Under the pieces are notes generated by a model that saw only the letters and a list, made by a program, of their open reading frames with translations, had not been told where the DNA came from and did no database searches. Position numbers and translations under genes: made by a program. Of a stretch of 56,077 nt of DNA, positions 1 through 56,077 are shown piece by piece. The DNA is taken from contig JAAURJ010000014.1 in NCBI GenBank assembly GCA_012032285.1, positions 1 through 56,077 of the forward strand, read 5' to 3'. How positions within the stretch are numbered: position 1 is the stretch's first letter; every line of letters begins with the position of its first letter. Source of the DNA: Sphingomonadales bacterium (GTDB lineage Bacteria; Pseudomonadota; Alphaproteobacteria; Sphingomonadales; Sphingomonadaceae).

Positions 1-102
1 GTTGAGGACACCCTCGCTTTTGATGATGCCGAAAACGACTCGGCGGCACTGGCGGGCGCTATGGCCAGCATCATGGCGCTGCTCGCAACGCCTGCAAAAT
101 AA
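1..102 (+). CDS. C-terminal end of an unidentified protein (partial)
   Basis: An open frame enters from the window edge and stops at TAA 100-102, giving 33 residues that begin VEDTLAFDDAEN and end ALLATPAK. The visible part is an acidic stretch followed by an Ala/Met/Leu-rich, helix-like tail. Too little remains to name a family. It ends 169 bases before the convergent methionine sulfoxide reductase gene. That this is a real gene end rests only on the open frame and the codon choice, which resembles its neighbours. Confidence 0.5.
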   Translation, partial: VEDTLAFDDAENDSAALAGAMASIMALLATPAK

Positions 103-165
103 GCTTCTTCATGGTTAACGGCTCCCTAATCATTGACCGCTCGCAGCCAAGAACGGCGCAAGTAG

Positions 166-180
166 TTAAGAAAGCATTAA
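166..180. promoter_or_regulatory. Perfect CtrA box (TTAA-N7-TTAA)
   Basis: The sequence TTAAGAAAGCATTAA matches the alphaproteobacterial CtrA consensus exactly. It lies in the gap 103-271 between two genes that converge on it, so no annotated start codon is nearby. A near match (TTAA-N7-CTAA) lies at 115-129. A GANTC methylation site is at 196-200. The match is seen directly; binding by CtrA is inferred from ctrA being encoded 2 kb away. Confidence 0.5.
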
Positions 181-192
181 CATTTTTTTATT

Positions 193-209
193 AGTGAATC
201 CAATTCACT
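193..209. repeat. Inverted repeat with 7-base arms in a convergent gap
   Basis: AGTGAAT and ATTCACT flank a 3-base spacer. The left arm carries a GAATC (GANTC) site at 196-200. There is no T-tract on either side to make it a clear terminator for the minus-strand gene that ends at 272. It could equally be an operator next to the CtrA box at 166-180. Confidence 0.4.
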
Positions 210-271
210 GAACGCAAAAACAAGCTTTCACGCCGCGCCTGTCTCAAAATGAGGCAGTTTGCCGCTTGGCG

Positions 272-769
272 CTAAATCCTGTCCGATAATAAAGTGGCCA
301 AAGCGGCAATTCCGGCAGCATCGCTATCGTCAAATCGCGCCGGAACAGGGCTGTCTAGGTCAATTACAGCGATAACCGTTCCGCCGCGTGATACCGGCAC
401 AACCAATTCCGACCGGCTATCGGCGTCGCAGGCAATATGGCCAGGAAAGGCGTGGACCTCGTCAACAAGCTGCGCCTTTCCGCTCCGCGCCGCCGCGCCG
501 CAGACCCCTTTATCCAAAGGGATGCGGATGCAGGCGGCTTTGCCTTGGAATGGGCCAAGCACCAATTCATCTTCGCCCGCGACATTGCGGCCCATACGGT
601 AAAAGCCAGCCCAGTTCAGATTGGGCAGAAACTGCCAAAGCAGCGAAGCGATGTTCGCCATATTGGCAACGCCGTCCGTCTCTCCTTCGGTCAGGGCATC
701 TGCGGCTTTCAACATTTCTGCATATAATTCGGCTTTGGAAGCGGCGGGATCAATATTGAAACTAAACAT
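272..769 (-). CDS. msrC: Free methionine-(R)-sulfoxide reductase (GAF domain)
   Basis: The 165-residue product is a single GAF domain. It carries three cysteines, C80, C90 and C114, with the same 10- and 24-residue spacing as the catalytic cysteines of E. coli fRMsr (C84, C94, C118), so it should reduce free Met-R-sulfoxide in the cytoplasm with thioredoxin as reductant. Length is normal for the family. An AAAGG motif about ten bases before the ATG supports the start. It is the last gene of a minus-strand group after pirin and arfB, separated from arfB by 73 bases, and fits an oxidative-damage repair theme with pirin. Confidence 0.9.
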   Translation of the reverse strand: MFSFNIDPAASKAELYAEMLKAADALTEGETDGVANMANIASLLWQFLPNLNWAGFYRMGRNVAGEDELVLGPFQGKAACIRIPLDKGVCGAAARSGKAQLVDEVHAFPGHIACDADSRSELVVPVSRGGTVIAVIDLDSPVPARFDDSDAAGIAALATLLSDRI

Positions 770-842
770 GGGTACTAGCCTTTATCTGTTGGCCCCTATC
801 AGTCAAGTGCCAGCTAAGAGCCAGCCAAGCGCCAGCAAGGCA

Positions 843-1244
843 TTAGTCCAGGACCGGTTTACTGCGGTTCTTTTTAACCGCGCCGCGTCCCTTTTTGGTG
901 TCGACCCGTTTCTTCTTTGCCGCACGGCTGGGCCGAGTTTTAACCCGCCGCGCCTGACGTATATGCGCCGCGTCGATCAGCATGATGACCCGCCGTCTGG
1001 CCTCTTCGCGGTTTGCCTCGCGGCTACGATGGCTACGCGCGGTGACAATTAGCTCGCCGTTTATAGTCATTTTGCTGCCCGCCAGTTCCTTGAGGCGGCG
1101 AAAGGCATAGGGCGCAAGGCCGAGCGCAAATATATCAACGCGCAATTGGCAGGCGGTGGCAACCTTGTTCACATTCTGCCCGCCAGGACCAGTGGCGGCG
1201 AGGAAGCTCTCTTCCATGGCATGATCGGGCAGAATGTAGGACAT
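843..1244 (-). CDS. arfB: Alternative ribosome-rescue factor ArfB (peptidyl-tRNA hydrolase)
   Basis: The product of about 133 residues has the GGQ motif at residues 21-23 (GPGGQNVNK), which hydrolyses peptidyl-tRNA in the ribosome, and a long lysine/arginine-rich C-terminal tail (AAKKKRVDTKKGRG and beyond) that in ArfB family members enters the empty mRNA channel of stalled ribosomes. It lacks the codon-recognition domains of RF1/RF2, which separates it from release factors. I chose the ATG at 1244 over an in-frame TTG nine bases upstream. It begins 15 bases after the pirin stop codon and is probably cotranscribed with it. Confidence 0.93.
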   Translation of the reverse strand: MSYILPDHAMEESFLAATGPGGQNVNKVATACQLRVDIFALGLAPYAFRRLKELAGSKMTINGELIVTARSHRSREANREEARRRVIMLIDAAHIRQARRVKTRPSRAAKKKRVDTKKGRGAVKKNRSKPVLD

Positions 1245-1259
1245 AGGCAGCAAATGCGA

Positions 1260-1982
1260 TCAGACGCTATCGACCATCACCAGTTCAGCGTCTTCGAGCG
1301 CAGTAATTTGCAAATGCCCGGCCGAAATCGCTGCGCCATCGCGTTCGGTTAACATCGTTTCGCCAATGGAGATGCGGCCTTTCGAAACCACCAAATAGGC
1401 ATTGCGCCCCTCTGCTATATCATGGGCAATGCTATTGCCCTTAACCAATTTGGCACCAAGCACACGGGCATCGGCATGGATCATAAGGGCGTCATCATCG
1501 TCATAGCCACTGGCCAATATATTAAAGCCTCCATCCGTTTTTCCCGGAAATTGCCGTTGATCCCATCGCGGGGCAACGTTCCGTTGGCGTGGCACTATCC
1601 ATATCTGAAAAAGGCGGCAGGGCGTATCTTCCAAATTATATTCGCTGTGCTGCACCCCGGTGCCCGCGCTCATCACCTGTACATCACCGGCCATTGTGCG
1701 GCCGGTATTGCCCATATTGTCGCGGTGGGTGATCGCGCCTTCGCGCACATAGGTGATGATTTCCATATTGTCATGGCCATGCGGGGGGAAACCCGATTGC
1801 GGTGCAATGTCATCGTCATTCCACACACGGATATGGCCCTGACCCATGCGTTCGGGATCATAATAGCTGGCAAAGCTGAAATGATGATTGGCCTTAAGCC
1901 AGCCATGATCCGCTTTGCCAAGCGATATAAAGGGACGGACATGAACGGTCGCGGATTTGGATTGAAGCGAAGTTATAGTCAT
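1260..1982 (-). CDS. Pirin family protein (bicupin)
   Basis: The 240-residue protein is a two-cupin pirin. The metal ligands are present in the expected order: H68 and H70 in PPHGHDNME, then H112 and E114 in GTGVQHSEYN. Bacterial pirins bind iron and several act as quercetin 2,3-dioxygenases or regulators of metabolism; the substrate cannot be told here. I chose the ATG at 1982, which opens directly into the conserved N-terminus; another in-frame ATG lies 12 bases upstream and neither has a clear ribosome-binding site. It heads the pirin-arfB-msrC group. Confidence 0.88.
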   Translation of the reverse strand: MTITSLQSKSATVHVRPFISLGKADHGWLKANHHFSFASYYDPERMGQGHIRVWNDDDIAPQSGFPPHGHDNMEIITYVREGAITHRDNMGNTGRTMAGDVQVMSAGTGVQHSEYNLEDTPCRLFQIWIVPRQRNVAPRWDQRQFPGKTDGGFNILASGYDDDDALMIHADARVLGAKLVKGNSIAHDIAEGRNAYLVVSKGRISIGETMLTERDGAAISAGHLQITALEDAELVMVDSV

Positions 1983-2142
1983 AAATAACACCATGCATCA
2001 GCGGGGAAAGAAGGCCGCTGGAATGACAATCATGTGGGTTTGGCGCACTGATTTGGCAAGAGTAGCGGCAAAATTGGCCGCTGATTGCATTTTTTTCGTA
2101 ATTTTTTTTAGCGCTATCATTTCCTCCGAAACCCGCAGAAAT

Positions 2143-2186
2143 GACTCGTTTCTTAACGATTCAACGCCGTGCGACTCGCCGGAATC
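2143..2186. promoter_or_regulatory. Cluster of four GANTC (CcrM-type) methylation sites
   Basis: GACTC at 2143-2147, GATTC at 2158-2162, GACTC at 2173-2177 and GAATC at 2182-2186 lie 15, 15 and 9 bases apart. One GANTC is expected about every 256 bases, so four in 44 bases is a strong excess. In Caulobacter, CcrM methylation of one such site silences the early ctrA promoter until replication makes it hemimethylated. A similar role here is inferred. Confidence 0.75.
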
Positions 2187-2192
2187 TCTGCG

Positions 2193-2207
2193 TTAACGAC
2201 AAATTAA
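2193..2207. promoter_or_regulatory. Perfect CtrA box upstream of ctrA
   Basis: TTAACGACAAATTAA is an exact TTAA-N7-TTAA match, 117 bases before the ctrA start codon and 6 bases after the last GANTC site. It probably mediates autoregulation by CtrA-P, as known in other Alphaproteobacteria. Confidence 0.8.
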
Positions 2208-2260
2208 CCTTTTCAGTTCATTTCCCTTATGGTTAATAAATACCAACGCCATTCTGATTT

Positions 2261-2277
2261 GCCCTTCTTTTAAGGGC
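2261..2277 (+). other. Hairpin in the ctrA 5' leader
   Basis: GCCCTT and AAGGGC pair around a 5-base CTTTT loop, 48 bases before the ctrA ATG. It is too far from the start codon to hide the ribosome-binding site directly. It may affect mRNA stability or early termination, but no T-run follows it. Confidence 0.35.
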
Positions 2278-2324
2278 GGTCAAATGGGGTTGGGGGACGC
2301 AAATAGCATGAGGGGTTTTACCGG

Positions 2325-3032
2325 ATGCGAGTATTATTGATAGAAGACGAGCCAACAACCGCAAAAGCAATCGAAATGATGCTCGCGACAGAAGGTTTTA
2401 ACGTCTACACCACCGATCTGGGGGAAGAGGGCCTCGATCTGGGCAAGCTATATGATTATGACATTATCCTGCTCGATCTGAATCTGCCCGATATGCATGG
2501 TTATGATGTTTTGAAAAAACTGCGCGTTGCGAAAGTGCAGACGCCAGTTTTGATCCTATCGGGGATTAGCGAGATGGACAGCAAGGTCCGCTCCTTTGGC
2601 TTTGGCGCGGACGATTATGTTACCAAACCGTTCCACCGTGAAGAGCTGGTTGCCCGTATCCATGCGGTTGTGCGCCGTTCCAAAGGCCATTCGCAATCGG
2701 TGATCCGCACCGGAAAGCTATCGGTGAACCTCGATGCCAAAACCGTTGAAGTCGACGGCGCCCGTGTGCATTTGACCGGCAAAGAATATGCGATGCTCGA
2801 ACTGCTTAGCCTGCGTAAAGGCACGACGCTGACCAAAGAAATGTTTTTGAACCATCTTTATGGCGGCATGGACGAACCAGAGCTTAAGATTATCGACGTT
2901 TTCATTTGTAAGCTGCGCAAGAAACTGGCGCTGGCCTGCGGCGGTGAAAATTACATCGAAACCGTATGGGGCCGCGGTTATGTGTTGCGCGATATGGATG
3001 TGGACGATGCGCCGCAACCCCAAGTGGCCTGA
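2325..3032 (+). CDS. ctrA: Cell-cycle response regulator CtrA
   Basis: The 235-residue product is an OmpR/PhoB-type regulator with an N-terminal receiver domain (about 1-120, phospho-acceptor D51 in [10 protein letters not shown], switch lysine in DYVTKPF) and a C-terminal winged-helix DNA-binding domain (about 130-225, ending [10 protein letters not shown]). The receiver start [13 protein letters not shown] and the DNA-binding helix [19 protein letters not shown] are diagnostic of CtrA, the master regulator of flagellar, pilus and division genes in Alphaproteobacteria, phosphorylated through CckA-ChpT. It stands alone between its own promoter region and a strong terminator. Confidence 0.97.
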
Positions 3033-3062
3033 AACAAGTTATTACACCCAGCAGTAACAAAT

Positions 3063-3096
3063 AAGGCGGCGCAACGAGAGAGCGCCGCCTTTTTTG
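3063..3096 (+). terminator. Rho-independent terminator of ctrA
   Basis: GGCGGCGC (3065-3072) pairs with GCGCCGCC (3082-3089) around a 9-base loop and is followed by six T residues at 3090-3095; two flanking A-T pairs extend the stem. It begins about 30 bases after the ctrA stop codon. Confidence 0.92.
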
Positions 3097-3117
3097 TTTA
3101 TGGCTAAACGCCTGCGC

Positions 3118-4435
3118 CTATTCCCGCGGCGGTAACCCGGCGAAGGTGATGATGCTTTCCGCGCCCGATTCGCTGACCGCTGCGACGCCGACAAAATAAT
3201 CGTCAACAATCACGCCTTCCAAAGTGGCACTATTCTGATCGGGGGAGACCATCCGGCTTTCTTCCCAGTCGCGGCTGTCGCTGCGCCGCCAATAGATTTT
3301 ATACCCCAAGCCGCGCCCTCAACACTTTGCCATGAGACGATAGTATCAGAGGAGACCGCGCCGCCCAAGGATGCGGTTTCGGGCGCGGGCGGCGCAGTGC
3401 CCAATTCGCGTATAGTGGCGATATTGAGCGCGGTAACACGGGTCAGATAGTCAAAGTCCATTTTGTCCACTGTATCGCCATATTCCAGACCATCTGCGCT
3501 GCGCAGATCCTGATGCTGCCCCACATAATTTTCAACGCCAACGGTAAATCGTACCGCTGGATAGCCCAGTTCCAATGCGGGCAAATGGTCGCCGCCGCGC
3601 CGGAAACGGTCGGGGCGGCGCACGCCGAACACTTGTAACCCGGTGGTTTCCTCTTTTTCCGCAACCCTTGCGGCGGCGCGCATCAGGGCGCGGGAGGGGC
3701 CATCATCCTCGCCTCCGCTGCCGCGCCGGGTCATCATTGCCTCTATATCCTCCGATGCCCTGATTCCCTCGCTGAACACGCGCACCCTGTCATTGACCAC
3801 TCGGCCATCGGTGCCGGTGCTGTTGCCGACAATATCATTGTTGAGCATGGCGGACACCTTCCAGCCGCGCTCTTTTGCCGTTTCAGCCAGCAAAGTCCCG
3901 CCCCAAAGCCCCTGTTCCTCGCCAGATAGTAGCGCATAAACGATGGTGGCCTCCATCTCCTCCCCTGCTAGCACGCGGGCGGCTTCGATCACCAATGCCG
4001 TGCCGCTGCCATCATCATTTGCGCCAGGAGCGTCATCGGTAAAGTTCATGGGGTCGGTGACGCGGCTATCAATATGACCGGCGACGATGATTACATGATC
4101 CCACCCTCTTTTGCCCTTTTGCACCGCCAGCACGTTGACAACATTTGCACCGTCCGGGGCACGCGGCCCTGAAAAACACGGTCGATATTTTCGACTGCGA
4201 TACAGCCGTTACAACTTTTTGCGATGTTTCGAAATTCTGCTGCCGCCCATCGCCGCGCCGCACCAATACCGCGGGTGGGATGATCGGGGGAGGATAATGT
4301 ATGCCTTGTGCCAAAGCTGACCAGTTTTTCGACTGTGGTTTTCAGGGAATCCGCATCGGGCGCATCTTTGGCAGTGGCGGGGCAGGCGGCCAGAAGCGCA
4401 GCGCCGCTAGCGATATATAAAGGGAGTTTTTTCAT
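3118..4435 (-). CDS. M28 family zinc aminopeptidase, exported (two frameshifts)
   Basis: Three overlapping frames join into one protein of about 438 residues. It has a signal peptide (MKKLPLYIASGAALLAAC, possible lipoprotein Cys), then the M28 metal-binding series HIDSR, GANDDGSGTA and SGEEQGL, and later the GGDHLPALELG segment, followed by a fibronectin-like C-terminal tail. It should cleave N-terminal residues from peptides in the periplasm. The frame shifts near 4165 and near 3308; adding one C and one T (coding strand) restores an unbroken protein across both joints. I interpret both as sequence errors. A real pseudogene is less likely because all metal ligands are intact. Confidence 0.85.
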
Positions 4436-4501
4436 AAGGCCAAGCTGCCGGATGGACAGGGCAGATGCAAGGAGGATTTGGGGAAGATGGCGGGCGGAAA
4501 A

Positions 4502-5314
4502 TTAACCCGCCTTTTTTTTCTCCGATTTTTTACCGTCCTTTTTTTTCTCGCCGGTTTGCAGATACCAGCGTTCGCCGCCCTCAAGGCCGATTGCGGTTAA
4601 TTTTCCAGTATCATAAGCGCCGGTATCAATACCTATCCGGCTGCGGGCTTCATCGACATCCTTGTTGATCGTATGGCCATAGACAACGACCTTTTCCAAA
4701 TCGCCTTTATGATTCAGGAATACGCCGCGTATCCAGCGCAAATCCCTCGTCTCCTGATCCTCCAGCGCAACGCCGGGCCGGATTCCGGCATGAACAAAGA
4801 CATAATCACCGATGATAATTTGGTCCTCAAAACTATTCAGAAAATCAATATGCTTTTGCGGAATAAGCGCTGGAAGTTTTTCGGTCAGCTCTTTCATGTC
4901 AAGCTTTAGATAATCCTTACGGCTGATTGGATAGGACAGAATTGTGCTTTCTCCGCCGATGCGGACGAAGAAGCGAACGGATTTAGGATCACCGCTTTGA
5001 ATGGCATCTAAAAACACCTCTTCATGATTCCCGGTTAAAAATCGGGTTTCGGGTTTCCAGTCCTTCAGCGCCATCGCCGTGTCGATAACCCCCGCGCTAT
5101 CCGGGCCGCGGTCCACCAGATCGCCGAGCATGATGATTTGCATCTCTGCGGGGCCGCGATTATGGTCATCTTCCAATATCTTGCGCAATAATTCCTTCAG
5201 CAAATCATTGCGGCCATGAACGTCGCCAACCGCATAAACACGTTTCCCCGCCGGTATTTGAGCAATATCAATCGGGCGCAGCTTATTTTTTTGTTTGAAC
5301 AGCGACTTTAACAT
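4502..5314 (-). CDS. Calcineurin-like metallophosphoesterase (PrpA/PrpB-like protein phosphatase)
   Basis: The 270-residue protein has the full PPP-type set: GDVHGR (30-35), GDLVDRG (64-70), GNHE (95-98), a later VFVHAG and a YGHT near the C-terminus. It resembles bacterial serine/threonine phosphatases and diadenosine tetraphosphatases; the substrate is not decidable. It ends in a lysine-rich tail (EKKKDGKKSEKKK). I chose the ATG at 5314, just before the conserved region; an in-frame extension upstream to 5410 has no family features. Confidence 0.85.
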   Translation of the reverse strand: MLKSLFKQKNKLRPIDIAQIPAGKRVYAVGDVHGRNDLLKELLRKILEDDHNRGPAEMQIIMLGDLVDRGPDSAGVIDTAMALKDWKPETRFLTGNHEEVFLDAIQSGDPKSVRFFVRIGGESTILSYPISRKDYLKLDMKELTEKLPALIPQKHIDFLNSFEDQIIIGDYVFVHAGIRPGVALEDQETRDLRWIRGVFLNHKGDLEKVVVYGHTINKDVDEARSRIGIDTGAYDTGKLTAIGLEGGERWYLQTGEKKKDGKKSEKKKAG

Positions 5315-5420
5315 ATAAGCTGCATTTAGGCATGGTTGATCGAAATGGGAAGGGTTAGGGTCAACCCCCCCTAAAATATCGCTTACGGGTTGAGGCCATT
5401 GTGACTCCACAAAACCAGAT

Positions 5421-5441
5421 TCAAGGGGGATATGCCCTTGA
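5421..5441 (-). terminator. Hairpin directly after the saccharopine-dehydrogenase-like gene
   Basis: TCAAGGG (5421-5427) pairs with CCCTTGA (5435-5441) around a 7-base loop. On the minus strand the stem starts two bases after the TAG stop codon at 5443-5445 and is followed by a modest TGGTTTTG run. It may be a weak terminator. Confidence 0.45.
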
Positions 5442-5442
5442 C

Positions 5443-6606
5443 CTACGCCTCGATGGTAAAGCTGATCCCCGCCCTTTGTTGCAAGCTGTCTACCAACGTA
5501 TCGCCCAGCGCGGATGCGGGCGTCCAGATACCGCCGGGTGTATCGCTGGCGAGCAGGGCAATGCCTGCCTCCGCAATCATTTTGGATGTTGAACCATAGC
5601 CTGGATCCTTGTCGCCCTTTACCGATAGCATTGCTGTCTGTCCGTCCGGATATTCAGCGATGAACAGAGCATCGTAAAATCCGTTTTCGCGTTCCTCCTT
5701 GCTTGGCCCTTCGCCCGGTTTCGGGTCTTTGTCGGAACCCATGGTTGGAGTGTTGGCGACATAATTGGCCGCTGCCTCACCCTTTTCCCCGGGGCCGGTC
5801 AGCACCATTTCATCATACACAAAATCTGTTCCATAAGGATGACCCATCAACGCATTGGACCGGTGGACATTTTTGGTGTTAATCGGTGCCATAATGAACG
5901 GCGCACACCAGCTGTTCAGCTTCTCATCGAACAAAGGTTTGTTGCCCGCCGGTTGCTCCGGTCCTTCAAATCCACCCGCAAGGCTGAAGGGATTGGTTAG
6001 ATAGGCGATGACATTTTTATCCTGAGCCGCCGCCGCCATGGTTGCTTTCAGGCTTGCTGCGGTGCCGCCCGAAAATGTGCCCTGCATCGCCCGCATCCGT
6101 CCCTTTATCCGGGGGGCAGGCTTTCCGAATTTTTGGGCGCAATGCTTTTGCAGGTTCATCACGCCCAGATCAAAGGGAATGGAATCAAAACCGGATGAAA
6201 ACACAATACGGGCGCCTGATGCCTTTGCTGCTTCCAGATGTTCGTCAATTTTTTGCCGCATCCACGCCGGTTCGCCCGACAGATCGGTATAATCGGTGCC
6301 GTTTTTCACGCAAGAGGCGAGCAGTTCATTGCCATACAGCTGATAGGGACCGACGGTGGTGATGATCACCCGTGTACGCCGCGTCATGGCGTCGAGTGAT
6401 GCCGCATCGCTCGCATCGGCGACCACCAAAGGCGTGTCCGCTGGCGCACCAATTTCATCGCGCACCGCCTCCAGCTTCTCTTGACTGCGCCCCGCCATTG
6501 CCCATTTCGGGGCATCCTGACGCTGGCACAAATATTCGGCCACCAGACGACCGGTAAAGCCGGTTGCGCCATAAACAATGATGTCAAATTCGCGGGTCGT
6601 GTCCAT
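5443..6606 (-). CDS. Saccharopine dehydrogenase-like NAD(P)-binding oxidoreductase
   Basis: The 387-residue protein opens with a Rossmann fold (GATGFTG at 13-19) and belongs to the saccharopine dehydrogenase/trans-acting enoyl reductase family, whose bacterial members often act on lipids instead of saccharopine. The motif GARIVFSSGFDSIPFDLGV is typical of the family. The start at ATG 6606 is preceded by GGAGAGAGAC, a good ribosome-binding site; an in-frame ATG 12 bases upstream lacks one. It lies 42 bases downstream of dcd on the same strand. The physiological substrate is unknown. Confidence 0.85.
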   Translation of the reverse strand: MDTTREFDIIVYGATGFTGRLVAEYLCQRQDAPKWAMAGRSQEKLEAVRDEIGAPADTPLVVADASDAASLDAMTRRTRVIITTVGPYQLYGNELLASCVKNGTDYTDLSGEPAWMRQKIDEHLEAAKASGARIVFSSGFDSIPFDLGVMNLQKHCAQKFGKPAPRIKGRMRAMQGTFSGGTAASLKATMAAAAQDKNVIAYLTNPFSLAGGFEGPEQPAGNKPLFDEKLNSWCAPFIMAPINTKNVHRSNALMGHPYGTDFVYDEMVLTGPGEKGEAAANYVANTPTMGSDKDPKPGEGPSKEERENGFYDALFIAEYPDGQTAMLSVKGDKDPGYGSTSKMIAEAGIALLASDTPGGIWTPASALGDTLVDSLQQRAGISFTIEA

Positions 6607-6648
6607 GTCTCTCTCCATAGCGGGTTTTGATTTACAACCCGCTATGGA

Positions 6649-7202
6649 TTAAAGTTTGGGAAGAGTCACGCCCTGCTGCCCCATATATTTGCCCGACCGA
6701 TCGGCATAGCTGACCTCGCAAGGTTCATTGCCTTTCAAAAACAGGAATTGGCACGCGCCTTCATTGGCGTAGATTTTTGCGGGAAGCGGCGTCGTGTTGC
6801 TGAATTCCAGCGTGACATGACCCTCCCATTCCGGTTCCAGCGGCGTGACATTGACGATAATACCGCATCGGGCATAGGTCGATTTCCCAAGGCAAATGAC
6901 CAGAACGTCGCGGGGAATACGAAAATATTCAACTGTGCGGGCCAATGCAAAACTGTTGGGCGGAATGATGCAGCAATCGGTTTTGCGGTCGATAAAGCTA
7001 TCGGGATCAAATTGCTTGGGATCAACGACGCTGCTGTTGACATTGGTGAAGATTTTGAACTCATCCGATACACGGGCATCATAGCCGTAAGAGGACAGGC
7101 CATAGCTGATACACCCTTCGCGCTTTTGCCCTTCAACAAAAGGTTCGATCATCCCGGCATGGCGGGCTTCGTTCGGATCCACTTATCGGACAATATCGGC
7201 AT
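6649..7202 (-). CDS. dcd: dCTP deaminase (one frameshift near the N-terminus)
   Basis: The protein converts dCTP to dUTP for dTMP synthesis. The body shows the trimeric Dcd/dUTPase fold with [13 protein letters not shown], the substrate-binding GKSTYARCG, and the catalytic-glutamate segment TLEFSNTT. The true start is ATG 7200-7202, which reads [10 protein letters not shown], the canonical Dcd N-terminus, and then goes out of frame. Adding one base at about 7173 (AA to AAA on the coding strand) joins it to [12 protein letters not shown]. Without this correction only a GTG-initiated fragment from 7182 is visible. Full length is about 184 residues, normal for the family. It follows cdd after 10 bases. 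Confidence 0.92.
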
Positions 7203-7212
7203 ATATTCTCGC

Positions 7213-7638
7213 TTATTTCAGATTGGCCGGGCCAAAGGCGTGCGGCAGTAATTCGGACAGACGGTGCGTATCACAGCCGCCATCATGGGCGCAATGCACA
7301 GGGATGTCGCTTGCGGTTATGTCGGCCACTTCCTTGATAATCTGCCGGCACCGGCCGCAGGGGGTGACGCTGTGTATGCCGATTTGACCGTTTGGCCCGC
7401 CAATCACGGCAAGTGCGCATATCTGGTCCAGCTTGCCCTCGCTGCTCGCCTTTGCAATCGCTACAGTTTCGGCGCATAACGTCATGCCATAGCTTGCATT
7501 TTCGAAATTGGCGGCGCTGATGATAGTGCCGTCTGATAACAGCAAGGCCGCGCCGACATGATAACCGGAATAAGGGGCATAGGCGTTTTGCGCCGCTGCA
7601 CGTGCCGCCGCGATCAAACGGTCAATCTGTGCGCTCAT
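7213..7638 (-). CDS. cdd: Cytidine deaminase
   Basis: The 141-residue protein is of the short homotetrameric type. Zinc ligands are C55 in CAETVA (with catalytic E57) and C94 and C97 in PCGRCRQ. It deaminates cytidine and deoxycytidine for pyrimidine salvage. It overlaps the upstream GH25-like gene by an ATGA junction and is followed 10 bases later by dcd, so cytidine and dCTP deamination are encoded side by side. Confidence 0.95.
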   Translation of the reverse strand: MSAQIDRLIAAARAAAQNAYAPYSGYHVGAALLLSDGTIISAANFENASYGMTLCAETVAIAKASSEGKLDQICALAVIGGPNGQIGIHSVTPCGRCRQIIKEVADITASDIPVHCAHDGGCDTHRLSELLPHAFGPANLK

Positions 7639-8321
7639 TTGCGCACCACCGCCCAGCGAACAGGGCTATCGATGCCGTCCACGCTGCGTGCGCTGTTGGC
7701 GGTCCACATCACCCATGGCCGGGCCGAATAGTCGGGCAGGAACCAGTTGCTTTCCAGCCATACTGTGCGGTCGATTGATTTGCTGATTTGATATTGCTCT
7801 TCAAATTTCCGGTCCAATAACAACACCGCCGGAACGCCGCTATGCACTTCTATCTGGCCCAAAAATGTGGCGAGTTCGGACAGGATCAAGCCGCGATTAG
7901 GCCGCCCGGTACAGGTATCGGAAAAATCAAGCTGCACCGCAGGGGGCAGGGCGTTTTTGGAACGCGGTACGGTGGTAATGAACAGATTGGCCTGATCCGA
8001 AGCCAACCGGCAAATATCAAAATGGTGGAGCGCACCAAAGCGAATACCGGCGTCGCCTGCGCCCTTCATATTGGTCTGAAAACTCTTATCGCGCTTTACC
8101 GCACCTTCGGTTGCGGTCAAATAGGCAAAGTCCACGCCAGTCGCGCCCAGTGCAGGCCAGTCGGGAGCGCCGTTTTCATCGCTGACGACGATGCCCTGCA
8201 CCGCATAATCATCGCGCGATGGGGCCCAGCCGCGGGCATAGGTCCACAACACAAACAGGCCGAGCAAGGCAGCGGCCACAATCGCAATCATGCGGAAATT
8301 AAAATTAAACTTGCCGGCCAT
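7635..8321 (-). CDS. GH25 (lysozyme-like) protein with altered catalytic motifs, membrane-anchored
   Basis: The 228-residue protein has an N-terminal membrane anchor (about 11-29) and then a shortened glycoside hydrolase family 25 barrel. The first family motif, normally GIDVS, is GIVVS here (43-47), and the DxE motif that carries the catalytic pair reads LDFSD (131-135), so the usual acid residues appear to be missing. It is therefore either inactive on peptidoglycan or uses another residue. Family assignment rests on overall motif order and is less certain than its neighbours. The stop codon overlaps the cdd start (ATGA). Confidence 0.65.
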   Translation of the reverse strand: MAGKFNFNFRMIAIVAAALLGLFVLWTYARGWAPSRDDYAVQGIVVSDENGAPDWPALGATGVDFAYLTATEGAVKRDKSFQTNMKGAGDAGIRFGALHHFDICRLASDQANLFITTVPRSKNALPPAVQLDFSDTCTGRPNRGLILSELATFLGQIEVHSGVPAVLLLDRKFEEQYQISKSIDRTVWLESNWFLPDYSARPWVMWTANSARSVDGIDSPVRWAVVRK

Positions 8322-8384
8322 GGCCTGCTATTTTCCCTATCTTATTTTTCGCGAACCCAAACGAATCGCGGTTTTTTTGGACTA

Positions 8385-8867
8385 TTAGCCTTTGATGTGC
8401 AGCACGCAAATCAGCGTGAACAACCGTCTCGCAGTGGGAAAGTCAACCTCTACCTTTCCCTCCAGCCGTTCAATCAGTAATTCGGCGGCCTGATTATGCA
8501 CGCCGCGCCGCGCCATATCGATGGTTTCTATTTCCGCTGCGGTTGATTTGCGGATCGCCTGATAATAGCTGTCGCAAATTGCAAAATAGTCGCGCACAGG
8601 TCTGCGGAAACGGCCTAGGCCCAATATGATCATTTCATGCGGGCGGCCGTCCTCGCGCCGGATGTCGAGCACCAAACGGCCCTCCTCAACGCTCAGGTTC
8701 AATGCAAATGGTCCGGCATAGCCATCATCGACCAGACGCAGCGGTTTGAACATATTTTCTTCGATCAAATCGAAAATCGCCACACGCCGTTCCTGCTCAA
8801 TATCGGCATTGCGCCACAAAATCGTGGCTTCATCGAGTTCAACTTTTATGATGCGCGGATCGCTCAT
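8385..8867 (-). CDS. UPF0262 family protein
   Basis: The 160-residue protein matches the alphaproteobacterial UPF0262 (DUF2305) family, including the starting segment IKVELDEATILWRN and the central RPHEMIILGLGRFRR. Function is unknown. It is read divergently from dnaB across a 124-base gap, an arrangement I regard as ordinary. No signal peptide or membrane segment is visible, so it is probably cytoplasmic. Confidence 0.88.
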   Translation of the reverse strand: MSDPRIIKVELDEATILWRNADIEQERRVAIFDLIEENMFKPLRLVDDGYAGPFALNLSVEEGRLVLDIRREDGRPHEMIILGLGRFRRPVRDYFAICDSYYQAIRKSTAAEIETIDMARRGVHNQAAELLIERLEGKVEVDFPTARRLFTLICVLHIKG

Positions 8868-8991
8868 GATCCCTGTGTTAACCGTTCCGGCATCAGGGAC
8901 AAGAGTTTATCTGGTTTTTGTCCACAGACCTGCCCCCAGATTATTTTGCAGCGCCCTTGCGCCTTGTCGCTGATATGGGTGATAAGGCGTT

Positions 8992-10475
8992 ATGGCCGAA
9001 CCTTTAAGACTTGCCGCCGCCAATGAAGGCGAAGCGATTAAACTGCCCCGTAATGTGGAGGCGGAGGCCGCCTTTTTGGGCGCAATCATGATCGACAACC
9101 GGATAATAGAGGATATATCGATCAAATTGCAGCCGGAACATTTTTACGAACCACTGCACGGCCGCATTTATGACCAGATATTGCGGCTGATTGACCGTAA
9201 TATGCTGGTCTCTCCGGTAACGCTAAAGCCTTTTTTTGAACGGGACGAATCGATTCTGGAATTGGGCGGGCCGGGCTATTTGGTGAAGCTGACCGCTGAC
9301 GGTGCCGGGTTGCTTGGTGCCCGTGATTTCGCACGGCAGATATATGATCTGGCACTGCTGCGCGAATTGGTGTCGGTGGGGCGCACTTTGGTGGAAAATG
9401 CGCTCGACACGAGCGAGGCAGTGGACCCCAAAGGACAAATTGAGCAGGCCGAATCCGCACTGTATAAAGTGGCGGAGGGAGACGGTGAGAGCGGCGGCAC
9501 CAAAAGTTTCCTGTCCGCATCATCCGATGCCATCCGTAATGTCGAAAAAGCGTTGCAATCGGGCGGGCATTTATCGGGCGTGACCACCGGCCTGAACAGC
9601 GTCAATGGCAAAGTCGGCGGTCTGCATAATAGCGACCTTGTGATATTGGCCGGTCGTCCGGGCATGGGCAAAACCTCTCTCGTCACCAATATCGCCTTTA
9701 ATGCGGCGGTCCGCTGGGTGCGGGAGGAAGAGGATCAGATCCCCTACGAAAAGCGCGTTGGCGCAAAGGTCGCTTTTTCAGCCTGGAAATGTCCGCGGAT
9801 CAACTCGCCACGCGTATCCTGGCCGAACAATCAGGGATCAGCAGCGAATTGCTGCGTATGGGGAAAATAAGCCGGGAGGATTTCCGCGAACTAAGCCGGG
9901 CCAGCCGCGAGCTTCAGGATTTGCCTTTGTTTATCGACGATACGCCTGCGCTTTCCATCGCCGCGTTGCGCACCCGCGCCCGCCGGTTGCAACGGCAACG
10001 CGGCATTGGTCTGATCATCGTGGACTATCTTCAACTGCTGCAGGGATCCTCGCGGGCGAATGACAACCGCGTCAATGAAATTTCGGAAATCAGCCGGGGC
10101 CTAAAAACATTGGCAAAGGAATTGGCGGTTCCGGTTATTGCCCTGTCACAGCTTAGTCGCGCGGTGGAACAGCGCGATGACAAAAGGCCAATGCTGTCGG
10201 ATTTGCGCGAATCGGGATCGATTGAACAGGATGCCGATATGGTCTGGTTCATCTATCGCGGCGATTATTATGAAGCGGCTAAGGAGCCGGACCATAATGA
10301 CGAAGGCGCTTATGCCGCATGGCAGGAAACCATGTCGCGCATCCATGGAATTTCTGAATTGATCGTCGCCAAACAGCGGCACGGTTCAACAGGTAAAGTG
10401 CGGTTGAAATTCGAAGCAAAAATCACCCGGTTCAGCGACTTGGCCGAAGATCAATATGCCGAATATGAGGATTAA
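8992..10475 (+). CDS. dnaB: Replicative DNA helicase DnaB (one frameshift)
   Basis: The protein of about 494 residues unwinds DNA at the replication fork. The N-terminal primase-interacting domain spans about 20-160. The RecA-like core has Walker A GRPGMGKTS (221-229), Walker B LIIVDYLQLL, and the C-terminal RLKFEAKITRF segment. The frame breaks at the T-run 9774-9778: with five Ts it reads VAFSAWK, with six it reads VAFFSLEMSADQL, the invariant DnaB motif. Because dnaB is essential and everything else is conserved, this is almost certainly a homopolymer error. Confidence 0.96.
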
Positions 10476-10635
10476 GGGCGAAGGGTAAAGGCGCTCTGCT
10501 ATGGCGCTGTCCCGGTTCGACCAGATCAGCCTGAGCGTTTGATTTTTCAGGCAATGGATATTGAAATTACGCCGGTTTTGCCGGGTTACATAAAATTGAC
10601 CTATTGCCAATATAGAGGCTGGAAAATCCTCTCAT

Positions 10636-10649
10636 TTACATCTATGTAA
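10636..10649. promoter_or_regulatory. Palindrome upstream of the thioesterase gene (possible operator)
   Basis: TTACATCTATGTAA has perfect 6-base arms and a 2-base centre, and sits 27 bases before the ATG at 10677. This is a usual place for a repressor operator. The regulator is not identifiable. The rest of the 201-base gap 10476-10676 shows no gene. Confidence 0.3.
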
Positions 10650-10676
10650 GTGATTGCCATTAGGTATTAAAAAATT

Positions 10677-11081
10677 ATGACAGAAGCTACCCCCCATTTT
10701 CACAATATCGGCATAAAAGCCGACGACATTGATTTCATGGGTCATGTCAATAATGCCCGTTACCTTGGCTGGGTGCAGGAAGCGGTGCTGGCGCATTGGA
10801 ACAAGCTGGCCCCGCCGGAAACTGCGGCTAAATATCTTTGGGTCGCGCTGAAACATGAAATCACCTACCGCAAACCCGCTTTCCTGAATGATGATGTCAT
10901 CGCCACTGTCGTATTGGAAAAGGTGCAAGGGGCGCGGTCATTTTATGAAACCGTGATCAAACGCGGAGAAGAAGTGCTGGCCGAGGTTAAATCCAGCTGG
11001 TGCTGCATCGACGCCGAAACCCTACGCCCGGCGCGGATCGCCAAAGACGTGCAGGATTATTTTTTCGGTAAAGCAACTTAG
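10677..11081 (+). CDS. Acyl-CoA thioesterase, 4HBT hotdog family
   Basis: The 134-residue protein has the 4-hydroxybenzoyl-CoA thioesterase signature DIDFMGHVNNARYL (about 17-30) with the catalytic aspartate just before GHVNN. It should hydrolyse an acyl-CoA or acyl-ACP thioester in the cytoplasm; the chain preference is unknown. It is convergent with the cysH operon, and its TAG stop codon forms the left arm of a hairpin at 11079-11094. Confidence 0.85.
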   Translation: MTEATPHFHNIGIKADDIDFMGHVNNARYLGWVQEAVLAHWNKLAPPETAAKYLWVALKHEITYRKPAFLNDDVIATVVLEKVQGARSFYETVIKRGEEVLAEVKSSWCCIDAETLRPARIAKDVQDYFFGKAT

Positions 11082-11094
11082 GGTCAAGACCCTA
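11079..11094. terminator. Hairpin between convergent genes, containing a stop codon
   Basis: TAGGGTC (11079-11085) and GACCCTA (11088-11094) form perfect 7-base arms with an AA centre. The thioesterase stop TAG is the first three bases of the left arm. The element continues into a variant copy (CTAGGCCCTGTCCCTA, 11092-11107) whose last CTA is the cysH stop on the other strand. No T-run follows; it may act as a two-way terminator or mRNA 3'-end stabiliser. Confidence 0.45.
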
Positions 11095-11104
11095 GGCCCT
11101 GTCC

Positions 11105-11925
11105 CTAGAACACCGGATCATTCGCGTTGTCATCATCGCTGCTGATCGCGGTGTGGATGCCGCATTCGGTTTTGTCCCATCCTTTCCACCGGCCCGAACG
11201 CGGATCTTCGCCGGGGGCCACTTTGTGGGTGCATGGGCTGCATCCGATTGATGGAAAACCATCGGCAACCAAGGGATGCGGGGGCAGGTTATGATCGGCG
11301 ATATAGGCGTCGATCCGTTCTTTTGTCCAATCAATCAGGGGATTGACCTTGAGCCGGCCTTCCTCAATTTCAAAACGCGGCAGATTGGCACGGCTTTCGG
11401 CCTGAAACGCCTTACGCCCGCTAAATTGTGCGTCATAATGCGCGAGAGCGGAACGAAGCGGTATCACCTTGCGGATATCGCAGCAGCCATCGGGATCATA
11501 GGACCAGCGCAGGCCGCTCTCGTCCTTGATGCGCAGCAAAGCCTCATCGGGAACGATATTCTGCAAATTGGTCAGCCCGATGCGCTGCACCAAAAGGTCA
11601 CGATAGGCGAGCGTTTCGGGGAAATGTTTTCCGGTATCAAGGAACAGAACCGGCACCGCAGGATTGATGTTGCCGATAAGGTGGAGCAATACCGCGCTCT
11701 CCGCACCGAAGCTCGACACAATCGCGCTATCGCCCAACATATCATCGGCGAACAGGCGCTTAGCATTTCGGCCGTATCGCGGCCGCGAAACATATTGTTC
11801 AGCCGGACCGCATCGGATGCGGAATAGCGCGGACCGGTGTCGATACGGTCGGCGGTCCTTTCACGCTCAGGTTCGCTTCCAGCCATTATTACAAGCTGAT
11901 GCGCGGCTTTGACTGGATTATCCAT
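11105..11925 (-). CDS. cysH: Adenylylsulfate (APS/PAPS) reductase, [4Fe-4S] type (one frameshift)
   Basis: The protein of about 273 residues reduces activated sulfate to sulfite. It has the PAPS-reductase fold start SSFGAESAVLLHL, the catalytic ECGIH near the C-terminus, and the paired cysteines GCCDIRK and GCSPCT that ligate a [4Fe-4S] cluster, which points to APS rather than PAPS as substrate. The N-terminal part (DRIDTGPRYSASDAVRLNN) is in another frame; one missing base at about 11755 restores RDTAEMLSAL-FADDMLGDSA. The ATG at 11925 overlaps the DUF934 stop by eight bases, so the genes are coupled. It is the last gene of the sulfur operon. Confidence 0.92.
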
Positions 11926-12340
11926 GCCTCAATTTCCAGATGGCCGTCACAGCATCGGCTGCCCCCTGATAGGCGTGATCATAATTGGCCAGCGCCCGTT
12001 CAACCGCCGCAGGATCGAGCGAGCCTTCGGGGGCAAAGCTATCAAAACCGCAGCGGCGCATAAAAGCGATTTGATCGACCAGTATATCGCCTTGGGCACG
12101 CAATTCTCCGGTATAACCGGCTTCTCGCAATATACGCCCGCTGCTATAGCCGCGCCCATCACGAAAAGCGGGAAAGGCAACCTCGATAAGCGACAGACGG
12201 TCCAGATGGGGGATCAGCTTTCGGGCATCATCATCCGGTTCCAAACGCACCGCGGTCGCGTTGCTTTGGTCCAAAAACGCATCGAGGGTAACCGATGGCT
12301 GCTCGGTCACTTCATCATCACGGTACCGAAATTCAACCAT
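11918..12340 (-). CDS. DUF934 protein, sulfite-reduction associated
   Basis: The 140-residue protein belongs to the DUF934 family, found with cysI and cysH in many Proteobacteria. It shows the family block LIEVAFPAFRDGRGYSSGRILRE and the ending GFDSFAPEG. The ATG at 12340 is preceded by AAGGAGG, a strong ribosome-binding site that lies inside the last codons of cysI; the two genes overlap by eight bases. Its role in sulfate reduction is inferred from context only. Confidence 0.88.
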   Translation of the reverse strand: MVEFRYRDDEVTEQPSVTLDAFLDQSNATAVRLEPDDDARKLIPHLDRLSLIEVAFPAFRDGRGYSSGRILREAGYTGELRAQGDILVDQIAFMRRCGFDSFAPEGSLDPAAVERALANYDHAYQGAADAVTAIWKLRHG

Positions 12341-13965
12341 AAATTGCCTCCTTAAACGGATCCAGCCCGACGCGGCGATAGGTGTCGAGGAACCGTTCGC
12401 CATCGGTGCGCAGATTGCGGTAAACTTCGGTCGCTTTTTCCACCGCATTGACAACCCCGTCTTCGTCAAATCCGGGGCCGATAATTTTGCCTATCGACAC
12501 ATCCTCCGCGCCCGAACCGCCAAAGGTGAGCTGATAATTTTCGGTGCCTTTCCGGTCGACGCCCAATATACCGATATGACCGGCATGGTGATGACCGCAG
12601 GCATTGATACAACCGGATATTTTAAGCTTCAACTCACCCAAATCGCGTTGCCGGTCCATATCCGCAAACCGCGTGGCGATTTTCTGCGCCACTGGGATCG
12701 AGCGGGCATTGGCAAGGCTGCAATAATCAAGGCCGGGGCAGGCGATAATGTCGCTGATCAAATCGAGATTGGCATCGGCCAATTCCGCATCGCGCAGCGC
12801 GGTCCATACCGCGTAAAGATCGCTTTTGGCGACATGGGGCAGGACGATATTCTGGGCATGGGTAAACGCGCAGTTCGTCAAAGCTATATTGCTTGGCAAT
12901 ATCCGCCATAACATCAATCTGATCCGCGCTGGCATCGCCGGGAATACCGCCAATGGGTTTCAGGCTGATATTGACGATGGCATAGCCCGCTTGTTTGTGC
13001 GCTTTCACATTTTGGTCGAGCCATAGCGCAAAATCAGGATCGCTGCGGTCAGCTTCTACGCCTGTATCAGATGCAAAAGCCGGCGGCGCGAAATAAGCAG
13101 AAATCCGTTCAAACTCAGCGATCGGCGGATCAATGCCCAATGTTTTGACATGGGCAAATTCCTCCTCCACCTGCGCACGATAGGCATCGGCACCGATTTC
13201 ATGGACCAATATTTTAATCCGTGCCTTGTACATATTATCGCGGCGGCCATAGCGGTTATAGACACGCAAACACGCCTCAATATAGCTCAGCAGGTCATCG
13301 GCTTTCACAAAGGGGTTGATCTCCGGCGCGATCATCGGGGTGCGGCCCATGCCGCCGCCAACAAAAACGCGGGCGCCCAGTTCGCCATCCTTTTTGACCA
13401 GTTCCAGGCCGATGTCGTGCAGGCGCATTGCCGCACGGTCTTCCGCGCTGGCGATGACTGCAATTTTGAATTTTCGCGGCAGATAGCTGAATTCCGGGTG
13501 GAATGTGGACCATTGCCGCAACAGCTCGGCCCATGGCCGGGGATCGGCCACTTCGTCGGCGGCCGAGCCAGCATATTGATCAGAGGAGATATTGCGGATG
13601 CAATTACCGCTGGTTTGAATGGCGTGCATTTCGACGCTGGCCAGTTCCTCCAGCAGATCAGGGCATTCCTCCAGCTTAATCCAGTTATATTGGATATTCT
13701 GCCGCGTGGTGAAATGGCCATAGCCGCGATCATATTTGCGGGCGATGAGCGCCAACATATGCATTTGCCGGCTATCCAATGTGCCATAGGGAATGGCCAC
13801 GCGCAGCATATAGGCGTGCAATTGCAGATACAGGCCGTTCATCAGGCGCAGCGGTTTAAACTGATCCTCGGTTATTTCACCCGCTAGACGGCGTTTTACC
13901 TGATCCCGAAATTCGGCAACGCGGGCATCCACCATCGCCTGATCGTAATTGTCATATTTATACAT
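12333..13965 (-). CDS. cysI: Sulfite reductase hemoprotein subunit (one frameshift)
   Basis: The protein of about 543 residues reduces sulfite to sulfide with siroheme and a [4Fe-4S] cluster. Ferredoxin-like half-domains and siroheme-contact segments are present (YGHFTTRQNIQYNWI, TSGNCIRNIS), and the cluster ligands are ACPGLDYC and SGCINACGHH. No flavoprotein subunit (cysJ) is encoded nearby, so electrons may come from ferredoxin. The frame breaks at the A-run 12864-12866 (forward strand): removing one base changes LRVYPCPEY to LRVTHAQNIVLPHV. It starts one base after the DUF2849 stop. Confidence 0.95.
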
Positions 13966-13966
13966 A

Positions 13967-14262
13967 TTATATCACCCAGTCTCCGGCCTGTGGGTCGGCC
14001 GGCTTCAATGTCAGGTCGGGGCGTACTGTCGGCCCCAAAGCGCGAACGCGGTCTTTGATATGCGCCGGGCGCGGGCCTTCGGACGTGTCATGGCATCAAT
14101 GATATAAGGCGCGTTGACGCGGCGGGCGGCTTCTTCCTCATGCAATATTGATTCGCCATGTTCACCGACATCGGCGGCATCTTCGACATGGACAGACCAA
14201 TCGCGGCCCGTCCACCAAGTGACAGCACCCGATTTCAGGTCGTTTCCGGTTAGTAATTTCAT
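13967..14262 (-). CDS. DUF2849 protein (one frameshift)
   Basis: The family is small, cytoplasmic and found beside cysI in Alphaproteobacteria; its function is unknown. The visible N-terminus MKLLTGNDLKSGAVTWW is typical. As given, the frame drifts into unrelated residues after IIDAMTRP. One extra base at about 14081 restores a family-like C-terminus, EGPRPAHIKDRVRALG and, after more residues, AGDWVI, ending at TAA 13967-13969, one base before the cysI ATG. The corrected product has 98 residues. Its ATG overlaps the cobA stop by four bases (14259-14262). Confidence 0.85.
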
Positions 14263-15027
14263 TGCATCATCTCCGCTTTTTCGGCGAGCGAGAACAGCCG
14301 GTCCTGCGCATCCGATTTTGTGACTACATCACCGACAATGATAATCGCTGGGCTGCCCACTTTTTCGCGGACAATCATATCGCCAAGATCGGTGAGCAAG
14401 GTTCGGATCGCTCGCGCCCTTTTTCGGGTTCCGCGTTCCAGCACCGCTACGGGCATATCGGGGGACACGCCATCTGCTATCAATTTTTCGCTAATATCAT
14501 TCGCCGTCGCAACGCCCATATAGATGACCAGCGTGCGGCCTTTTCCCGCAAGGCCGGACCAGTCCTGATCAGTCAGGCCCTTGCACTGTCCAGCGACAAA
14601 GCTGAACCGCGCTGGCGGCGTCGCGGTGCGTTAGCGGAAGCATCGCCTCTGCTGCGCAGCCGAGTGCGGCGGAGACGCCGGGGATGGCCTCCACCGCAAC
14701 GCCCGCCGCTTGGCAAGCCTCGGCCTCTTCACCGCCACGGCCAAAAATGAACGGATCACCGCCCTTCAACCGGACAACCAGATTTCCTGCATTGGCTTCG
14801 CGCACCAAAATTGCGTTAATACCTTCTTGCGGTACGCTGTGCCTGCTGCGCTGTTTCGCCACAGAAATGAAGCGGGCATCTGCATTGCAAAGCGCGATAA
14901 CAGCATCATCGACCAACCCGTCATGCACAATGACATCCGCCGCCGCAATCAACCGTGCGGCCTTTATCGTCAGCAATTCGGGATCGCCGGGGCCTGCGCC
15001 GACCAGATATACTTTACCCTTTTCCAT
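14259..15027 (-). CDS. cobA: Uroporphyrinogen-III C-methyltransferase (one frameshift)
   Basis: The protein of about 255 residues makes precorrin-2, the precursor of siroheme for CysI. Motifs are VYLVGAGPGDPELLT at the N-terminus, VVRLKGGDPFIFGRGGEE in the middle and IIIVGDVV near the end. The frame breaks near 14605: removing one base turns SAVQLCRW into SAVSFVAGQCKGL, the conserved sequence. I chose ATG 15027 (MEKGKVYL); an in-frame GTG lies 15 bases upstream. CysG's N-terminal dehydrogenase/ferrochelatase part is absent, so those steps must be encoded elsewhere. It is the first gene of the operon. Confidence 0.93.
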
Positions 15028-15094
15028 CCCGCCAATATGCACGGGCAGGGCGGAAAGCTCAATTCAGGATTATTTGGCCCATGCGAAGAATTGC

Positions 15095-15106
15095 TTTAGG
15101 CCTAAA
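15095..15106. promoter_or_regulatory. 12-base palindrome upstream of the cobA-cysH operon
   Basis: TTTAGGCCTAAA is a perfect palindrome 67 bases before the cobA start, in the 112-base gap that should hold the operon promoter. It could be an operator for a sulfur-responsive regulator. This is a position-based inference. Confidence 0.3.
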
Positions 15107-15139
15107 CTGTAACCGGATGACGGCCCCCTGCCAAAGCTA

Positions 15140-16578
15140 TCAAGATCCATCAAATTCATCGGCCTTCAAACCAATGCCGATCATCGCTTTGGGCACTTCA
15201 TTTTCCGAAGATATGACCGGATAGGCAGCATGGTCGGCGCTATAATAGCCGCTGGGCCGGAAATTACCCGACAGGCCAACCCCGCCCACAGGCGCCCCGC
15301 CTACAGGAGCGTTAGTGGCGGCATTCCAATTGACGATTCCCGCCCTGCTATTGGCCCAGAATTGGTTATAAAGTTCAGGCGATCCGCCGATTAACGCGGC
15401 GCAAAGGCCAAAGCGGGTATTGTTGGCCTCATCAATCGCCATTTCAAAATCGGGCACGCGCACACATTGCAGCAGCGGTCCGAACAGCTCAATATCGGGG
15501 CGCTCCACCATGCCGCTGACATCCATGATGCCGGGCGTTAAAAAGGGACGGTCCTTGATCGGGCGGGCCATATGCTTGATCGGACGCCCGCCATGGCTCA
15601 TCAACGCGACAAAGCTTTCGGTCAGGCCGTCGGCGGTTTCATTGTCGATGACCGGCCCCATAAAGGGGGCAGGCTCACCATGCGGATCACCGATGACGAG
15701 CCGGTCGGCAAGACGCTTGACCTCGCTTACCACGACATCGAACAGGTCATCCTTCACGATCAACCGGCGCGCGGCCGTGCAGCGCTGTCCGGCGCTTAAA
15801 AAAGCCGACTGGACGATCAATACTGCGGCGCTGTGAATATCCTTGGTGTCCCAAACAATGATAGGGTTATTGCCGCCCATTTCGAGCGTCAATAATTTGT
15901 CGGGACGGCTGGATGCTTGGCGATGCAGCTGCATCCCGCTATGCGCAGAGCCAGTGAATAAAGTGCCGTCTATACCGGGGTGTTCCGACAATCTACGCCC
16001 CTGTTCGGCGCCGCCTTGAATGATACGAACGACACCAGCGGGAATACCGGTTTTATGGATTAAATCGACCAAAAACTGGCTGGTCGCGGGGGTTTTTCCG
16101 ATGGTTTGAATAAGATTGCATTGCCCGCCACCAATGCCGGAATGATATGCCCAGCAGGGATAGCGACCGGCATATTGAAGGGCGTAATCACCGCCAGCAC
16201 GCCATGCGGTTTGTGGCGTAGCGCGGAACGGGTGCCCGGTTTTCCTTCAATGCGCCGCTGCGATGTGCGGTCGGCATAAGCTCTTACAGAAATATCAACC
16301 CGTTCAATGACGCTTTCAACCTCGCTGCGGGCTTCCCATAATGGCTTTCCGGTTTCGCGGGCGATCAAATCAGCGAGCTTTTCGGTTTCGCCGCGCACCC
16401 GGCTGGCAATTGCCCGAATAACGGTCAGCCTGTCGGATAGCGAAGATGCGGCCCAGCGCGGCCATGCCTCACGCGCGGCCGCGACTTCGCGGTCAATATC
16501 GCCGGTTTTTCCACGCCAAAGCTCCGCCCCTGTTGCGGGTTCGTAGGAAATCAGATCAGTGATGATATTCTGGTCCAA
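15140..16578 (-). CDS. astD: N-succinylglutamate 5-semialdehyde dehydrogenase (one frameshift)
   Basis: The protein of about 480 residues is an NAD-dependent aldehyde dehydrogenase with the AstD-type layout: ITPFNMPVAIPAGHIIPAL and FKPSEK in the cofactor site, catalytic glutamate in LEMGGNNP and catalytic cysteine in SAGQRCTAARR. In the arginine succinyltransferase pathway it oxidises succinylglutamate semialdehyde. The T-run 16093-16097 (forward strand) lacks one base; with six Ts the joint reads EKTPATSQFLVDL. The other ast genes are not next to it in this window. It is followed by the cobA promoter region. Confidence 0.88.
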
Positions 16579-16685
16579 TGGGTCGACTTTATATTGTTCT
16601 AATAATAGCTACCCCTGACGCTTAGCGTTTAAAGTTAAATAATTACTTACCATTCGGGCTTTTCGCCGGTTTATGCCAATTTCGC

Positions 16686-18068
16686 TTAATCAAGCGCGAG
16701 GGCCTCACCCATTTGACGGATGGCGCTAATTTTTCGGTTAAGCAGCGTCCAATTATCGGACCCTGCAATCGCATCCCATATCCCTTCCACCTCATCAATC
16801 AGCAGTGAGCAAGCCTCCTGCCCTTGCCAATAAGGATGATCGCCCGCCGCGCTTTCATAGGAGGAAAGCTGCTCCAAAAAGCTATCATAGGCTTCGCCTT
16901 CGCTGACTTGCCTGTCTGTGCGTCCGCCACGATGCGCGTGGAAGAATGTGTCAACCGCGATGCGGCCATGGATCATGGCTCTTTCTGATGCTTCTACCAG
17001 CGCCCTGTCCGTTTCCTGCCCGCGTGATGTGATGCCGAGACGCCAAAGGAACCGGGTGACCAGCCTCGATTGGAACAGCGCCGGAAACCGCTCCAATGCC
17101 TCAATCAAGGGCGGCGCATCGCAAATCAGGCGGAGCGCAACCGCAAGCTGTCCCAAATTCCAATGCATGGTTTCCGCCTGCCGTCCAAAGGCATAGAGGC
17201 CATATTCGTCAAAATAGGCGGCGGTAAAATGCGGATCCCAAAACGGGGTGAAGCGCCATGGGCCATAATCAAAGCTTTCACCAGTGATATTGATATTATC
17301 GGTATTGAGCACCCCGTGAACAAATCCTGCGACCATGAACGCCGCCGCCTGATCCGCGATGCGCTCCACCGCCAGATGCAGCAAAGCCGCCGGATCAGTC
17401 GCATCTGACAAATTATTGTATAAAAACGTCATGCAATAGCGGACCAGATCCCGCATCATGGCTTCATCGCGTTCAAAGGCGATGCGTTGGAATGTGCCGA
17501 TCCTGATATGGCTGTGACTGAGCCGGACGAGCACAGCCGAACGGGTGGGCGAAGGTTCATCACCGCGGACCAAAGCCTCTCCGGTTTCGATTAGGGAAAA
17601 GCTTTTTGATGTCTCCACGCCAAGTGCTTCGAGCATTTCGGTCGCCAATATCTCCCGCACCCCGCCCTTGAGCGTCAGCCGCCCGTCACCGCCCCGGCTA
17701 TAGGGGGTGGTGCCTGATCCTTTTGTGCCTAGGTCCATCAACCGTCCGGCCCCATCACGCATCTGCGCAAAAAGAAAACCCCGTCCATCGCCGATTTCAG
17801 GATTATAATTACGGAATTGATGGCCATGATAACGCAGCGCCAGCGGTTCCGGCAAATTACCGGGCAAAGGTTCAAACCGGCCGAAATGAGCAAGCCACGC
17901 GGCATCACTGAGATCAGCCAAGCCGACGCTCGCTGCCCAACGGTCGTTGCGGAACCGCAATTGGATTTGCGGAAAATCCGCCGCGCTTACGGGATCGCCA
18001 ATTTTTGAACCAAGGCTGGTGATTTTGAGATCGGCATTGTAAGCGGCGGGAACAGGTTTTAGATTCAT
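16686..18068 (-). CDS. selO: SelO/YdiU family protein AMPylator
   Basis: The 460-residue protein is a pseudokinase-fold enzyme that in the family transfers AMP to protein Ser/Thr/Tyr, with a role in redox stress. Family motifs include ALRYHGHQF, IGDGRGFLFAQM, GTKGSGTTPYSRGGDGR with the nucleotide-binding residues, RIGTFQ, and GVLNTDNINITGESFDYGPW with the metal-binding Asn and Asp. No selenocysteine or terminal Cys is present (the end is GEALALD). The start is 37 bases from the divergent glycosyltransferase gene. Confidence 0.92.
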   Translation of the reverse strand: MNLKPVPAAYNADLKITSLGSKIGDPVSAADFPQIQLRFRNDRWAASVGLADLSDAAWLAHFGRFEPLPGNLPEPLALRYHGHQFRNYNPEIGDGRGFLFAQMRDGAGRLMDLGTKGSGTTPYSRGGDGRLTLKGGVREILATEMLEALGVETSKSFSLIETGEALVRGDEPSPTRSAVLVRLSHSHIRIGTFQRIAFERDEAMMRDLVRYCMTFLYNNLSDATDPAALLHLAVERIADQAAAFMVAGFVHGVLNTDNINITGESFDYGPWRFTPFWDPHFTAAYFDEYGLYAFGRQAETMHWNLGQLAVALRLICDAPPLIEALERFPALFQSRLVTRFLWRLGITSRGQETDRALVEASERAMIHGRIAVDTFFHAHRGGRTDRQVSEGEAYDSFLEQLSSYESAAGDHPYWQGQEACSLLIDEVEGIWDAIAGSDNWTLLNRKISAIRQMGEALALD

Positions 18069-18105
18069 ATGTCTTCAATGGGCATAGCGATAAGGAAAGG
18101 CAAGC

Positions 18106-19251
18106 ATGGCGCGGGCACGCATTCTGCATTTGCACAGCAGTTTCGACCTTGGCGGAAAAGAAGCCAGGGCGGTGAAATTGATGAACCATTTTGGCGATAT
18201 GGCAGATCATGTTGTCTTGAGCGCCGATGCATCCGCGCTCGGCGCACGCGATGCGATTGATAAAAATATCAAGGTGGAATTTCCGGGCGAGTCCGCGCCG
18301 TCGCTGCAAGGGATGCCGGGGATGGGTCGTTACCGCAAAATTGCCCAATATATGAAAAAGTTCAATCTGGTGCTCAGCTATAATTGGGGGGCGATGGACG
18401 GGGTGATGGCGCACACATTGCTGGGCAAAACCATGGGTCTGAAGCCGCTTATCCATCATGAGGACGGGTTTGAAGTGGATGAGATTGACCGGCTTAGCCG
18501 AAAACGCAACTGGTTCCGAACAATTGCGCTGCAACGCAGCCATGCTTTGGTGGTGCCGTCCAAGATTTTGCAGGAGATTGCGGTTAAACGTTGGCATCAA
18601 CCTTTTGAAAAGGTCGCCCGTTTTCCCAATGGCATTGATGTGAAGCGCTATTCGAAAAGCTGCCAAAAAGGCGCTTTCCCCGGCTTTAAGAAACGCGAGG
18701 GCGAAGTGGTTGTGGGCACTGTGGCCGGGCTTCGTGCGGTGAAAAATATCCCGCGCCTTGTCCGTGCTGTCGCCGCGGCGGGCGATCATGTTAAATTGGC
18801 AGTGGCAGGCGAAGGACCGGAACGGACACAAATAGAAGCGGAAGCGAAGCGGCTTGGTATGGAAAACCGTTTGATGATGCCAGGTTTCGTCCGCGATCCG
18901 GCGCGTTATATCGGACTGTTCGATATTTTTGCGCTGTCCTCTGATAGCGAGCAATATCCGATCTCTTTGATCGAAGCCATGGCGGCGGGCTGTGCTGTGG
19001 CGGCCACCAATGTCGGCGATGTGCGTTCTATTGTCGATGAACAAAACCGCGCCTATATTGTGCCAAGGGATGATGATGCGATGGCGGATGCCATACGCAC
19101 ATTGGCGGCCGATGCCGATTTGCGCGAACAGTTGGGCCAGAGGAACCGTGATAAAGCCTTTAATGAATATGACGAACAGCGTATGTTTGCCCGTTACAGG
19201 CAATTATATGGCAGTGCGATGGGCCGTGCCGATTTTGCGCGACAAGAATAG
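18106..19251 (+). CDS. Glycosyltransferase family 4
   Basis: The 381-residue GT-B enzyme has the N-terminal HLHSSFDLGGKE loop, the C-terminal nucleotide-sugar site VGTVAGLRAVKNIPRLV, and the EX7E motif in SEQYPISLIEAMAAGC. It transfers a sugar from an NDP-sugar, probably for cell-envelope or exopolysaccharide synthesis; donor and acceptor are unknown. AAGGAAAGG just before the ATG is a strong ribosome-binding site. No other polysaccharide gene adjoins it. Confidence 0.87.
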   Translation: MARARILHLHSSFDLGGKEARAVKLMNHFGDMADHVVLSADASALGARDAIDKNIKVEFPGESAPSLQGMPGMGRYRKIAQYMKKFNLVLSYNWGAMDGVMAHTLLGKTMGLKPLIHHEDGFEVDEIDRLSRKRNWFRTIALQRSHALVVPSKILQEIAVKRWHQPFEKVARFPNGIDVKRYSKSCQKGAFPGFKKREGEVVVGTVAGLRAVKNIPRLVRAVAAAGDHVKLAVAGEGPERTQIEAEAKRLGMENRLMMPGFVRDPARYIGLFDIFALSSDSEQYPISLIEAMAAGCAVAATNVGDVRSIVDEQNRAYIVPRDDDAMADAIRTLAADADLREQLGQRNRDKAFNEYDEQRMFARYRQLYGSAMGRADFARQE

Positions 19252-19333
19252 GATGATAGTCTAGCGCAACGGGCAATTGCGGGGACACGCATTAAAATTG
19301 CGACATAGATGAAGATAATAGGGGTCAAATATA

Positions 19334-20737
19334 GTGTTTAAGGGTCTGAAACCCATAAAATATGCCGGGCGAGAGGTATGGCCGTTGATTGAAGGCGGTA
19401 AAGGCGTTGCGGCAACGAATCATGCCAGCAGCGGCGCTTGGGCTGCGGCGGGCGGTATTGGCACTATTTCCGCGGTCAATGCCGATAGCTATGATGAAAA
19501 TGGCGATGCTATCCCACAGGTTTTTCATGGCCGCACACGCGAAGAACGGCACGAAGAACTGGTCGAATATGGTATCCGCGGTGCGGTGGCCCAAATCAAA
19601 CGGGCGCATGAAATTGCCGGTGGTAAAGGTGCCATCAATATCAATGTCCTTTGGGAAATGGGCGGGGCGCAACGCATTTTGCACGGTGTTTTGGAACAGA
19701 CAAAGGGTATGGTGCAGGGCGTTACCTGCGGTGCCGGTATGCCTTATAAGCTGTCTGAAATCGCGGCCCAATATGAAGTTTACTATCTTCCTATCATCAG
19801 CAGCGCCCGTGCATTTCGGGCGCTGTGGAAACGCGCATATCATAAAGTGCCGGAATGGATGGCAGCGGTGGTTTATGAAGATCCTTGGCTTGCGGGCGGA
19901 CATAACGGTCTGTCCAATGCCGAAGATCCGCGATCTCCCGAAGATCCTTATCCTCGTGTAAAGGCGGTGCGCGATGTGATGCGTGCAGAGGGTATTTCGG
20001 ATGATGTACCAATTATTATGGCAGGCGGCGTTTGGCATTTGTGCGATTGGAATGACTGGATCGACAATGACGAATTGGGGCAGATAGCATTCCAATATGG
20101 CACTAGACCTTTGTTGACCCAGGAAAGCCCGATCCCGCAAGGTTGGAAAGATGCGTTGACCAAAATACCTGAGGACGGCGTGCTGTTGCATAAATTTTCG
20201 CCCACCGGCTTTTATTCCAGCGCGGTGATCAATCCATTTCTGGAGGAGCTACAGGCGCGAAGCGACCGGCAAATTGCCTTTCATAAGGAAGCCGATGAGA
20301 TGCATAATGTGCAGCTTGACGTCGGTGTTAAGGGTAAGAATTTCTGGGTCACACCTGCTGATTTGATGAAGGCTCGCGAATATTATGCGCGTGGCTATAC
20401 CGAAGCACTGAAAACACCTGATGACACATTGATCTTTGTTTCACCGCAATCGCGTGATGTGATCCGCAAGGATCAAAAAGATTGCATGGGGTGCCTATCG
20501 CATTGCGGTTTTTCGTCGTGGAAGGATCATGACAATAACAGCACCGGACGCCTCGCCGATCCGCGCAGTTTCTGCATACAAAAGGCGCTACAAAATATCG
20601 TTCATGGTGAACCGATTGATGAAAATTTGATGTTTGCAGGGCATAGCGCTTATATGTTTGGCAAAGATCCCTTTTATTCCAACGGCTTTGTTCCCACGGT
20701 CCAGCAGTTGATCGACCGGATATTGACCGGCAAATAG
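19334..20737 (+). CDS. NAD(P)H-dependent flavin oxidoreductase (nitronate monooxygenase-like)
   Basis: The 467-residue protein has a 2-nitropropane dioxygenase/FabK-type FMN barrel: an N-terminal GIGTISAVNAD, then INVLWEMGG, VTCGAGMP, and the late IIMAGGVWH. Compared with ordinary nitronate monooxygenases (about 330-350 residues) it has an extra C-terminal region with a cysteine cluster, CMGCLSHCGFSSW, followed by a further Cys in RSFCIQKAL. The substrate is unknown. The start is GTG 19334 with a TAGGGGTC-like ribosome-binding site about ten bases upstream. Confidence 0.85.
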   Translation: MFKGLKPIKYAGREVWPLIEGGKGVAATNHASSGAWAAAGGIGTISAVNADSYDENGDAIPQVFHGRTREERHEELVEYGIRGAVAQIKRAHEIAGGKGAININVLWEMGGAQRILHGVLEQTKGMVQGVTCGAGMPYKLSEIAAQYEVYYLPIISSARAFRALWKRAYHKVPEWMAAVVYEDPWLAGGHNGLSNAEDPRSPEDPYPRVKAVRDVMRAEGISDDVPIIMAGGVWHLCDWNDWIDNDELGQIAFQYGTRPLLTQESPIPQGWKDALTKIPEDGVLLHKFSPTGFYSSAVINPFLEELQARSDRQIAFHKEADEMHNVQLDVGVKGKNFWVTPADLMKAREYYARGYTEALKTPDDTLIFVSPQSRDVIRKDQKDCMGCLSHCGFSSWKDHDNNSTGRLADPRSFCIQKALQNIVHGEPIDENLMFAGHSAYMFGKDPFYSNGFVPTVQQLIDRILTGK

Positions 20738-20852
20738 GCTTTCTATCTTGAGCAGATGTAGCGTTTTGTCCCGCGACCTTGTCCACTATGGAGTGGGTGT
20801 AGGCGATCGTTAACCACGCCCCCGTTAGCATTGTTTCCCATAACGGGAGACA

Positions 20853-21188
20853 ATGATCATGCGACAGGAAAAAATGTCAAAAGAACTGCGCGGCAACCGG
20901 AAGGACCGCAGGGAAGCGAAGCGCCATATTGTCGCGCTGCGTCTTGTTCAGATCCAAACGGGCGTCATGGGGCGGCATGATGCGCATATTTCGGAAATTT
21001 CCGTCTATGGCTGCCGCCTATATTGCCTTACCTCGCTGCACCCTGGCGACCGGATCATGTTCAGCCTCGACAATATCATGATGACCGCAGCCAAGGTGAT
21101 TTGGCAAGATGGCGATTGTTATGGCTGCCGCTTTGACTTGCCGATTGATATAGATTTGTTGCAAAAAATGACTTTTGAAAATATTTGA
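20853..21188 (+). CDS. PilZ domain protein
   Basis: The 111-residue protein is one PilZ domain. The RxxxR part of the c-di-GMP site is present in NRKDRREAKRH, but the second motif, normally (D/N)xSxxG, reads EISVYG, with Glu in place of Asp/Asn. It may bind c-di-GMP weakly or act as a non-binding adaptor. GGGAGA lies before the first ATG; a second in-frame ATG follows six bases later and has better spacing. It is a single gene between the flavin oxidoreductase and convergent amtB. Confidence 0.8.
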   Translation: MIMRQEKMSKELRGNRKDRREAKRHIVALRLVQIQTGVMGRHDAHISEISVYGCRLYCLTSLHPGDRIMFSLDNIMMTAAKVIWQDGDCYGCRFDLPIDIDLLQKMTFENI

Positions 21189-21289
21189 GGCCATTGCAGA
21201 AATGGCGATAGCCCCCGTTTTCCTCCCAATTGACGGTCCTCTAAATCGGCACCATGTTTAATCACGCAATTAAAAAACCGTATGACTGC

Positions 21290-22603
21290 TCAGTCCAGAT
21301 CCCATGCCCGTTCGCCGTGGCTGGCAATGTCCAGACCATCACGTTCGGCGTCTTCGCCGACCCGCATCGGGATGACCATGGACACCATATAACCGATAAC
21401 CAGCGTCACCACAGCTGAATAGACCGCGACAATGCCAACCGCTTTTATTTGTATCCAAAGCTGCGACGCCATGCCTGCACCATCGCCATAGCCCGCACCG
21501 CCAAAGCTTTCGCTGGCAAATATGGCAAGCAGGATAGATCCCAATATGCCGCCTACCCCGTGCACGGCAAATACGTCCAGACTGTCATCAATCTCCAGCG
21601 TGCCTTTGACAAGGCCGACCGCATAGAAACAGATAAGCCCGCCCAACAGGCCCAATATCACCGCCCCGCCCGGACCCACTGATCCGGCGGCAGGGGTGAT
21701 GGTGGCCAGCCCCGCAATCGCGCCGGTGGCAAAGCCGACAGCAGTTGATTTTCCAACCTTGATCTTTTCAATCAACATCCAGATCAGCGCCGCCATTGAC
21801 GCGGCAATATGCGTGTTGATGATCGCGCTCGCAGCGCCCAGATCGCTTGCGGTAAGGGCCGATCCGCCGTTAAAGCCAAACCAGCCAACCCATAACAGAC
21901 CCGCACCCGCAACAGTCAATGCGGGGCTATGCGGCAACATCAATGTTTTGGGAAAACCGGCGCGTTTGCCCAGCATGATGGCAACGATCAGCGCCGATAT
22001 ACCGGCGGTGGTGTGGACAACAATCCCGCCTGCAAAATCAATCGCGCCGCCCTCTGCCAAAAATCCATTGCCCCATATCCAGCGGGCAACAGGCGCATAG
22101 ACGAGTAGCGACCAGAGCGCACAAAAAGCTACGACCCAGCCAAAACGCGCCCGTTCAACCCAGGCTCCGACAATCAGCGCGGGGGTGATAATCGCAAAGG
22201 TCATCTGGAACAGGCCGAATACCAATTCGCCAATTGTTTGTCCTTCGCGCACGGCCAGCATCTGATTGAACATGAAATTCTGCACCGTGCCGATATAGCC
22301 GCCGCCATCGGAGGAGAAGGCAAGGCTATAGCCGATCACCACCCAAAGCACAGACACAATGGCGGTAATCGCGCCCAGTTGTACCAGCACCGACAAGAAG
22401 TTTTTCGCCCGCACCAAGCCGCCGTAAAACAGTGCAAGGCCCGGTAAAGTCATCATCAGCACGAGCGCCGATGCGGTCAATATCCATGCGGTATCGCCGC
22501 TATCGGTCAGCACCTCCGGCGATGCCGCTGCAACATCCTGTGCAAAAGCGGGAGCGGCCATAAAACCCGCTGTCCATATTGCTGCTTTGAAAAGTAATTT
22601 CAT
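21290..22603 (-). CDS. amtB: Ammonium transporter
   Basis: The 437-residue protein begins with a signal peptide (MKLLFKAAIWTAGFMAAPAFA) and has about 11 membrane segments typical of Amt proteins, including the signature FNGGSALTASDLGAASAIINT-like region and the twin-histidine pore segments IVVHTTAG and FAVHGVGGI. It moves ammonium/ammonia into the cell. The start at 22603 has GGGACGG upstream; an earlier in-frame ATG does not. No glnK lies next to it, unlike the common glnK-amtB pair. Confidence 0.94.
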   Translation of the reverse strand: MKLLFKAAIWTAGFMAAPAFAQDVAAASPEVLTDSGDTAWILTASALVLMMTLPGLALFYGGLVRAKNFLSVLVQLGAITAIVSVLWVVIGYSLAFSSDGGGYIGTVQNFMFNQMLAVREGQTIGELVFGLFQMTFAIITPALIVGAWVERARFGWVVAFCALWSLLVYAPVARWIWGNGFLAEGGAIDFAGGIVVHTTAGISALIVAIMLGKRAGFPKTLMLPHSPALTVAGAGLLWVGWFGFNGGSALTASDLGAASAIINTHIAASMAALIWMLIEKIKVGKSTAVGFATGAIAGLATITPAAGSVGPGGAVILGLLGGLICFYAVGLVKGTLEIDDSLDVFAVHGVGGILGSILLAIFASESFGGAGYGDGAGMASQLWIQIKAVGIVAVYSAVVTLVIGYMVSMVIPMRVGEDAERDGLDIASHGERAWDLD

Positions 22604-22729
22604 ATCCGTCCCTTGAACCCTGCTCATTATTATTGCGACTGATTAAGCCAGAGCGCTAGCAGGCTCAATCCATAAATGACAAAAGTTAAGGGATATTTGG
22701 TTTTTTCTTTCCCGCCGCTTGGCTGCGGC

Positions 22730-23728
22730 TTAACCCCAGCCTTCCAAAATCTGGTCGGGTGGGCGGTGACCGTCGGCCCAGATGCGAATATTGGCGATGA
22801 CCCGTTCTCCCGATGCTTCGCGTCCTTCAAATGTAGCGCTGCCCAAATGGGGGAGTAGAATAACATTATCAAGCGCGAGCAAGCGCGGATCAACCGCCGG
22901 CTCATGCGTGTAGACATCCAGCCCCGCGCCTGCGATCCGTCCATTTTGCAGGGCATGGATCAACGCCTCTTCATCGACCAATTCGCCCCGCGAACTGTTG
23001 ATCAGATAAGCCTCTGGCTTCATCATAGCGATACGCTGCGCATTTATCAGCCCGTCTGTTTCGGACGTGAGCGGGCAATGGAGCGAGAGGAAATCGCATT
23101 TGGCAACAAGCCTGTCGAGATCAGGTTCAAAGGTTACGCCTAATTTTTCCTCAACGCTATGCGGCAGGCGCTTTCGCTTGGTATAAATAATGTCCATGCC
23201 AAACGCACGAGCACGCATGGCGACCGCTTCGCCAATCCGGCCAAAGCCGACAATGCCCAATGTTTTGCCGCCAATCCGGTGCCCCAACATCCCCGATGGT
23301 TTCCACCCGTCCCATTGTCCGCTGCGCATCAGTTTTTCGCCTTCACCCAAACGGCGTGGCACGGACAGGATCAAAGCCATGGTCAAATCGGCGGTATCAT
23401 CAGTAAAAACGCCGGGCGTATTGGTGACCATAATACCCTTTGCCTTTGCCGCAATCAGGTCGATATGATTCACGCCAGCGCCAAAATTGGCAATGAGTTT
23501 TAGCCTATCGGGTGCCGCTGCAATCAATTCGGCGTCGATCCGGTCGGTGACGGTGGGGACCAAAACATCGCAGTCCGCCATTGCCGCCAATAATTCCGCC
23601 CGGTCCATCGCTTGGTCATCCCCATTCAACCGGGCATCGAACAATTCCTCCATACGCCGCTCTACAGTGGGAAGCAGCTTTCGCGTCACGATAATCTTAG
23701 GGCGTTCGATACGGTGCATTGCGCTCAT
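22730..23728 (-). CDS. D-2-hydroxyacid dehydrogenase (glyoxylate/hydroxypyruvate reductase-like)
   Basis: The 332-residue protein has the NAD-binding motif GIVGFGRIG and the catalytic triad of the family: Arg in INSSRGELVDE, Glu in YTHEPAVD and His in LPHLGSAT. It reduces a short 2-oxoacid; glyoxylate or hydroxypyruvate are likely substrates by overall similarity. A short GCCGC/GCGGC hairpin follows the stop codon on the minus strand. amtB begins 126 bases downstream and probably has its own promoter. Confidence 0.9.
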   Translation of the reverse strand: MSAMHRIERPKIIVTRKLLPTVERRMEELFDARLNGDDQAMDRAELLAAMADCDVLVPTVTDRIDAELIAAAPDRLKLIANFGAGVNHIDLIAAKAKGIMVTNTPGVFTDDTADLTMALILSVPRRLGEGEKLMRSGQWDGWKPSGMLGHRIGGKTLGIVGFGRIGEAVAMRARAFGMDIIYTKRKRLPHSVEEKLGVTFEPDLDRLVAKCDFLSLHCPLTSETDGLINAQRIAMMKPEAYLINSSRGELVDEEALIHALQNGRIAGAGLDVYTHEPAVDPRLLALDNVILLPHLGSATFEGREASGERVIANIRIWADGHRPPDQILEGWG

Positions 23729-23817
23729 ATCTAGGGGTTATGGCGCTTCCTGTCGCGCCGTCAAGTCATGACACTTGAACTGTCGGTAAAGCTTACACTA
23801 TAAGGCCATTACTTAGC

Positions 23818-24328
23818 GTGAGAACGGCATTCAATATGATGAAAAACAATGTAAAATTGTCTGTATTTCTGGTGATTTTTTATATGATCGCAGGGCCGCA
23901 GACATGGGTGAAGTCATGGGCGCAGAGTGAAAGTAAAACGCCATATTGGGCTTCGCTGGATGAATCTGAAGCCCGAATGCGCACCGGACCGAGCACCGAA
24001 TTTCCGGTGAAATGGGTGTATAAGCGAAAGGATCTGCCCCTTAAAGTCGTTGATCGTCATAGCGTATGGCGCAAGGTTGAAGATCCCGATGGAGATCAGG
24101 GGTGGATGCACGTCCGCTTGCTTAGCCCGACACGGACCGCTCTGGTCATCGGCACCAGTAACGGGGCGTTGCGCGATGCGCCGTCGCCTACAGCGCGTAT
24201 TGCATGGCGGGTTGAACCGGGCGTGGTTGGCCGCATAGATGATTGCCAAAAGGATGGTGCCGATCGACGCTGCGGGCCGCGCAGGCTATATTGAGGTGGA
24301 ACGCATTTACGGCGAAGAGGCGCCTTGA
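23818..24328 (+). CDS. Exported SH3-like domain protein (two frameshifts near the C-terminus)
   Basis: The protein of about 170 residues has an N-terminal signal segment (LSVFLVIFYMIAG) and two bacterial SH3-type repeats: EARMRTGPSTEFPVKWVYKR and, later, SNGALRDAPSPTARIAWRVEPG. Such domains bind cell wall or proteins in the periplasm. As given, the frame ends early; two single-base losses near 24255 and 24262 restore DWCRIDAAGRAGYIEVERIYG, which completes the second repeat and stops at 24326-24328. Start is uncertain (GTG 23818 or ATG 23836). Confidence 0.75.
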
Positions 24329-24519
24329 AGGCTTGATCGCACCGGGCAGGCTATGGTTGGCCCTGCCAATAAGAGCTGTTGTAACTTTTCCCAAAAAACT
24401 GCGAATACAATATGTACCGGCCAAGCGCGATATACGCAGCAACCGGTCGAGCCTGTGAGTGGGTCGCAGGTGGGTCGCGAAGTCTTTGCGCTTCGCGGCC
24501 TTTATTGTATCGCTGAAAT

Positions 24520-25032
24520 ATGACAGACGCTGCGCCAATTATTATTACTGCCGCTATGGGCGACGCGGATCAGGGCTGGGCCAATGGCTTGCGCAAAAAA
24601 TATTTCCCGCCTGAACGCAATTTTCTGGATGCGCATATCACGCTGTTCCATCATTTGCCGCCCGCGCATTTGCCGGAAATAAAAACTAGGCTTTCGGCTA
24701 TGGAGGGGCAGTATCCGCCGCCCACAAGCTGGCTAAGCGATGTCATGATGCTGGGCCGCGGTGTTGCCTACCGCGTTGAAAGCACGGAATTGATGGCCAT
24801 TCGTGAAGAATTGGCTGATGCTTTTTGCGGATTGCTAATCCCGCAGGATCAAGGAAAGCCGCGTTTCCATATCACCGTGCAGAATAAAGTGGAACCCGCC
24901 GCGGCAAAGGCGCTGCACCGGCAATTATCCGAAAGCTTTGAACCAAGGCAGATCGAGATTAAAGGACTGTCGGCTTTTTACTATCGCGGCGGGCCGTGGG
25001 ATGCGATTGGCAGTTGGTCTTTTCGCGGATGA
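24520..25032 (+). CDS. 2'-5' RNA ligase family protein (2H phosphoesterase)
   Basis: The 170-residue protein has the two HxT motifs of the 2H phosphoesterase superfamily, HITLFH and HITVQN, spaced as usual. Members hydrolyse or form 2'-5' phosphodiester or cyclic phosphate bonds in RNA or nucleotides. The substrate is unknown. It lies directly upstream of the tRNA-Met gene on the same strand, which may be chance. Confidence 0.82.
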   Translation: MTDAAPIIITAAMGDADQGWANGLRKKYFPPERNFLDAHITLFHHLPPAHLPEIKTRLSAMEGQYPPPTSWLSDVMMLGRGVAYRVESTELMAIREELADAFCGLLIPQDQGKPRFHITVQNKVEPAAAKALHRQLSESFEPRQIEIKGLSAFYYRGGPWDAIGSWSFRG

Positions 25033-25037
25033 TGCTC

Positions 25038-25066
25038 TTGACCGCGGCATAAGGGCCGCTTATAGG
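25038..25066 (+). promoter_or_regulatory. Sigma-70-type promoter of tRNA-Met
   Basis: TTGACC (25038-25043) and TATAGG (25061-25066) are separated by 17 bases, and the tRNA begins 43 bases after the -10 element. A GC-rich stretch follows the -10 region, as is usual for stable-RNA promoters. Confidence 0.6.
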
Positions 25067-25108
25067 CCCGCTTGCTTCGGGGCAATGTTCTCGATTCCGA
25101 TTTGGTAT

Positions 25109-25185
25109 GGCGAAGTAGCTCAGCTGGTTAGAGCGGTGGAATCATAATCCATAGGTCGGGGGTTCAAGTCCCTCCTTCGCTACCA
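25109..25185 (+). tRNA. tRNA-Met (anticodon CAU), elongator type
   Basis: The 77-base sequence folds into a full cloverleaf: acceptor GGCGAAG with CUUCGCU, D-arm with AGCUCAGCUGGUUAGAGC, anticodon stem GUGGA/UCCAU around the loop AUCAUAA, T-arm with GGGGGUUCAAGUCCCUC, and an encoded CCA end. The anticodon is CAU. I call it elongator Met because it resembles alphaproteobacterial elongator tRNA-Met and lacks initiator features; a tRNA-Ile2 with lysidine is the alternative. Its last 22 bases overlap the end of a protein gene on the other strand. Confidence 0.93.
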
Positions 25186-25994
25186 ATTTCCTGCAATATC
25201 TGTTCGAGCAACCATGTTTTTGCGGCATCATCGGCAAAGCTGTGCGATGCACTATCGGTGCTCGACAAGCAGATATTGGGATGACCGCGCACAGCAGCAA
25301 ACACATCGCTATTCCACGCGCCCATAAATGCCATGGCGGTCGTGTCCCGCTTTGCAAGGAGCAGGCGAACAGGGACATTTATAACGGACAGCTGTGCGGC
25401 CATTTGTATGGCAAGACCGCTAGGGGCATCCTTTTGGGTCGCTTTGGCAAGACCGCCCAGCAGTTTTTTCAGGTCAATTTTGCCGGTAAACAGGTCGATC
25501 AAGCTGCGGGGATTTTTGATCCTTTCCCAGTAGCGCGCACGGATAGCAGCGGCGCTTGGCGGAGCCGGGCTGTCCATTACATCGTCATCATCTTGTCTCT
25601 CGATCACCCATGGATTGGCCAGGATCAACCCGTCCAATTGCCCGTCATGGTATAAAGCCAGCGCGGCCGCTGCATCGCAATTGCCAAAAGCGATAATGCG
25701 CCGCACCGCTGGCACTTCACGGCGAAAGGCGGCGATGGCGGCGGCGATATCGGCTGCGCTGGATAAAAACCCGCCATTCACCCCTTCGCTATCGCCAATA
25801 CCTCGCCGGTCATAGCGCAGCACCGGATGGCCATATGCTGCAATCTGCGCCGCGCATTGCGCCTGCCCGCTATGGGCGCCGCTGCGTATTTCATTGCCGC
25901 CGCTGACGATCAACAGCCCGGTTTCGCCCGCCGCTTCATCCAGTGTTCCGGTGAGTTTATCATCCGCGCATTCTAAAATGATCATCCGCCGCAT
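25164..25994 (-). CDS. Exosortase A system-associated hydrolase 1 (alpha/beta hydrolase)
   Basis: The protein of about 276 residues has an alpha/beta-hydrolase fold with a DRRGIGDSEG strand-turn, a nucleophile-elbow-like AFGNCDAAAA in which Cys stands where Ser is usual, and a late HSFADD histidine. It resembles the TIGR03100-type hydrolases of exosortase-A gene clusters. I chose ATG 25994, which has GGAG six bases upstream; ATG 25985 would overlap the hydrolase 2 stop (ATGA). The last codons, for GSEGGT, are antisense to the tRNA-Met T-arm and acceptor. Its position after hydrolase 2 and the carrier protein supports the assignment. Confidence 0.82.
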   Translation of the reverse strand: MRRMIILECADDKLTGTLDEAAGETGLLIVSGGNEIRSGAHSGQAQCAAQIAAYGHPVLRYDRRGIGDSEGVNGGFLSSAADIAAAIAAFRREVPAVRRIIAFGNCDAAAALALYHDGQLDGLILANPWVIERQDDDDVMDSPAPPSAAAIRARYWERIKNPRSLIDLFTGKIDLKKLLGGLAKATQKDAPSGLAIQMAAQLSVINVPVRLLLAKRDTTAMAFMGAWNSDVFAAVRGHPNICLSSTDSASHSFADDAAKTWLLEQILQEIGSEGGT

Positions 25995-26683
25995 GATGCG
26001 CTCCAATTATCCAGATGCGTGGCCAGTGAGACGGACATTTGCGGGTCATCCTGTGGCTCTGCCCGCAGCCATAGGGCGCTGCCCTCCACGCCGTCTGAAC
26101 CCAAATTACAGAGGGTGAGTATGGGCAAGTCTTTGGCTTCGGCGCTTTCCAAAGAATGTAGCATTGCCGCGCTTAGCCTGTTTCCGGCAAGCTCAACAGG
26201 GGCCTTCTGGGCTGATGCGATCAATGCCTCAGAATGGGTCACAAGGCCCGCTTCCCTGTCCCCTGCAATACGCGCCCGGATCATAGTTTTTAATAGCTGC
26301 GCACCTTTGGCAGGCGCCAGGCGCCAATGCGGCAAATGCGGTATGCCATCGTCAATCAGGCATCCGCCGCGTATGGAGGCAATATGGGTTGCGCCAAACT
26401 GTGCCGCCGCAGCCGAGACCGCACCGCGCCAATGATCCAGATCCTGATCGCTGAGCGCCGCCATGCTTTCATTGTATCCAGGAAGGTCGGGCAGGAAAGA
26501 TTGCAGCCCGCGCCGTTCCAGATCGCGCATCACCTGAACCAGCACGCGGCGCATCCGGTTCATTTCATCAAACAACGGCTGGACTATCAGTATCCGCCGC
26601 TCTGCATCTGCTGTGCCAGCGGAAAGACAATGTTCGTCATGCCCGGCAAAATGATAGCGGACAGGGCGGACCGCTGCGCTCAA
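25982..26683 (-). CDS. Exosortase A system-associated hydrolase 2 (alpha/beta hydrolase-like)
   Basis: The 233-residue protein resembles the TIGR03101-type second hydrolase of exosortase-A clusters: PLFDEMNRMRRVLVQVMRDLERRG near the start and LPDLPGYNES after it. The nucleophile region reads IASIRGGCLID, without a clear Gly-x-Ser-x-Gly. Its ATG overlaps the carrier-protein stop (26680-26683, ATGA) and its end overlaps the hydrolase 1 start, so the three genes are translationally coupled. The substrate is unknown. Confidence 0.8.
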   Translation of the reverse strand: MSAAVRPVRYHFAGHDEHCLSAGTADAERRILIVQPLFDEMNRMRRVLVQVMRDLERRGLQSFLPDLPGYNESMAALSDQDLDHWRGAVSAAAAQFGATHIASIRGGCLIDDGIPHLPHWRLAPAKGAQLLKTMIRARIAGDREAGLVTHSEALIASAQKAPVELAGNRLSAAMLHSLESAEAKDLPILTLCNLGSDGVEGSALWLRAEPQDDPQMSVSLATHLDNWSASCGG

Positions 26684-27006
26684 GCCGCCCGCTTTGTCTC
26701 AGCAAATTCGAAAAGGCTGCCAAAGGTTTCAAACAGTTCGGCATCGACATCTTCGTCATCAATCACAATGCCCAGCCTGTCCTCCATTTCGGTAAGCAAG
26801 CCAGCGACCGCCATCGAGTCCAATTCGGGCAATGCACCGAATAATTCGGTTTCTGCGGTCATCTCCGCCACTTGTTCTGCCGATAATCCAAGCAGGTCGG
26901 ACAGGATAGAGCGCAAAATTGCGTCTGTGGATGGACCCTGAGAACCCGCCCCATTGTCTTGTGCCATGCCGATGGGATCATCTGTTCCGGTTGCGGCCTT
27001 TGTCAT
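26680..27006 (-). CDS. Acyl carrier protein of the exosortase-A-type module
   Basis: The 108-residue protein has an ACP fold after a flexible N-terminus of about 27 residues. The phosphopantetheine attachment serine is S64 in ALPELDSMAV, a DSM variant of the usual DSL. The helix-2 region GLLTEMEDRLGI is typical. It should carry an acyl or aminoacyl group as a thioester, loaded by the ligase encoded 1 kb away on the other strand. An alternative start is the ATG at codon 14. Confidence 0.87.
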   Translation of the reverse strand: MTKAATGTDDPIGMAQDNGAGSQGPSTDAILRSILSDLLGLSAEQVAEMTAETELFGALPELDSMAVAGLLTEMEDRLGIVIDDEDVDAELFETFGSLFEFAETKRAA

Positions 27007-27022
27007 GTTCGTCCCTGATTCG

Positions 27023-28060
27023 TTATTCTTTGCGCAGCTTATGGCGGATGATATGCGGCCAGTTCAACATATGATTGGGCCAGAATATATCAAGGGCATA
27101 GCGCGGGCGGACTTCTTCCATCCATTCGTTTTTATATGAATCGCTGCCTGTGCCGAAATCTATTTCGGAAACATGATCAATATCAATGCTATATTGGAAT
27201 AGTGCCGCCGATAACAAGGTGCCGGGCGATGCCGATAAATAGCGTTCGTCATGCGCAAGCTTGTGAATCAACGCGGTGCCGTTTTCGCTGGTCCAAAACT
27301 GCGCCGCCGCCGGTTTGCCGTCAATATAGGCAAGGCCAAGCCGCAGACAGCCTGCTGCCGCCTCTTGCCGGGCTAGGTCGCGCAGGAAATCCGGGCTGCC
27401 TTCGCTGGGTTTCCAACTGCGGGCATAGACTTTTTCATAATCGGCCCAGCTTTGTTCATCAAAATCTTTGGCGATACGGATGGAGACCATGCCTTTACTG
27501 CCTTTACGCTTAACCGTGCTGCGCAGCTGGCCGGGGCGCCCTTGCCAATATTCGTCAAAACTGCGGCCATTGACGCGCAGATAATGATTTTCATCGCACT
27601 GGCGTTTGACAACAACCCATCCGGCCTGTTCAAAGGCGGTGGCCGTCAGGCTGGCTGATCCGTCCTCATCGGGCAGAGGCGACAGCGTGATGCGCCGCGC
27701 GTGGCCCTGTGCCAGCAAGGCAATTTGCCGCAGCAAGGCGAGTTTTGTGACCTCGTCATATGATCCTGCAAATATTGGGCGAAATGTGAAATTATACCAG
27801 TTGGCCAGTGCATCATAGCATCCTGTAGCGCTTTGCATCAAAGGCAGCCACAAATCATGCTCGCCATCATGCGTCCGCAGCAAAAGCGGTTTGCGTCCGC
27901 GCAGCGCCATACGGTGCAGCGCATCGAGCCAATCGAGCCGGTCAAAAAGTGTTTTTTGCCGGTCCCTGTCCAGATTTCCTCGTGCAGCCGCTTGCGCATC
28001 AAGGAAATTATCGTGATATTCACCTTTGACCGGCAATTGAAAATGTCCTGCTACGCCCAT
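27023..28060 (-). CDS. GNAT/FemAB-like acyltransferase of the exosortase-A-type module
   Basis: The 345-residue protein is a BioF2-like GNAT-fold protein related to FemAB. Visible signatures are HYLRVNGRSFDEYWQGRPGQ, the AAAQFWTSENGTALIHKLAHDE strand-helix, and LLSAALFQYSIDIDHVSEIDFGTG. FemAB-like proteins transfer amino acids or acyl groups to cell-envelope acceptors. It precedes the carrier protein by 16 bases. The start is ATG 28060; an upstream in-frame TTG is less likely. The gene begins 26 bases from the divergent ligase. Confidence 0.85.
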   Translation of the reverse strand: MGVAGHFQLPVKGEYHDNFLDAQAAARGNLDRDRQKTLFDRLDWLDALHRMALRGRKPLLLRTHDGEHDLWLPLMQSATGCYDALANWYNFTFRPIFAGSYDEVTKLALLRQIALLAQGHARRITLSPLPDEDGSASLTATAFEQAGWVVVKRQCDENHYLRVNGRSFDEYWQGRPGQLRSTVKRKGSKGMVSIRIAKDFDEQSWADYEKVYARSWKPSEGSPDFLRDLARQEAAAGCLRLGLAYIDGKPAAAQFWTSENGTALIHKLAHDERYLSASPGTLLSAALFQYSIDIDHVSEIDFGTGSDSYKNEWMEEVRPRYALDIFWPNHMLNWPHIIRHKLRKE

Positions 28061-28086
28061 GTTAATGCCCAAAAAGATATGCCCTA

Positions 28087-29613
28087 ATGACGAATATGAT
28101 ACCAGACTTTCCGCTCGATCATTTGGCCCTTATGGGCCATGCGGACGCGCCTGCACTGTTTATCCAGAACCAAGTCTATAGTTATAAGGAGTTAAATCTC
28201 CGTATCGGACGGCTTGCTTTTTTGCTTAAGGCTGCGGGGCTGGGCGATGGTGACCGTGTGGCGGTGTGGACGGCCAAGGGGCTGATCGCTTGTATCATGC
28301 CGTTGGCGGCGGTCAGGGCAGGGTGCATTTATGTGCCGGTCAACCCGCTGTTAAAAGCACCTCAGCTGGCGCATATCATGGCCGATAGCGGGGCAAAGTT
28401 GCTCATTACAAATGCCGCGCGGGCCAAATCGCTGGGCAAGGACGATGTCGGTGCAGATGTGGCTTTATGGGATGAGGCGGAGAGTGCAGCGGCGCTAGAA
28501 GGCGAAGATGCGTCTTTTCTGGAGCCGCTTCCCGCCGGTCATGATACACAGAGGCTTGCTGCAATCCTCTACACATCGGGCAGCACGGGCCGGCCAAAGG
28601 GCGTAATGCTCTCGCATCGCAACCTAGCGCTGGGCGCGGTCAGCGTGGCACAATATCTAAAGCTTCAGGACGATGACCGCGTGCTCGCGGTACTCCCGCT
28701 TTCCTTTGATTATGGGCAAAATCAATTGCTGTCCATTTGGCGGGCCGGGGGCTGCGCCGTGCCGCTCGATTATTTAACCCCGCGCGATGTGGTCAAGGCC
28801 TGCGCCCGGCATCAGATCACCACGCTCGCCGCAGTGCCGCCCTTATGGGTGCAGCTCACCGAACTGGATTGGCCGCAGGAAGCGTCATCGTCAATGCGCC
28901 GCTTGACCAATAGCGGGGGTGCGTTGACCCCTGTGTTGGTGCGGGATTTGCGCCGGTTATTTGGTGCAAAGACAGATATTTACGCCATGTATGGTTTGAC
29001 CGAGGCATTCCGCTCTACCTATCTGGATCCGGCCCTGATTGATGATAACCCGGTCAGCATGGGCCGCGCCATTCCTTTTGCGGAAATCATGGTGGTTAGG
29101 GGCGATGGCCGCGCCGCAGCGGCGGAGGAAGCGGGGGAGCTGGTCCATGCCGGGCCGTTAGTGGCTCAGGGTTATTGGCAAGACACAGAGCGCACGGCAC
29201 AGCGTTTCAGGCCGGCTCCTGCTTATAGCCGCTATGGCGGTATCGCTGTTTATAGTGGTGATACTGTGCGGCAGGGCGCTGACGGGCTGCTATATTTTGT
29301 TGGCCGCGATGATGCGATGATTAAAACCAGCGGCAACCGCGTTTCACCGACGGAGATTGAGGAAGTGGCGGTGCAAAGCGGTGTTATCGCCGAAGCCTGC
29401 GCCCTTGGCCGCAGAGATGACCGTCTGGGTGAAGCGATTATCCTATTCGTCCGCGCAATGAACGGACAGTCTGCGGATGAAGTGCCGCTGCGCAGCCATT
29501 TGAAAAGCGCTTTACCCAATTTCATGCAACCCGCCGAAATCCTATGGCTGGACGCATTTCCCAAAAACGCCAATGGCAAATTGGACCGAAATGCGTTGGC
29601 GGAACGGATTTAA
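28087..29613 (+). CDS. Acyl-CoA/acyl-ACP ligase (AMP-forming), exosortase A system-associated
   Basis: The 508-residue ANL-family enzyme has the ATP-binding YTSGSTGRPKG (162-172), YGLTEAFRS, the YSGDTV and GRDDAMIKTSGNRVSPTEIEE motifs, and the C-terminal catalytic lysine K498 in NANGKLDR. It adenylates a carboxylic acid or amino acid and passes it to CoA or a carrier protein. It resembles the TIGR03098 ligases that sit next to a PLP decarboxylase in exosortase-A clusters, as it does here. The substrate is not known. Confidence 0.9.
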   Translation: MTNMIPDFPLDHLALMGHADAPALFIQNQVYSYKELNLRIGRLAFLLKAAGLGDGDRVAVWTAKGLIACIMPLAAVRAGCIYVPVNPLLKAPQLAHIMADSGAKLLITNAARAKSLGKDDVGADVALWDEAESAAALEGEDASFLEPLPAGHDTQRLAAILYTSGSTGRPKGVMLSHRNLALGAVSVAQYLKLQDDDRVLAVLPLSFDYGQNQLLSIWRAGGCAVPLDYLTPRDVVKACARHQITTLAAVPPLWVQLTELDWPQEASSSMRRLTNSGGALTPVLVRDLRRLFGAKTDIYAMYGLTEAFRSTYLDPALIDDNPVSMGRAIPFAEIMVVRGDGRAAAAEEAGELVHAGPLVAQGYWQDTERTAQRFRPAPAYSRYGGIAVYSGDTVRQGADGLLYFVGRDDAMIKTSGNRVSPTEIEEVAVQSGVIAEACALGRRDDRLGEAIILFVRAMNGQSADEVPLRSHLKSALPNFMQPAEILWLDAFPKNANGKLDRNALAERI

Positions 29614-29625
29614 CCATTTATCGCT

Positions 29626-30887
29626 ATGGTCGAAACGATGAACGAAGCTGCAATGATAAAAGCAAAGCCATTTGGTCCCATCCCGGCCGGTTATGAAATG
29701 ATGCAGGGGCAACTGGCCATTGGCGAGCGCATGGCAACTCAATGGGTGGAAGAGGCAGGGATACCCCGCTCTTTGTCTATTCCCGTGCCCACTTGCAGCG
29801 CCGTGTGGCCGATCTTCGCGCTGCTTTGCCCAGCCGGGTCGCCATCCATTATGCGATGAAGGGCAATCCGTTTCCGCCCTTGCTCCGCTTCATGAACGCT
29901 TTGGTGGACGGGTTTGATCTGGCATCGGGCGGAGAGATGGAATTGGCGCTGACCGCAGGCGTGGCTGCAGACAAGATGAGCTTTGCAGGGCCAGGCAAGC
30001 GTGACCGCGAGCTGGAGGCGGCGATTGCACGGGGTGTAACTATCAATTTGGAAAGCGAGGGCGAGGCGGGCAGAGCGATTGATATTGCCAACCGGTTCGG
30101 TATCACGCCAAAGCTTGCTGTGCGTGTCAATCCTAGTTTTGACCTGAAAGGGTCCGGGATGAAAATGGGCGGCGGAGCAAAGCAATTTGGCGTAGATGCA
30201 GAGCGCGTGCCCGCTTTGGTCAAGCAGATATTGGAACGCGGCGCAGATTGGCGGGGCTTTCACATATATGCTGGATCGCAGGCGCTCAACGCCGATGCAA
30301 TTATAGAGATGCAGGCGGCAACGCTCGCATTGGTAACAGATTTGACCGCCGAAATTGGAACGCCGCCCGTGCACGTCAATCTGGGCGGCGGTTTTGGGAT
30401 ACCCTATTTCGCCGGGGATGAGCCGCTGGATATTTATGCGGTCGGTTCGGCATTGGACGCTGCGCTCGGCGCTATGCCAGACGATTTGGCCAATACCGGT
30501 TATTGCATTGAACTGGGTCGTTATTTGGTGGGGGAAGCAGGTGTCTATCTGACCCGCATTATCGATCGGAAAGTCAGCCATGGCGAGACATTCCTTGTTA
30601 CCGATGGCGGGCTGCACCATCAATTGGCGGCAAGCGGGAATTTTGGCACTGTTATCCGGCGCAATTATCCTATCGCCATTGCCACGCGGTTTGATGCCAA
30701 AGCGGAGGAGGTGGTTTCAGTGACGGGATGTCTGTGCACCCCGCTCGATATGCTGGGCAATCATGTGCATTTGCCCCGCGCAGATGTGGGCGATCTGGTC
30801 GCCATATTTTGCGCCGGTGCTTATGGTGCCTCCGCCAGCCCTGCCAATTTTTTGGAGCAGGGCGCGGCGAAAGAGATTTTGGTTTAA
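29626..30887 (+). CDS. PLP-dependent decarboxylase, exosortase A system-associated (one frameshift)
   Basis: The protein of about 421 residues is a fold-III (alanine racemase-like) decarboxylase related to ornithine and diaminopimelate decarboxylases. The PLP lysine is in IHYAMKGNPF, the phosphate-binding HVNLGGGFGIPYF and GLHHQLAASGNFG follow, and the catalytic cysteine is in GCLCTPLD. The N-terminal KPFGPIPAGYEM is in another frame; changing GGG to GGGG at 29758-29760 joins it as EEAGDTPLFVYSRAHL. Start is uncertain among ATG 29626, 29638 and 29656. It follows the ligase by 12 bases. Confidence 0.88.
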
Positions 30888-30908
30888 AAAAGCGCTGTGG
30901 TTGAGCGT

Positions 30909-31388
30909 TTAAGCGACTTTGGCTTCTTCACCAAGTAACAGCGGGTCATTTTTGCCGATATCAATGGTGGATTTGCCGATATTGGGCGATTTGGCGGTGC
31001 GCTGCTTAAATTTGCCATCAACCTGTGCACCGGGTGCTATCGACAAATTCTGGTAAGTCACATCGCCGATAATACGGGCGCTGGCTTCTATGACCAACTC
31101 CAATGCTTCGATGGATCCTTCCACCTTGCCTGACAAACGCGCATTTTCGGCGCTCACCTTGCCTTTGATGACGCTGCTTTCGCCTTGGACGAGTGAGCCG
31201 CAGGCGACATCACCTTGCACGGTGCCGTCAATATGCAAATCCACCTTTGCAGTTAAATTGCCGACAATCTCAACATCCGATGCGATCATCGAAAAAGTAT
31301 GCCCTGAACCGCTCATATTGTTACGACTTCTGGCCTGAGGTGCGCTGGGCACGGTTGGTTCCGGCGAGGGCTTGGACTTCGAGAACAT
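30909..31388 (-). CDS. Bactofilin
   Basis: The 159-residue protein has a central bactofilin beta-helix (about 30-135, with SDVEIVGNLTAKVDLHIDG-type rungs) between disordered ends. Bactofilins polymerise without nucleotides and organise cell-wall enzymes. GGAGG nine bases before ATG 31388 strongly supports this start, which makes the first 68 bases overlap the end of the upstream M23 peptidase gene in another frame. A later ATG at codon 25 would avoid the overlap but has no good ribosome-binding site. Pairing with an M23 peptidase is a known bactofilin arrangement. Confidence 0.92.
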   Translation of the reverse strand: MFSKSKPSPEPTVPSAPQARSRNNMSGSGHTFSMIASDVEIVGNLTAKVDLHIDGTVQGDVACGSLVQGESSVIKGKVSAENARLSGKVEGSIEALELVIEASARIIGDVTYQNLSIAPGAQVDGKFKQRTAKSPNIGKSTIDIGKNDPLLLGEEAKVA

Positions 31389-32487
31389 TATTATTGGCCT
31401 CCAAAAATTTCAGCGGGTTGACGGCTTGACCATTCAGCCGAACCTCAAAATGTAGGTGAGAACCGGTTGAACGACCGGTGCTGCCCATTTTGGCTATTTG
31501 TATACCACGGCCAACCTTTTGACCATTGGAAACTGTAAACCCGGAAAGATGGGCGTAGCGTGTCACCAAGCCATTGGCATGGGTGATTTCAACGGTATTG
31601 CCATAACCCGATTGCTGTCCGGCAAAGGTAACAATGCCATCGGCGGCGGCCAGGATCGGCGTGCCCAAGGGGCCTTTGAAATCCAGGCCGCTGTGCATAG
31701 CGGCTGCGCCCGTAAACGGATCGCGGCGATAGCCATAGCTGCTTGATACCATGCCAACATGGGCAGGCATGGCGGTGGGTACGCTTGCCAAAGCATTTTC
31801 CATAGCGGTCATACGTTCGAGCGCAGCGGCCAGCTTGTCAAATCGCGGATCACCAAAAGCTGACTTTTTATTATTGCCGAAAAACGGGATGAAGGGACCG
31901 CCCTGAGCGCTGTTCATTTGCGATTTTGCCATGGCTTCGGGGTTGAGACCGAATTGACGGATCGCATTGGCGGCGCGCTGTGCACGGACCTGTGCCACTT
32001 TGGTCATATGCTCGGCGAAACGGATTTGCCGCGCCTCCAACCGTGCAAGGCCAGAGGCCTCGGGAATGACCGCGCTAATTTTCTTAAACGCTTCATTTTG
32101 CTTTACCGGTGCATCATCGGCGGCAGGCATCGGAACCTCCCCAGCAATCGGTGCAGTCATGCTTTCCAGCATATCCTGACGCTTTTCGATATCCTTGGTC
32201 GCATCGCTGATAAAACTACGATAAGCGTCTACTCCGTCCGACTTGGATTGCACCGCAGCGGCTTTTTCCATCAGCGACATTCGTTCAAAGGAAATGCTCG
32301 CCTGATTGATCGCCATGCCAAGCGTAATCACCAACCAAAGACCAATTATAGCCGCTGCCGAAGCGGCAACGCGCTTTTGCAGTTTTGCAGATATTTTCAA
32401 AAACCGTACTTGCCCGTTTGACCGCATGAAAAACTCGCGGTCTACAAACCAACTGGCAATCCGATTTTTCCAATCGGATGCTTTCAT
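31321..32487 (-). CDS. M23 peptidoglycan endopeptidase, membrane-anchored
   Basis: The 388-residue protein has an N-terminal cytoplasmic piece (VDREFFMRSNGQVRFLKIS), one membrane segment (about 41-61), a helical region, and a C-terminal LytM domain with intact zinc ligands: HSGLD and, later, HLHFE. It should cut peptide cross-links in the periplasm. I chose ATG 32487, which begins just before the conserved REFFMRS block. Its last 68 bases overlap the bactofilin gene. Bactofilin probably positions it, as shown for such pairs in other bacteria. Confidence 0.9.
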   Translation of the reverse strand: MKASDWKNRIASWFVDREFFMRSNGQVRFLKISAKLQKRVAASAAAIIGLWLVITLGMAINQASISFERMSLMEKAAAVQSKSDGVDAYRSFISDATKDIEKRQDMLESMTAPIAGEVPMPAADDAPVKQNEAFKKISAVIPEASGLARLEARQIRFAEHMTKVAQVRAQRAANAIRQFGLNPEAMAKSQMNSAQGGPFIPFFGNNKKSAFGDPRFDKLAAALERMTAMENALASVPTAMPAHVGMVSSSYGYRRDPFTGAAAMHSGLDFKGPLGTPILAAADGIVTFAGQQSGYGNTVEITHANGLVTRYAHLSGFTVSNGQKVGRGIQIAKMGSTGRSTGSHLHFEVRLNGQAVNPLKFLEANNNVLEVQALAGTNRAQRTSGQKS

Positions 32488-32747
32488 AAAAAGTGTCACG
32501 ACCCACCCCTTTTTTTTATTTGCGGCGCCGATAACAGAGTTGGGCATGGCTGGCGAATCGCTGCCGCCGGAGTCGTGACGAGCCGAGAGATGGACAGGAT
32601 GAATTGCATAGAAACGTCATTTTTAAGCATAGGCAAGGCTTAAAATGTTATGAACGAATCGTCGGAACTATCTTCGTTCCGGACATTTTCGGTCCGATTT
32701 TCCCACGCCCCCTTTTCCTTTCGGCGTATAGCCCCTAACAGGGGGGC

Positions 32748-34001
32748 ATGAGTGAAATTGATGATATGGTTGCGGGTTTAGCCGCAAGAGCAAAGACCGC
32801 TTCGCGTGCATTGGCGCGGGCCAGCGACGAACAGAAATCTTTGGCGCTAAAGGCGGCGGCCAGCGCGTTGATTGCGGCGCAGGACATAATTTTGGCGGCC
32901 AATGCCAAAGACATGGCAGCAGGCGAAAAACGCGGCCTGTCTGCCGCCATGCTCGACCGTTTGAAACTGGATACAGGCCGCCTGTCGGCTATTGCGTCTG
33001 CGGTTGAGCAGGTGGCGATATTGGAGGATCCCGTTGGGCAGGTAATTGACAGTAATGCGCGGCCCAATGGCCTGGTGATGAAAAGGGTGCGGGTGCCCAT
33101 TGGCGTATTGGGTATCATCTATGAAAGCCGTCCCAATGTAACCGCCGATGCGGCGGCGCTGGGTGTCCGGTCTGGTAATGCCGTTATCCTGCGCGGGGGA
33201 AGCGAGGCGGTGAACAGCAACCACGCAATTTTCAAGGCGATGGTAACGGGGATCGAATCAGCCGGTTTGCCCGCCGATGCGATTATCCTGATGCCAACAC
33301 AGGACCGCGCCGCCGTTGGCGCTATGCTGCGGGCGCAGGGGCAGATTGACATGATTATCCCGCGCGGCGGAAAATCGCTTGTGGCCCGCGTGCAGGACGA
33401 GGCGCGCGTGCCTGTACTCGCGCATTTGGACGGGATTTGCCATATCTATGTCCATTCCGGTGCCGATCCTGATATGGCCAAGGCGATAGTGTTAAATGCG
33501 AAAATGCGCCGCACTGGTATTTGCGGAGCGATGGAAAGCCTTTTGATTGATCAGGATTATCCTGCCCCTGCCGATCTTGTCCGTGCGTTGATTGACGCAG
33601 GCTGCGAGGTGCGGGCCGATGATGCGCTCATGGAACTGGATGCCCGAACGGTTTCGGCTGTGGAAGAAGATTGGGATACCGAATATCTGGAACCCATTGT
33701 GTCCGCCTGCATGGTGGATAGTGTGGAAGAGGCCGTGGCGCATATTGCAAGGCATAGCTCAGGCCATACCGAATCGATCATTACCAGCGATGAAGCTGTC
33801 GCAAAGCGTTTCCAGATGGAGGTGGACAGCGCCATTGTTATGCATAATGCCTCCACCCAATTTGCCGATGGTGGCGAATTTGGGCTGGGCGCTGAAATCG
33901 GCATTGCAACGGGTCGCCTACACGCCCGCGGGCCGGTGGCATTAGAAGGGCTGACCACTTATAAATGGCTGGTGCAAGGGCAAGGACAAGTGCGTCCTTG
34001 A
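32748..34001 (+). CDS. proA: Gamma-glutamyl phosphate reductase
   Basis: The 417-residue protein reduces gamma-glutamyl phosphate to glutamate 5-semialdehyde in proline synthesis. Motifs include IGVLGIIYESRPNVT, the NADPH-site RGGSEAVNSN, the catalytic cysteine in RRTGICGAMESLL, and FADGGEFGLGAEIGI near the end. Length is normal. It heads a plus-strand run with nadD, rsfS, rlmH, envC and ctpA, and is read divergently from the M23 peptidase across 260 bases that contain three GANTC sites (32555, 32570, 32656). Confidence 0.96.
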   Translation: MSEIDDMVAGLAARAKTASRALARASDEQKSLALKAAASALIAAQDIILAANAKDMAAGEKRGLSAAMLDRLKLDTGRLSAIASAVEQVAILEDPVGQVIDSNARPNGLVMKRVRVPIGVLGIIYESRPNVTADAAALGVRSGNAVILRGGSEAVNSNHAIFKAMVTGIESAGLPADAIILMPTQDRAAVGAMLRAQGQIDMIIPRGGKSLVARVQDEARVPVLAHLDGICHIYVHSGADPDMAKAIVLNAKMRRTGICGAMESLLIDQDYPAPADLVRALIDAGCEVRADDALMELDARTVSAVEEDWDTEYLEPIVSACMVDSVEEAVAHIARHSSGHTESIITSDEAVAKRFQMEVDSAIVMHNASTQFADGGEFGLGAEIGIATGRLHARGPVALEGLTTYKWLVQGQGQVRP

Positions 34002-34651
34002 TCAGGCGCGGTCCTATTGCAGGCAGGGCCACCGGACTTTTGGGTGGATCATTCAATCCGGCGCATGGCGGTCACCGGGCGATCAGCGTACAGGCAATAG
34101 AGGCGCTGGCGCTGGATGAACTTTGGTGGTTGGTATCACCGGGCAATCCGTTAAAGCCGAAAAAGGATATGGCACCGCTGCCCGCCCGGCTTGCCTCTGC
34201 AAGGGCGCAGTCGCTGCGTAGCCGGATAAGGGCGACGGCAATAGAGAGGCAGCTTGGCACACGCTATACTGCCGATACGCTCCGCCGGTTGATCCGCCGC
34301 TATCCCAAAAGGCAGTTTATCTGGATCATGGGCGCGGATAATCTGGCGCAATTTGTTCGGTGGAGGCGCTGGCGCGATATTGCGGGCATGATCCCGATTG
34401 CAGTTATTGCCAGACCCGGTTATAATGCCAATGCAATGGCGGCTCCCGCCATGGCTTGGTTCAGGCGATTTGTCCGCCGTCCGGACCAAAGGAAGAACTG
34501 GACACAATGGAGTCTGCCAGCGCTTGTTTATCTGCGCTTTCCTCCTGACACCCGTTCGGCAACCGCAATCCGCCGCGCCGATCCCCACTGGCATAAGCGA
34601 TATGAAGGGCGCGCAATCCGTGATGCCGTTACCCGCTCGCTTATTTTGTAA
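33965..34651 (+). CDS. nadD: Nicotinate-nucleotide adenylyltransferase
   Basis: The protein makes deamido-NAD from nicotinate mononucleotide and ATP. The nucleotidyltransferase motif GGSFNPAHGGH is near residue 30, followed by WIMGADNLAQF and a late SATAIRRA in place of the usual ISST-IR. ATG 33965 overlaps proA by 37 bases; an in-frame TTG at 33998 that overlaps the proA stop is an alternative start and would remove 11 poorly conserved residues. Confidence 0.92.
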   Translation: MAGARARTSASLIRRGPIAGRATGLLGGSFNPAHGGHRAISVQAIEALALDELWWLVSPGNPLKPKKDMAPLPARLASARAQSLRSRIRATAIERQLGTRYTADTLRRLIRRYPKRQFIWIMGADNLAQFVRWRRWRDIAGMIPIAVIARPGYNANAMAAPAMAWFRRFVRRPDQRKNWTQWSLPALVYLRFPPDTRSATAIRRADPHWHKRYEGRAIRDAVTRSLIL

Positions 34652-34660
34652 GGAACAAAA

Positions 34661-35053
34661 TTGATCGATCCCGCACACGCTACGGCCAGCGAAAAGGCCA
34701 AAATCCAAAGCGATGAAGAGGCCGTCAAGGCGCTCTACGCGCTGGTCATGCAATCGCTTGACGATGATCAGGCGCAGGAAATTGTCAGCATCCCTTTGGA
34801 AGGCAAAAGCAATATTGCCGATTATATGATCGTTGCCAGCGGACGTTCCAGCCGTCAGGTTGCGTCTATGGCCCAAAAGCTGGCTGAACGGATTAAAAAA
34901 TCGGGCCGCAACGCCCGGATCGAAGGCTTGCCCGCCGCCGACTGGGTGCTGATTGATGCAGAAGATGTGATCGTCCACCTTTTCCGTCCGGAAGTGCGCA
35001 GCTTCTACAATCTGGAACGTATGTGGGCGTTCGGGGATGAAGGCGAAGCCTGA
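34661..35053 (+). CDS. rsfS: Ribosomal silencing factor RsfS
   Basis: The 130-residue protein binds ribosomal protein uL14 and blocks subunit joining in starvation. It has the RsfS block KSNIADYMIVASGRSSRQV and the ending DWVLIDAEDVIVHLF. The start codon is TTG 34661, preceded by AAGGAA. Position between nadD and rlmH is the classic bacterial order. Confidence 0.95.
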   Translation: MIDPAHATASEKAKIQSDEEAVKALYALVMQSLDDDQAQEIVSIPLEGKSNIADYMIVASGRSSRQVASMAQKLAERIKKSGRNARIEGLPAADWVLIDAEDVIVHLFRPEVRSFYNLERMWAFGDEGEA

Positions 35054-35077
35054 TTAGCCTCTATTAAGGTACGAGTG

Positions 35078-35503
35078 ATGCGGCTTCATATCATTGCCCG
35101 TGGTAAAATCGGCCGTAGCGCGGAGGCGGAATTGGTTGACCGTTATAGAAAGCGGATCAAATGGGACACGATGATCACCGAACTGCCCGATAGTGGGGGT
35201 GATTTACCGCCAGAAAAACTGATGCCTGTTCGCACCGTGATGCTGGATGAAAAGGGGCGGCATATGACAAGCGCGGAATTCGCCAAATTGCTTGAACAAT
35301 GGCGCGATATGGGGGTGCGCGAGGCCCGCTTTCTAATCGGCGCAGCGGATGGATTTGATGAACAGCAACGCAGCGAAGCCGATCAGTTGATCGCTTTTGG
35401 AAAAGCAACATGGCCGCATATGATGGCTCGCGCTATGCTTGCCGAACAATTATACCGCGCGACATCCATACTTGCCAACCACCCCTATCATAGGGAAGGA
35501 TAG
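35078..35503 (+). CDS. rlmH: 23S rRNA pseudouridine-1915 N3-methyltransferase
   Basis: The 141-residue SPOUT methyltransferase modifies helix 69 of 23S rRNA. The family start RLHIIARGKIG, the SAM-binding FLIGAADGFD and the ending LANHPYHREG are all present. I chose ATG 35078; a GTG lies directly before it. It follows rsfS by 24 bases. Confidence 0.95.
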   Translation: MRLHIIARGKIGRSAEAELVDRYRKRIKWDTMITELPDSGGDLPPEKLMPVRTVMLDEKGRHMTSAEFAKLLEQWRDMGVREARFLIGAADGFDEQQRSEADQLIAFGKATWPHMMARAMLAEQLYRATSILANHPYHREG

Positions 35504-35507
35504 CGAT

Positions 35508-36668
35508 ATGCGTTTCTGGCTATCCTTTGCTTTGTTGGCGATTTGCCCGTTGCTATTCGCGGCGGGCCTGTCGGCGCAAAGCAGCGAGGATCAGCGAACG
35601 GCGCTGCGCGATGCGAAGGCAAAGGCGGCGCTGGCCGAACAGCGCAGCGAGACATTGCGCCAAGAGGCGGCCAATGCGGAACGGGCGGCGGACCGTTTGG
35701 TGGCGCAGCGGGCGGTGCTGTCCGCCGATATTGACGCAGCACAGGCACAGATTGATGCGGCCAATGCGCGCATTGCAATCATCAGCAATAAACAACAGCA
35801 ACAGCAATCCAGCCTAGGCCGGGAAAGTGAACCAATGCTGCGGCTCAATGCGGCGCTGCAACGTATGACCGGACAGCCAAGTGCATTGATAATGGCGCAG
35901 CCGGGCCAACGCGATGATTATGTGCATCTGCGTGCTGTTATGGCAACAGTAGAGCCGCAAATCCGAAGGCGCACAGCGGCGCTGCGTCAACAAATTGCGA
36001 TCCAGAAGGATTTGAAATCGCAGGAACTTGTCGCGCTGAAATCGCTGGGCGATGCGAAACAGCGTCTGGCGGTGCAGCGTGAGGCACTGGCGCGGTTGGA
36101 AGGCAATAGCAGGAACCGCGCAGGCAGCCTGTCCGCCGATGCCGCCGCCGAATTCGAACAGGCGATTGCACAAGGGGAACGCGCAAGGGATTTGGTTGAA
36201 AATATTGATACCATGCGGCTCAGCACAGAAAAAGCATCGCAACTTGCGGGGCTTTCCGGGCCTGTCATGCGCAAAGATGGAGGTGGCGCACCCAAGGGAA
36301 GGGGGGAGCCGCTGTATCTTTTGCCAAAAGACGCGCAGCTTTTATCGGGCTTTTATGAATTGAACGACAGTGGATACCGGGAGCGCGGAATGCGGCTGGC
36401 ATTGGCACCGGCGGCGAGTATCGGCGCTCCGGCGGCAGGAAAGGTGACCTATGCGGGCAATTATCGCAGCTATGGACGGATCATCATAATCGAACATGGC
36501 AGCGGATGGAGCAGCTTGATCACCAATTTTGACACGCTATCGGTCAGCGAGGGCATGACCGTGGAACAGGGGCAGCAATTGGGGTTTGCCTTGACCGAAA
36601 AACCGGAAATCACCATCGAATTGCGCCGCAACGGAAGGACTATGGATATTGCGGCTTTGATTGGATGA
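35508..36668 (+). CDS. envC: EnvC-like murein hydrolase activator (degenerate LytM)
   Basis: The 386-residue protein has a signal peptide (MRFWLSFALLAICPLLFAAG), a long coiled coil (about 25-230, rich in Ala, Gln and Arg) and a C-terminal LytM domain. The zinc ligands of active M23 enzymes are absent: the HxxxD position reads GMRLALAP and the HxH position reads ITIELR. This is the pattern of EnvC, which activates cell-separation amidases rather than cutting peptidoglycan. It starts four bases after the rlmH stop. Confidence 0.88.
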   Translation: MRFWLSFALLAICPLLFAAGLSAQSSEDQRTALRDAKAKAALAEQRSETLRQEAANAERAADRLVAQRAVLSADIDAAQAQIDAANARIAIISNKQQQQQSSLGRESEPMLRLNAALQRMTGQPSALIMAQPGQRDDYVHLRAVMATVEPQIRRRTAALRQQIAIQKDLKSQELVALKSLGDAKQRLAVQREALARLEGNSRNRAGSLSADAAAEFEQAIAQGERARDLVENIDTMRLSTEKASQLAGLSGPVMRKDGGGAPKGRGEPLYLLPKDAQLLSGFYELNDSGYRERGMRLALAPAASIGAPAAGKVTYAGNYRSYGRIIIIEHGSGWSSLITNFDTLSVSEGMTVEQGQQLGFALTEKPEITIELRRNGRTMDIAALIG

Positions 36669-36804
36669 GATGCGCTTTCTGATCTGTTCACCGCGGATAC
36701 AGGCGCGGTATCGCACCATTATGCTTTCGTGGTAAACGCGCTTTCACCATAAGCCGCACTGGCATATAAGCCTGAGTCGGCAATAATTATCGGAAAACGG
36801 CAAT

Positions 36805-38175
36805 ATGATGTTCAAAAGCAAATGGATCGCCACTTCATTGATTGCAGGTGCAATCTCCGGTGCATTGATCATGCAATCTTCGGTCAGTTCCGCACAAACA
36901 GCGGAACAGGAAGACCGTTTCCGCGAAATGGAAGAATTTCTGTCCGTATATCAACAGGTGAAAGCCCGCTATGTTGATAAGGTCGATGACAAACAACTGA
37001 TGGAAGGCGCAATTCAGGGGATGCTGCAAAGCCTTGATCCGCACAGCGCCTTTTTGAATAAAAGCGACTTTGAAAATCTCAATACACAGATTGAGGGCGA
37101 ATATGGCGGGCTTGGCCTTTCGGTGACCATGGAGCAGGGCGCGGTTAAGGTGATAGCACCGACCGCAGATACCCCGGCGGACAAGGCGGGGATTAAGGCG
37201 GGCGATTATATCACCCATTTGGATGATAAGCTCATCGTTGGCGGCACATTGGATGAAGCGGTCGATTCTATGCGCGGAACGCCCGGCACTTCCATTAAAT
37301 TGCGGGTAGTGCGTTTGGGCCGAGACGAACCTTTTGATGTGAATATTACCCGCGCGGTGATTGAACTGAAACCTGTCAAATGGAAGGTTGATAAAGATAT
37401 CGGCCTGATCACCATAACCGGTTTTTCGCAGGATACGGGCAAGGATGTCGTCGATGCGATTCGCGGTGTCGAACGGTCGCTGGGTAAGAAGCCATTGGGC
37501 TATATTGTCGATTTACGTTCAAACCCCGGCGGGTTGCTAGACGAAGCGGTGGCGGTATCCGATGCCTTTTTGGACAGCGGCGAAATCGTATCCGAACGTG
37601 GACGCGGACGCGGCGATGTGCAACGTTGGTTCGCCGAACGGGATGTGCCGGGCGATGCGACACAGGGTGCACCGGTTATCGTTCTGGTCGATGCAGGCTC
37701 TGCTTCTGCATCGGAAATTGTCGCAGGTGCGCTTCAGGACCATCACCGCGCCTTGGTCATGGGCGAACAAAGTTTCGGTAAAGGATCGGTGCAGACTGTT
37801 TTGCCGCTGTCGCGTGATACGGGATTGCGCCTGACCATCGCCCGCTATCACCTGCCTTCGGGGCGCAGCGTTCAGGAAGGCGGTATCAAACCCGATATTC
37901 AGGTTCCTCAGCTGTCCGACCCCGATTATGCCAAACGTGTCGCGGTGCGCGAAACCGATTTGCGCCGTCATTTGGTCAATGAACTCGCCGCGACTGACAA
38001 GGAATTGGAAGAGGATGTGACTAAGGATCCCCGCTTTACCAAAACCGCCGATGAACTTAAGGCAGAAGGCATTGAAGATTTCCAACTTTATTATGCGATG
38101 GAAACATTACAGCGGCTGGGCAAAAACACCATGCGGCTGGCCAAGAAAGATGGTAAGGAACCGGCCCGTAACTAA
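36805..38175 (+). CDS. ctpA: C-terminal processing peptidase, S41 family
   Basis: The 456-residue protein has a signal or anchor segment (about 7-30), a PDZ domain (about 95-175) and the S41 catalytic core. The Ser-Lys dyad is S301 in AGSASASEIV and K326 in SFGKGSVQ, spaced 25 residues apart as in Prc. It trims periplasmic proteins, probably including cell-wall enzymes or their regulators, consistent with envC just upstream. Confidence 0.95.
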   Translation: MMFKSKWIATSLIAGAISGALIMQSSVSSAQTAEQEDRFREMEEFLSVYQQVKARYVDKVDDKQLMEGAIQGMLQSLDPHSAFLNKSDFENLNTQIEGEYGGLGLSVTMEQGAVKVIAPTADTPADKAGIKAGDYITHLDDKLIVGGTLDEAVDSMRGTPGTSIKLRVVRLGRDEPFDVNITRAVIELKPVKWKVDKDIGLITITGFSQDTGKDVVDAIRGVERSLGKKPLGYIVDLRSNPGGLLDEAVAVSDAFLDSGEIVSERGRGRGDVQRWFAERDVPGDATQGAPVIVLVDAGSASASEIVAGALQDHHRALVMGEQSFGKGSVQTVLPLSRDTGLRLTIARYHLPSGRSVQEGGIKPDIQVPQLSDPDYAKRVAVRETDLRRHLVNELAATDKELEEDVTKDPRFTKTADELKAEGIEDFQLYYAMETLQRLGKNTMRLAKKDGKEPARN

Positions 38176-38190
38176 TCAAAGGCTATAGGC

Positions 38191-38685
38191 GTGAATTTCA
38201 GGGCGGTTCAAATCGCGAGTTTGGCGCTACCGCTTTTTTTGCTCGGCGGTGCTTATGCTTCGCAATATGCGGGCGGGCTTTATCCATGCGAAATGTGTTG
38301 GTGGCAACGCTATCCGCATATGGCTGCGGTTCCGGTGGCGCTGATCGGGTTTTTCTTGCCGGGCCATTTTGTGAAGCGCGTGTGCGCAGCGCTTGCGGCT
38401 TTTGCAGTGTTTAGCAGCGGTATCATTGGCGGATTTCATGCCGGCGTGGAATATGGCTGGTGGCAGGGGATAACCGGTTGCACCAGCGCGATCACCGGCA
38501 GCGGCGCGGATTATATGAAGGCGATATTGGAAGCGCCGCTGCTGCGCTGTGATGTTGCGCCTTGGAAACTGTTTGGAATATCGCTTGCTGGGTATAATTT
38601 CCTCTTGTCCTGCGGCGGTGCAATCGCCATTCTATGGTCATTATGGAAAATCCGAAATAGCCCAAAGCCGAAACAGCAGGCCTAG
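38191..38685 (+). CDS. dsbB: Disulfide bond formation protein B
   Basis: The 164-residue membrane protein has four predicted membrane helices. The quinone-linked pair is C33-C36 in YPCEMCWWQR and the second pair is C97 and C120. It reoxidises a DsbA-type oxidase and passes electrons to ubiquinone. The start is GTG 38191, 15 bases after the ctpA stop. A ubiquinone-synthesis gene (coq7) follows directly. Confidence 0.92.
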   Translation: MNFRAVQIASLALPLFLLGGAYASQYAGGLYPCEMCWWQRYPHMAAVPVALIGFFLPGHFVKRVCAALAAFAVFSSGIIGGFHAGVEYGWWQGITGCTSAITGSGADYMKAILEAPLLRCDVAPWKLFGISLAGYNFLLSCGGAIAILWSLWKIRNSPKPKQQA

Positions 38686-38713
38686 TCCGCTTAGCAAGGC
38701 CGATATTGCCAGC

Positions 38714-39184
38714 ATGATCCGTGTAAACCAGGCGGGCGAATATGGCGCGAAACGTATTTATGCGGGGCAATTGGCGGTGATGGGTGACCGCTGCCTCGCT
38801 TCTCGCTCGATCGCCCATATGGCGGAGCAGGAACAAAAGCATCTGACCGCCTTTGATCAGGTCATGGCCAAGCGCGGTGTGCGTCCGACCGCGCTGCAAC
38901 CGATATGGGAAGTGGCGGGGTTTGCCCTAGGTGCGGTGACGGCAGCCATTGGCCCGGAAGCTGCCATGGCCTGTACTGTTGCGGTCGAGACGGAAATTGA
39001 CAAACATTATAGCGAGCAATTGGCGCAGCTTGGGGATAGCGAGCCAGAATTATCGGCAATGATTGCGGAATTTCAGGCGGAGGAGCTGGAGCATAAAGAA
39101 ACCGCCCTCGCCGAAGGGGCGGAGCGGGCCCCTGCCTATCCGGTGATGAGCGCAATGATCCGCGCCGGATGCGCGCGGCGATAG
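38714..39184 (+). CDS. coq7: Demethoxyubiquinone hydroxylase
   Basis: The protein is a di-iron carboxylate hydroxylase that performs the late C6 hydroxylation of ubiquinone. Iron ligands are in QAGEYGA, EQEQKH, VETEIDKHY and EELEHKE. ATG 38714 gives 156 residues, but Coq7 proteins usually have 10-20 more before this point and the frame stays open upstream (RNSRPSPLSKADIAS). So the true start may be a non-ATG codon near the dsbB stop, or lie inside dsbB. Confidence 0.9.
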   Translation: MIRVNQAGEYGAKRIYAGQLAVMGDRCLASRSIAHMAEQEQKHLTAFDQVMAKRGVRPTALQPIWEVAGFALGAVTAAIGPEAAMACTVAVETEIDKHYSEQLAQLGDSEPELSAMIAEFQAEELEHKETALAEGAERAPAYPVMSAMIRAGCARR

Positions 39185-39286
39185 CGCTTTCGAAGCGGGT
39201 ATAAGGGCCAAGCGGCTATAGGTTTTTTTAAGCTTGGGTTCACCTATGCTATCCGATAGTCTGTTCATAGAATTGGAGATGATTAA

Positions 39287-39883
39287 GTGAAAAACAAAGC
39301 TGCTATGATGATCCCGGCATTTGCCATGATGTTATCTGTATCCGCCTTTGCACAGTCAAATGACAACAATCAGGCAGGGCCGCAGCAGGATGATGTCAAA
39401 GTCAACCAGTTGATTGTTTATGGCGATGACCCATGCCCCGAAAGCAGCGATAGCGAAATCGTCGTATGTGTGCGCCAGCAGGAACCCTATCGTATTCCCA
39501 AAAATCTGCGCAGTGACCCCAATGATCCGCGCAAAGAGGCATGGAACAACCGCGTTCTGGCTTATGAATATGTTGCGGCGGGCGGGATTGGCAGCTGCTC
39601 CACCGTCGGCGCGGGCGGCTTTACCGGATGCGGCATAAAAGCAATTGATCAGGCTTATGCCGAAAAAGCCGAAGATCCCGCGCTCCAATTTGGCCTGTTG
39701 ATTGCGGAAGCCCGCCGTCAAAGGCTGTCCGGCATTGACGCAGAGGCCGAGGATATAGAGCAATCGGTGTTGGCCGAAGAACGCGCCGCCGCGCTCAAAA
39801 AACTACAGGCGCAGGCTGATAATATCGAGGCCGATCCTGAAAACGAAGAGCAGGAAGCAGAGGCTTTGCCGCAACCGGAATGA
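39287..39883 (+). CDS. Conserved exported protein of unknown function
   Basis: The 198-residue protein has a signal peptide (MKNKAAMMIPAFAMMLSVSAFAQ), then a compact middle with four cysteines (GDDPCP, IVVCVRQ, GSCSTV, GCGIK) and an acidic helical tail (about 150-198). I do not recognise a named domain; I believe similar secreted proteins occur in other sphingomonads. The four cysteines suggest two disulfides. The start is GTG 39287 with GGAG nine bases upstream. Confidence 0.75.
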   Translation: MKNKAAMMIPAFAMMLSVSAFAQSNDNNQAGPQQDDVKVNQLIVYGDDPCPESSDSEIVVCVRQQEPYRIPKNLRSDPNDPRKEAWNNRVLAYEYVAAGGIGSCSTVGAGGFTGCGIKAIDQAYAEKAEDPALQFGLLIAEARRQRLSGIDAEAEDIEQSVLAEERAAALKKLQAQADNIEADPENEEQEAEALPQPE

Positions 39884-39905
39884 AGCGGAGGACGGATAAG
39901 GTCGG

Positions 39906-41687
39906 TTAACCGCCCTTTTTACGCGCCACCCAATCCTTAACCTGCGCATCAAGCACATCGAGCGGCACCGCGCCTTGGCCCAAAACCACATCATGAAATT
40001 CGGACAGTTTGGACGCTGCGCCCAATTGCTTGCTTGCAAAGTCCCGTAGTTCGCGGATTTTAAGCTCGCCCAGCTTATAGGCGAGCGCTTGTCCCGGCCA
40101 GCTGATATAGCGGTTCACCTCTGCCTCAATATTGGCCTCAGTCAGCGCGGTATTGTCTTTCATAAAGTCTATCGCCTGCTGCTTGCTCCATCCCTTGGCA
40201 TGGATACCGGTATCGACAACCAGGCGGCAAGCACGCCACATTTCATAGGACAGCCGCCCCATATCCTTGGCAGGGGTGTCATAAAGCCCCATTTCGATGC
40301 CCAATCGTTCGGAATACAGCCCCCAACCTTCGACAAAGGCAGTGAAAAAGGCGCCATTTTTGCGAAAATCCGATAATGGCAATTCCTGTTGCAGGGCGAT
40401 TTGTTGGTGATGTCCCGGAACGCCTTCATGCACCGATAATGCCGGTATCTCCCAAAAAGGTCGCTGGTCCAGTTTCGACGTGTTGACATAATAATTGCCC
40501 GCAATGCCGATATCGGGAGAACCGGGGTTATAATAAGCGGTGGTTGTGCCTTCGGCGATTTCGGCCGGAATTTCCTTTATGCCATAGGGCAAGCGCGGCA
40601 ATTTGCCAAAGAGGGAGGGCATTTGCCCGTCGATAATCTTTGTCACCCGTGCGACTTTTTCCATCAGCTCTTCGGGCGTTTTGGCATAATATTGCGGGTC
40701 GGTGCGCAGATGCGCGATAAATGCTTCACGGCTGTCATAACCGGCTGCTTTTGCAACGCCAATCATTTCGGCGCGGATACGGGCAACTTCACTTACGCCG
40801 ATATTATGGATTTCGTCAGCCGATAGGTTGGTCGTGGTCTGGTTGCGAATCCGATAGTCATAATAGGCCGCACCGCCCGGCTGCGCCGACACGCCCGGTG
40901 CCTTTGCGCAGGCGGGTTTATAGGTATTTACATACCAATCATAATGTTTCTGAACTGCTGGGTTGATCACAGCGGTAATGGTTGCGGATGCCTGCAAGGC
41001 CAATCCTTCAAACTCCTTATCGGTCATTATATCGGGCTTCTTGCGGGTATAGGGCGCATAGAAACGCGATTTCTTGATGTCCTCTGTGATTAGCCCGGAT
41101 ATAGTCTTCTCATATCCGTCAAGCGCATCGCACGGTAATGTATATCCGCCCTTTATCGCCATATTGGCGACTGCGATGCTTTCGTCATTGACCCGTGCAT
41201 ATTGTTTTAACCGGTTGTTATAACTTTGATAATCGGCGACCTTGTTAAAGGGTAGATTGTCCGCCATGCCGGCAATGCTTTGGTGCCAGCCCGAACGGTT
41301 GGTGAAGTTGATGACCCGCTGTCCCATTTTATTGGCTTCGACCGTTTCGCTTAATGTGCGTTCCAAAATTGCGTAGTCTGTCTTCGCTCCTGCGCTCAAT
41401 GCTGCCTTGTCAATCTTGCGCAGTTTTTCCAGAAAGCGGGCGGCCGATGCGGCCTGCCTGTCCTGCGCTGCCAATGCATAATCACCCAGATCACTCGCAT
41501 AATCATCAACGCCCAGTGAACTGGCAAAGACCGGCGATTCTTTCAGGACATCGGCCCAATAGTTATCGACAAGCGCCGCCATTTGTGCGTCTGGAGAAAA
41601 GGCAGTCTGTTGTGCGTGCAGAGTTGCAGGCTGATTAGCGGCGGAAATTGCGATCAGAGCGGCGGTGCCCAAAAACAGGTTGCGCAT
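39906..41687 (-). CDS. DUF885 family exported protein (metallopeptidase-like)
   Basis: The 593-residue protein has a signal peptide (about 1-25) and the DUF885 fold with the zinc-type motif HEGVPGHHQQ and, downstream, FVEGWGLYSERLG. Members are probably periplasmic carboxypeptidase-like enzymes, but substrates are unknown. Length is normal. It is read divergently from the DUF2306 gene. Confidence 0.9.
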   Translation of the reverse strand: MRNLFLGTAALIAISAANQPATLHAQQTAFSPDAQMAALVDNYWADVLKESPVFASSLGVDDYASDLGDYALAAQDRQAASAARFLEKLRKIDKAALSAGAKTDYAILERTLSETVEANKMGQRVINFTNRSGWHQSIAGMADNLPFNKVADYQSYNNRLKQYARVNDESIAVANMAIKGGYTLPCDALDGYEKTISGLITEDIKKSRFYAPYTRKKPDIMTDKEFEGLALQASATITAVINPAVQKHYDWYVNTYKPACAKAPGVSAQPGGAAYYDYRIRNQTTTNLSADEIHNIGVSEVARIRAEMIGVAKAAGYDSREAFIAHLRTDPQYYAKTPEELMEKVARVTKIIDGQMPSLFGKLPRLPYGIKEIPAEIAEGTTTAYYNPGSPDIGIAGNYYVNTSKLDQRPFWEIPALSVHEGVPGHHQQIALQQELPLSDFRKNGAFFTAFVEGWGLYSERLGIEMGLYDTPAKDMGRLSYEMWRACRLVVDTGIHAKGWSKQQAIDFMKDNTALTEANIEAEVNRYISWPGQALAYKLGELKIRELRDFASKQLGAASKLSEFHDVVLGQGAVPLDVLDAQVKDWVARKKGG

Positions 41688-41722
41688 ATTAAGATTCTCC
41701 CCAAAGTCTTTTTACAGACAAA

Positions 41723-42271
41723 GTGTATGCAAAGGGGATGGCAATAGCCAGTGCAATGGCAGATATTTCGATAAACAAACAACCGTCCAACATAAAATCC
41801 CTGAAAGCCGACGGGATGGAAAAAATTTTGGCTGTGTTATCAACGGTGCTTTTATTGGCTGCGTTAACAGCATTGGGGCGGGGATTGGATGAATGGCATC
41901 TGCTGCCTTGGCAGGTCTGGACGCATTTGGGGACAATATTGACAGCATTGGCGATCACGCCTGTGATGATGCTGCGCAAGCGCGGCGATGATTTGCATCG
42001 GCTTTTGGGCTGGATATGGTCCGCGGCCATGTTTGCAACCGCGCTGATCAGTTTTGACATACGCCTTATCGCCAAAGGGGAATTTAGCTTTATCCACTTG
42101 CTATCTTTGCTCACCCTTGTCGGTGTTCCCGTTCTGATAGGGACGGCGCGGCGACATAAAATCGCTCAACACCGCAGACAAGCTCGTGGATTTATAATTG
42201 GAGCTTTGTTGGTCGCTGGCTTTTTTACCTTCCCCTTCGACCGGCTGTTGGGAAGTTGGTTATTTGGATAA
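41723..42271 (+). CDS. DUF2306 family membrane protein
   Basis: The product of up to 182 residues has four hydrophobic segments and the family histidine motif RGDDLHRLLGWIWS between the second and third. Function is unknown. The start is uncertain: ATG 41816 would give a protein that begins at the first membrane segment, while upstream in-frame ATGs at 41723 and 41738 add 26-31 soluble residues. Confidence 0.72.
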   Translation: MYAKGMAIASAMADISINKQPSNIKSLKADGMEKILAVLSTVLLLAALTALGRGLDEWHLLPWQVWTHLGTILTALAITPVMMLRKRGDDLHRLLGWIWSAAMFATALISFDIRLIAKGEFSFIHLLSLLTLVGVPVLIGTARRHKIAQHRRQARGFIIGALLVAGFFTFPFDRLLGSWLFG

Positions 42272-42335
42272 TGATTGGGGTTTGTCATCTATTTGAAAAA
42301 AGACAGCATGATAAGGAGAAAATGGAGAAGGCAAT

Positions 42336-43502
42336 ATGATGGTAAAATTGGGTGTAGCAGCAGCGCTTATTTCGTTCTTGTCGGGATGCGCCGCTTATAG
42401 TGATCAAAAACCGGCTCCTGCGACAATTGCCCCGCCAACGACTGCGGTGGAGGCGCTGCGTCCTTATTATGGGAGGCTGAACGAAAAATTGCCGGTTGCG
42501 CCTTCTGGGGCTACGCTTGCAGGGGACAGCGTCATCACCCGCTTTGCCTTTGGCTCCTGTGTCAATGAAAATCGGGCCATGGATTTCTGGAATGTTATTG
42601 CCGGTGAAAAGCCGCAGGCATTTCTGCTGATCGGGGACAATGTATATGGCGATGTCGAAACCAATCACGCCGCCACTATCCCGTCGCTGCAGGCGAGCTA
42701 CCGCAAGCTTTCTAGCCGCCAGCAATTTGCCGATTTTCGCAAACAAATACCAATGATGACGACATGGGATGATCATGACTATGGCGCCAATGATGCGGGC
42801 GGCAGTTTCGATTATAAGGAATATGCCGAGCGTATTTATGAACAATATTGGGGATCTGACGCTGATGTCCGCTCGCGCCCCGGCGTTTATGAAAGCCGCA
42901 TTGTGGGGCCGCAGGGTAAGCGGGTGCAGTTCATCCTGCTTGATACCCGTTTTTTCCGATCTGACCTTGCCCGGCTGCGCTATCAGGCCGAACGCCCGCC
43001 GCTGGGCTGGTATATTCCCAATGAAGATCCCGCCGCGACGATATTGGGCGATGCGCAGTGGAAATGGCTGGCGGCGGAGCTGGAGAAGCCTGCGGATTTG
43101 CGCTTCATTGTCTCTTCAATACAGGTGATTACCAGCGCCCATGGCTATGAAAGCTGGTATAATTTCCCAAAGGAGCGCGAACGGCTTTATGCGCTGCTTG
43201 CTGAAAAGAAAATTGGCAATGCCGTGCTGTTAACCGGTGACCGTCATTCGGGCGCCATGTATAAGGAAAATGTGCCGGGGCTTTCCCGCCCGCTTTATGA
43301 ATTCACCTCAACCTCGCTCAATTTCGCCTTTGGCGATGGCGACAGCGGTAACCGGGAGCCTGATCCCAAAAGGCTGGGCGGGTTTTGGTCTGTCGAAAAT
43401 TTCGGGCAGGTTGATATTGACTGGGCAGGCCGCACCGTGACGATGAGCCTGAAAAAAAGCGATGGCGCTATGATTGAGCAGAAAAAGATACAGGCTTTTT
43501 AG
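42336..43502 (+). CDS. PhoD-like alkaline phosphatase, lipoprotein
   Basis: The 388-residue protein has a lipoprotein signal with lipobox LSGC (cysteine at about 18) and PhoD-type metal motifs: RFAFGSCVNE, LLIGDNVYGD, TTWDDHDYGAND and LLTGDRHSG. It should be a calcium/iron-type phosphodiesterase or phosphatase anchored in the envelope. It ends in TAG inside a hairpin. Confidence 0.9.
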   Translation: MMVKLGVAAALISFLSGCAAYSDQKPAPATIAPPTTAVEALRPYYGRLNEKLPVAPSGATLAGDSVITRFAFGSCVNENRAMDFWNVIAGEKPQAFLLIGDNVYGDVETNHAATIPSLQASYRKLSSRQQFADFRKQIPMMTTWDDHDYGANDAGGSFDYKEYAERIYEQYWGSDADVRSRPGVYESRIVGPQGKRVQFILLDTRFFRSDLARLRYQAERPPLGWYIPNEDPAATILGDAQWKWLAAELEKPADLRFIVSSIQVITSAHGYESWYNFPKERERLYALLAEKKIGNAVLLTGDRHSGAMYKENVPGLSRPLYEFTSTSLNFAFGDGDSGNREPDPKRLGGFWSVENFGQVDIDWAGRTVTMSLKKSDGAMIEQKKIQAF

Positions 43503-43516
43503 GGTCAGGCCCTAAA
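43498..43516 (+). terminator. Hairpin that includes the phosphatase stop codon
   Basis: TTTAGGG (43498-43504) pairs with CCCTAAA (43510-43516) around a 5-base loop; the stop codon is 43500-43502. It resembles the element at 11079-11094. No T-run follows. Confidence 0.4.
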
Positions 43517-43580
43517 GCTGCAATAAAAGTAATTTCGGCTGAAACTTGTCTCGCCCGCGCTTTTTTGGCAGGGCGCGTGT

Positions 43581-46500
43581 ATGACCAATGCCCTTGCCGC
43601 CGCCCGCTCGTCCATTCGCCCGCTACACCATATGGCGGAAGCACAAATACTTGCCCCCCTTGTGGTTGCGGCAAAGGTAGATGCGGGTCAGCGCGGCGCG
43701 ATTGCCGAAACAGCGCGGCGTTTGATTGCCGAGTTGCGCCGCGCCCAGTCCGATGGCTGGGTGAACCAGTTCTTGCAGGAATACCGGTTGGGCAGCGAAG
43801 AGGGCACTGCGCTCCTTTCGTTAGCAGAGGCTTTTTTGCGGGTGCCCGATCCCGACACAGCAGATATGTTGATCAGCGACAAGCTGACCGGAGCCAACTG
43901 GCGCTCACATAAGGGCAAGTCGGCAAGCTTGTTGGTCAACAGTGCGACCTGGGGTCTTGTGCTGGGCAAAGCGATGCTTGGCGATGCTGAAGGCAGTACG
44001 CTTAAACGCTTGATTGCGAAAAGCGGGGAGCCATTTGTGCGTCAAGCTGTGGGTGCGGCCATGCAGCTTATGGGGCAGGTGTTCGTCATGGGCCGCACCA
44101 TTGACGAAGCGATGAACCGGATGGAAACGCGCGGGAATAAAGGCTTCACCGCCAGCTTCGATATGCTGGGTGAGGCGCGCGGACCTATGAAGATGCGCAG
44201 CGCTATTATGACAGCTATGCCGCCGCGATCACAGCAGTGGGGGCAAAGGCCGACCGGGGACATAGCATTTCGGTGAAGCTGTCTGCTCTTCATCCGCGCT
44301 ATGAAACCGCACAGGCGGGCAAATGCGTGGGCGAACTTGCCGAAATGCTGACGGTGCTGGCGCGTCTGGCGGCGGAAAATGACGTGCAGTTGACCGTCGA
44401 TGCCGAAGAGGCGGCGCGGCTGGAAATGAGCCTTGATATTATCGAGGCTGTGGCTCGCGATTCGAATCTGTCGGGATGGGACGGGTTTGGCATGGCGGTT
44501 CAGGCCTATTCCAAACGCGCCCGCGCCGTGCTGGGATGGGCCGATGCGCTGGGCGCTGCGACGGGCCGGTCGGTGAAGGTGCGGCTGGTGAAAGGTGCCT
44601 ATTGGGATACAGAAATTAAATACGCGCAGGAACGCGGGCTTTCTGGTTACCCGTTATTCACCCGCAAGGCGGCGACCGATGTGTCCTATCTGGCCTGTGT
44701 CAAAGATATGTTGGCGGCGCAGCATATCTTCCCTGCCTTTGCCACGCATAATGCGCTCACCGTGGCGACGATCATCGAATGGGCGGGTAAGCAGCGCGAT
44801 TTCGAATTCCAAAGGTTGCACGGCATGGGAGAGGGGCTTTATGAAGGGCTGGTGCACAATGACGGCTATTTATGCCGCACCTATGCGCCGGTGGGCGGGC
44901 ATAGCGATTTGCTCGCCTATCTGGTCCGCCGCCTGCTGGAAAATGGTGCCAATAGCAGCTTTGTGCATCAGCTTTCCGACCATGAAACGGATGAAGCCGA
45001 ATTGCTTGCCGATCCGGTAGAGAAAGTCATGGCTGTAGGCGGCACGCCGCATCCGGCCATTGGCCTGCCTTCGGCATTGTTTGCACCGGAAAGGCTGAAT
45101 AGCAGCGGCCTCGACCTTGATGATGCGCAGATATTGGCGGAAACGGGGCGGGCGGTGGTGCAGCCGGTATCGGGCGTGCCGTGCGCGAATAGCGTATCCG
45201 ATGTCGAACCGGCGGTAACATCCGCGCTGAATGCCTTTCCCCAATGGTTTGCGACCGATGTGGAAGAAAGGGCCTTGTGCCTCGAACGGCTTGCTGATCT
45301 GCTGGAGGAGAAACGCGATACCCTTATGGCGATTGCGGTGCAGGAGGCAAAGAAGACGATCCCCGATGCGCTTGGCGAAGTTCGCGAAGCAGTGGATTTC
45401 TGCCGCTATTATGCGGCGCGGGCGCGGACCGATTTGGCCCCCATGGAATTGCCTGGGCCTACCGGTGAACGCAATGTTCTGCGCCATGAGGGGCGGGGCG
45501 TGTGGGCGGCTATTGCGCCGTGGAATTTCCCGCTGGCGATATTTTTGGGCCAAATAGCCGCCGCGCTTGTCACCGGCAATACGGTGGTGGCAAAGCCCGC
45601 CCCGCAAACGCCGCTTATCGCGCAAATGGCGGTCGCGTTGGCGCATCAGGCGGGCATTCCAAAAGCCGCCTTGCAACTGGTTATGGGCGGCGCAGATATT
45701 GGCGCGGCGCTGACCGGTGATTTGCGAATTGCAGGCGTAGTGTTCACAGGGTCCGTGCCCGCATCCAAAGCGATTGCCCGCAATCTGCTTGCCGACGATA
45801 ACCGCCCGTTGGTGCCGTTAATCGCGGAAACCGGGGGGATTAACGCAATGATCGTCGATAGCACCGCTTTGCCTGAACAGGTGGTGCGCGACATCGTGAT
45901 TTCCGGATTCCAATCCGCAGGGCAGCGTTGCTCCGCGCTGCGTTTGTTGCTGTTGCAAGAGGAGATTGCCGACAATATCCTGCATATGCTGGGCGGCGCG
46001 ATGGCGGCGCTCCAAATCGGTGATCCGTCTGATCCCGCCACCGATATTGGCCCAGTGATTGATCAGGCAGCCTATGACCGGCTGATGTCTTACCGCACGC
46101 TGGTGGAGGGACGCATTGTCCATAGCGTGGATGTGCCGGACGATGGCCTTTATGTCCCGCCCACAGTGATCAGGCTGGACGATATTAACGATTTACAGGC
46201 CGAACATTTTGGCCCCTTCATCCATGTCGTAACCTGGCGGCGGGGGCAGTTGGAGGCGACGGTAAAGGCGATCAATGATAAAGGCTTTGGCCTCACCATG
46301 GGTTTGCACAGCCGCATTGCCCGCGTCGCCGAGCTGGTCGAGGACCGGGCGCGGGTGGGCAATCTTTACATCAACCGGTCGATGATCGGGGCGGTGGTGG
46401 GCAGTCAGCCCTTTGGCGGCGAAAGCCTGTCGGGTACCGGACCCAAAGCGGGCGGGCCGCATTATCTGTACCGCTTTTGCGCCGAGCGCACGACCACCAT

Positions 46501-46591
46501 CGACACAACCAGCGCGGGCGGCAATGCGTCCCTGCTATCGCTGGAGGAAGAAATTACCCTGCGCGGACATGAGGTGCAGGTGGAGTTTTAG
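43581..46591 (+). CDS. putA: Bifunctional proline dehydrogenase / P5C dehydrogenase (one frameshift)
   Basis: The protein of about 1,003 residues oxidises proline to glutamate. The FAD-dependent ProDH barrel spans about 130-430 (RLVKGAYWDTEIKYA, FTRKAATDVSYL, RLHGMGEGLYE), and the aldehyde dehydrogenase domain about 500-960 (AETGGINAMIV, SAGQRCSALRLLLL with the catalytic Cys). A ribbon-helix-helix DNA-binding domain is not evident at the N-terminus. The frame breaks at 44174-44175; GGG instead of GG restores DMLGEGARTYEDAQRYY. Loss of function is unlikely because both domains are intact. Confidence 0.94.
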
Positions 46592-46634
46592 GGTCAGGAC
46601 ATCTCGTCATGGCGAGCAAAGTCATCACGCTGCT

Positions 46635-46652
46635 AAGTTTACAAAGTTTACA
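46635..46652. repeat. Tandem duplication of AAGTTTACA
   Basis: Two perfect adjacent copies of the 9-base unit lie 44 bases after putA, in the 131-base gap 46592-46722, which otherwise shows no gene. Confidence 0.5.
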
Positions 46653-46722
46653 CCAAGGAAGCCTTTTTTTCCGCCATTCCGGCTCAGAATTGTAGGATAA
46701 ATCCAACAGCGGCGCTGTGCAA

Positions 46723-46932
46723 TCAGTGCACCGTACCAAGCGTGGTTTGCGCCGACAGCATGATGATCAGCCGTTCAATCTGGCGCCAGCGGCAAAATTG
46801 GATATGATTGCCGATATTGCGGCTCGCCTCTGCCCGTTCGGCGGCTTCCAATCCCGCGTGAAGGCCATAATCAGCGATTAAGGCCTGCGCCTCGGCCACA
46901 TCATTAGGCCTGACATAAAGTGGCAGATACAT
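46723..46932 (-). CDS. Small conserved protein of unknown function
   Basis: The 69-residue protein has no signal or membrane segment. The block RNIGNHIQFCRWRQIERLI is, to my recollection, conserved among sphingomonads, and the ending GTVH as well. Its cluster of His, Cys, Trp and Arg could form a small binding surface. Codon use resembles neighbours. It lies opposite and downstream of putA. Confidence 0.65.
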   Translation of the reverse strand: MYLPLYVRPNDVAEAQALIADYGLHAGLEAAERAEASRNIGNHIQFCRWRQIERLIIMLSAQTTLGTVH

Positions 46933-47148
46933 GAACGGGTTTGCGACCTTTTATTATTCCGGTGGTGCAGACAGCGCCGGGGTGCGGCCTGCCTGCAAAG
47001 CCGATATGGCAGCAAGGCATGGATTAACCGTCAAGGCGCGTGGTTACCCCGGCATTTACTATTTGGTTCATCAACAAAAGCGGCCTTTTGCGTTGATGTA
47101 ATAATATTACACTTGCCAGTTTCGGGGCAATGGTGGCAAAGGGGAAGC

Positions 47149-47331
47149 ATGAACGAAATGAAACCAAAAGAAAATAAAAGGGCTGGCGGCATTTTTATCG
47201 CCGCCGGTCTTTTGGGCGGTGCGATTATCGGCATTGCCATGGGGCAGCCGTCCATTGGAATGGTTGTGGGACTTGCGGCGGGCACGCTGGCCGCGCTGCT
47301 TGTCTGGTTCTGGGATACAGCACGCAAATAA
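47149..47331 (+). CDS. Small membrane protein
   Basis: The 60-residue product has a charged start (MNEMKPKENKRAGG) and two membrane segments (about 15-33 and 38-56). AAAGGGGA before ATG 47149 is a strong ribosome-binding site. It precedes the sugar dehydrogenase gene by 11 bases and is probably cotranscribed. The upstream gap 46933-47148 holds no recognisable gene. Confidence 0.7.
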   Translation: MNEMKPKENKRAGGIFIAAGLLGGAIIGIAMGQPSIGMVVGLAAGTLAALLVWFWDTARK

Positions 47332-47342
47332 AGGCGAGACGC

Positions 47343-48668
47343 ATGGCACATCATTTCCGCAATATCTCCATCCTCTGCCTGATCGCTGCCGCAGGTGCTG
47401 GCTATTGGGCGACGCGGCCCGATATGGCGCAGGTTCCGATTAAGCAGCTTACTGGGCCGGACGTAAATCTTAAATCGGTTGAAACGCGCGTACAAAAAAT
47501 TCCGACGGTGAACATCGCCGATGTCAAACGCTGGTCCAAGGACGGCAAACCCAATGCAGCTGCGGGATTGAAAGTGGAAAGCTTTGCAGAAGGGCTGGAT
47601 CATCCGCGCAATATGTATGTTTTGCCCAATGGCGATATTTTGGTCGCAGAAGCGAATAAACAAGAAGGCAAGGGTGGCGGGTTAACAAACTGGGTCGCCG
47701 GGTGGCTGATGGATAAAGCGGGCGCGGGCGTGCCTTCTGCCGACCGGATCACTTTGCTGCGCGATGCAGACGATGATGGCAAGGCGGAGTTGAAAACCGT
47801 GTTTCTTAGCGGGCTGACATCGCCCTTTGGCATGGCGCTGGTTGATGGGCGGCTGTTCATCGCCAATACCACCGGCATCGTCGCGGTTCCGTATAAGGAT
47901 GGCGATACAAAAATCACTGAAAAGCCCGCAAATATCCTCAATTTGAATGCCAAAGCGCCCAATATGCATTGGACGAAAAACCTGATCGCCAGCGCCGATG
48001 GCAAAACGCTCTATATTTCGGTTGGATCGAACAGCAATATTGGCGAAGGCGGGATGGACATTGAACGCGGGCGCGCGATGATTATCGAATTTGACCTGCA
48101 AACTCGCAAAGCAGCGCCTTGGGGCGTTGGCCTGCGCAATCCGGTGGGCTTGGATTTTGACGATAATGGGCAGCTTTGGACCGTCGTTAACGAACGCGAT
48201 ATGCTGGGTTCCGATATGGTGCCCGATTATCTGACCATGGTGCCCGAAGGATCGGATTTCGGCTGGCCCTGGCATTATTGGGGCGGTTACACCGATGAAC
48301 GAGTGGAGGATATACGCCCCGAACTGCGTCAATATGAACGGCGTCCCGATTACGGCCTTGGTCCGCACACCGCGCCGCTGGGCCTTGCTTTTTCCCGCGG
48401 AGCAAAGCTTGGTGACACATATGGATCGGGCGCATTCATCGCCCGCCACGGATCATGGAACCGCGTGCCCGCATCGGGTTATGACGTGATTTTTGTTCGG
48501 TTCCAAAACGGGCAGCCGGTGGAACAGCCCTTGCCTGTGCTGAACGGGTTTTTGGACAAGGATGGCAATGCGCAGGGCCGCCCGACTATGCTCGCCGTGG
48601 ATAAAACAGGCGGCCTTTTGGTTAGCGACGATGTCGGCAACCGGATATGGCGAGTGACAGCGGGTTAA
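47343..48668 (+). CDS. PQQ-dependent sugar dehydrogenase-like beta-propeller, exported
   Basis: The 441-residue protein has an N-terminal membrane or signal segment (about 7-23) and a six-bladed propeller of the soluble glucose/L-sorbosone dehydrogenase type. Typical pieces are LDHPRNMYVLPNGDILVAE, NMHWTKNLIASADGKTLYISVGSNSN, GLRNPVGLDF and FIARHGSWNR. It should oxidise a sugar in the periplasm if PQQ is available; no PQQ synthesis genes are in the window. AAGGCGAG precedes the ATG. Confidence 0.88.
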   Translation: MAHHFRNISILCLIAAAGAGYWATRPDMAQVPIKQLTGPDVNLKSVETRVQKIPTVNIADVKRWSKDGKPNAAAGLKVESFAEGLDHPRNMYVLPNGDILVAEANKQEGKGGGLTNWVAGWLMDKAGAGVPSADRITLLRDADDDGKAELKTVFLSGLTSPFGMALVDGRLFIANTTGIVAVPYKDGDTKITEKPANILNLNAKAPNMHWTKNLIASADGKTLYISVGSNSNIGEGGMDIERGRAMIIEFDLQTRKAAPWGVGLRNPVGLDFDDNGQLWTVVNERDMLGSDMVPDYLTMVPEGSDFGWPWHYWGGYTDERVEDIRPELRQYERRPDYGLGPHTAPLGLAFSRGAKLGDTYGSGAFIARHGSWNRVPASGYDVIFVRFQNGQPVEQPLPVLNGFLDKDGNAQGRPTMLAVDKTGGLLVSDDVGNRIWRVTAG

Positions 48669-48698
48669 ATCGCCCGCCGCCGTTCACGCTGCCCACCC

Positions 48699-48842
48699 TT
48701 CGACAGGCTCAGGCTGAGCGCTTTATAGACTATGGCCTTTGCAAGCCCTGCGCTCAGGCTGAGCGCTTCGTAAATTTACAGCTTTTGCATAACTTGCGCT
48801 CAGGCTGAGCTTGTCGAAGCCGGGTTTGGTGCTTGTCGAAGC
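48699..48842. repeat. Cluster of intergenic palindromic repeats (GCTCAGGCTGAGC family)
   Basis: Three copies of the palindromic core GCTCAGGCTGAGC lie in the 204-base gap between convergent genes. Copy 1 (48699-48720) is flanked on the left by TTCGACAG, copy 2 (48751-48770) is flanked by CGCTTCG, and copy 3 (48796-48819) is flanked on the right by TTGTCGAAG. A partial CTTGTCGAAGC follows (48832-48842). Copies 1 and 3 are in opposite orientation, so the block can fold into one long cruciform. Similar TTCGACA-GCTCAG elements are common between genes in sphingomonads. Confidence 0.8.
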
Positions 48843-48872
48843 TGGGTTTTGCAAAGCAACCAACGCTAAATC

Positions 48873-50612
48873 TCAACCCGCCAATTCCTGTGCGCTTAAC
48901 GCATAGAGCAAATCCGCGCCCGCCATCGCGCTGTTTTTGAGCGAAAGCGCCTCTGGCACCATGATGTCCAGATAATAGCGGCAGGTAACCGTTTTTGCCT
49001 TAAGGAAGGCATTGCCGGGATCTTTGGCCAGTGCGGCCTCTGCGGCTTGCAACTGCCGCGCCATCAACCATCCGCACGTCGCCACCGCCATCATGGTGGT
49101 AAAGGCATAGCTACCGCCCAGCCGGTCGTCGGTGGACGCGCTATTCAGCATCCAACCCGCAACCTCCGCACAAGCGCCGGCCAAGGCTTTTAGAGCCGCC
49201 GCATCGCCAGATTCTGCGCCAATCCGGGTTAGATGGTCCATCAATACCGATCCGCCGCCCATGCCCAACTTGCGCCCGACAAGGTCGGCGGCCTGTATGC
49301 CGTTTGTGCCTTCATAAATTTGCGCAATACGGGCGTCGCGGTAAAATTGCGCTGCGCCGGTTTCTTCGACATAGCCCATGCCGCCATGCACCTGTATGCC
49401 CAGCGAAGCGATCTCGCTGCCCATGTCTGTGCCGTATAGCTTTGCCAGCGGCGTCATCAAATCGGCCATTTCGCGTGCACCCTCGATGCCGAGCGCGGCA
49501 CGGTCCACTTGGCCAGCGGCATAATAAAGCAGCGCCCGGATCGCCTGTGTTCCGGCCTTCATACGCAGCAGCATCCGGCGGACATCGGGATGGTCGATAA
49601 TCGCCACCGGATCACGGCTGTCCCCGCCCGCACGGGCCGATTGCGTGCGTTCCTGCGCAAACCAGATCGCCTTTTGGGTCGCCGCTTCGCCAATTTGCAC
49701 GCCTTGCAGGCCGACATTGATCCGTGCATTGTTCATCATTGTGAACATCGCCCGCATCCCGCCAAATTCCGGCCCGATCAGCTCGCCTATACATTCGCCT
49801 TCCTCTCCATAGGCTAGAACGCAGGTCGGTGAAGCATTGATACCCATTTTATGTTCGATCGAAACGACTTTAATATCATTTTGTTTGCCAAGGCTGCCAT
49901 CGGCTGCGACCTGATATTTGGGGACGAGGAACAGCGATATGCCCTTTGTCCCTGCGGGGGCATCGGGAGTGCGGGCCAGCACCAGATGGACGATATTGTC
50001 CGCCATATCATGATCGCCAAAGCTGATATAGATTTTCTGACCCTTAATCTGATATTGCCCGCCGCCAACTGGCGTTGCCGTGGCTTTTAATGCGCCGACA
50101 TCGCTGCCCGCTTGCGGTTCGGTCAGGTTCATTGTGCCGGTCCATTCGCCGGTGGACAATTTGGGCAGGAACAGCGCTTTTTGCGCGTCGCTGCCATGAT
50201 GATAGATGGATTCAATCGACCCCACCGATAATATCGGGCACAGCGCAAAGGCCATATTGGCCGCGCCAAGGCTGTCGAGTGCCATCAGCGCGAGCGAGAA
50301 AGGCAGGCCCTGTCCGCCAAATTCCGACGGGGCATTGATCGAACCCCAGCCATTGGCGACATAATTTTTATATGCGGCGACATAGCCGTCCGGCATTACC
50401 ACCGTGCCGTCCTTGATACGCGCGCCCACCGTATCCCCGATCCGGTTCAGCGGGGCAAATTCATTGGCGGCAAATTCGCCGACGCCTTCGACAATGGCTT
50501 GCACCATATCGGGCGTGGCATCGGCAAAGCGTTCGTGCGCGGCCAATTCCTCAATCGCGGTAATGTGGTTCAAAACAAATATTTGTTCGGTTGTCGGCGG
50601 CGTGAAGCTCAT
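48873..50612 (-). CDS. Acyl-CoA dehydrogenase, long C-terminal form
   Basis: The 579-residue flavoprotein has the acyl-CoA dehydrogenase signatures NLTEPQAGSDVGALK and QVHGGMGYVEETGAAQFYRDARI, and the catalytic glutamate in QIYEGTNGIQ. The extra C-terminal domain (about 470-579) fits the FadE5/DmdC-like group that oxidises longer or 3-methylthio acyl-CoAs. An AGGA motif lies ten bases before the ATG. It is divergent from tsaC with a 51-base gap. Confidence 0.93.
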   Translation of the reverse strand: MSFTPPTTEQIFVLNHITAIEELAAHERFADATPDMVQAIVEGVGEFAANEFAPLNRIGDTVGARIKDGTVVMPDGYVAAYKNYVANGWGSINAPSEFGGQGLPFSLALMALDSLGAANMAFALCPILSVGSIESIYHHGSDAQKALFLPKLSTGEWTGTMNLTEPQAGSDVGALKATATPVGGGQYQIKGQKIYISFGDHDMADNIVHLVLARTPDAPAGTKGISLFLVPKYQVAADGSLGKQNDIKVVSIEHKMGINASPTCVLAYGEEGECIGELIGPEFGGMRAMFTMMNNARINVGLQGVQIGEAATQKAIWFAQERTQSARAGGDSRDPVAIIDHPDVRRMLLRMKAGTQAIRALLYYAAGQVDRAALGIEGAREMADLMTPLAKLYGTDMGSEIASLGIQVHGGMGYVEETGAAQFYRDARIAQIYEGTNGIQAADLVGRKLGMGGGSVLMDHLTRIGAESGDAAALKALAGACAEVAGWMLNSASTDDRLGGSYAFTTMMAVATCGWLMARQLQAAEAALAKDPGNAFLKAKTVTCRYYLDIMVPEALSLKNSAMAGADLLYALSAQELAG

Positions 50613-50663
50613 GAATGAAAATTTTCCTGCATTGAAATTATTTGGGCGTTATAGCCTGATCCT

Positions 50664-51620
50664 ATGCCAACCCCAAACACCTTAGGGAATAGCGGGATTT
50701 TTCCTGTAAGCGATTCGGTCATTGCCGCCGCATCGGCGCGGCTGCGCGGTGGCGGTATTGTCGCGGTGCCCACCGAAACCGTTTACGGACTGGCCGCCGA
50801 TGCAAGCAATGCGCAGGCTGTCGCGGCAATTTACCGCACAAAGGGCCGTCCCGATTTCAACCCGCTAATTGTTCATGTTGCGGACCGGGCGGCGGCGGCA
50901 AAGCTCGCATTATTGGATGACCGGGCCAATGCGCTCGCAGACGCTTTTTGGCCGGGGCCGCTGACGCTTGTTTTGCCGCTTGTTACAGGGGCGCGGGTTG
51001 CGGCGGCGGTGACCGCCGGGCTTCCCACCATTGCACTGCGCTGTCCCGCGCATCCGGCGATGCGGCAATTACTGGACAGCTGCGGCCTGAACCTTGCCGC
51101 ACCATCCGCCAATCGCAGCGGCGGGATCAGCCCGACCCGCGCATCCCATGTCGCCCGCAGCCTGGGCGAAGCTGCGCCGATGATATTGGACGGCGGGCCG
51201 TGTAGCGCGGGGCTTGAATCCACCATCATCGCGCTGCGCCTCGATGGCTGGCAAATGCTGCGCCATGGCCCGGTCACTGCCGTGGATGCAGAGGCGGTAT
51301 TGGGGCAGCCGCCCATGCCTGTCACCAGCGCCCGGATCGAAGCGCCGGGACAGTTGGCCAGCCATTATGCGCCGTCCAAACCGCTGCGGCTAAACGCGCT
51401 GAATGCTGCAGCGGATGAGTGGTTTATCGGTTTTGGCGATATTGTTGGCGATGACAGTTTATCGCTCAAAGGCGATTTGGCGCAGGCGGCGGCGCGGCTT
51501 TTTGATGCGCTGCATATCGCCGATGCGACGGACCGGGCGCGGATAGCGGTTGCGCCAATCCCGCAGACCGGCATCGGCCTTGCAATTCACGACCGGTTAA
51601 ACCGCGCTGCATCAGGGTGA
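50664..51620 (+). CDS. tsaC: L-threonylcarbamoyladenylate synthase (Sua5 type)
   Basis: The 318-residue protein makes the activated intermediate for the t6A37 modification of ANN-decoding tRNAs. The YrdC domain has PTETVYGLAADA, the KxR site TKGRPDFNPL and the SANRSG loop; a linker (APGQLASHYAP) leads to a C-terminal Sua5 domain. That length separates it from short TsaC proteins. Confidence 0.94.
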   Translation: MPTPNTLGNSGIFPVSDSVIAAASARLRGGGIVAVPTETVYGLAADASNAQAVAAIYRTKGRPDFNPLIVHVADRAAAAKLALLDDRANALADAFWPGPLTLVLPLVTGARVAAAVTAGLPTIALRCPAHPAMRQLLDSCGLNLAAPSANRSGGISPTRASHVARSLGEAAPMILDGGPCSAGLESTIIALRLDGWQMLRHGPVTAVDAEAVLGQPPMPVTSARIEAPGQLASHYAPSKPLRLNALNAAADEWFIGFGDIVGDDSLSLKGDLAQAAARLFDALHIADATDRARIAVAPIPQTGIGLAIHDRLNRAASG

Positions 51621-51625
51621 TTGCG

Positions 51626-52623
51626 ATGCTGCGTTTTGCTTTACTGTTCACGGCCCTGTTCATGGCTTTTTCTCCTGCTAGGGCGCAAGCGGCTCCGAAA
51701 GAGGCCGATATAGAGGCTTATCGCGCCCTTGTTGCACTCGACCAAGGATGATTACGGCCGGTTACCGCTTGGCAAAGGCCAATGCACCCTTTTGTAAAAA
51801 CAAATGGCGCAATCCCGGATGGGTGCTGCATAGCTATCAACAATATCCGGACCGGGACACGGCGAGGGCGGCCTTTGACTTTCCCCTGCCTGTGGCGATT
51901 GCCGCGCTGGTAGAGGGCGGCCCGGCGGATCAGGCCGGTCTGCGCACTGGAGAAAGCTTCTCCGATTTGCCCGGTGGTATCTGGTGGGGGGCTGATCCGG
52001 TCAGGCATAAGCCGAGTTTTGCATTAGTTGACATCGTTAACATACGGGTCAATGCCTTGTTTGATGGCGGGCAGGCGGTCGGTTTGCTGGTGCGCGGCAA
52101 ACCGGGTGAGGCGGAGCGCCGGGTTACGATCGAACCGCCCGCCATCTGCGCCTCATATTTCATTATTTCCTCCAATGGTCAGGACGATGCAGGGGCAGAC
52201 GGGCAATATGTGCGGGTCAGCGCGGCGCTGGCGCAATATACGCCCGATGCCGATGAATTTGCCGCTATTGTCGCGCATGAATTGGCGCATAACATATTGG
52301 AACACCGCAAAAGGTTGGATGCGATGAATGTGCAGCGCGGCATCGGCCGGATGTTTGGCAAAAGCAAAAAAGCGTTTTTGCAAACTGAAATGGAGGCGGA
52401 TCAGCTGTCGGTTTGGCTTATGGTCAATGCGGGCTATGATCCGGCGGCGGCGGTGCGTTTTTGGCAAAGGCGCGGGCCGGATAAGGACAAGGGGCTATTC
52501 AGCGACGGGACGCATATGGGGTGGCGGGACCGGATAAAAATCCTTCAGGCGGAAATTGAACATATCCAGACACTGAACCAAAACCGCCTGCCGCATGAAC
52601 CGCCATTATTGGCCAAAATGTAA
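51626..52623 (+). CDS. M48 family zinc metallopeptidase with PDZ-like segment (one frameshift)
   Basis: A signal peptide frame starts at ATG 51626 (MLRFALLFTALFMAFSPARAQ) and stops at 51749-51751; one missing base at about 51744-51747 joins it (EAYRALVALDQ) to the main frame that begins MITAGYRLA. The mature protein has a PDZ-like segment (ALVEGGPADQAGLRTGE) and the zinc motif VAHELAHNILEH with a downstream glutamate in TEMEADQLS. It should be a periplasmic peptidase of the BepA/LoiP type. It starts five bases after tsaC. Confidence 0.85.
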
Positions 52624-52723
52624 CAATTGCCGCAAAAATTGCTGATAAATTTCACTTCTTTGCTATCGGCTGTTTCAAAAGCTTTTTTCTCAAGCTACAG
52701 GGTTAATAGCGTTCGGAGGGGCC

Positions 52724-53802
52724 GTGTCTAAAATTATTTCACTTAAACTATATCTGACGCTGCTGATTTCGCCTGCGCTTTTGCTTACCGGGTGCGATGA
52801 TAAGAAAGAAGCGGCACCGGCCGCCGCAGCGCAAAGCGATGAAATATTTCCGGTGCAGGTTGCGCCGGTGCAGCCATCCAACTTCTGCGCACAATGGAAG
52901 CGGCCGGCACCGTTCGGCACCGGCGCGAAACGCCGCTGGGGTTTACAACGGCGGGCAAGGTTTCCTCTGTCCGTTATGATGTGGGTGATTATGTGAAGCG
53001 CGGAGCGTTGGTTGCGGCGCTCGACACCACCAATGTTACCGCCGATTTGAATGTTGCCCGCGCCGAACAGGACCGCGCCGATGCCGAATTTTCCCGCCTG
53101 ACACAGCTTTATAAGGATGGCTGGATCACCAAAGGCCGATATGAAGCCGCCGATGCCACGCGAAAATCCGCCGCTGCGCGTGTCGCACAGGCGGGTTTTG
53201 CCACCGGCACCTCGCGCATTTACGCGCCATCGAGCGGTGTTGTGCTGTCCCGTTTTGCCCAGCCGGGGCAGGTGATTGCGGCGGGCAGTCCGGCGATATT
53301 GATGGGGCAGGATAATGAAGGTTTTGTCTTCCGCGCCCCTGTGGTCAATGCGGACGCCGCAAAACTTCGTCCCGGAATGGCCGCGCAAATCAGTATTGAT
53401 GGGCTGGATGGGCCGCCAATAGAGGCGGTGATTGGCGAAATTGAGGGCCGCGCCGATGCCGCAACCGGCGCTTTCCTTATCCAATTCCGCCTGCCAGCCA
53501 AAGCAGGGGTCAGATCGGGGCAGATCGGAAAGGCAGTGATGAAGTTGCCCGCCATAGATGACGGCTCGCTGCAAATTCCGGCAAGCGCTTTGTTCGCGGT
53601 CCGCGCTGGTGAAGGGCTGGTCTATGTCGTCGACCCGAAACGCAACGTTGTAGAGACGCGCAATGTCGTCATTGGCACATTAACCGACGGCTTTGTCATG
53701 GTGAAAGGCGGCATAAAGCCTGGCGAAATGATTGTTGTTTCGGGCGGTGAAAAATTATCACGCGGTGCAAAAGTGCGGCCCGTCCGGACGGCTGAACCCT
53801 GA
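52724..53802 (+). CDS. RND efflux periplasmic adaptor, lipoprotein (one frameshift)
   Basis: The protein of about 359 residues is a membrane-fusion protein with lipobox LLTGC near residue 24, a barrel-sandwich (lipoyl-like) segment TTAGKVSSVRYDVGDYVKRGA, a short helical hairpin and a C-terminal beta domain (VYVVDPKRNVVETR). The frame breaks at 52883-52884; TTT in place of TT gives PSNFLRTMEAAGTVR and joins both halves. The start is GTG 52724 with CGGAGG upstream. Its stop overlaps the permease start (TGATG). The outer-membrane channel is not in the window. Confidence 0.9.
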
Positions 53803-56077
53803 TGCATCTTGCCGAGATCGCCATTCGCCGGTGGCAGTTGACATTGGTGTTGTTCATCCTGCTTTGCGGGCTTGGCATCTCTGCATTTCTGTCTATCCCG
53901 CGGGCGGTTGATCCGCATTTCTCCATGCCCGTCGTGTCCATTATTGCCACCGTACCCGGCGCGGACGCCGCCGAAATTGAACAGACGATCGCAAAACCGA
54001 TTGAGGATGTGCTGCAAGGATTGGAGGATGTGAAGCAGGTCGCCTCGACAAGCAATGACGGCGGCGCAGTAATCCGCGCCGAATTTGACTGGTCGGGCGA
54101 CCCGGATGAATATTTCAACAATACGGTGCGAGAAGTATCCGCTCTGCGCAGCCAATTGCCCGAAGGGCTCGCCCGGTTGAGCTTTGAAAAAATCCGCACC
54201 ACCAATGCATCGGTTTTGCAAATCGCTTTGGTCAGCGAAACCGCCAGCTGGTACCGGATGGAAAAATATGCCCGCGACATCAGCGATGCATTGGGAAGAT
54301 ACCCAGAGGTGCGCCAGTCGGAGATACATGGCCTGCCCCGTCCCGAAATCACCATTGCGATTAAGCCCGAAAAACTCGCTCAATTACAATTGCCCGCAAG
54401 CGTCATTGCCGATGCGGTGAAGCTGGCCGGGGCCGATGTGCCGAGCGGATCGGTGGTTAGCGGGCAGCGCCGGTTCAATGTCGAAGCCGGCGGCGCTTTT
54501 CGCAATCTGGATACTATCCGTTCCTTACCCTTGCGCAGCAATGACGGATCAATCCTGCGCCTGTCCGATGTTGCCGATGTTCGTTTCGGCGCAGAGGAAC
54601 AACGCGTCCGGGTGTCACACAATGGCCGCCGAGCGATTTTTATCACCGCCAATCAGAAACAGGGCACTGACGCGACAAAACTGCGCGATGTGCTGGTCGC
54701 AGAGCTGGAAAAGCAGAAACAATTCTTGCCCCCCGATATTGAGGCGGTGGTGCAATTTGATCAGAGCAAGGATATTAAAAAGCGGCTGGCTGAATTGGCC
54801 CGCGACTTTGCAATCGCTTTGTTCCTAGTCATCTTCACGCTGTTGCCATTGGGTTTCCGCGCCTCAGCGATTGTTATGATTTCTATCCCGCTGTCGATCG
54901 CTTGCGGGTTGCTCGCCGTTTATGCCAATGGCTATAATCTTAGTCAGCTTGTCGTGGCGGGTTTCATCCTTTCGCTCGGCCTTTTGGTTGATGACAGCAT
55001 CGTCGTCGTTGAAAATATCTCCCGTCATTTGCGCATGGGCAAGGACAGGGCGCTGGCGGCGATCGAAGGGACAAAGGAAATTACCAAGGCGGTGCTGGGA
55101 TCCACCGGTGTATTGATCTTTGCTTTCCTGCCCTTGCTTTTTCTTCCCGAAGGCGCAGGCAAATTCACCCAAAGCTTTATTCGCACCATCATCTATACGG
55201 TTGGCGCGTCGATGATTGTTTCGCTCACCATCGTTCCTTTTATGACCAGTCGGATATTGCGCCGCGATGACGATCCGGAGGGCAATGCGGTGATGAAATG
55301 GATGATGCGCAATATCGACCGTTTTTATAAACCGCTGCTGGTCCGCGCACTTGCCATGCCGCGCCGATTTGTCTGGGGGGCACTGGCCATAACCAGTTCC
55401 GCTTTCTTGTTGGTCCCTGTTTTGGGATTCAGCCTGTTTCCCAATGCTGACACATCCTATTTCCGGGTGCAAATTACCGCAGAGCAAGGCGCGAGCCTTG
55501 ACCAGACCGAAAAACTTGTGCGCCAAGTATCGGACATTTTGAAAACCGAGCCGGATGTCAAATTGCGTGCCGAAACCGTGGGCGGGTATAATCCGTCGGT
55601 ATTCTATAATGTGTTTGAACGCGGTGAGAAAAATAATCAGGGCGAAGTTTTGGCGGTGATGGACAAATGGGAGGGGCAGAATAGCATAGCTATGGTTGCC
55701 CGGCTGCGTCAAAAACTGGACCAGATTGTTGGCGCAAGGATTAAGCTTGTCCTTTTCCAAAATGGAGCGCCGCTTAATGCGCCAATTGAATATCGTATTA
55801 TAGGCCCCGATATCGACGTCCTGAAAATATGGGCGAAAAAGGTGGAAGTAATATTGAAAGCCAATGCGGGCACCCGCGATGTGGTGAACCCGCTGGCGAT
55901 TGACCGGGTGGATTTGGATATCGGACTGGATGATGCAAAGGCCGCTTTGCTGGATATACCATCGGGCGCCCGCGCCGGGCGATCCGGCTCGCGCTGAGCG
56001 GGGAGCAGGCGGGGAAATATAGGGATGATGAAGGCGATAGCTATCCGGTGACGGTCCGTCTGCCTCTCGACCGCAAC
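53802..56077 (+). CDS. RND efflux permease (partial at the window end; one frameshift)
   Basis: The visible 758 or so residues cover most of an AcrB/HAE1-type inner-membrane transporter: first membrane helix (about 12-32), a pore domain with VVSIIATVPGADAAEIEQTI, the central helix block around 330-480 with the proton-relay aspartates in LGLLVDDSIVVVEN, and the second periplasmic loop. The frame breaks at the C-run 55969-55971; with four Cs it continues as SGAPRRAIRLALSGEQ to the window edge. It forms a proton-driven pump with the adaptor upstream; substrates cannot be told. Confidence 0.93.

Follow-up and report, generated by a model that had tools for sequence, protein, structure and literature searches.

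Carrier-Dependent Decarboxylation and Known Sources of β-Alanine

For the BtrK-BtrI system, which builds the side chain of butirosin, a decarboxylase working on a carrier-bound amino acid has been described. Here, glutamate is converted to GABA as part of an antibiotic pathway, and the ligase of this pathway, BtrJ, is an ATP-grasp enzyme and not an AMP-forming ligase. A related logic is described for VinN-VinL-VinO of the vicenistatin pathway, in which a stand-alone adenylating enzyme loads 3-methylaspartate onto a stand-alone acyl carrier protein (ACP), where it is decarboxylated by a PLP enzyme; the VinN homologue FlvN of the fluvirucin pathway takes Asp, according to the same account (PMC11284099). 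Both VinN and FlvN serve to make β-amino acid starter units, which feed polyketide antibiotics.

In primary metabolism, β-alanine is made from aspartate by the aspartate 1-decarboxylase PanD (family PF02261). PanD is a single pyruvoyl enzyme acting on free aspartate and requires neither a carrier nor ATP. As an alphaproteobacterial answer to a missing panD, AmaB of Rhizobium etli has been put forward, which yields β-alanine from uracil breakdown (PMC7142369). As far as it is described there, this route resembles the one proposed below in being an alternative to a missing panD and differs from it in the enzymes used.

The protein families TIGR03098-TIGR03101 are known as accessory proteins of exosortase A (XrtA) and are usually found within the XrtA locus. 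The models are of the type hypoth_equivalog, and no function beyond the enzyme class is stated for them.

The Six-Gene Set and Its Surroundings

The DNA analyzed here, called the window in the following, comprises 56,077 nucleotides of contig JAAURJ010000014.1 from a Sphingomonadales bacterium (assembly GCA_012032285.1). A preliminary description, made from the sequence alone, had recognized the TIGR03098-TIGR03101 set in six of its genes, and open reading frames and profile matches confirmed all six at the positions and on the strands given there. On the minus strand lie hydrolase 1 (25164..26006), an alpha/beta hydrolase matching TIGR03100 with 211.5 bits (cut-off 168.45), hydrolase 2 (25982..26683), the ACP (26680..27006; PF00550) and a GNAT protein (27023..28072; PF13480, Acetyltransf_6), the start codon of which is uncertain and may be internal. 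The AMP-forming ligase (28087..29613; TIGR03098, 645.1 bits, cut-off 592.35) and the PLP decarboxylase (29742..30887; TIGR03099, 562.7 bits, cut-off 478.45) follow on the plus strand. Thus, the assignment to the set was borne out, with three genes passing their cut-offs and hydrolase 2 being only a distant relative of TIGR03101 (38.2 bits, cut-off 202.75). Both neighbors named in that description are present as well: a tRNA-Met gene (25109-25185, plus strand) forms the left edge of the unit and has 22 bases in common with the 3′ end of hydrolase 1, and a bactofilin gene (30909-31388, minus strand), which stands outside the pathway, is the right-hand neighbor.

The phosphopantetheine site of the ACP is Ser64 within the motif LDSMAV and is kept in 38/38 rows, while the protein passes no specific NCBIfam cut-off. 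Hydrolase 1 carries a Cys in its nucleophile elbow (GNCDAA); the pattern GNCD[AG]A is found in 72/73 rows, and His255 is conserved. Within the elbow of hydrolase 2, the 12 most frequent patterns, which cover 47/73 rows, show A, C, G or T at the corresponding place. Since the nucleophile position is not conserved, hydrolase 2 is probably non-catalytic.

For the GNAT protein, aligned from 9 and from 43 loci, no NCBIfam match and, by sequence, no relative of solved structure was found. The former indicates that it is not the known XrtA-associated FemAB protein TIGR03019, which in the same genome is encoded on another contig, C90. Near 29735 the frame of the decarboxylase is broken, its first ~35 codons (about 29626-29740) lying in a different frame from the remainder. 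The frame is intact in five related loci, and the score of 562.7 bits is reached with the first 23 positions of the profile left uncovered.

Among the window proteins scanned, a part of its open reading frames, neither an exosortase nor an EPS protein was found. The lack of an exosortase near the set, as it had been described, holds for the window. It does not extend to the genome: a single XrtA match (TIGR03109, 329.7 bits) is present at C90:16280-17056, within a standard XrtA/EPS locus. A search of bases 1-40000 of this contig yielded none of the six genes. A second six-gene copy at an exosortase locus, combined with a lack of recurrence in relatives, would have spoken against the set as a unit of its own. 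Instead, the decarboxylase family is present in single copy (one genomic match with an E of 1e-90 or better), and relatives carry the set as well. The complete set of this genome is separate from a still-present XrtA locus, and it would be the set itself that moved, rather than the XrtA locus.

Modularity of the Set

In other genomes the set is mostly found at the XrtA locus. Among the best 80 named loci of a longer list, 18 had short flanks and were left out; of the 62 with full flanks, 45 have the set adjoining XrtA/EPS genes. A bactofilin neighbor instead of EPS genes is shared by the window and three close relatives (L149, L154, L159).

An XrtA match is absent in 32 of the 134 decarboxylase-bearing genomes of the order, and 23 of these 32 also lie outside the 150 genomes matched at all by the exosortase family PF09721. 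From 30 of the 32 genomes the locus was fetched (all except G023 and G036). Here, genes were called by tblastn with few query proteins within ~10 kb, so that diverged copies could escape and absence refers to the surroundings of the locus only. In 27/30 loci, ACP, ligase and decarboxylase are the only ones of the six genes, and no GNAT match lies nearby in 29/30. The other three loci hold all six genes (L042), hydrolase 1 together with EPS genes (L035), or no ACP match (L050). Of the 27 core-only loci, 7 retain an EPS gene or two (ATPase, deacetylase), and hydrolase 1 is usually found with EPS genes. On a tree of the loci, 11 switches from core-only to full sets or back are needed, 9 of them forced (input 111 loci, from which L103, without a ligase found, dropped out, and with at least two genomes entered twice). 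All invariant positions tested, three in the ligase and eight in the decarboxylase, are intact in 28/28 core-only rows.

The set is thus modular, with ACP, ligase and decarboxylase as a core and the GNAT protein and both hydrolases as add-ons. Unlike the exosortase A accessory proteins as they have been annotated, the core persists without an exosortase match. The earlier suggestion of a stand-alone pathway holds for this three-gene core; for the six genes together it does not, since all six without XrtA were seen once (L042) in the 30 fetched loci. Across the phylum, the TIGR03099 decarboxylase exceeds its cut-off in 32/397 sampled genomes.

Active Sites of Ligase and Decarboxylase

For the pocket segment of the ligase, VinN is the best match. 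Residues D208, Y209, S276 and R309 of the window ligase correspond to Asp230, the bulky residue 231, Ser299 and Arg331 of VinN. Among 67 ligase rows (one genome entered twice, two loci with short or missing ligase left out), Asp230 and Arg331 of VinN are kept in all, the place of Ser299 is held by Ser (40) or Thr (27), and Lys330 is replaced by Phe throughout. At the place of Phe231 a bulky residue is present in 48/67 rows, including all 28 core-only rows, which have Tyr or Phe. The remaining 19/67 ligases have Ala instead, which means that substrates may differ between lineages. By these residues the pocket is of the VinN type, predicted to take an acidic amino acid as a β-amino acid. A fatty-acid ligase was set aside, because the pocket, with the Asp and Arg of VinN, is of the amino-acid type. 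LgrA was dismissed as nearest relative of the ligase since two domains add up to its 293.9 bits and no single one exceeds 165.8.

The best solved relative of the decarboxylase is BtrK, an L-glutamyl-ACP decarboxylase, with 234 bits versus 125 for the best DAP decarboxylase. Lys40 is the PLP lysine of the window protein. The loop Cys332-Thr-Pro is common to BtrK and differs in the DAP decarboxylase; it is kept in 68/69 decarboxylase rows, the remaining row having C-S-P. The enzyme is of the same kind as BtrK, with a predicted activity on amino acids bound to a carrier.

Exclusion of panD and Its Exchange with the Core

Within the order, panD is present in 1/134 core genomes versus 22/62 others (196 genomes, p 9e-12 with kinship ignored). 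Here, presence of the core was taken as a score >300 bits, which covers 130 genomes over the curated cut-off and G107, G036, G006 and G088 below it. The sole core genome with panD, G107, has several ligase-like frames, no ACP match and not the layout of the core. XrtA rather than the core as the correlate of panD was rejected: panD is found in 17/127 genomes with XrtA against 6/69 without (p 0.36, the same 196 genomes). Much of the exclusion follows clades, namely one family and one genus.

Within genus g12, 11 genomes have the core without panD and 3 have panD without the core. In G153, one of this genus, panD lies between truA and trxB, which is the slot of the core in sister genomes; in two further genomes of the genus panD adjoins truA (G195) or lies 5 kb from trxB (G176). 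Here, panD and the core have been exchanged in place at one chromosomal site.

In the order, panC is present in 131/134 core genomes. Another 26 genomes of the order have panC and neither panD nor the core, 11 of them at least 99% complete, and three of these belong to the window's own genus (G083, G131, G181). Other sources of β-alanine, or other needs, must therefore exist. In the vicinity of the core, the fetched stretches L034-L094 showed neither panC nor panD.

Outside the order, panD is present in 0/10 sampled core genomes. In a second order (that of G404), it is found in 11/38 core genomes versus 94/162 others (p 0.002, kinship ignored), so that here it is depleted among core genomes, not excluded. 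The pocket type of the ligase (Tyr versus Ala at 209) did not separate genomes with and without panD outside the order (panD in 2/19 with Tyr and 5/18 with Ala; no ligase was found in 7/44 loci, four of them panD-positive).

Erythrobacter sp. SD-21 (L215) has a bare core with one adjoining EPS-type ATPase. In the scoring available for this strain, ilvC, panB, panC and PYD1 are given as present, and ADC, PYD2, PYD3, AAM, GabT and GAD as missing (PMC7142369).

Proposed Pathway and Alternative Explanations

We consider it probable that the core is a carrier-dependent β-alanine route, which supplies pantothenate and CoA in Sphingomonadales without panD, and that the other three genes of the set are add-ons for an XrtA-linked glycan. 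The ligase would adenylate the side-chain carboxylate of an acidic α-amino acid, most likely L-aspartate, and load this amino acid onto the phosphopantetheine arm of the ACP. Here, the PLP decarboxylase would strip the α-carboxylate, giving β-alanyl-ACP, from which β-alanine may reach pantothenate and CoA. The net reaction proposed, aspartate to β-alanine, is that of PanD, with which the core swaps at one site. Loading onto an ACP followed by decarboxylation would be shared with VinN-VinL-VinO and FlvN, the likeness in pocket residues being one to VinN. Unlike these systems, the core, which adjoins an envelope locus or stands among housekeeping genes, seems to serve primary metabolism.

Supply of β-alanine for CoA would account for the retention of the three genes when the exosortase locus is lost, and would explain life without panD in many of these bacteria. 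Transfer or release of the β-alanyl group for the XrtA-linked envelope glycan is the probable task of the GNAT protein and the hydrolases. That core-only loci have no hydrolases nearby to free β-alanine from the ACP counts against the proposed route. If true, the proposal would give a function to families annotated merely as exosortase A system-associated, and a source of β-alanine for vitamin B5 and CoA to Sphingomonadales without panD. We know of no earlier case in which natural-product style carrier chemistry, with loading and decarboxylation on the carrier, is used in primary vitamin metabolism. In the open-licence literature no published statement of the core as a β-alanine route was found.

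The exclusion of panD could also be a side effect of clade history, with the core making an omega-aminoacyl-ACP, β-alanyl or other, solely for the decoration of an XrtA envelope glycan or anchor. This would fit the usual site beside XrtA/EPS genes, the presence of XrtA in 9/10 core genomes over the cut-off in a sample from outside the order and of panD in core genomes of the second order. A related core inside a glycosyltransferase and deacetylase cluster on a megaplasmid of some Sinorhizobium meliloti strains likewise fits a glycan role. Nevertheless, the core repeatedly outlives the XrtA locus in the tree, 23 core genomes are without a PF09721 match, within the order panD is related to the core but not to XrtA, and in genus g12 it occupies the core's own slot, which makes a role in glycan decoration alone rather unlikely. 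Both roles might be combined, if the GNAT protein transfers the β-alanyl group from β-alanyl-ACP to the glycan or lipid of the XrtA system and the free amine of this group serves as the nucleophile of exosortase A for PEP-CTERM proteins, similar to pentaglycine, the nucleophile that serves sortase. The core would then be kept for CoA alone where sorting has been lost; this extension of the β-alanine route is speculative and clearly unlikely.

Glutamate as substrate, with GABA-ACP or a similar-sized amino acid as product and without a role in CoA synthesis, is suggested by BtrK, the nearest solved relative, and the small residue at the Phe231 place in 19/67 ligases may make room for it. We regard it as very unlikely, since Tyr or Phe, as in the Asp-type VinN, prevails at this place, in all core-only rows among others, and GABA would leave the exchange with panD unexplained. 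Hardly any credence is given to the chemistry outlined in the preliminary description, in which the ligase activates a fatty or amino acid for the carrier, a free amine is formed separately by the decarboxylase and the two are linked by the GNAT protein, the six genes being one stand-alone conjugate pathway. The GNAT gene does adjoin the carrier gene in 52/62 full-flank named loci, and N-acyl amino acid synthases were reportedly linked to the PEP-CTERM system by Craig et al. in 2011. This chemistry fits poorly to a BtrK-like decarboxylase and to the near-complete lack of GNAT matches at XrtA-less loci, and the VinN-like ligase pocket holds both the Arg and the Asp that in VinN holds the amino group, which would not be expected of a pocket for fatty acids.

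The six genes and their genomic setting

All six genes are present at 25164–30887 as the preliminary description had it, with hydrolase 1, hydrolase 2, the acyl carrier protein (ACP) and the GNAT protein on the minus strand and the ligase and decarboxylase on the plus strand. Here, three of the proteins exceed the curated cut-offs of TIGR03100, TIGR03098 and TIGR03099. Hydrolase 2 stays below that of TIGR03101 (38.2 vs. 202.75 bits), and the GNAT protein has no match to the XrtA FemAB family TIGR03019. As an annotation group the set is already known; its location is what is unusual. Its left edge shares 22 bases with a tRNA-Met, and on the right follow a bactofilin, then an M23 peptidase, proA and nadD. 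A 2'-5' RNA ligase-like protein (24520–25032) adjoins the tRNA-Met, and its relatives also occur in the fetched surroundings of several loci with the core or the six genes. The decarboxylase reading frame is interrupted near 29735 (29626–29760) and unbroken in five related loci (L149, L150, L154, L159, L192), the break being either an error of the draft assembly or a mutation of recent date. Starting from the ATG at 29742, the frame nevertheless gives a 381-aa decarboxylase including the catalytic residues checked.

The source genome, a 97% complete assembly of 2.78 Mb in 96 contigs, harbors a single exosortase A (XrtA), which lies apart from the set on another contig, C90. The locus is a standard one, comprising amidotransferase TIGR03108, XrtA, TIGR03087, FemAB TIGR03019, a deacetylase, an ATPase, a tyrosine kinase as well as chain-length and export proteins, as revealed by family scans over 20 ORFs between C90:8443 and C90:30750. 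The six window proteins gave zero tblastn matches in bases 1–40000, the stretch fetched of the 67583 bases of C90. Despite the full XrtA locus, the PEP-CTERM motif, sought across the genome as had been proposed, has just two matches (C53:30681–30752, on a further contig, and C90:62891–62962), obtained with a short model that at E 1 also gives matches in seven of 14 control genomes, in two of them above its own cut-off.

In relatives, the six genes and the XrtA locus usually form one cluster. Among 62 named loci with full flanks, drawn from the 80 best matches listed, 45 combine the six genes with exopolysaccharide (EPS) genes, seven have the six without EPS genes nearby, nine the core (ACP, ligase and decarboxylase) alone and one five genes plus EPS genes. 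Bactofilin and M23, not EPS genes, flank the six in the window and in L149, L154 and L159 (Sphingorhabdus and kin), which suggests that the set was probably relocated as a whole in the line of the window. In G180, a genome of the same genus, set and XrtA lie on one contig at 0.33 and 2.63 Mb, respectively, and no bactofilin was found near the set in the fetched locus.

Retention of the core without XrtA

Counted as present above 300 bits, the decarboxylase occurs in 134 and XrtA in 127 of 196 Sphingomonadales genomes (both 102, decarboxylase only 32, XrtA only 25, neither 37). Of the 32 XrtA-less genomes with the decarboxylase, 23 are outside the list of genomes with a PF09721 exosortase match. 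Thirty of the 32 loci were fetched: 27 display ACP, ligase and decarboxylase with no GNAT or hydrolase match within ~10 kb (in seven of them an EPS ATPase or deacetylase is still present), in one no ACP is visible and one (G006) has hydrolase 1 with EPS genes. The claim that the set can stand apart from the exosortase is borne out, but it is the core that persists alone; the six genes were seen together without XrtA once (G117) in the 30 loci. A quick-method tree of 110 loci, built from concatenated ligase and decarboxylase rows, requires 11 changes between full and core-only sets, nine of these being forced by starred branches; therefore, the core was kept several times while the rest was lost. 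All 28 core-only rows retain the invariant catalytic positions that were tested.

A core alone, without XrtA and panD, is also present in another alphaproteobacterial family (L102 in G300), and it groups on the tree with the set of a genome of family f8 of the Sphingomonadales.

The core and panD

The aspartate decarboxylase gene panD (PF02261) is found in 23 of the 196 genomes, namely in 1 of 134 with the decarboxylase vs. 22 of 62 without (Fisher 9e-12; all panD p-values are inflated by kinship). The one overlap is G107, whose draft is 76% complete and has the decarboxylase behind several ligase-like frames; no ACP match occurs at this locus and the setting reads as NRPS-like. XrtA and panD are unrelated (17 of 127 with XrtA, 6 of 69 without; p 0.36), and 16 of the 25 XrtA-positive core-less genomes carry panD. 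Within genus g12, the core is present without panD in 11 genomes and panD without the core in three. Here, G153 shows the order def-recR-fmt-truA-panD-trxB with flanks as in sister genomes, where the core replaces panD. In G195 panD adjoins truA and in G176 it is found at 5 kb from trxB, with the second flank beyond the fetched stretch. Since the PanD proteins of the other two g12 genomes share 73 and 75% identity with the G153 protein, a single event may have occurred. This in-place swap and the repeated retention of the core are the parts of the evidence independent of the counts.

The pantothenate gene panC occurs in 131 of the 134 core genomes. For Erythrobacter sp. SD-21, which carries a bare core (L215), a published table gives KAR, KPHMT, PS and PYD1 as present and ADC, PYD2, PYD3, AAM, GabT and GAD as absent; ADC was found in 37 of 204 alphaproteobacteria, uracil breakdown was proposed for rhizobia, and the parts of the article considered here name no beta-alanine source for Sphingomonadales (PMC7142369).

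Proposed reaction

Most likely, the core produces beta-alanyl-ACP and, through it, beta-alanine, substituting for PanD. The ligase would load aspartate on the ACP by its side chain, and the decarboxylase would convert the carrier-bound aspartate to beta-alanyl-ACP. On chemical grounds, loading via the side chain would be needed because a carrier-bound alpha-decarboxylase needs the alpha-carboxylate free.

The whole ligase is closest to amino acid adenylating domains and malonyl-CoA synthetase, and its pocket segment to VinN, which takes 3-methylaspartate or aspartate as beta-amino acid with the key residues D230, F231, S299, K330 and R331 (PMC11253843, in part). The pocket of the window ligase reads D208, Y209, S276, F308 and R309, and across the family D, R, F as well as S or T are each found in 67 of 67 rows. 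In contrast to VinN, K330 is replaced by this phenylalanine throughout, and at the position of F231, 48 of 67 rows have Y or F and the other 19 have A. The arginine, counterpart of R331, presumably holds the free carboxylate. Positions 209/276 define two pocket types that follow lineage, one with Tyr or Phe plus Ser or Thr and the other with Ala plus Thr; judged from these residues, the types may reflect two substrates. In vicenistatin biosynthesis, VinN attaches methylaspartate to VinL, and VinO acts as a decarboxylase solely on the bound form; aspartate is accepted by FlvN (PMC11284099, in part).

The decarboxylase scores 234 bits against BtrK, which decarboxylates glutamate on the carrier BtrI (PMC7857480, in part), vs. 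125 bits against the best DAP decarboxylase. It shares Cys-Thr-Pro with BtrK, whereas DAP decarboxylase has Cys-Glu-Thr at this place of the alignment. Weaker TIGR03099 relatives near several ligase-like frames (L110, L114) probably belong to NRPS-like clusters.

Against the link to panD stand 26 genomes of the order, some of them partial assemblies, with panC and neither panD nor core; 11 of these are at least 99% complete. Outside the order, a first sample had panD in 0 of 10 core genomes over the cut-off, in five of 16 whose decarboxylase match is weaker and in 29 of 54 without such a match. In a larger sample of a second order, that of G404, panD occurs in 11 of 38 genomes with the core vs. 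94 of 162 without (p 0.002), so the exclusion is strict only in the order of the window. Furthermore, a related core (ligase-decarboxylase-ACP, L229 7917–11046, 27 Sinorhizobium records) lies in a glycosyltransferase cluster on a Sinorhizobium meliloti megaplasmid, with a ligase pocket of the Ala type and no exosortase annotated in the stretch, and another is found near glycosyltransferases on an Aureimonas plasmid. These neighbors point to a glycan use of the core as well.

Three of the 11 genomes of at least 99% completeness belong to the genus of the window (G083, G131, G181; 99–100% complete) and, with panC present, lack panD, core and any exosortase match. In genus g49 of family f8, panC is missing in 12 and panD and core in all of 13 genomes, which are likely pantothenate auxotrophs.

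Add-on proteins

The GNAT protein is conserved across Sphingomonadales loci, and no relative was found by sequence among solved structures. With its conserved Cys elbow and His, hydrolase 1 would be suited to acyl transfer or release. In hydrolase 2 (25982–26683), the nucleophile seems lost: the 12 most frequent patterns, which cover 47 of 73 rows, show A, C, G or T at the elbow. The two hydrolases are perhaps a working enzyme and its inactive partner.
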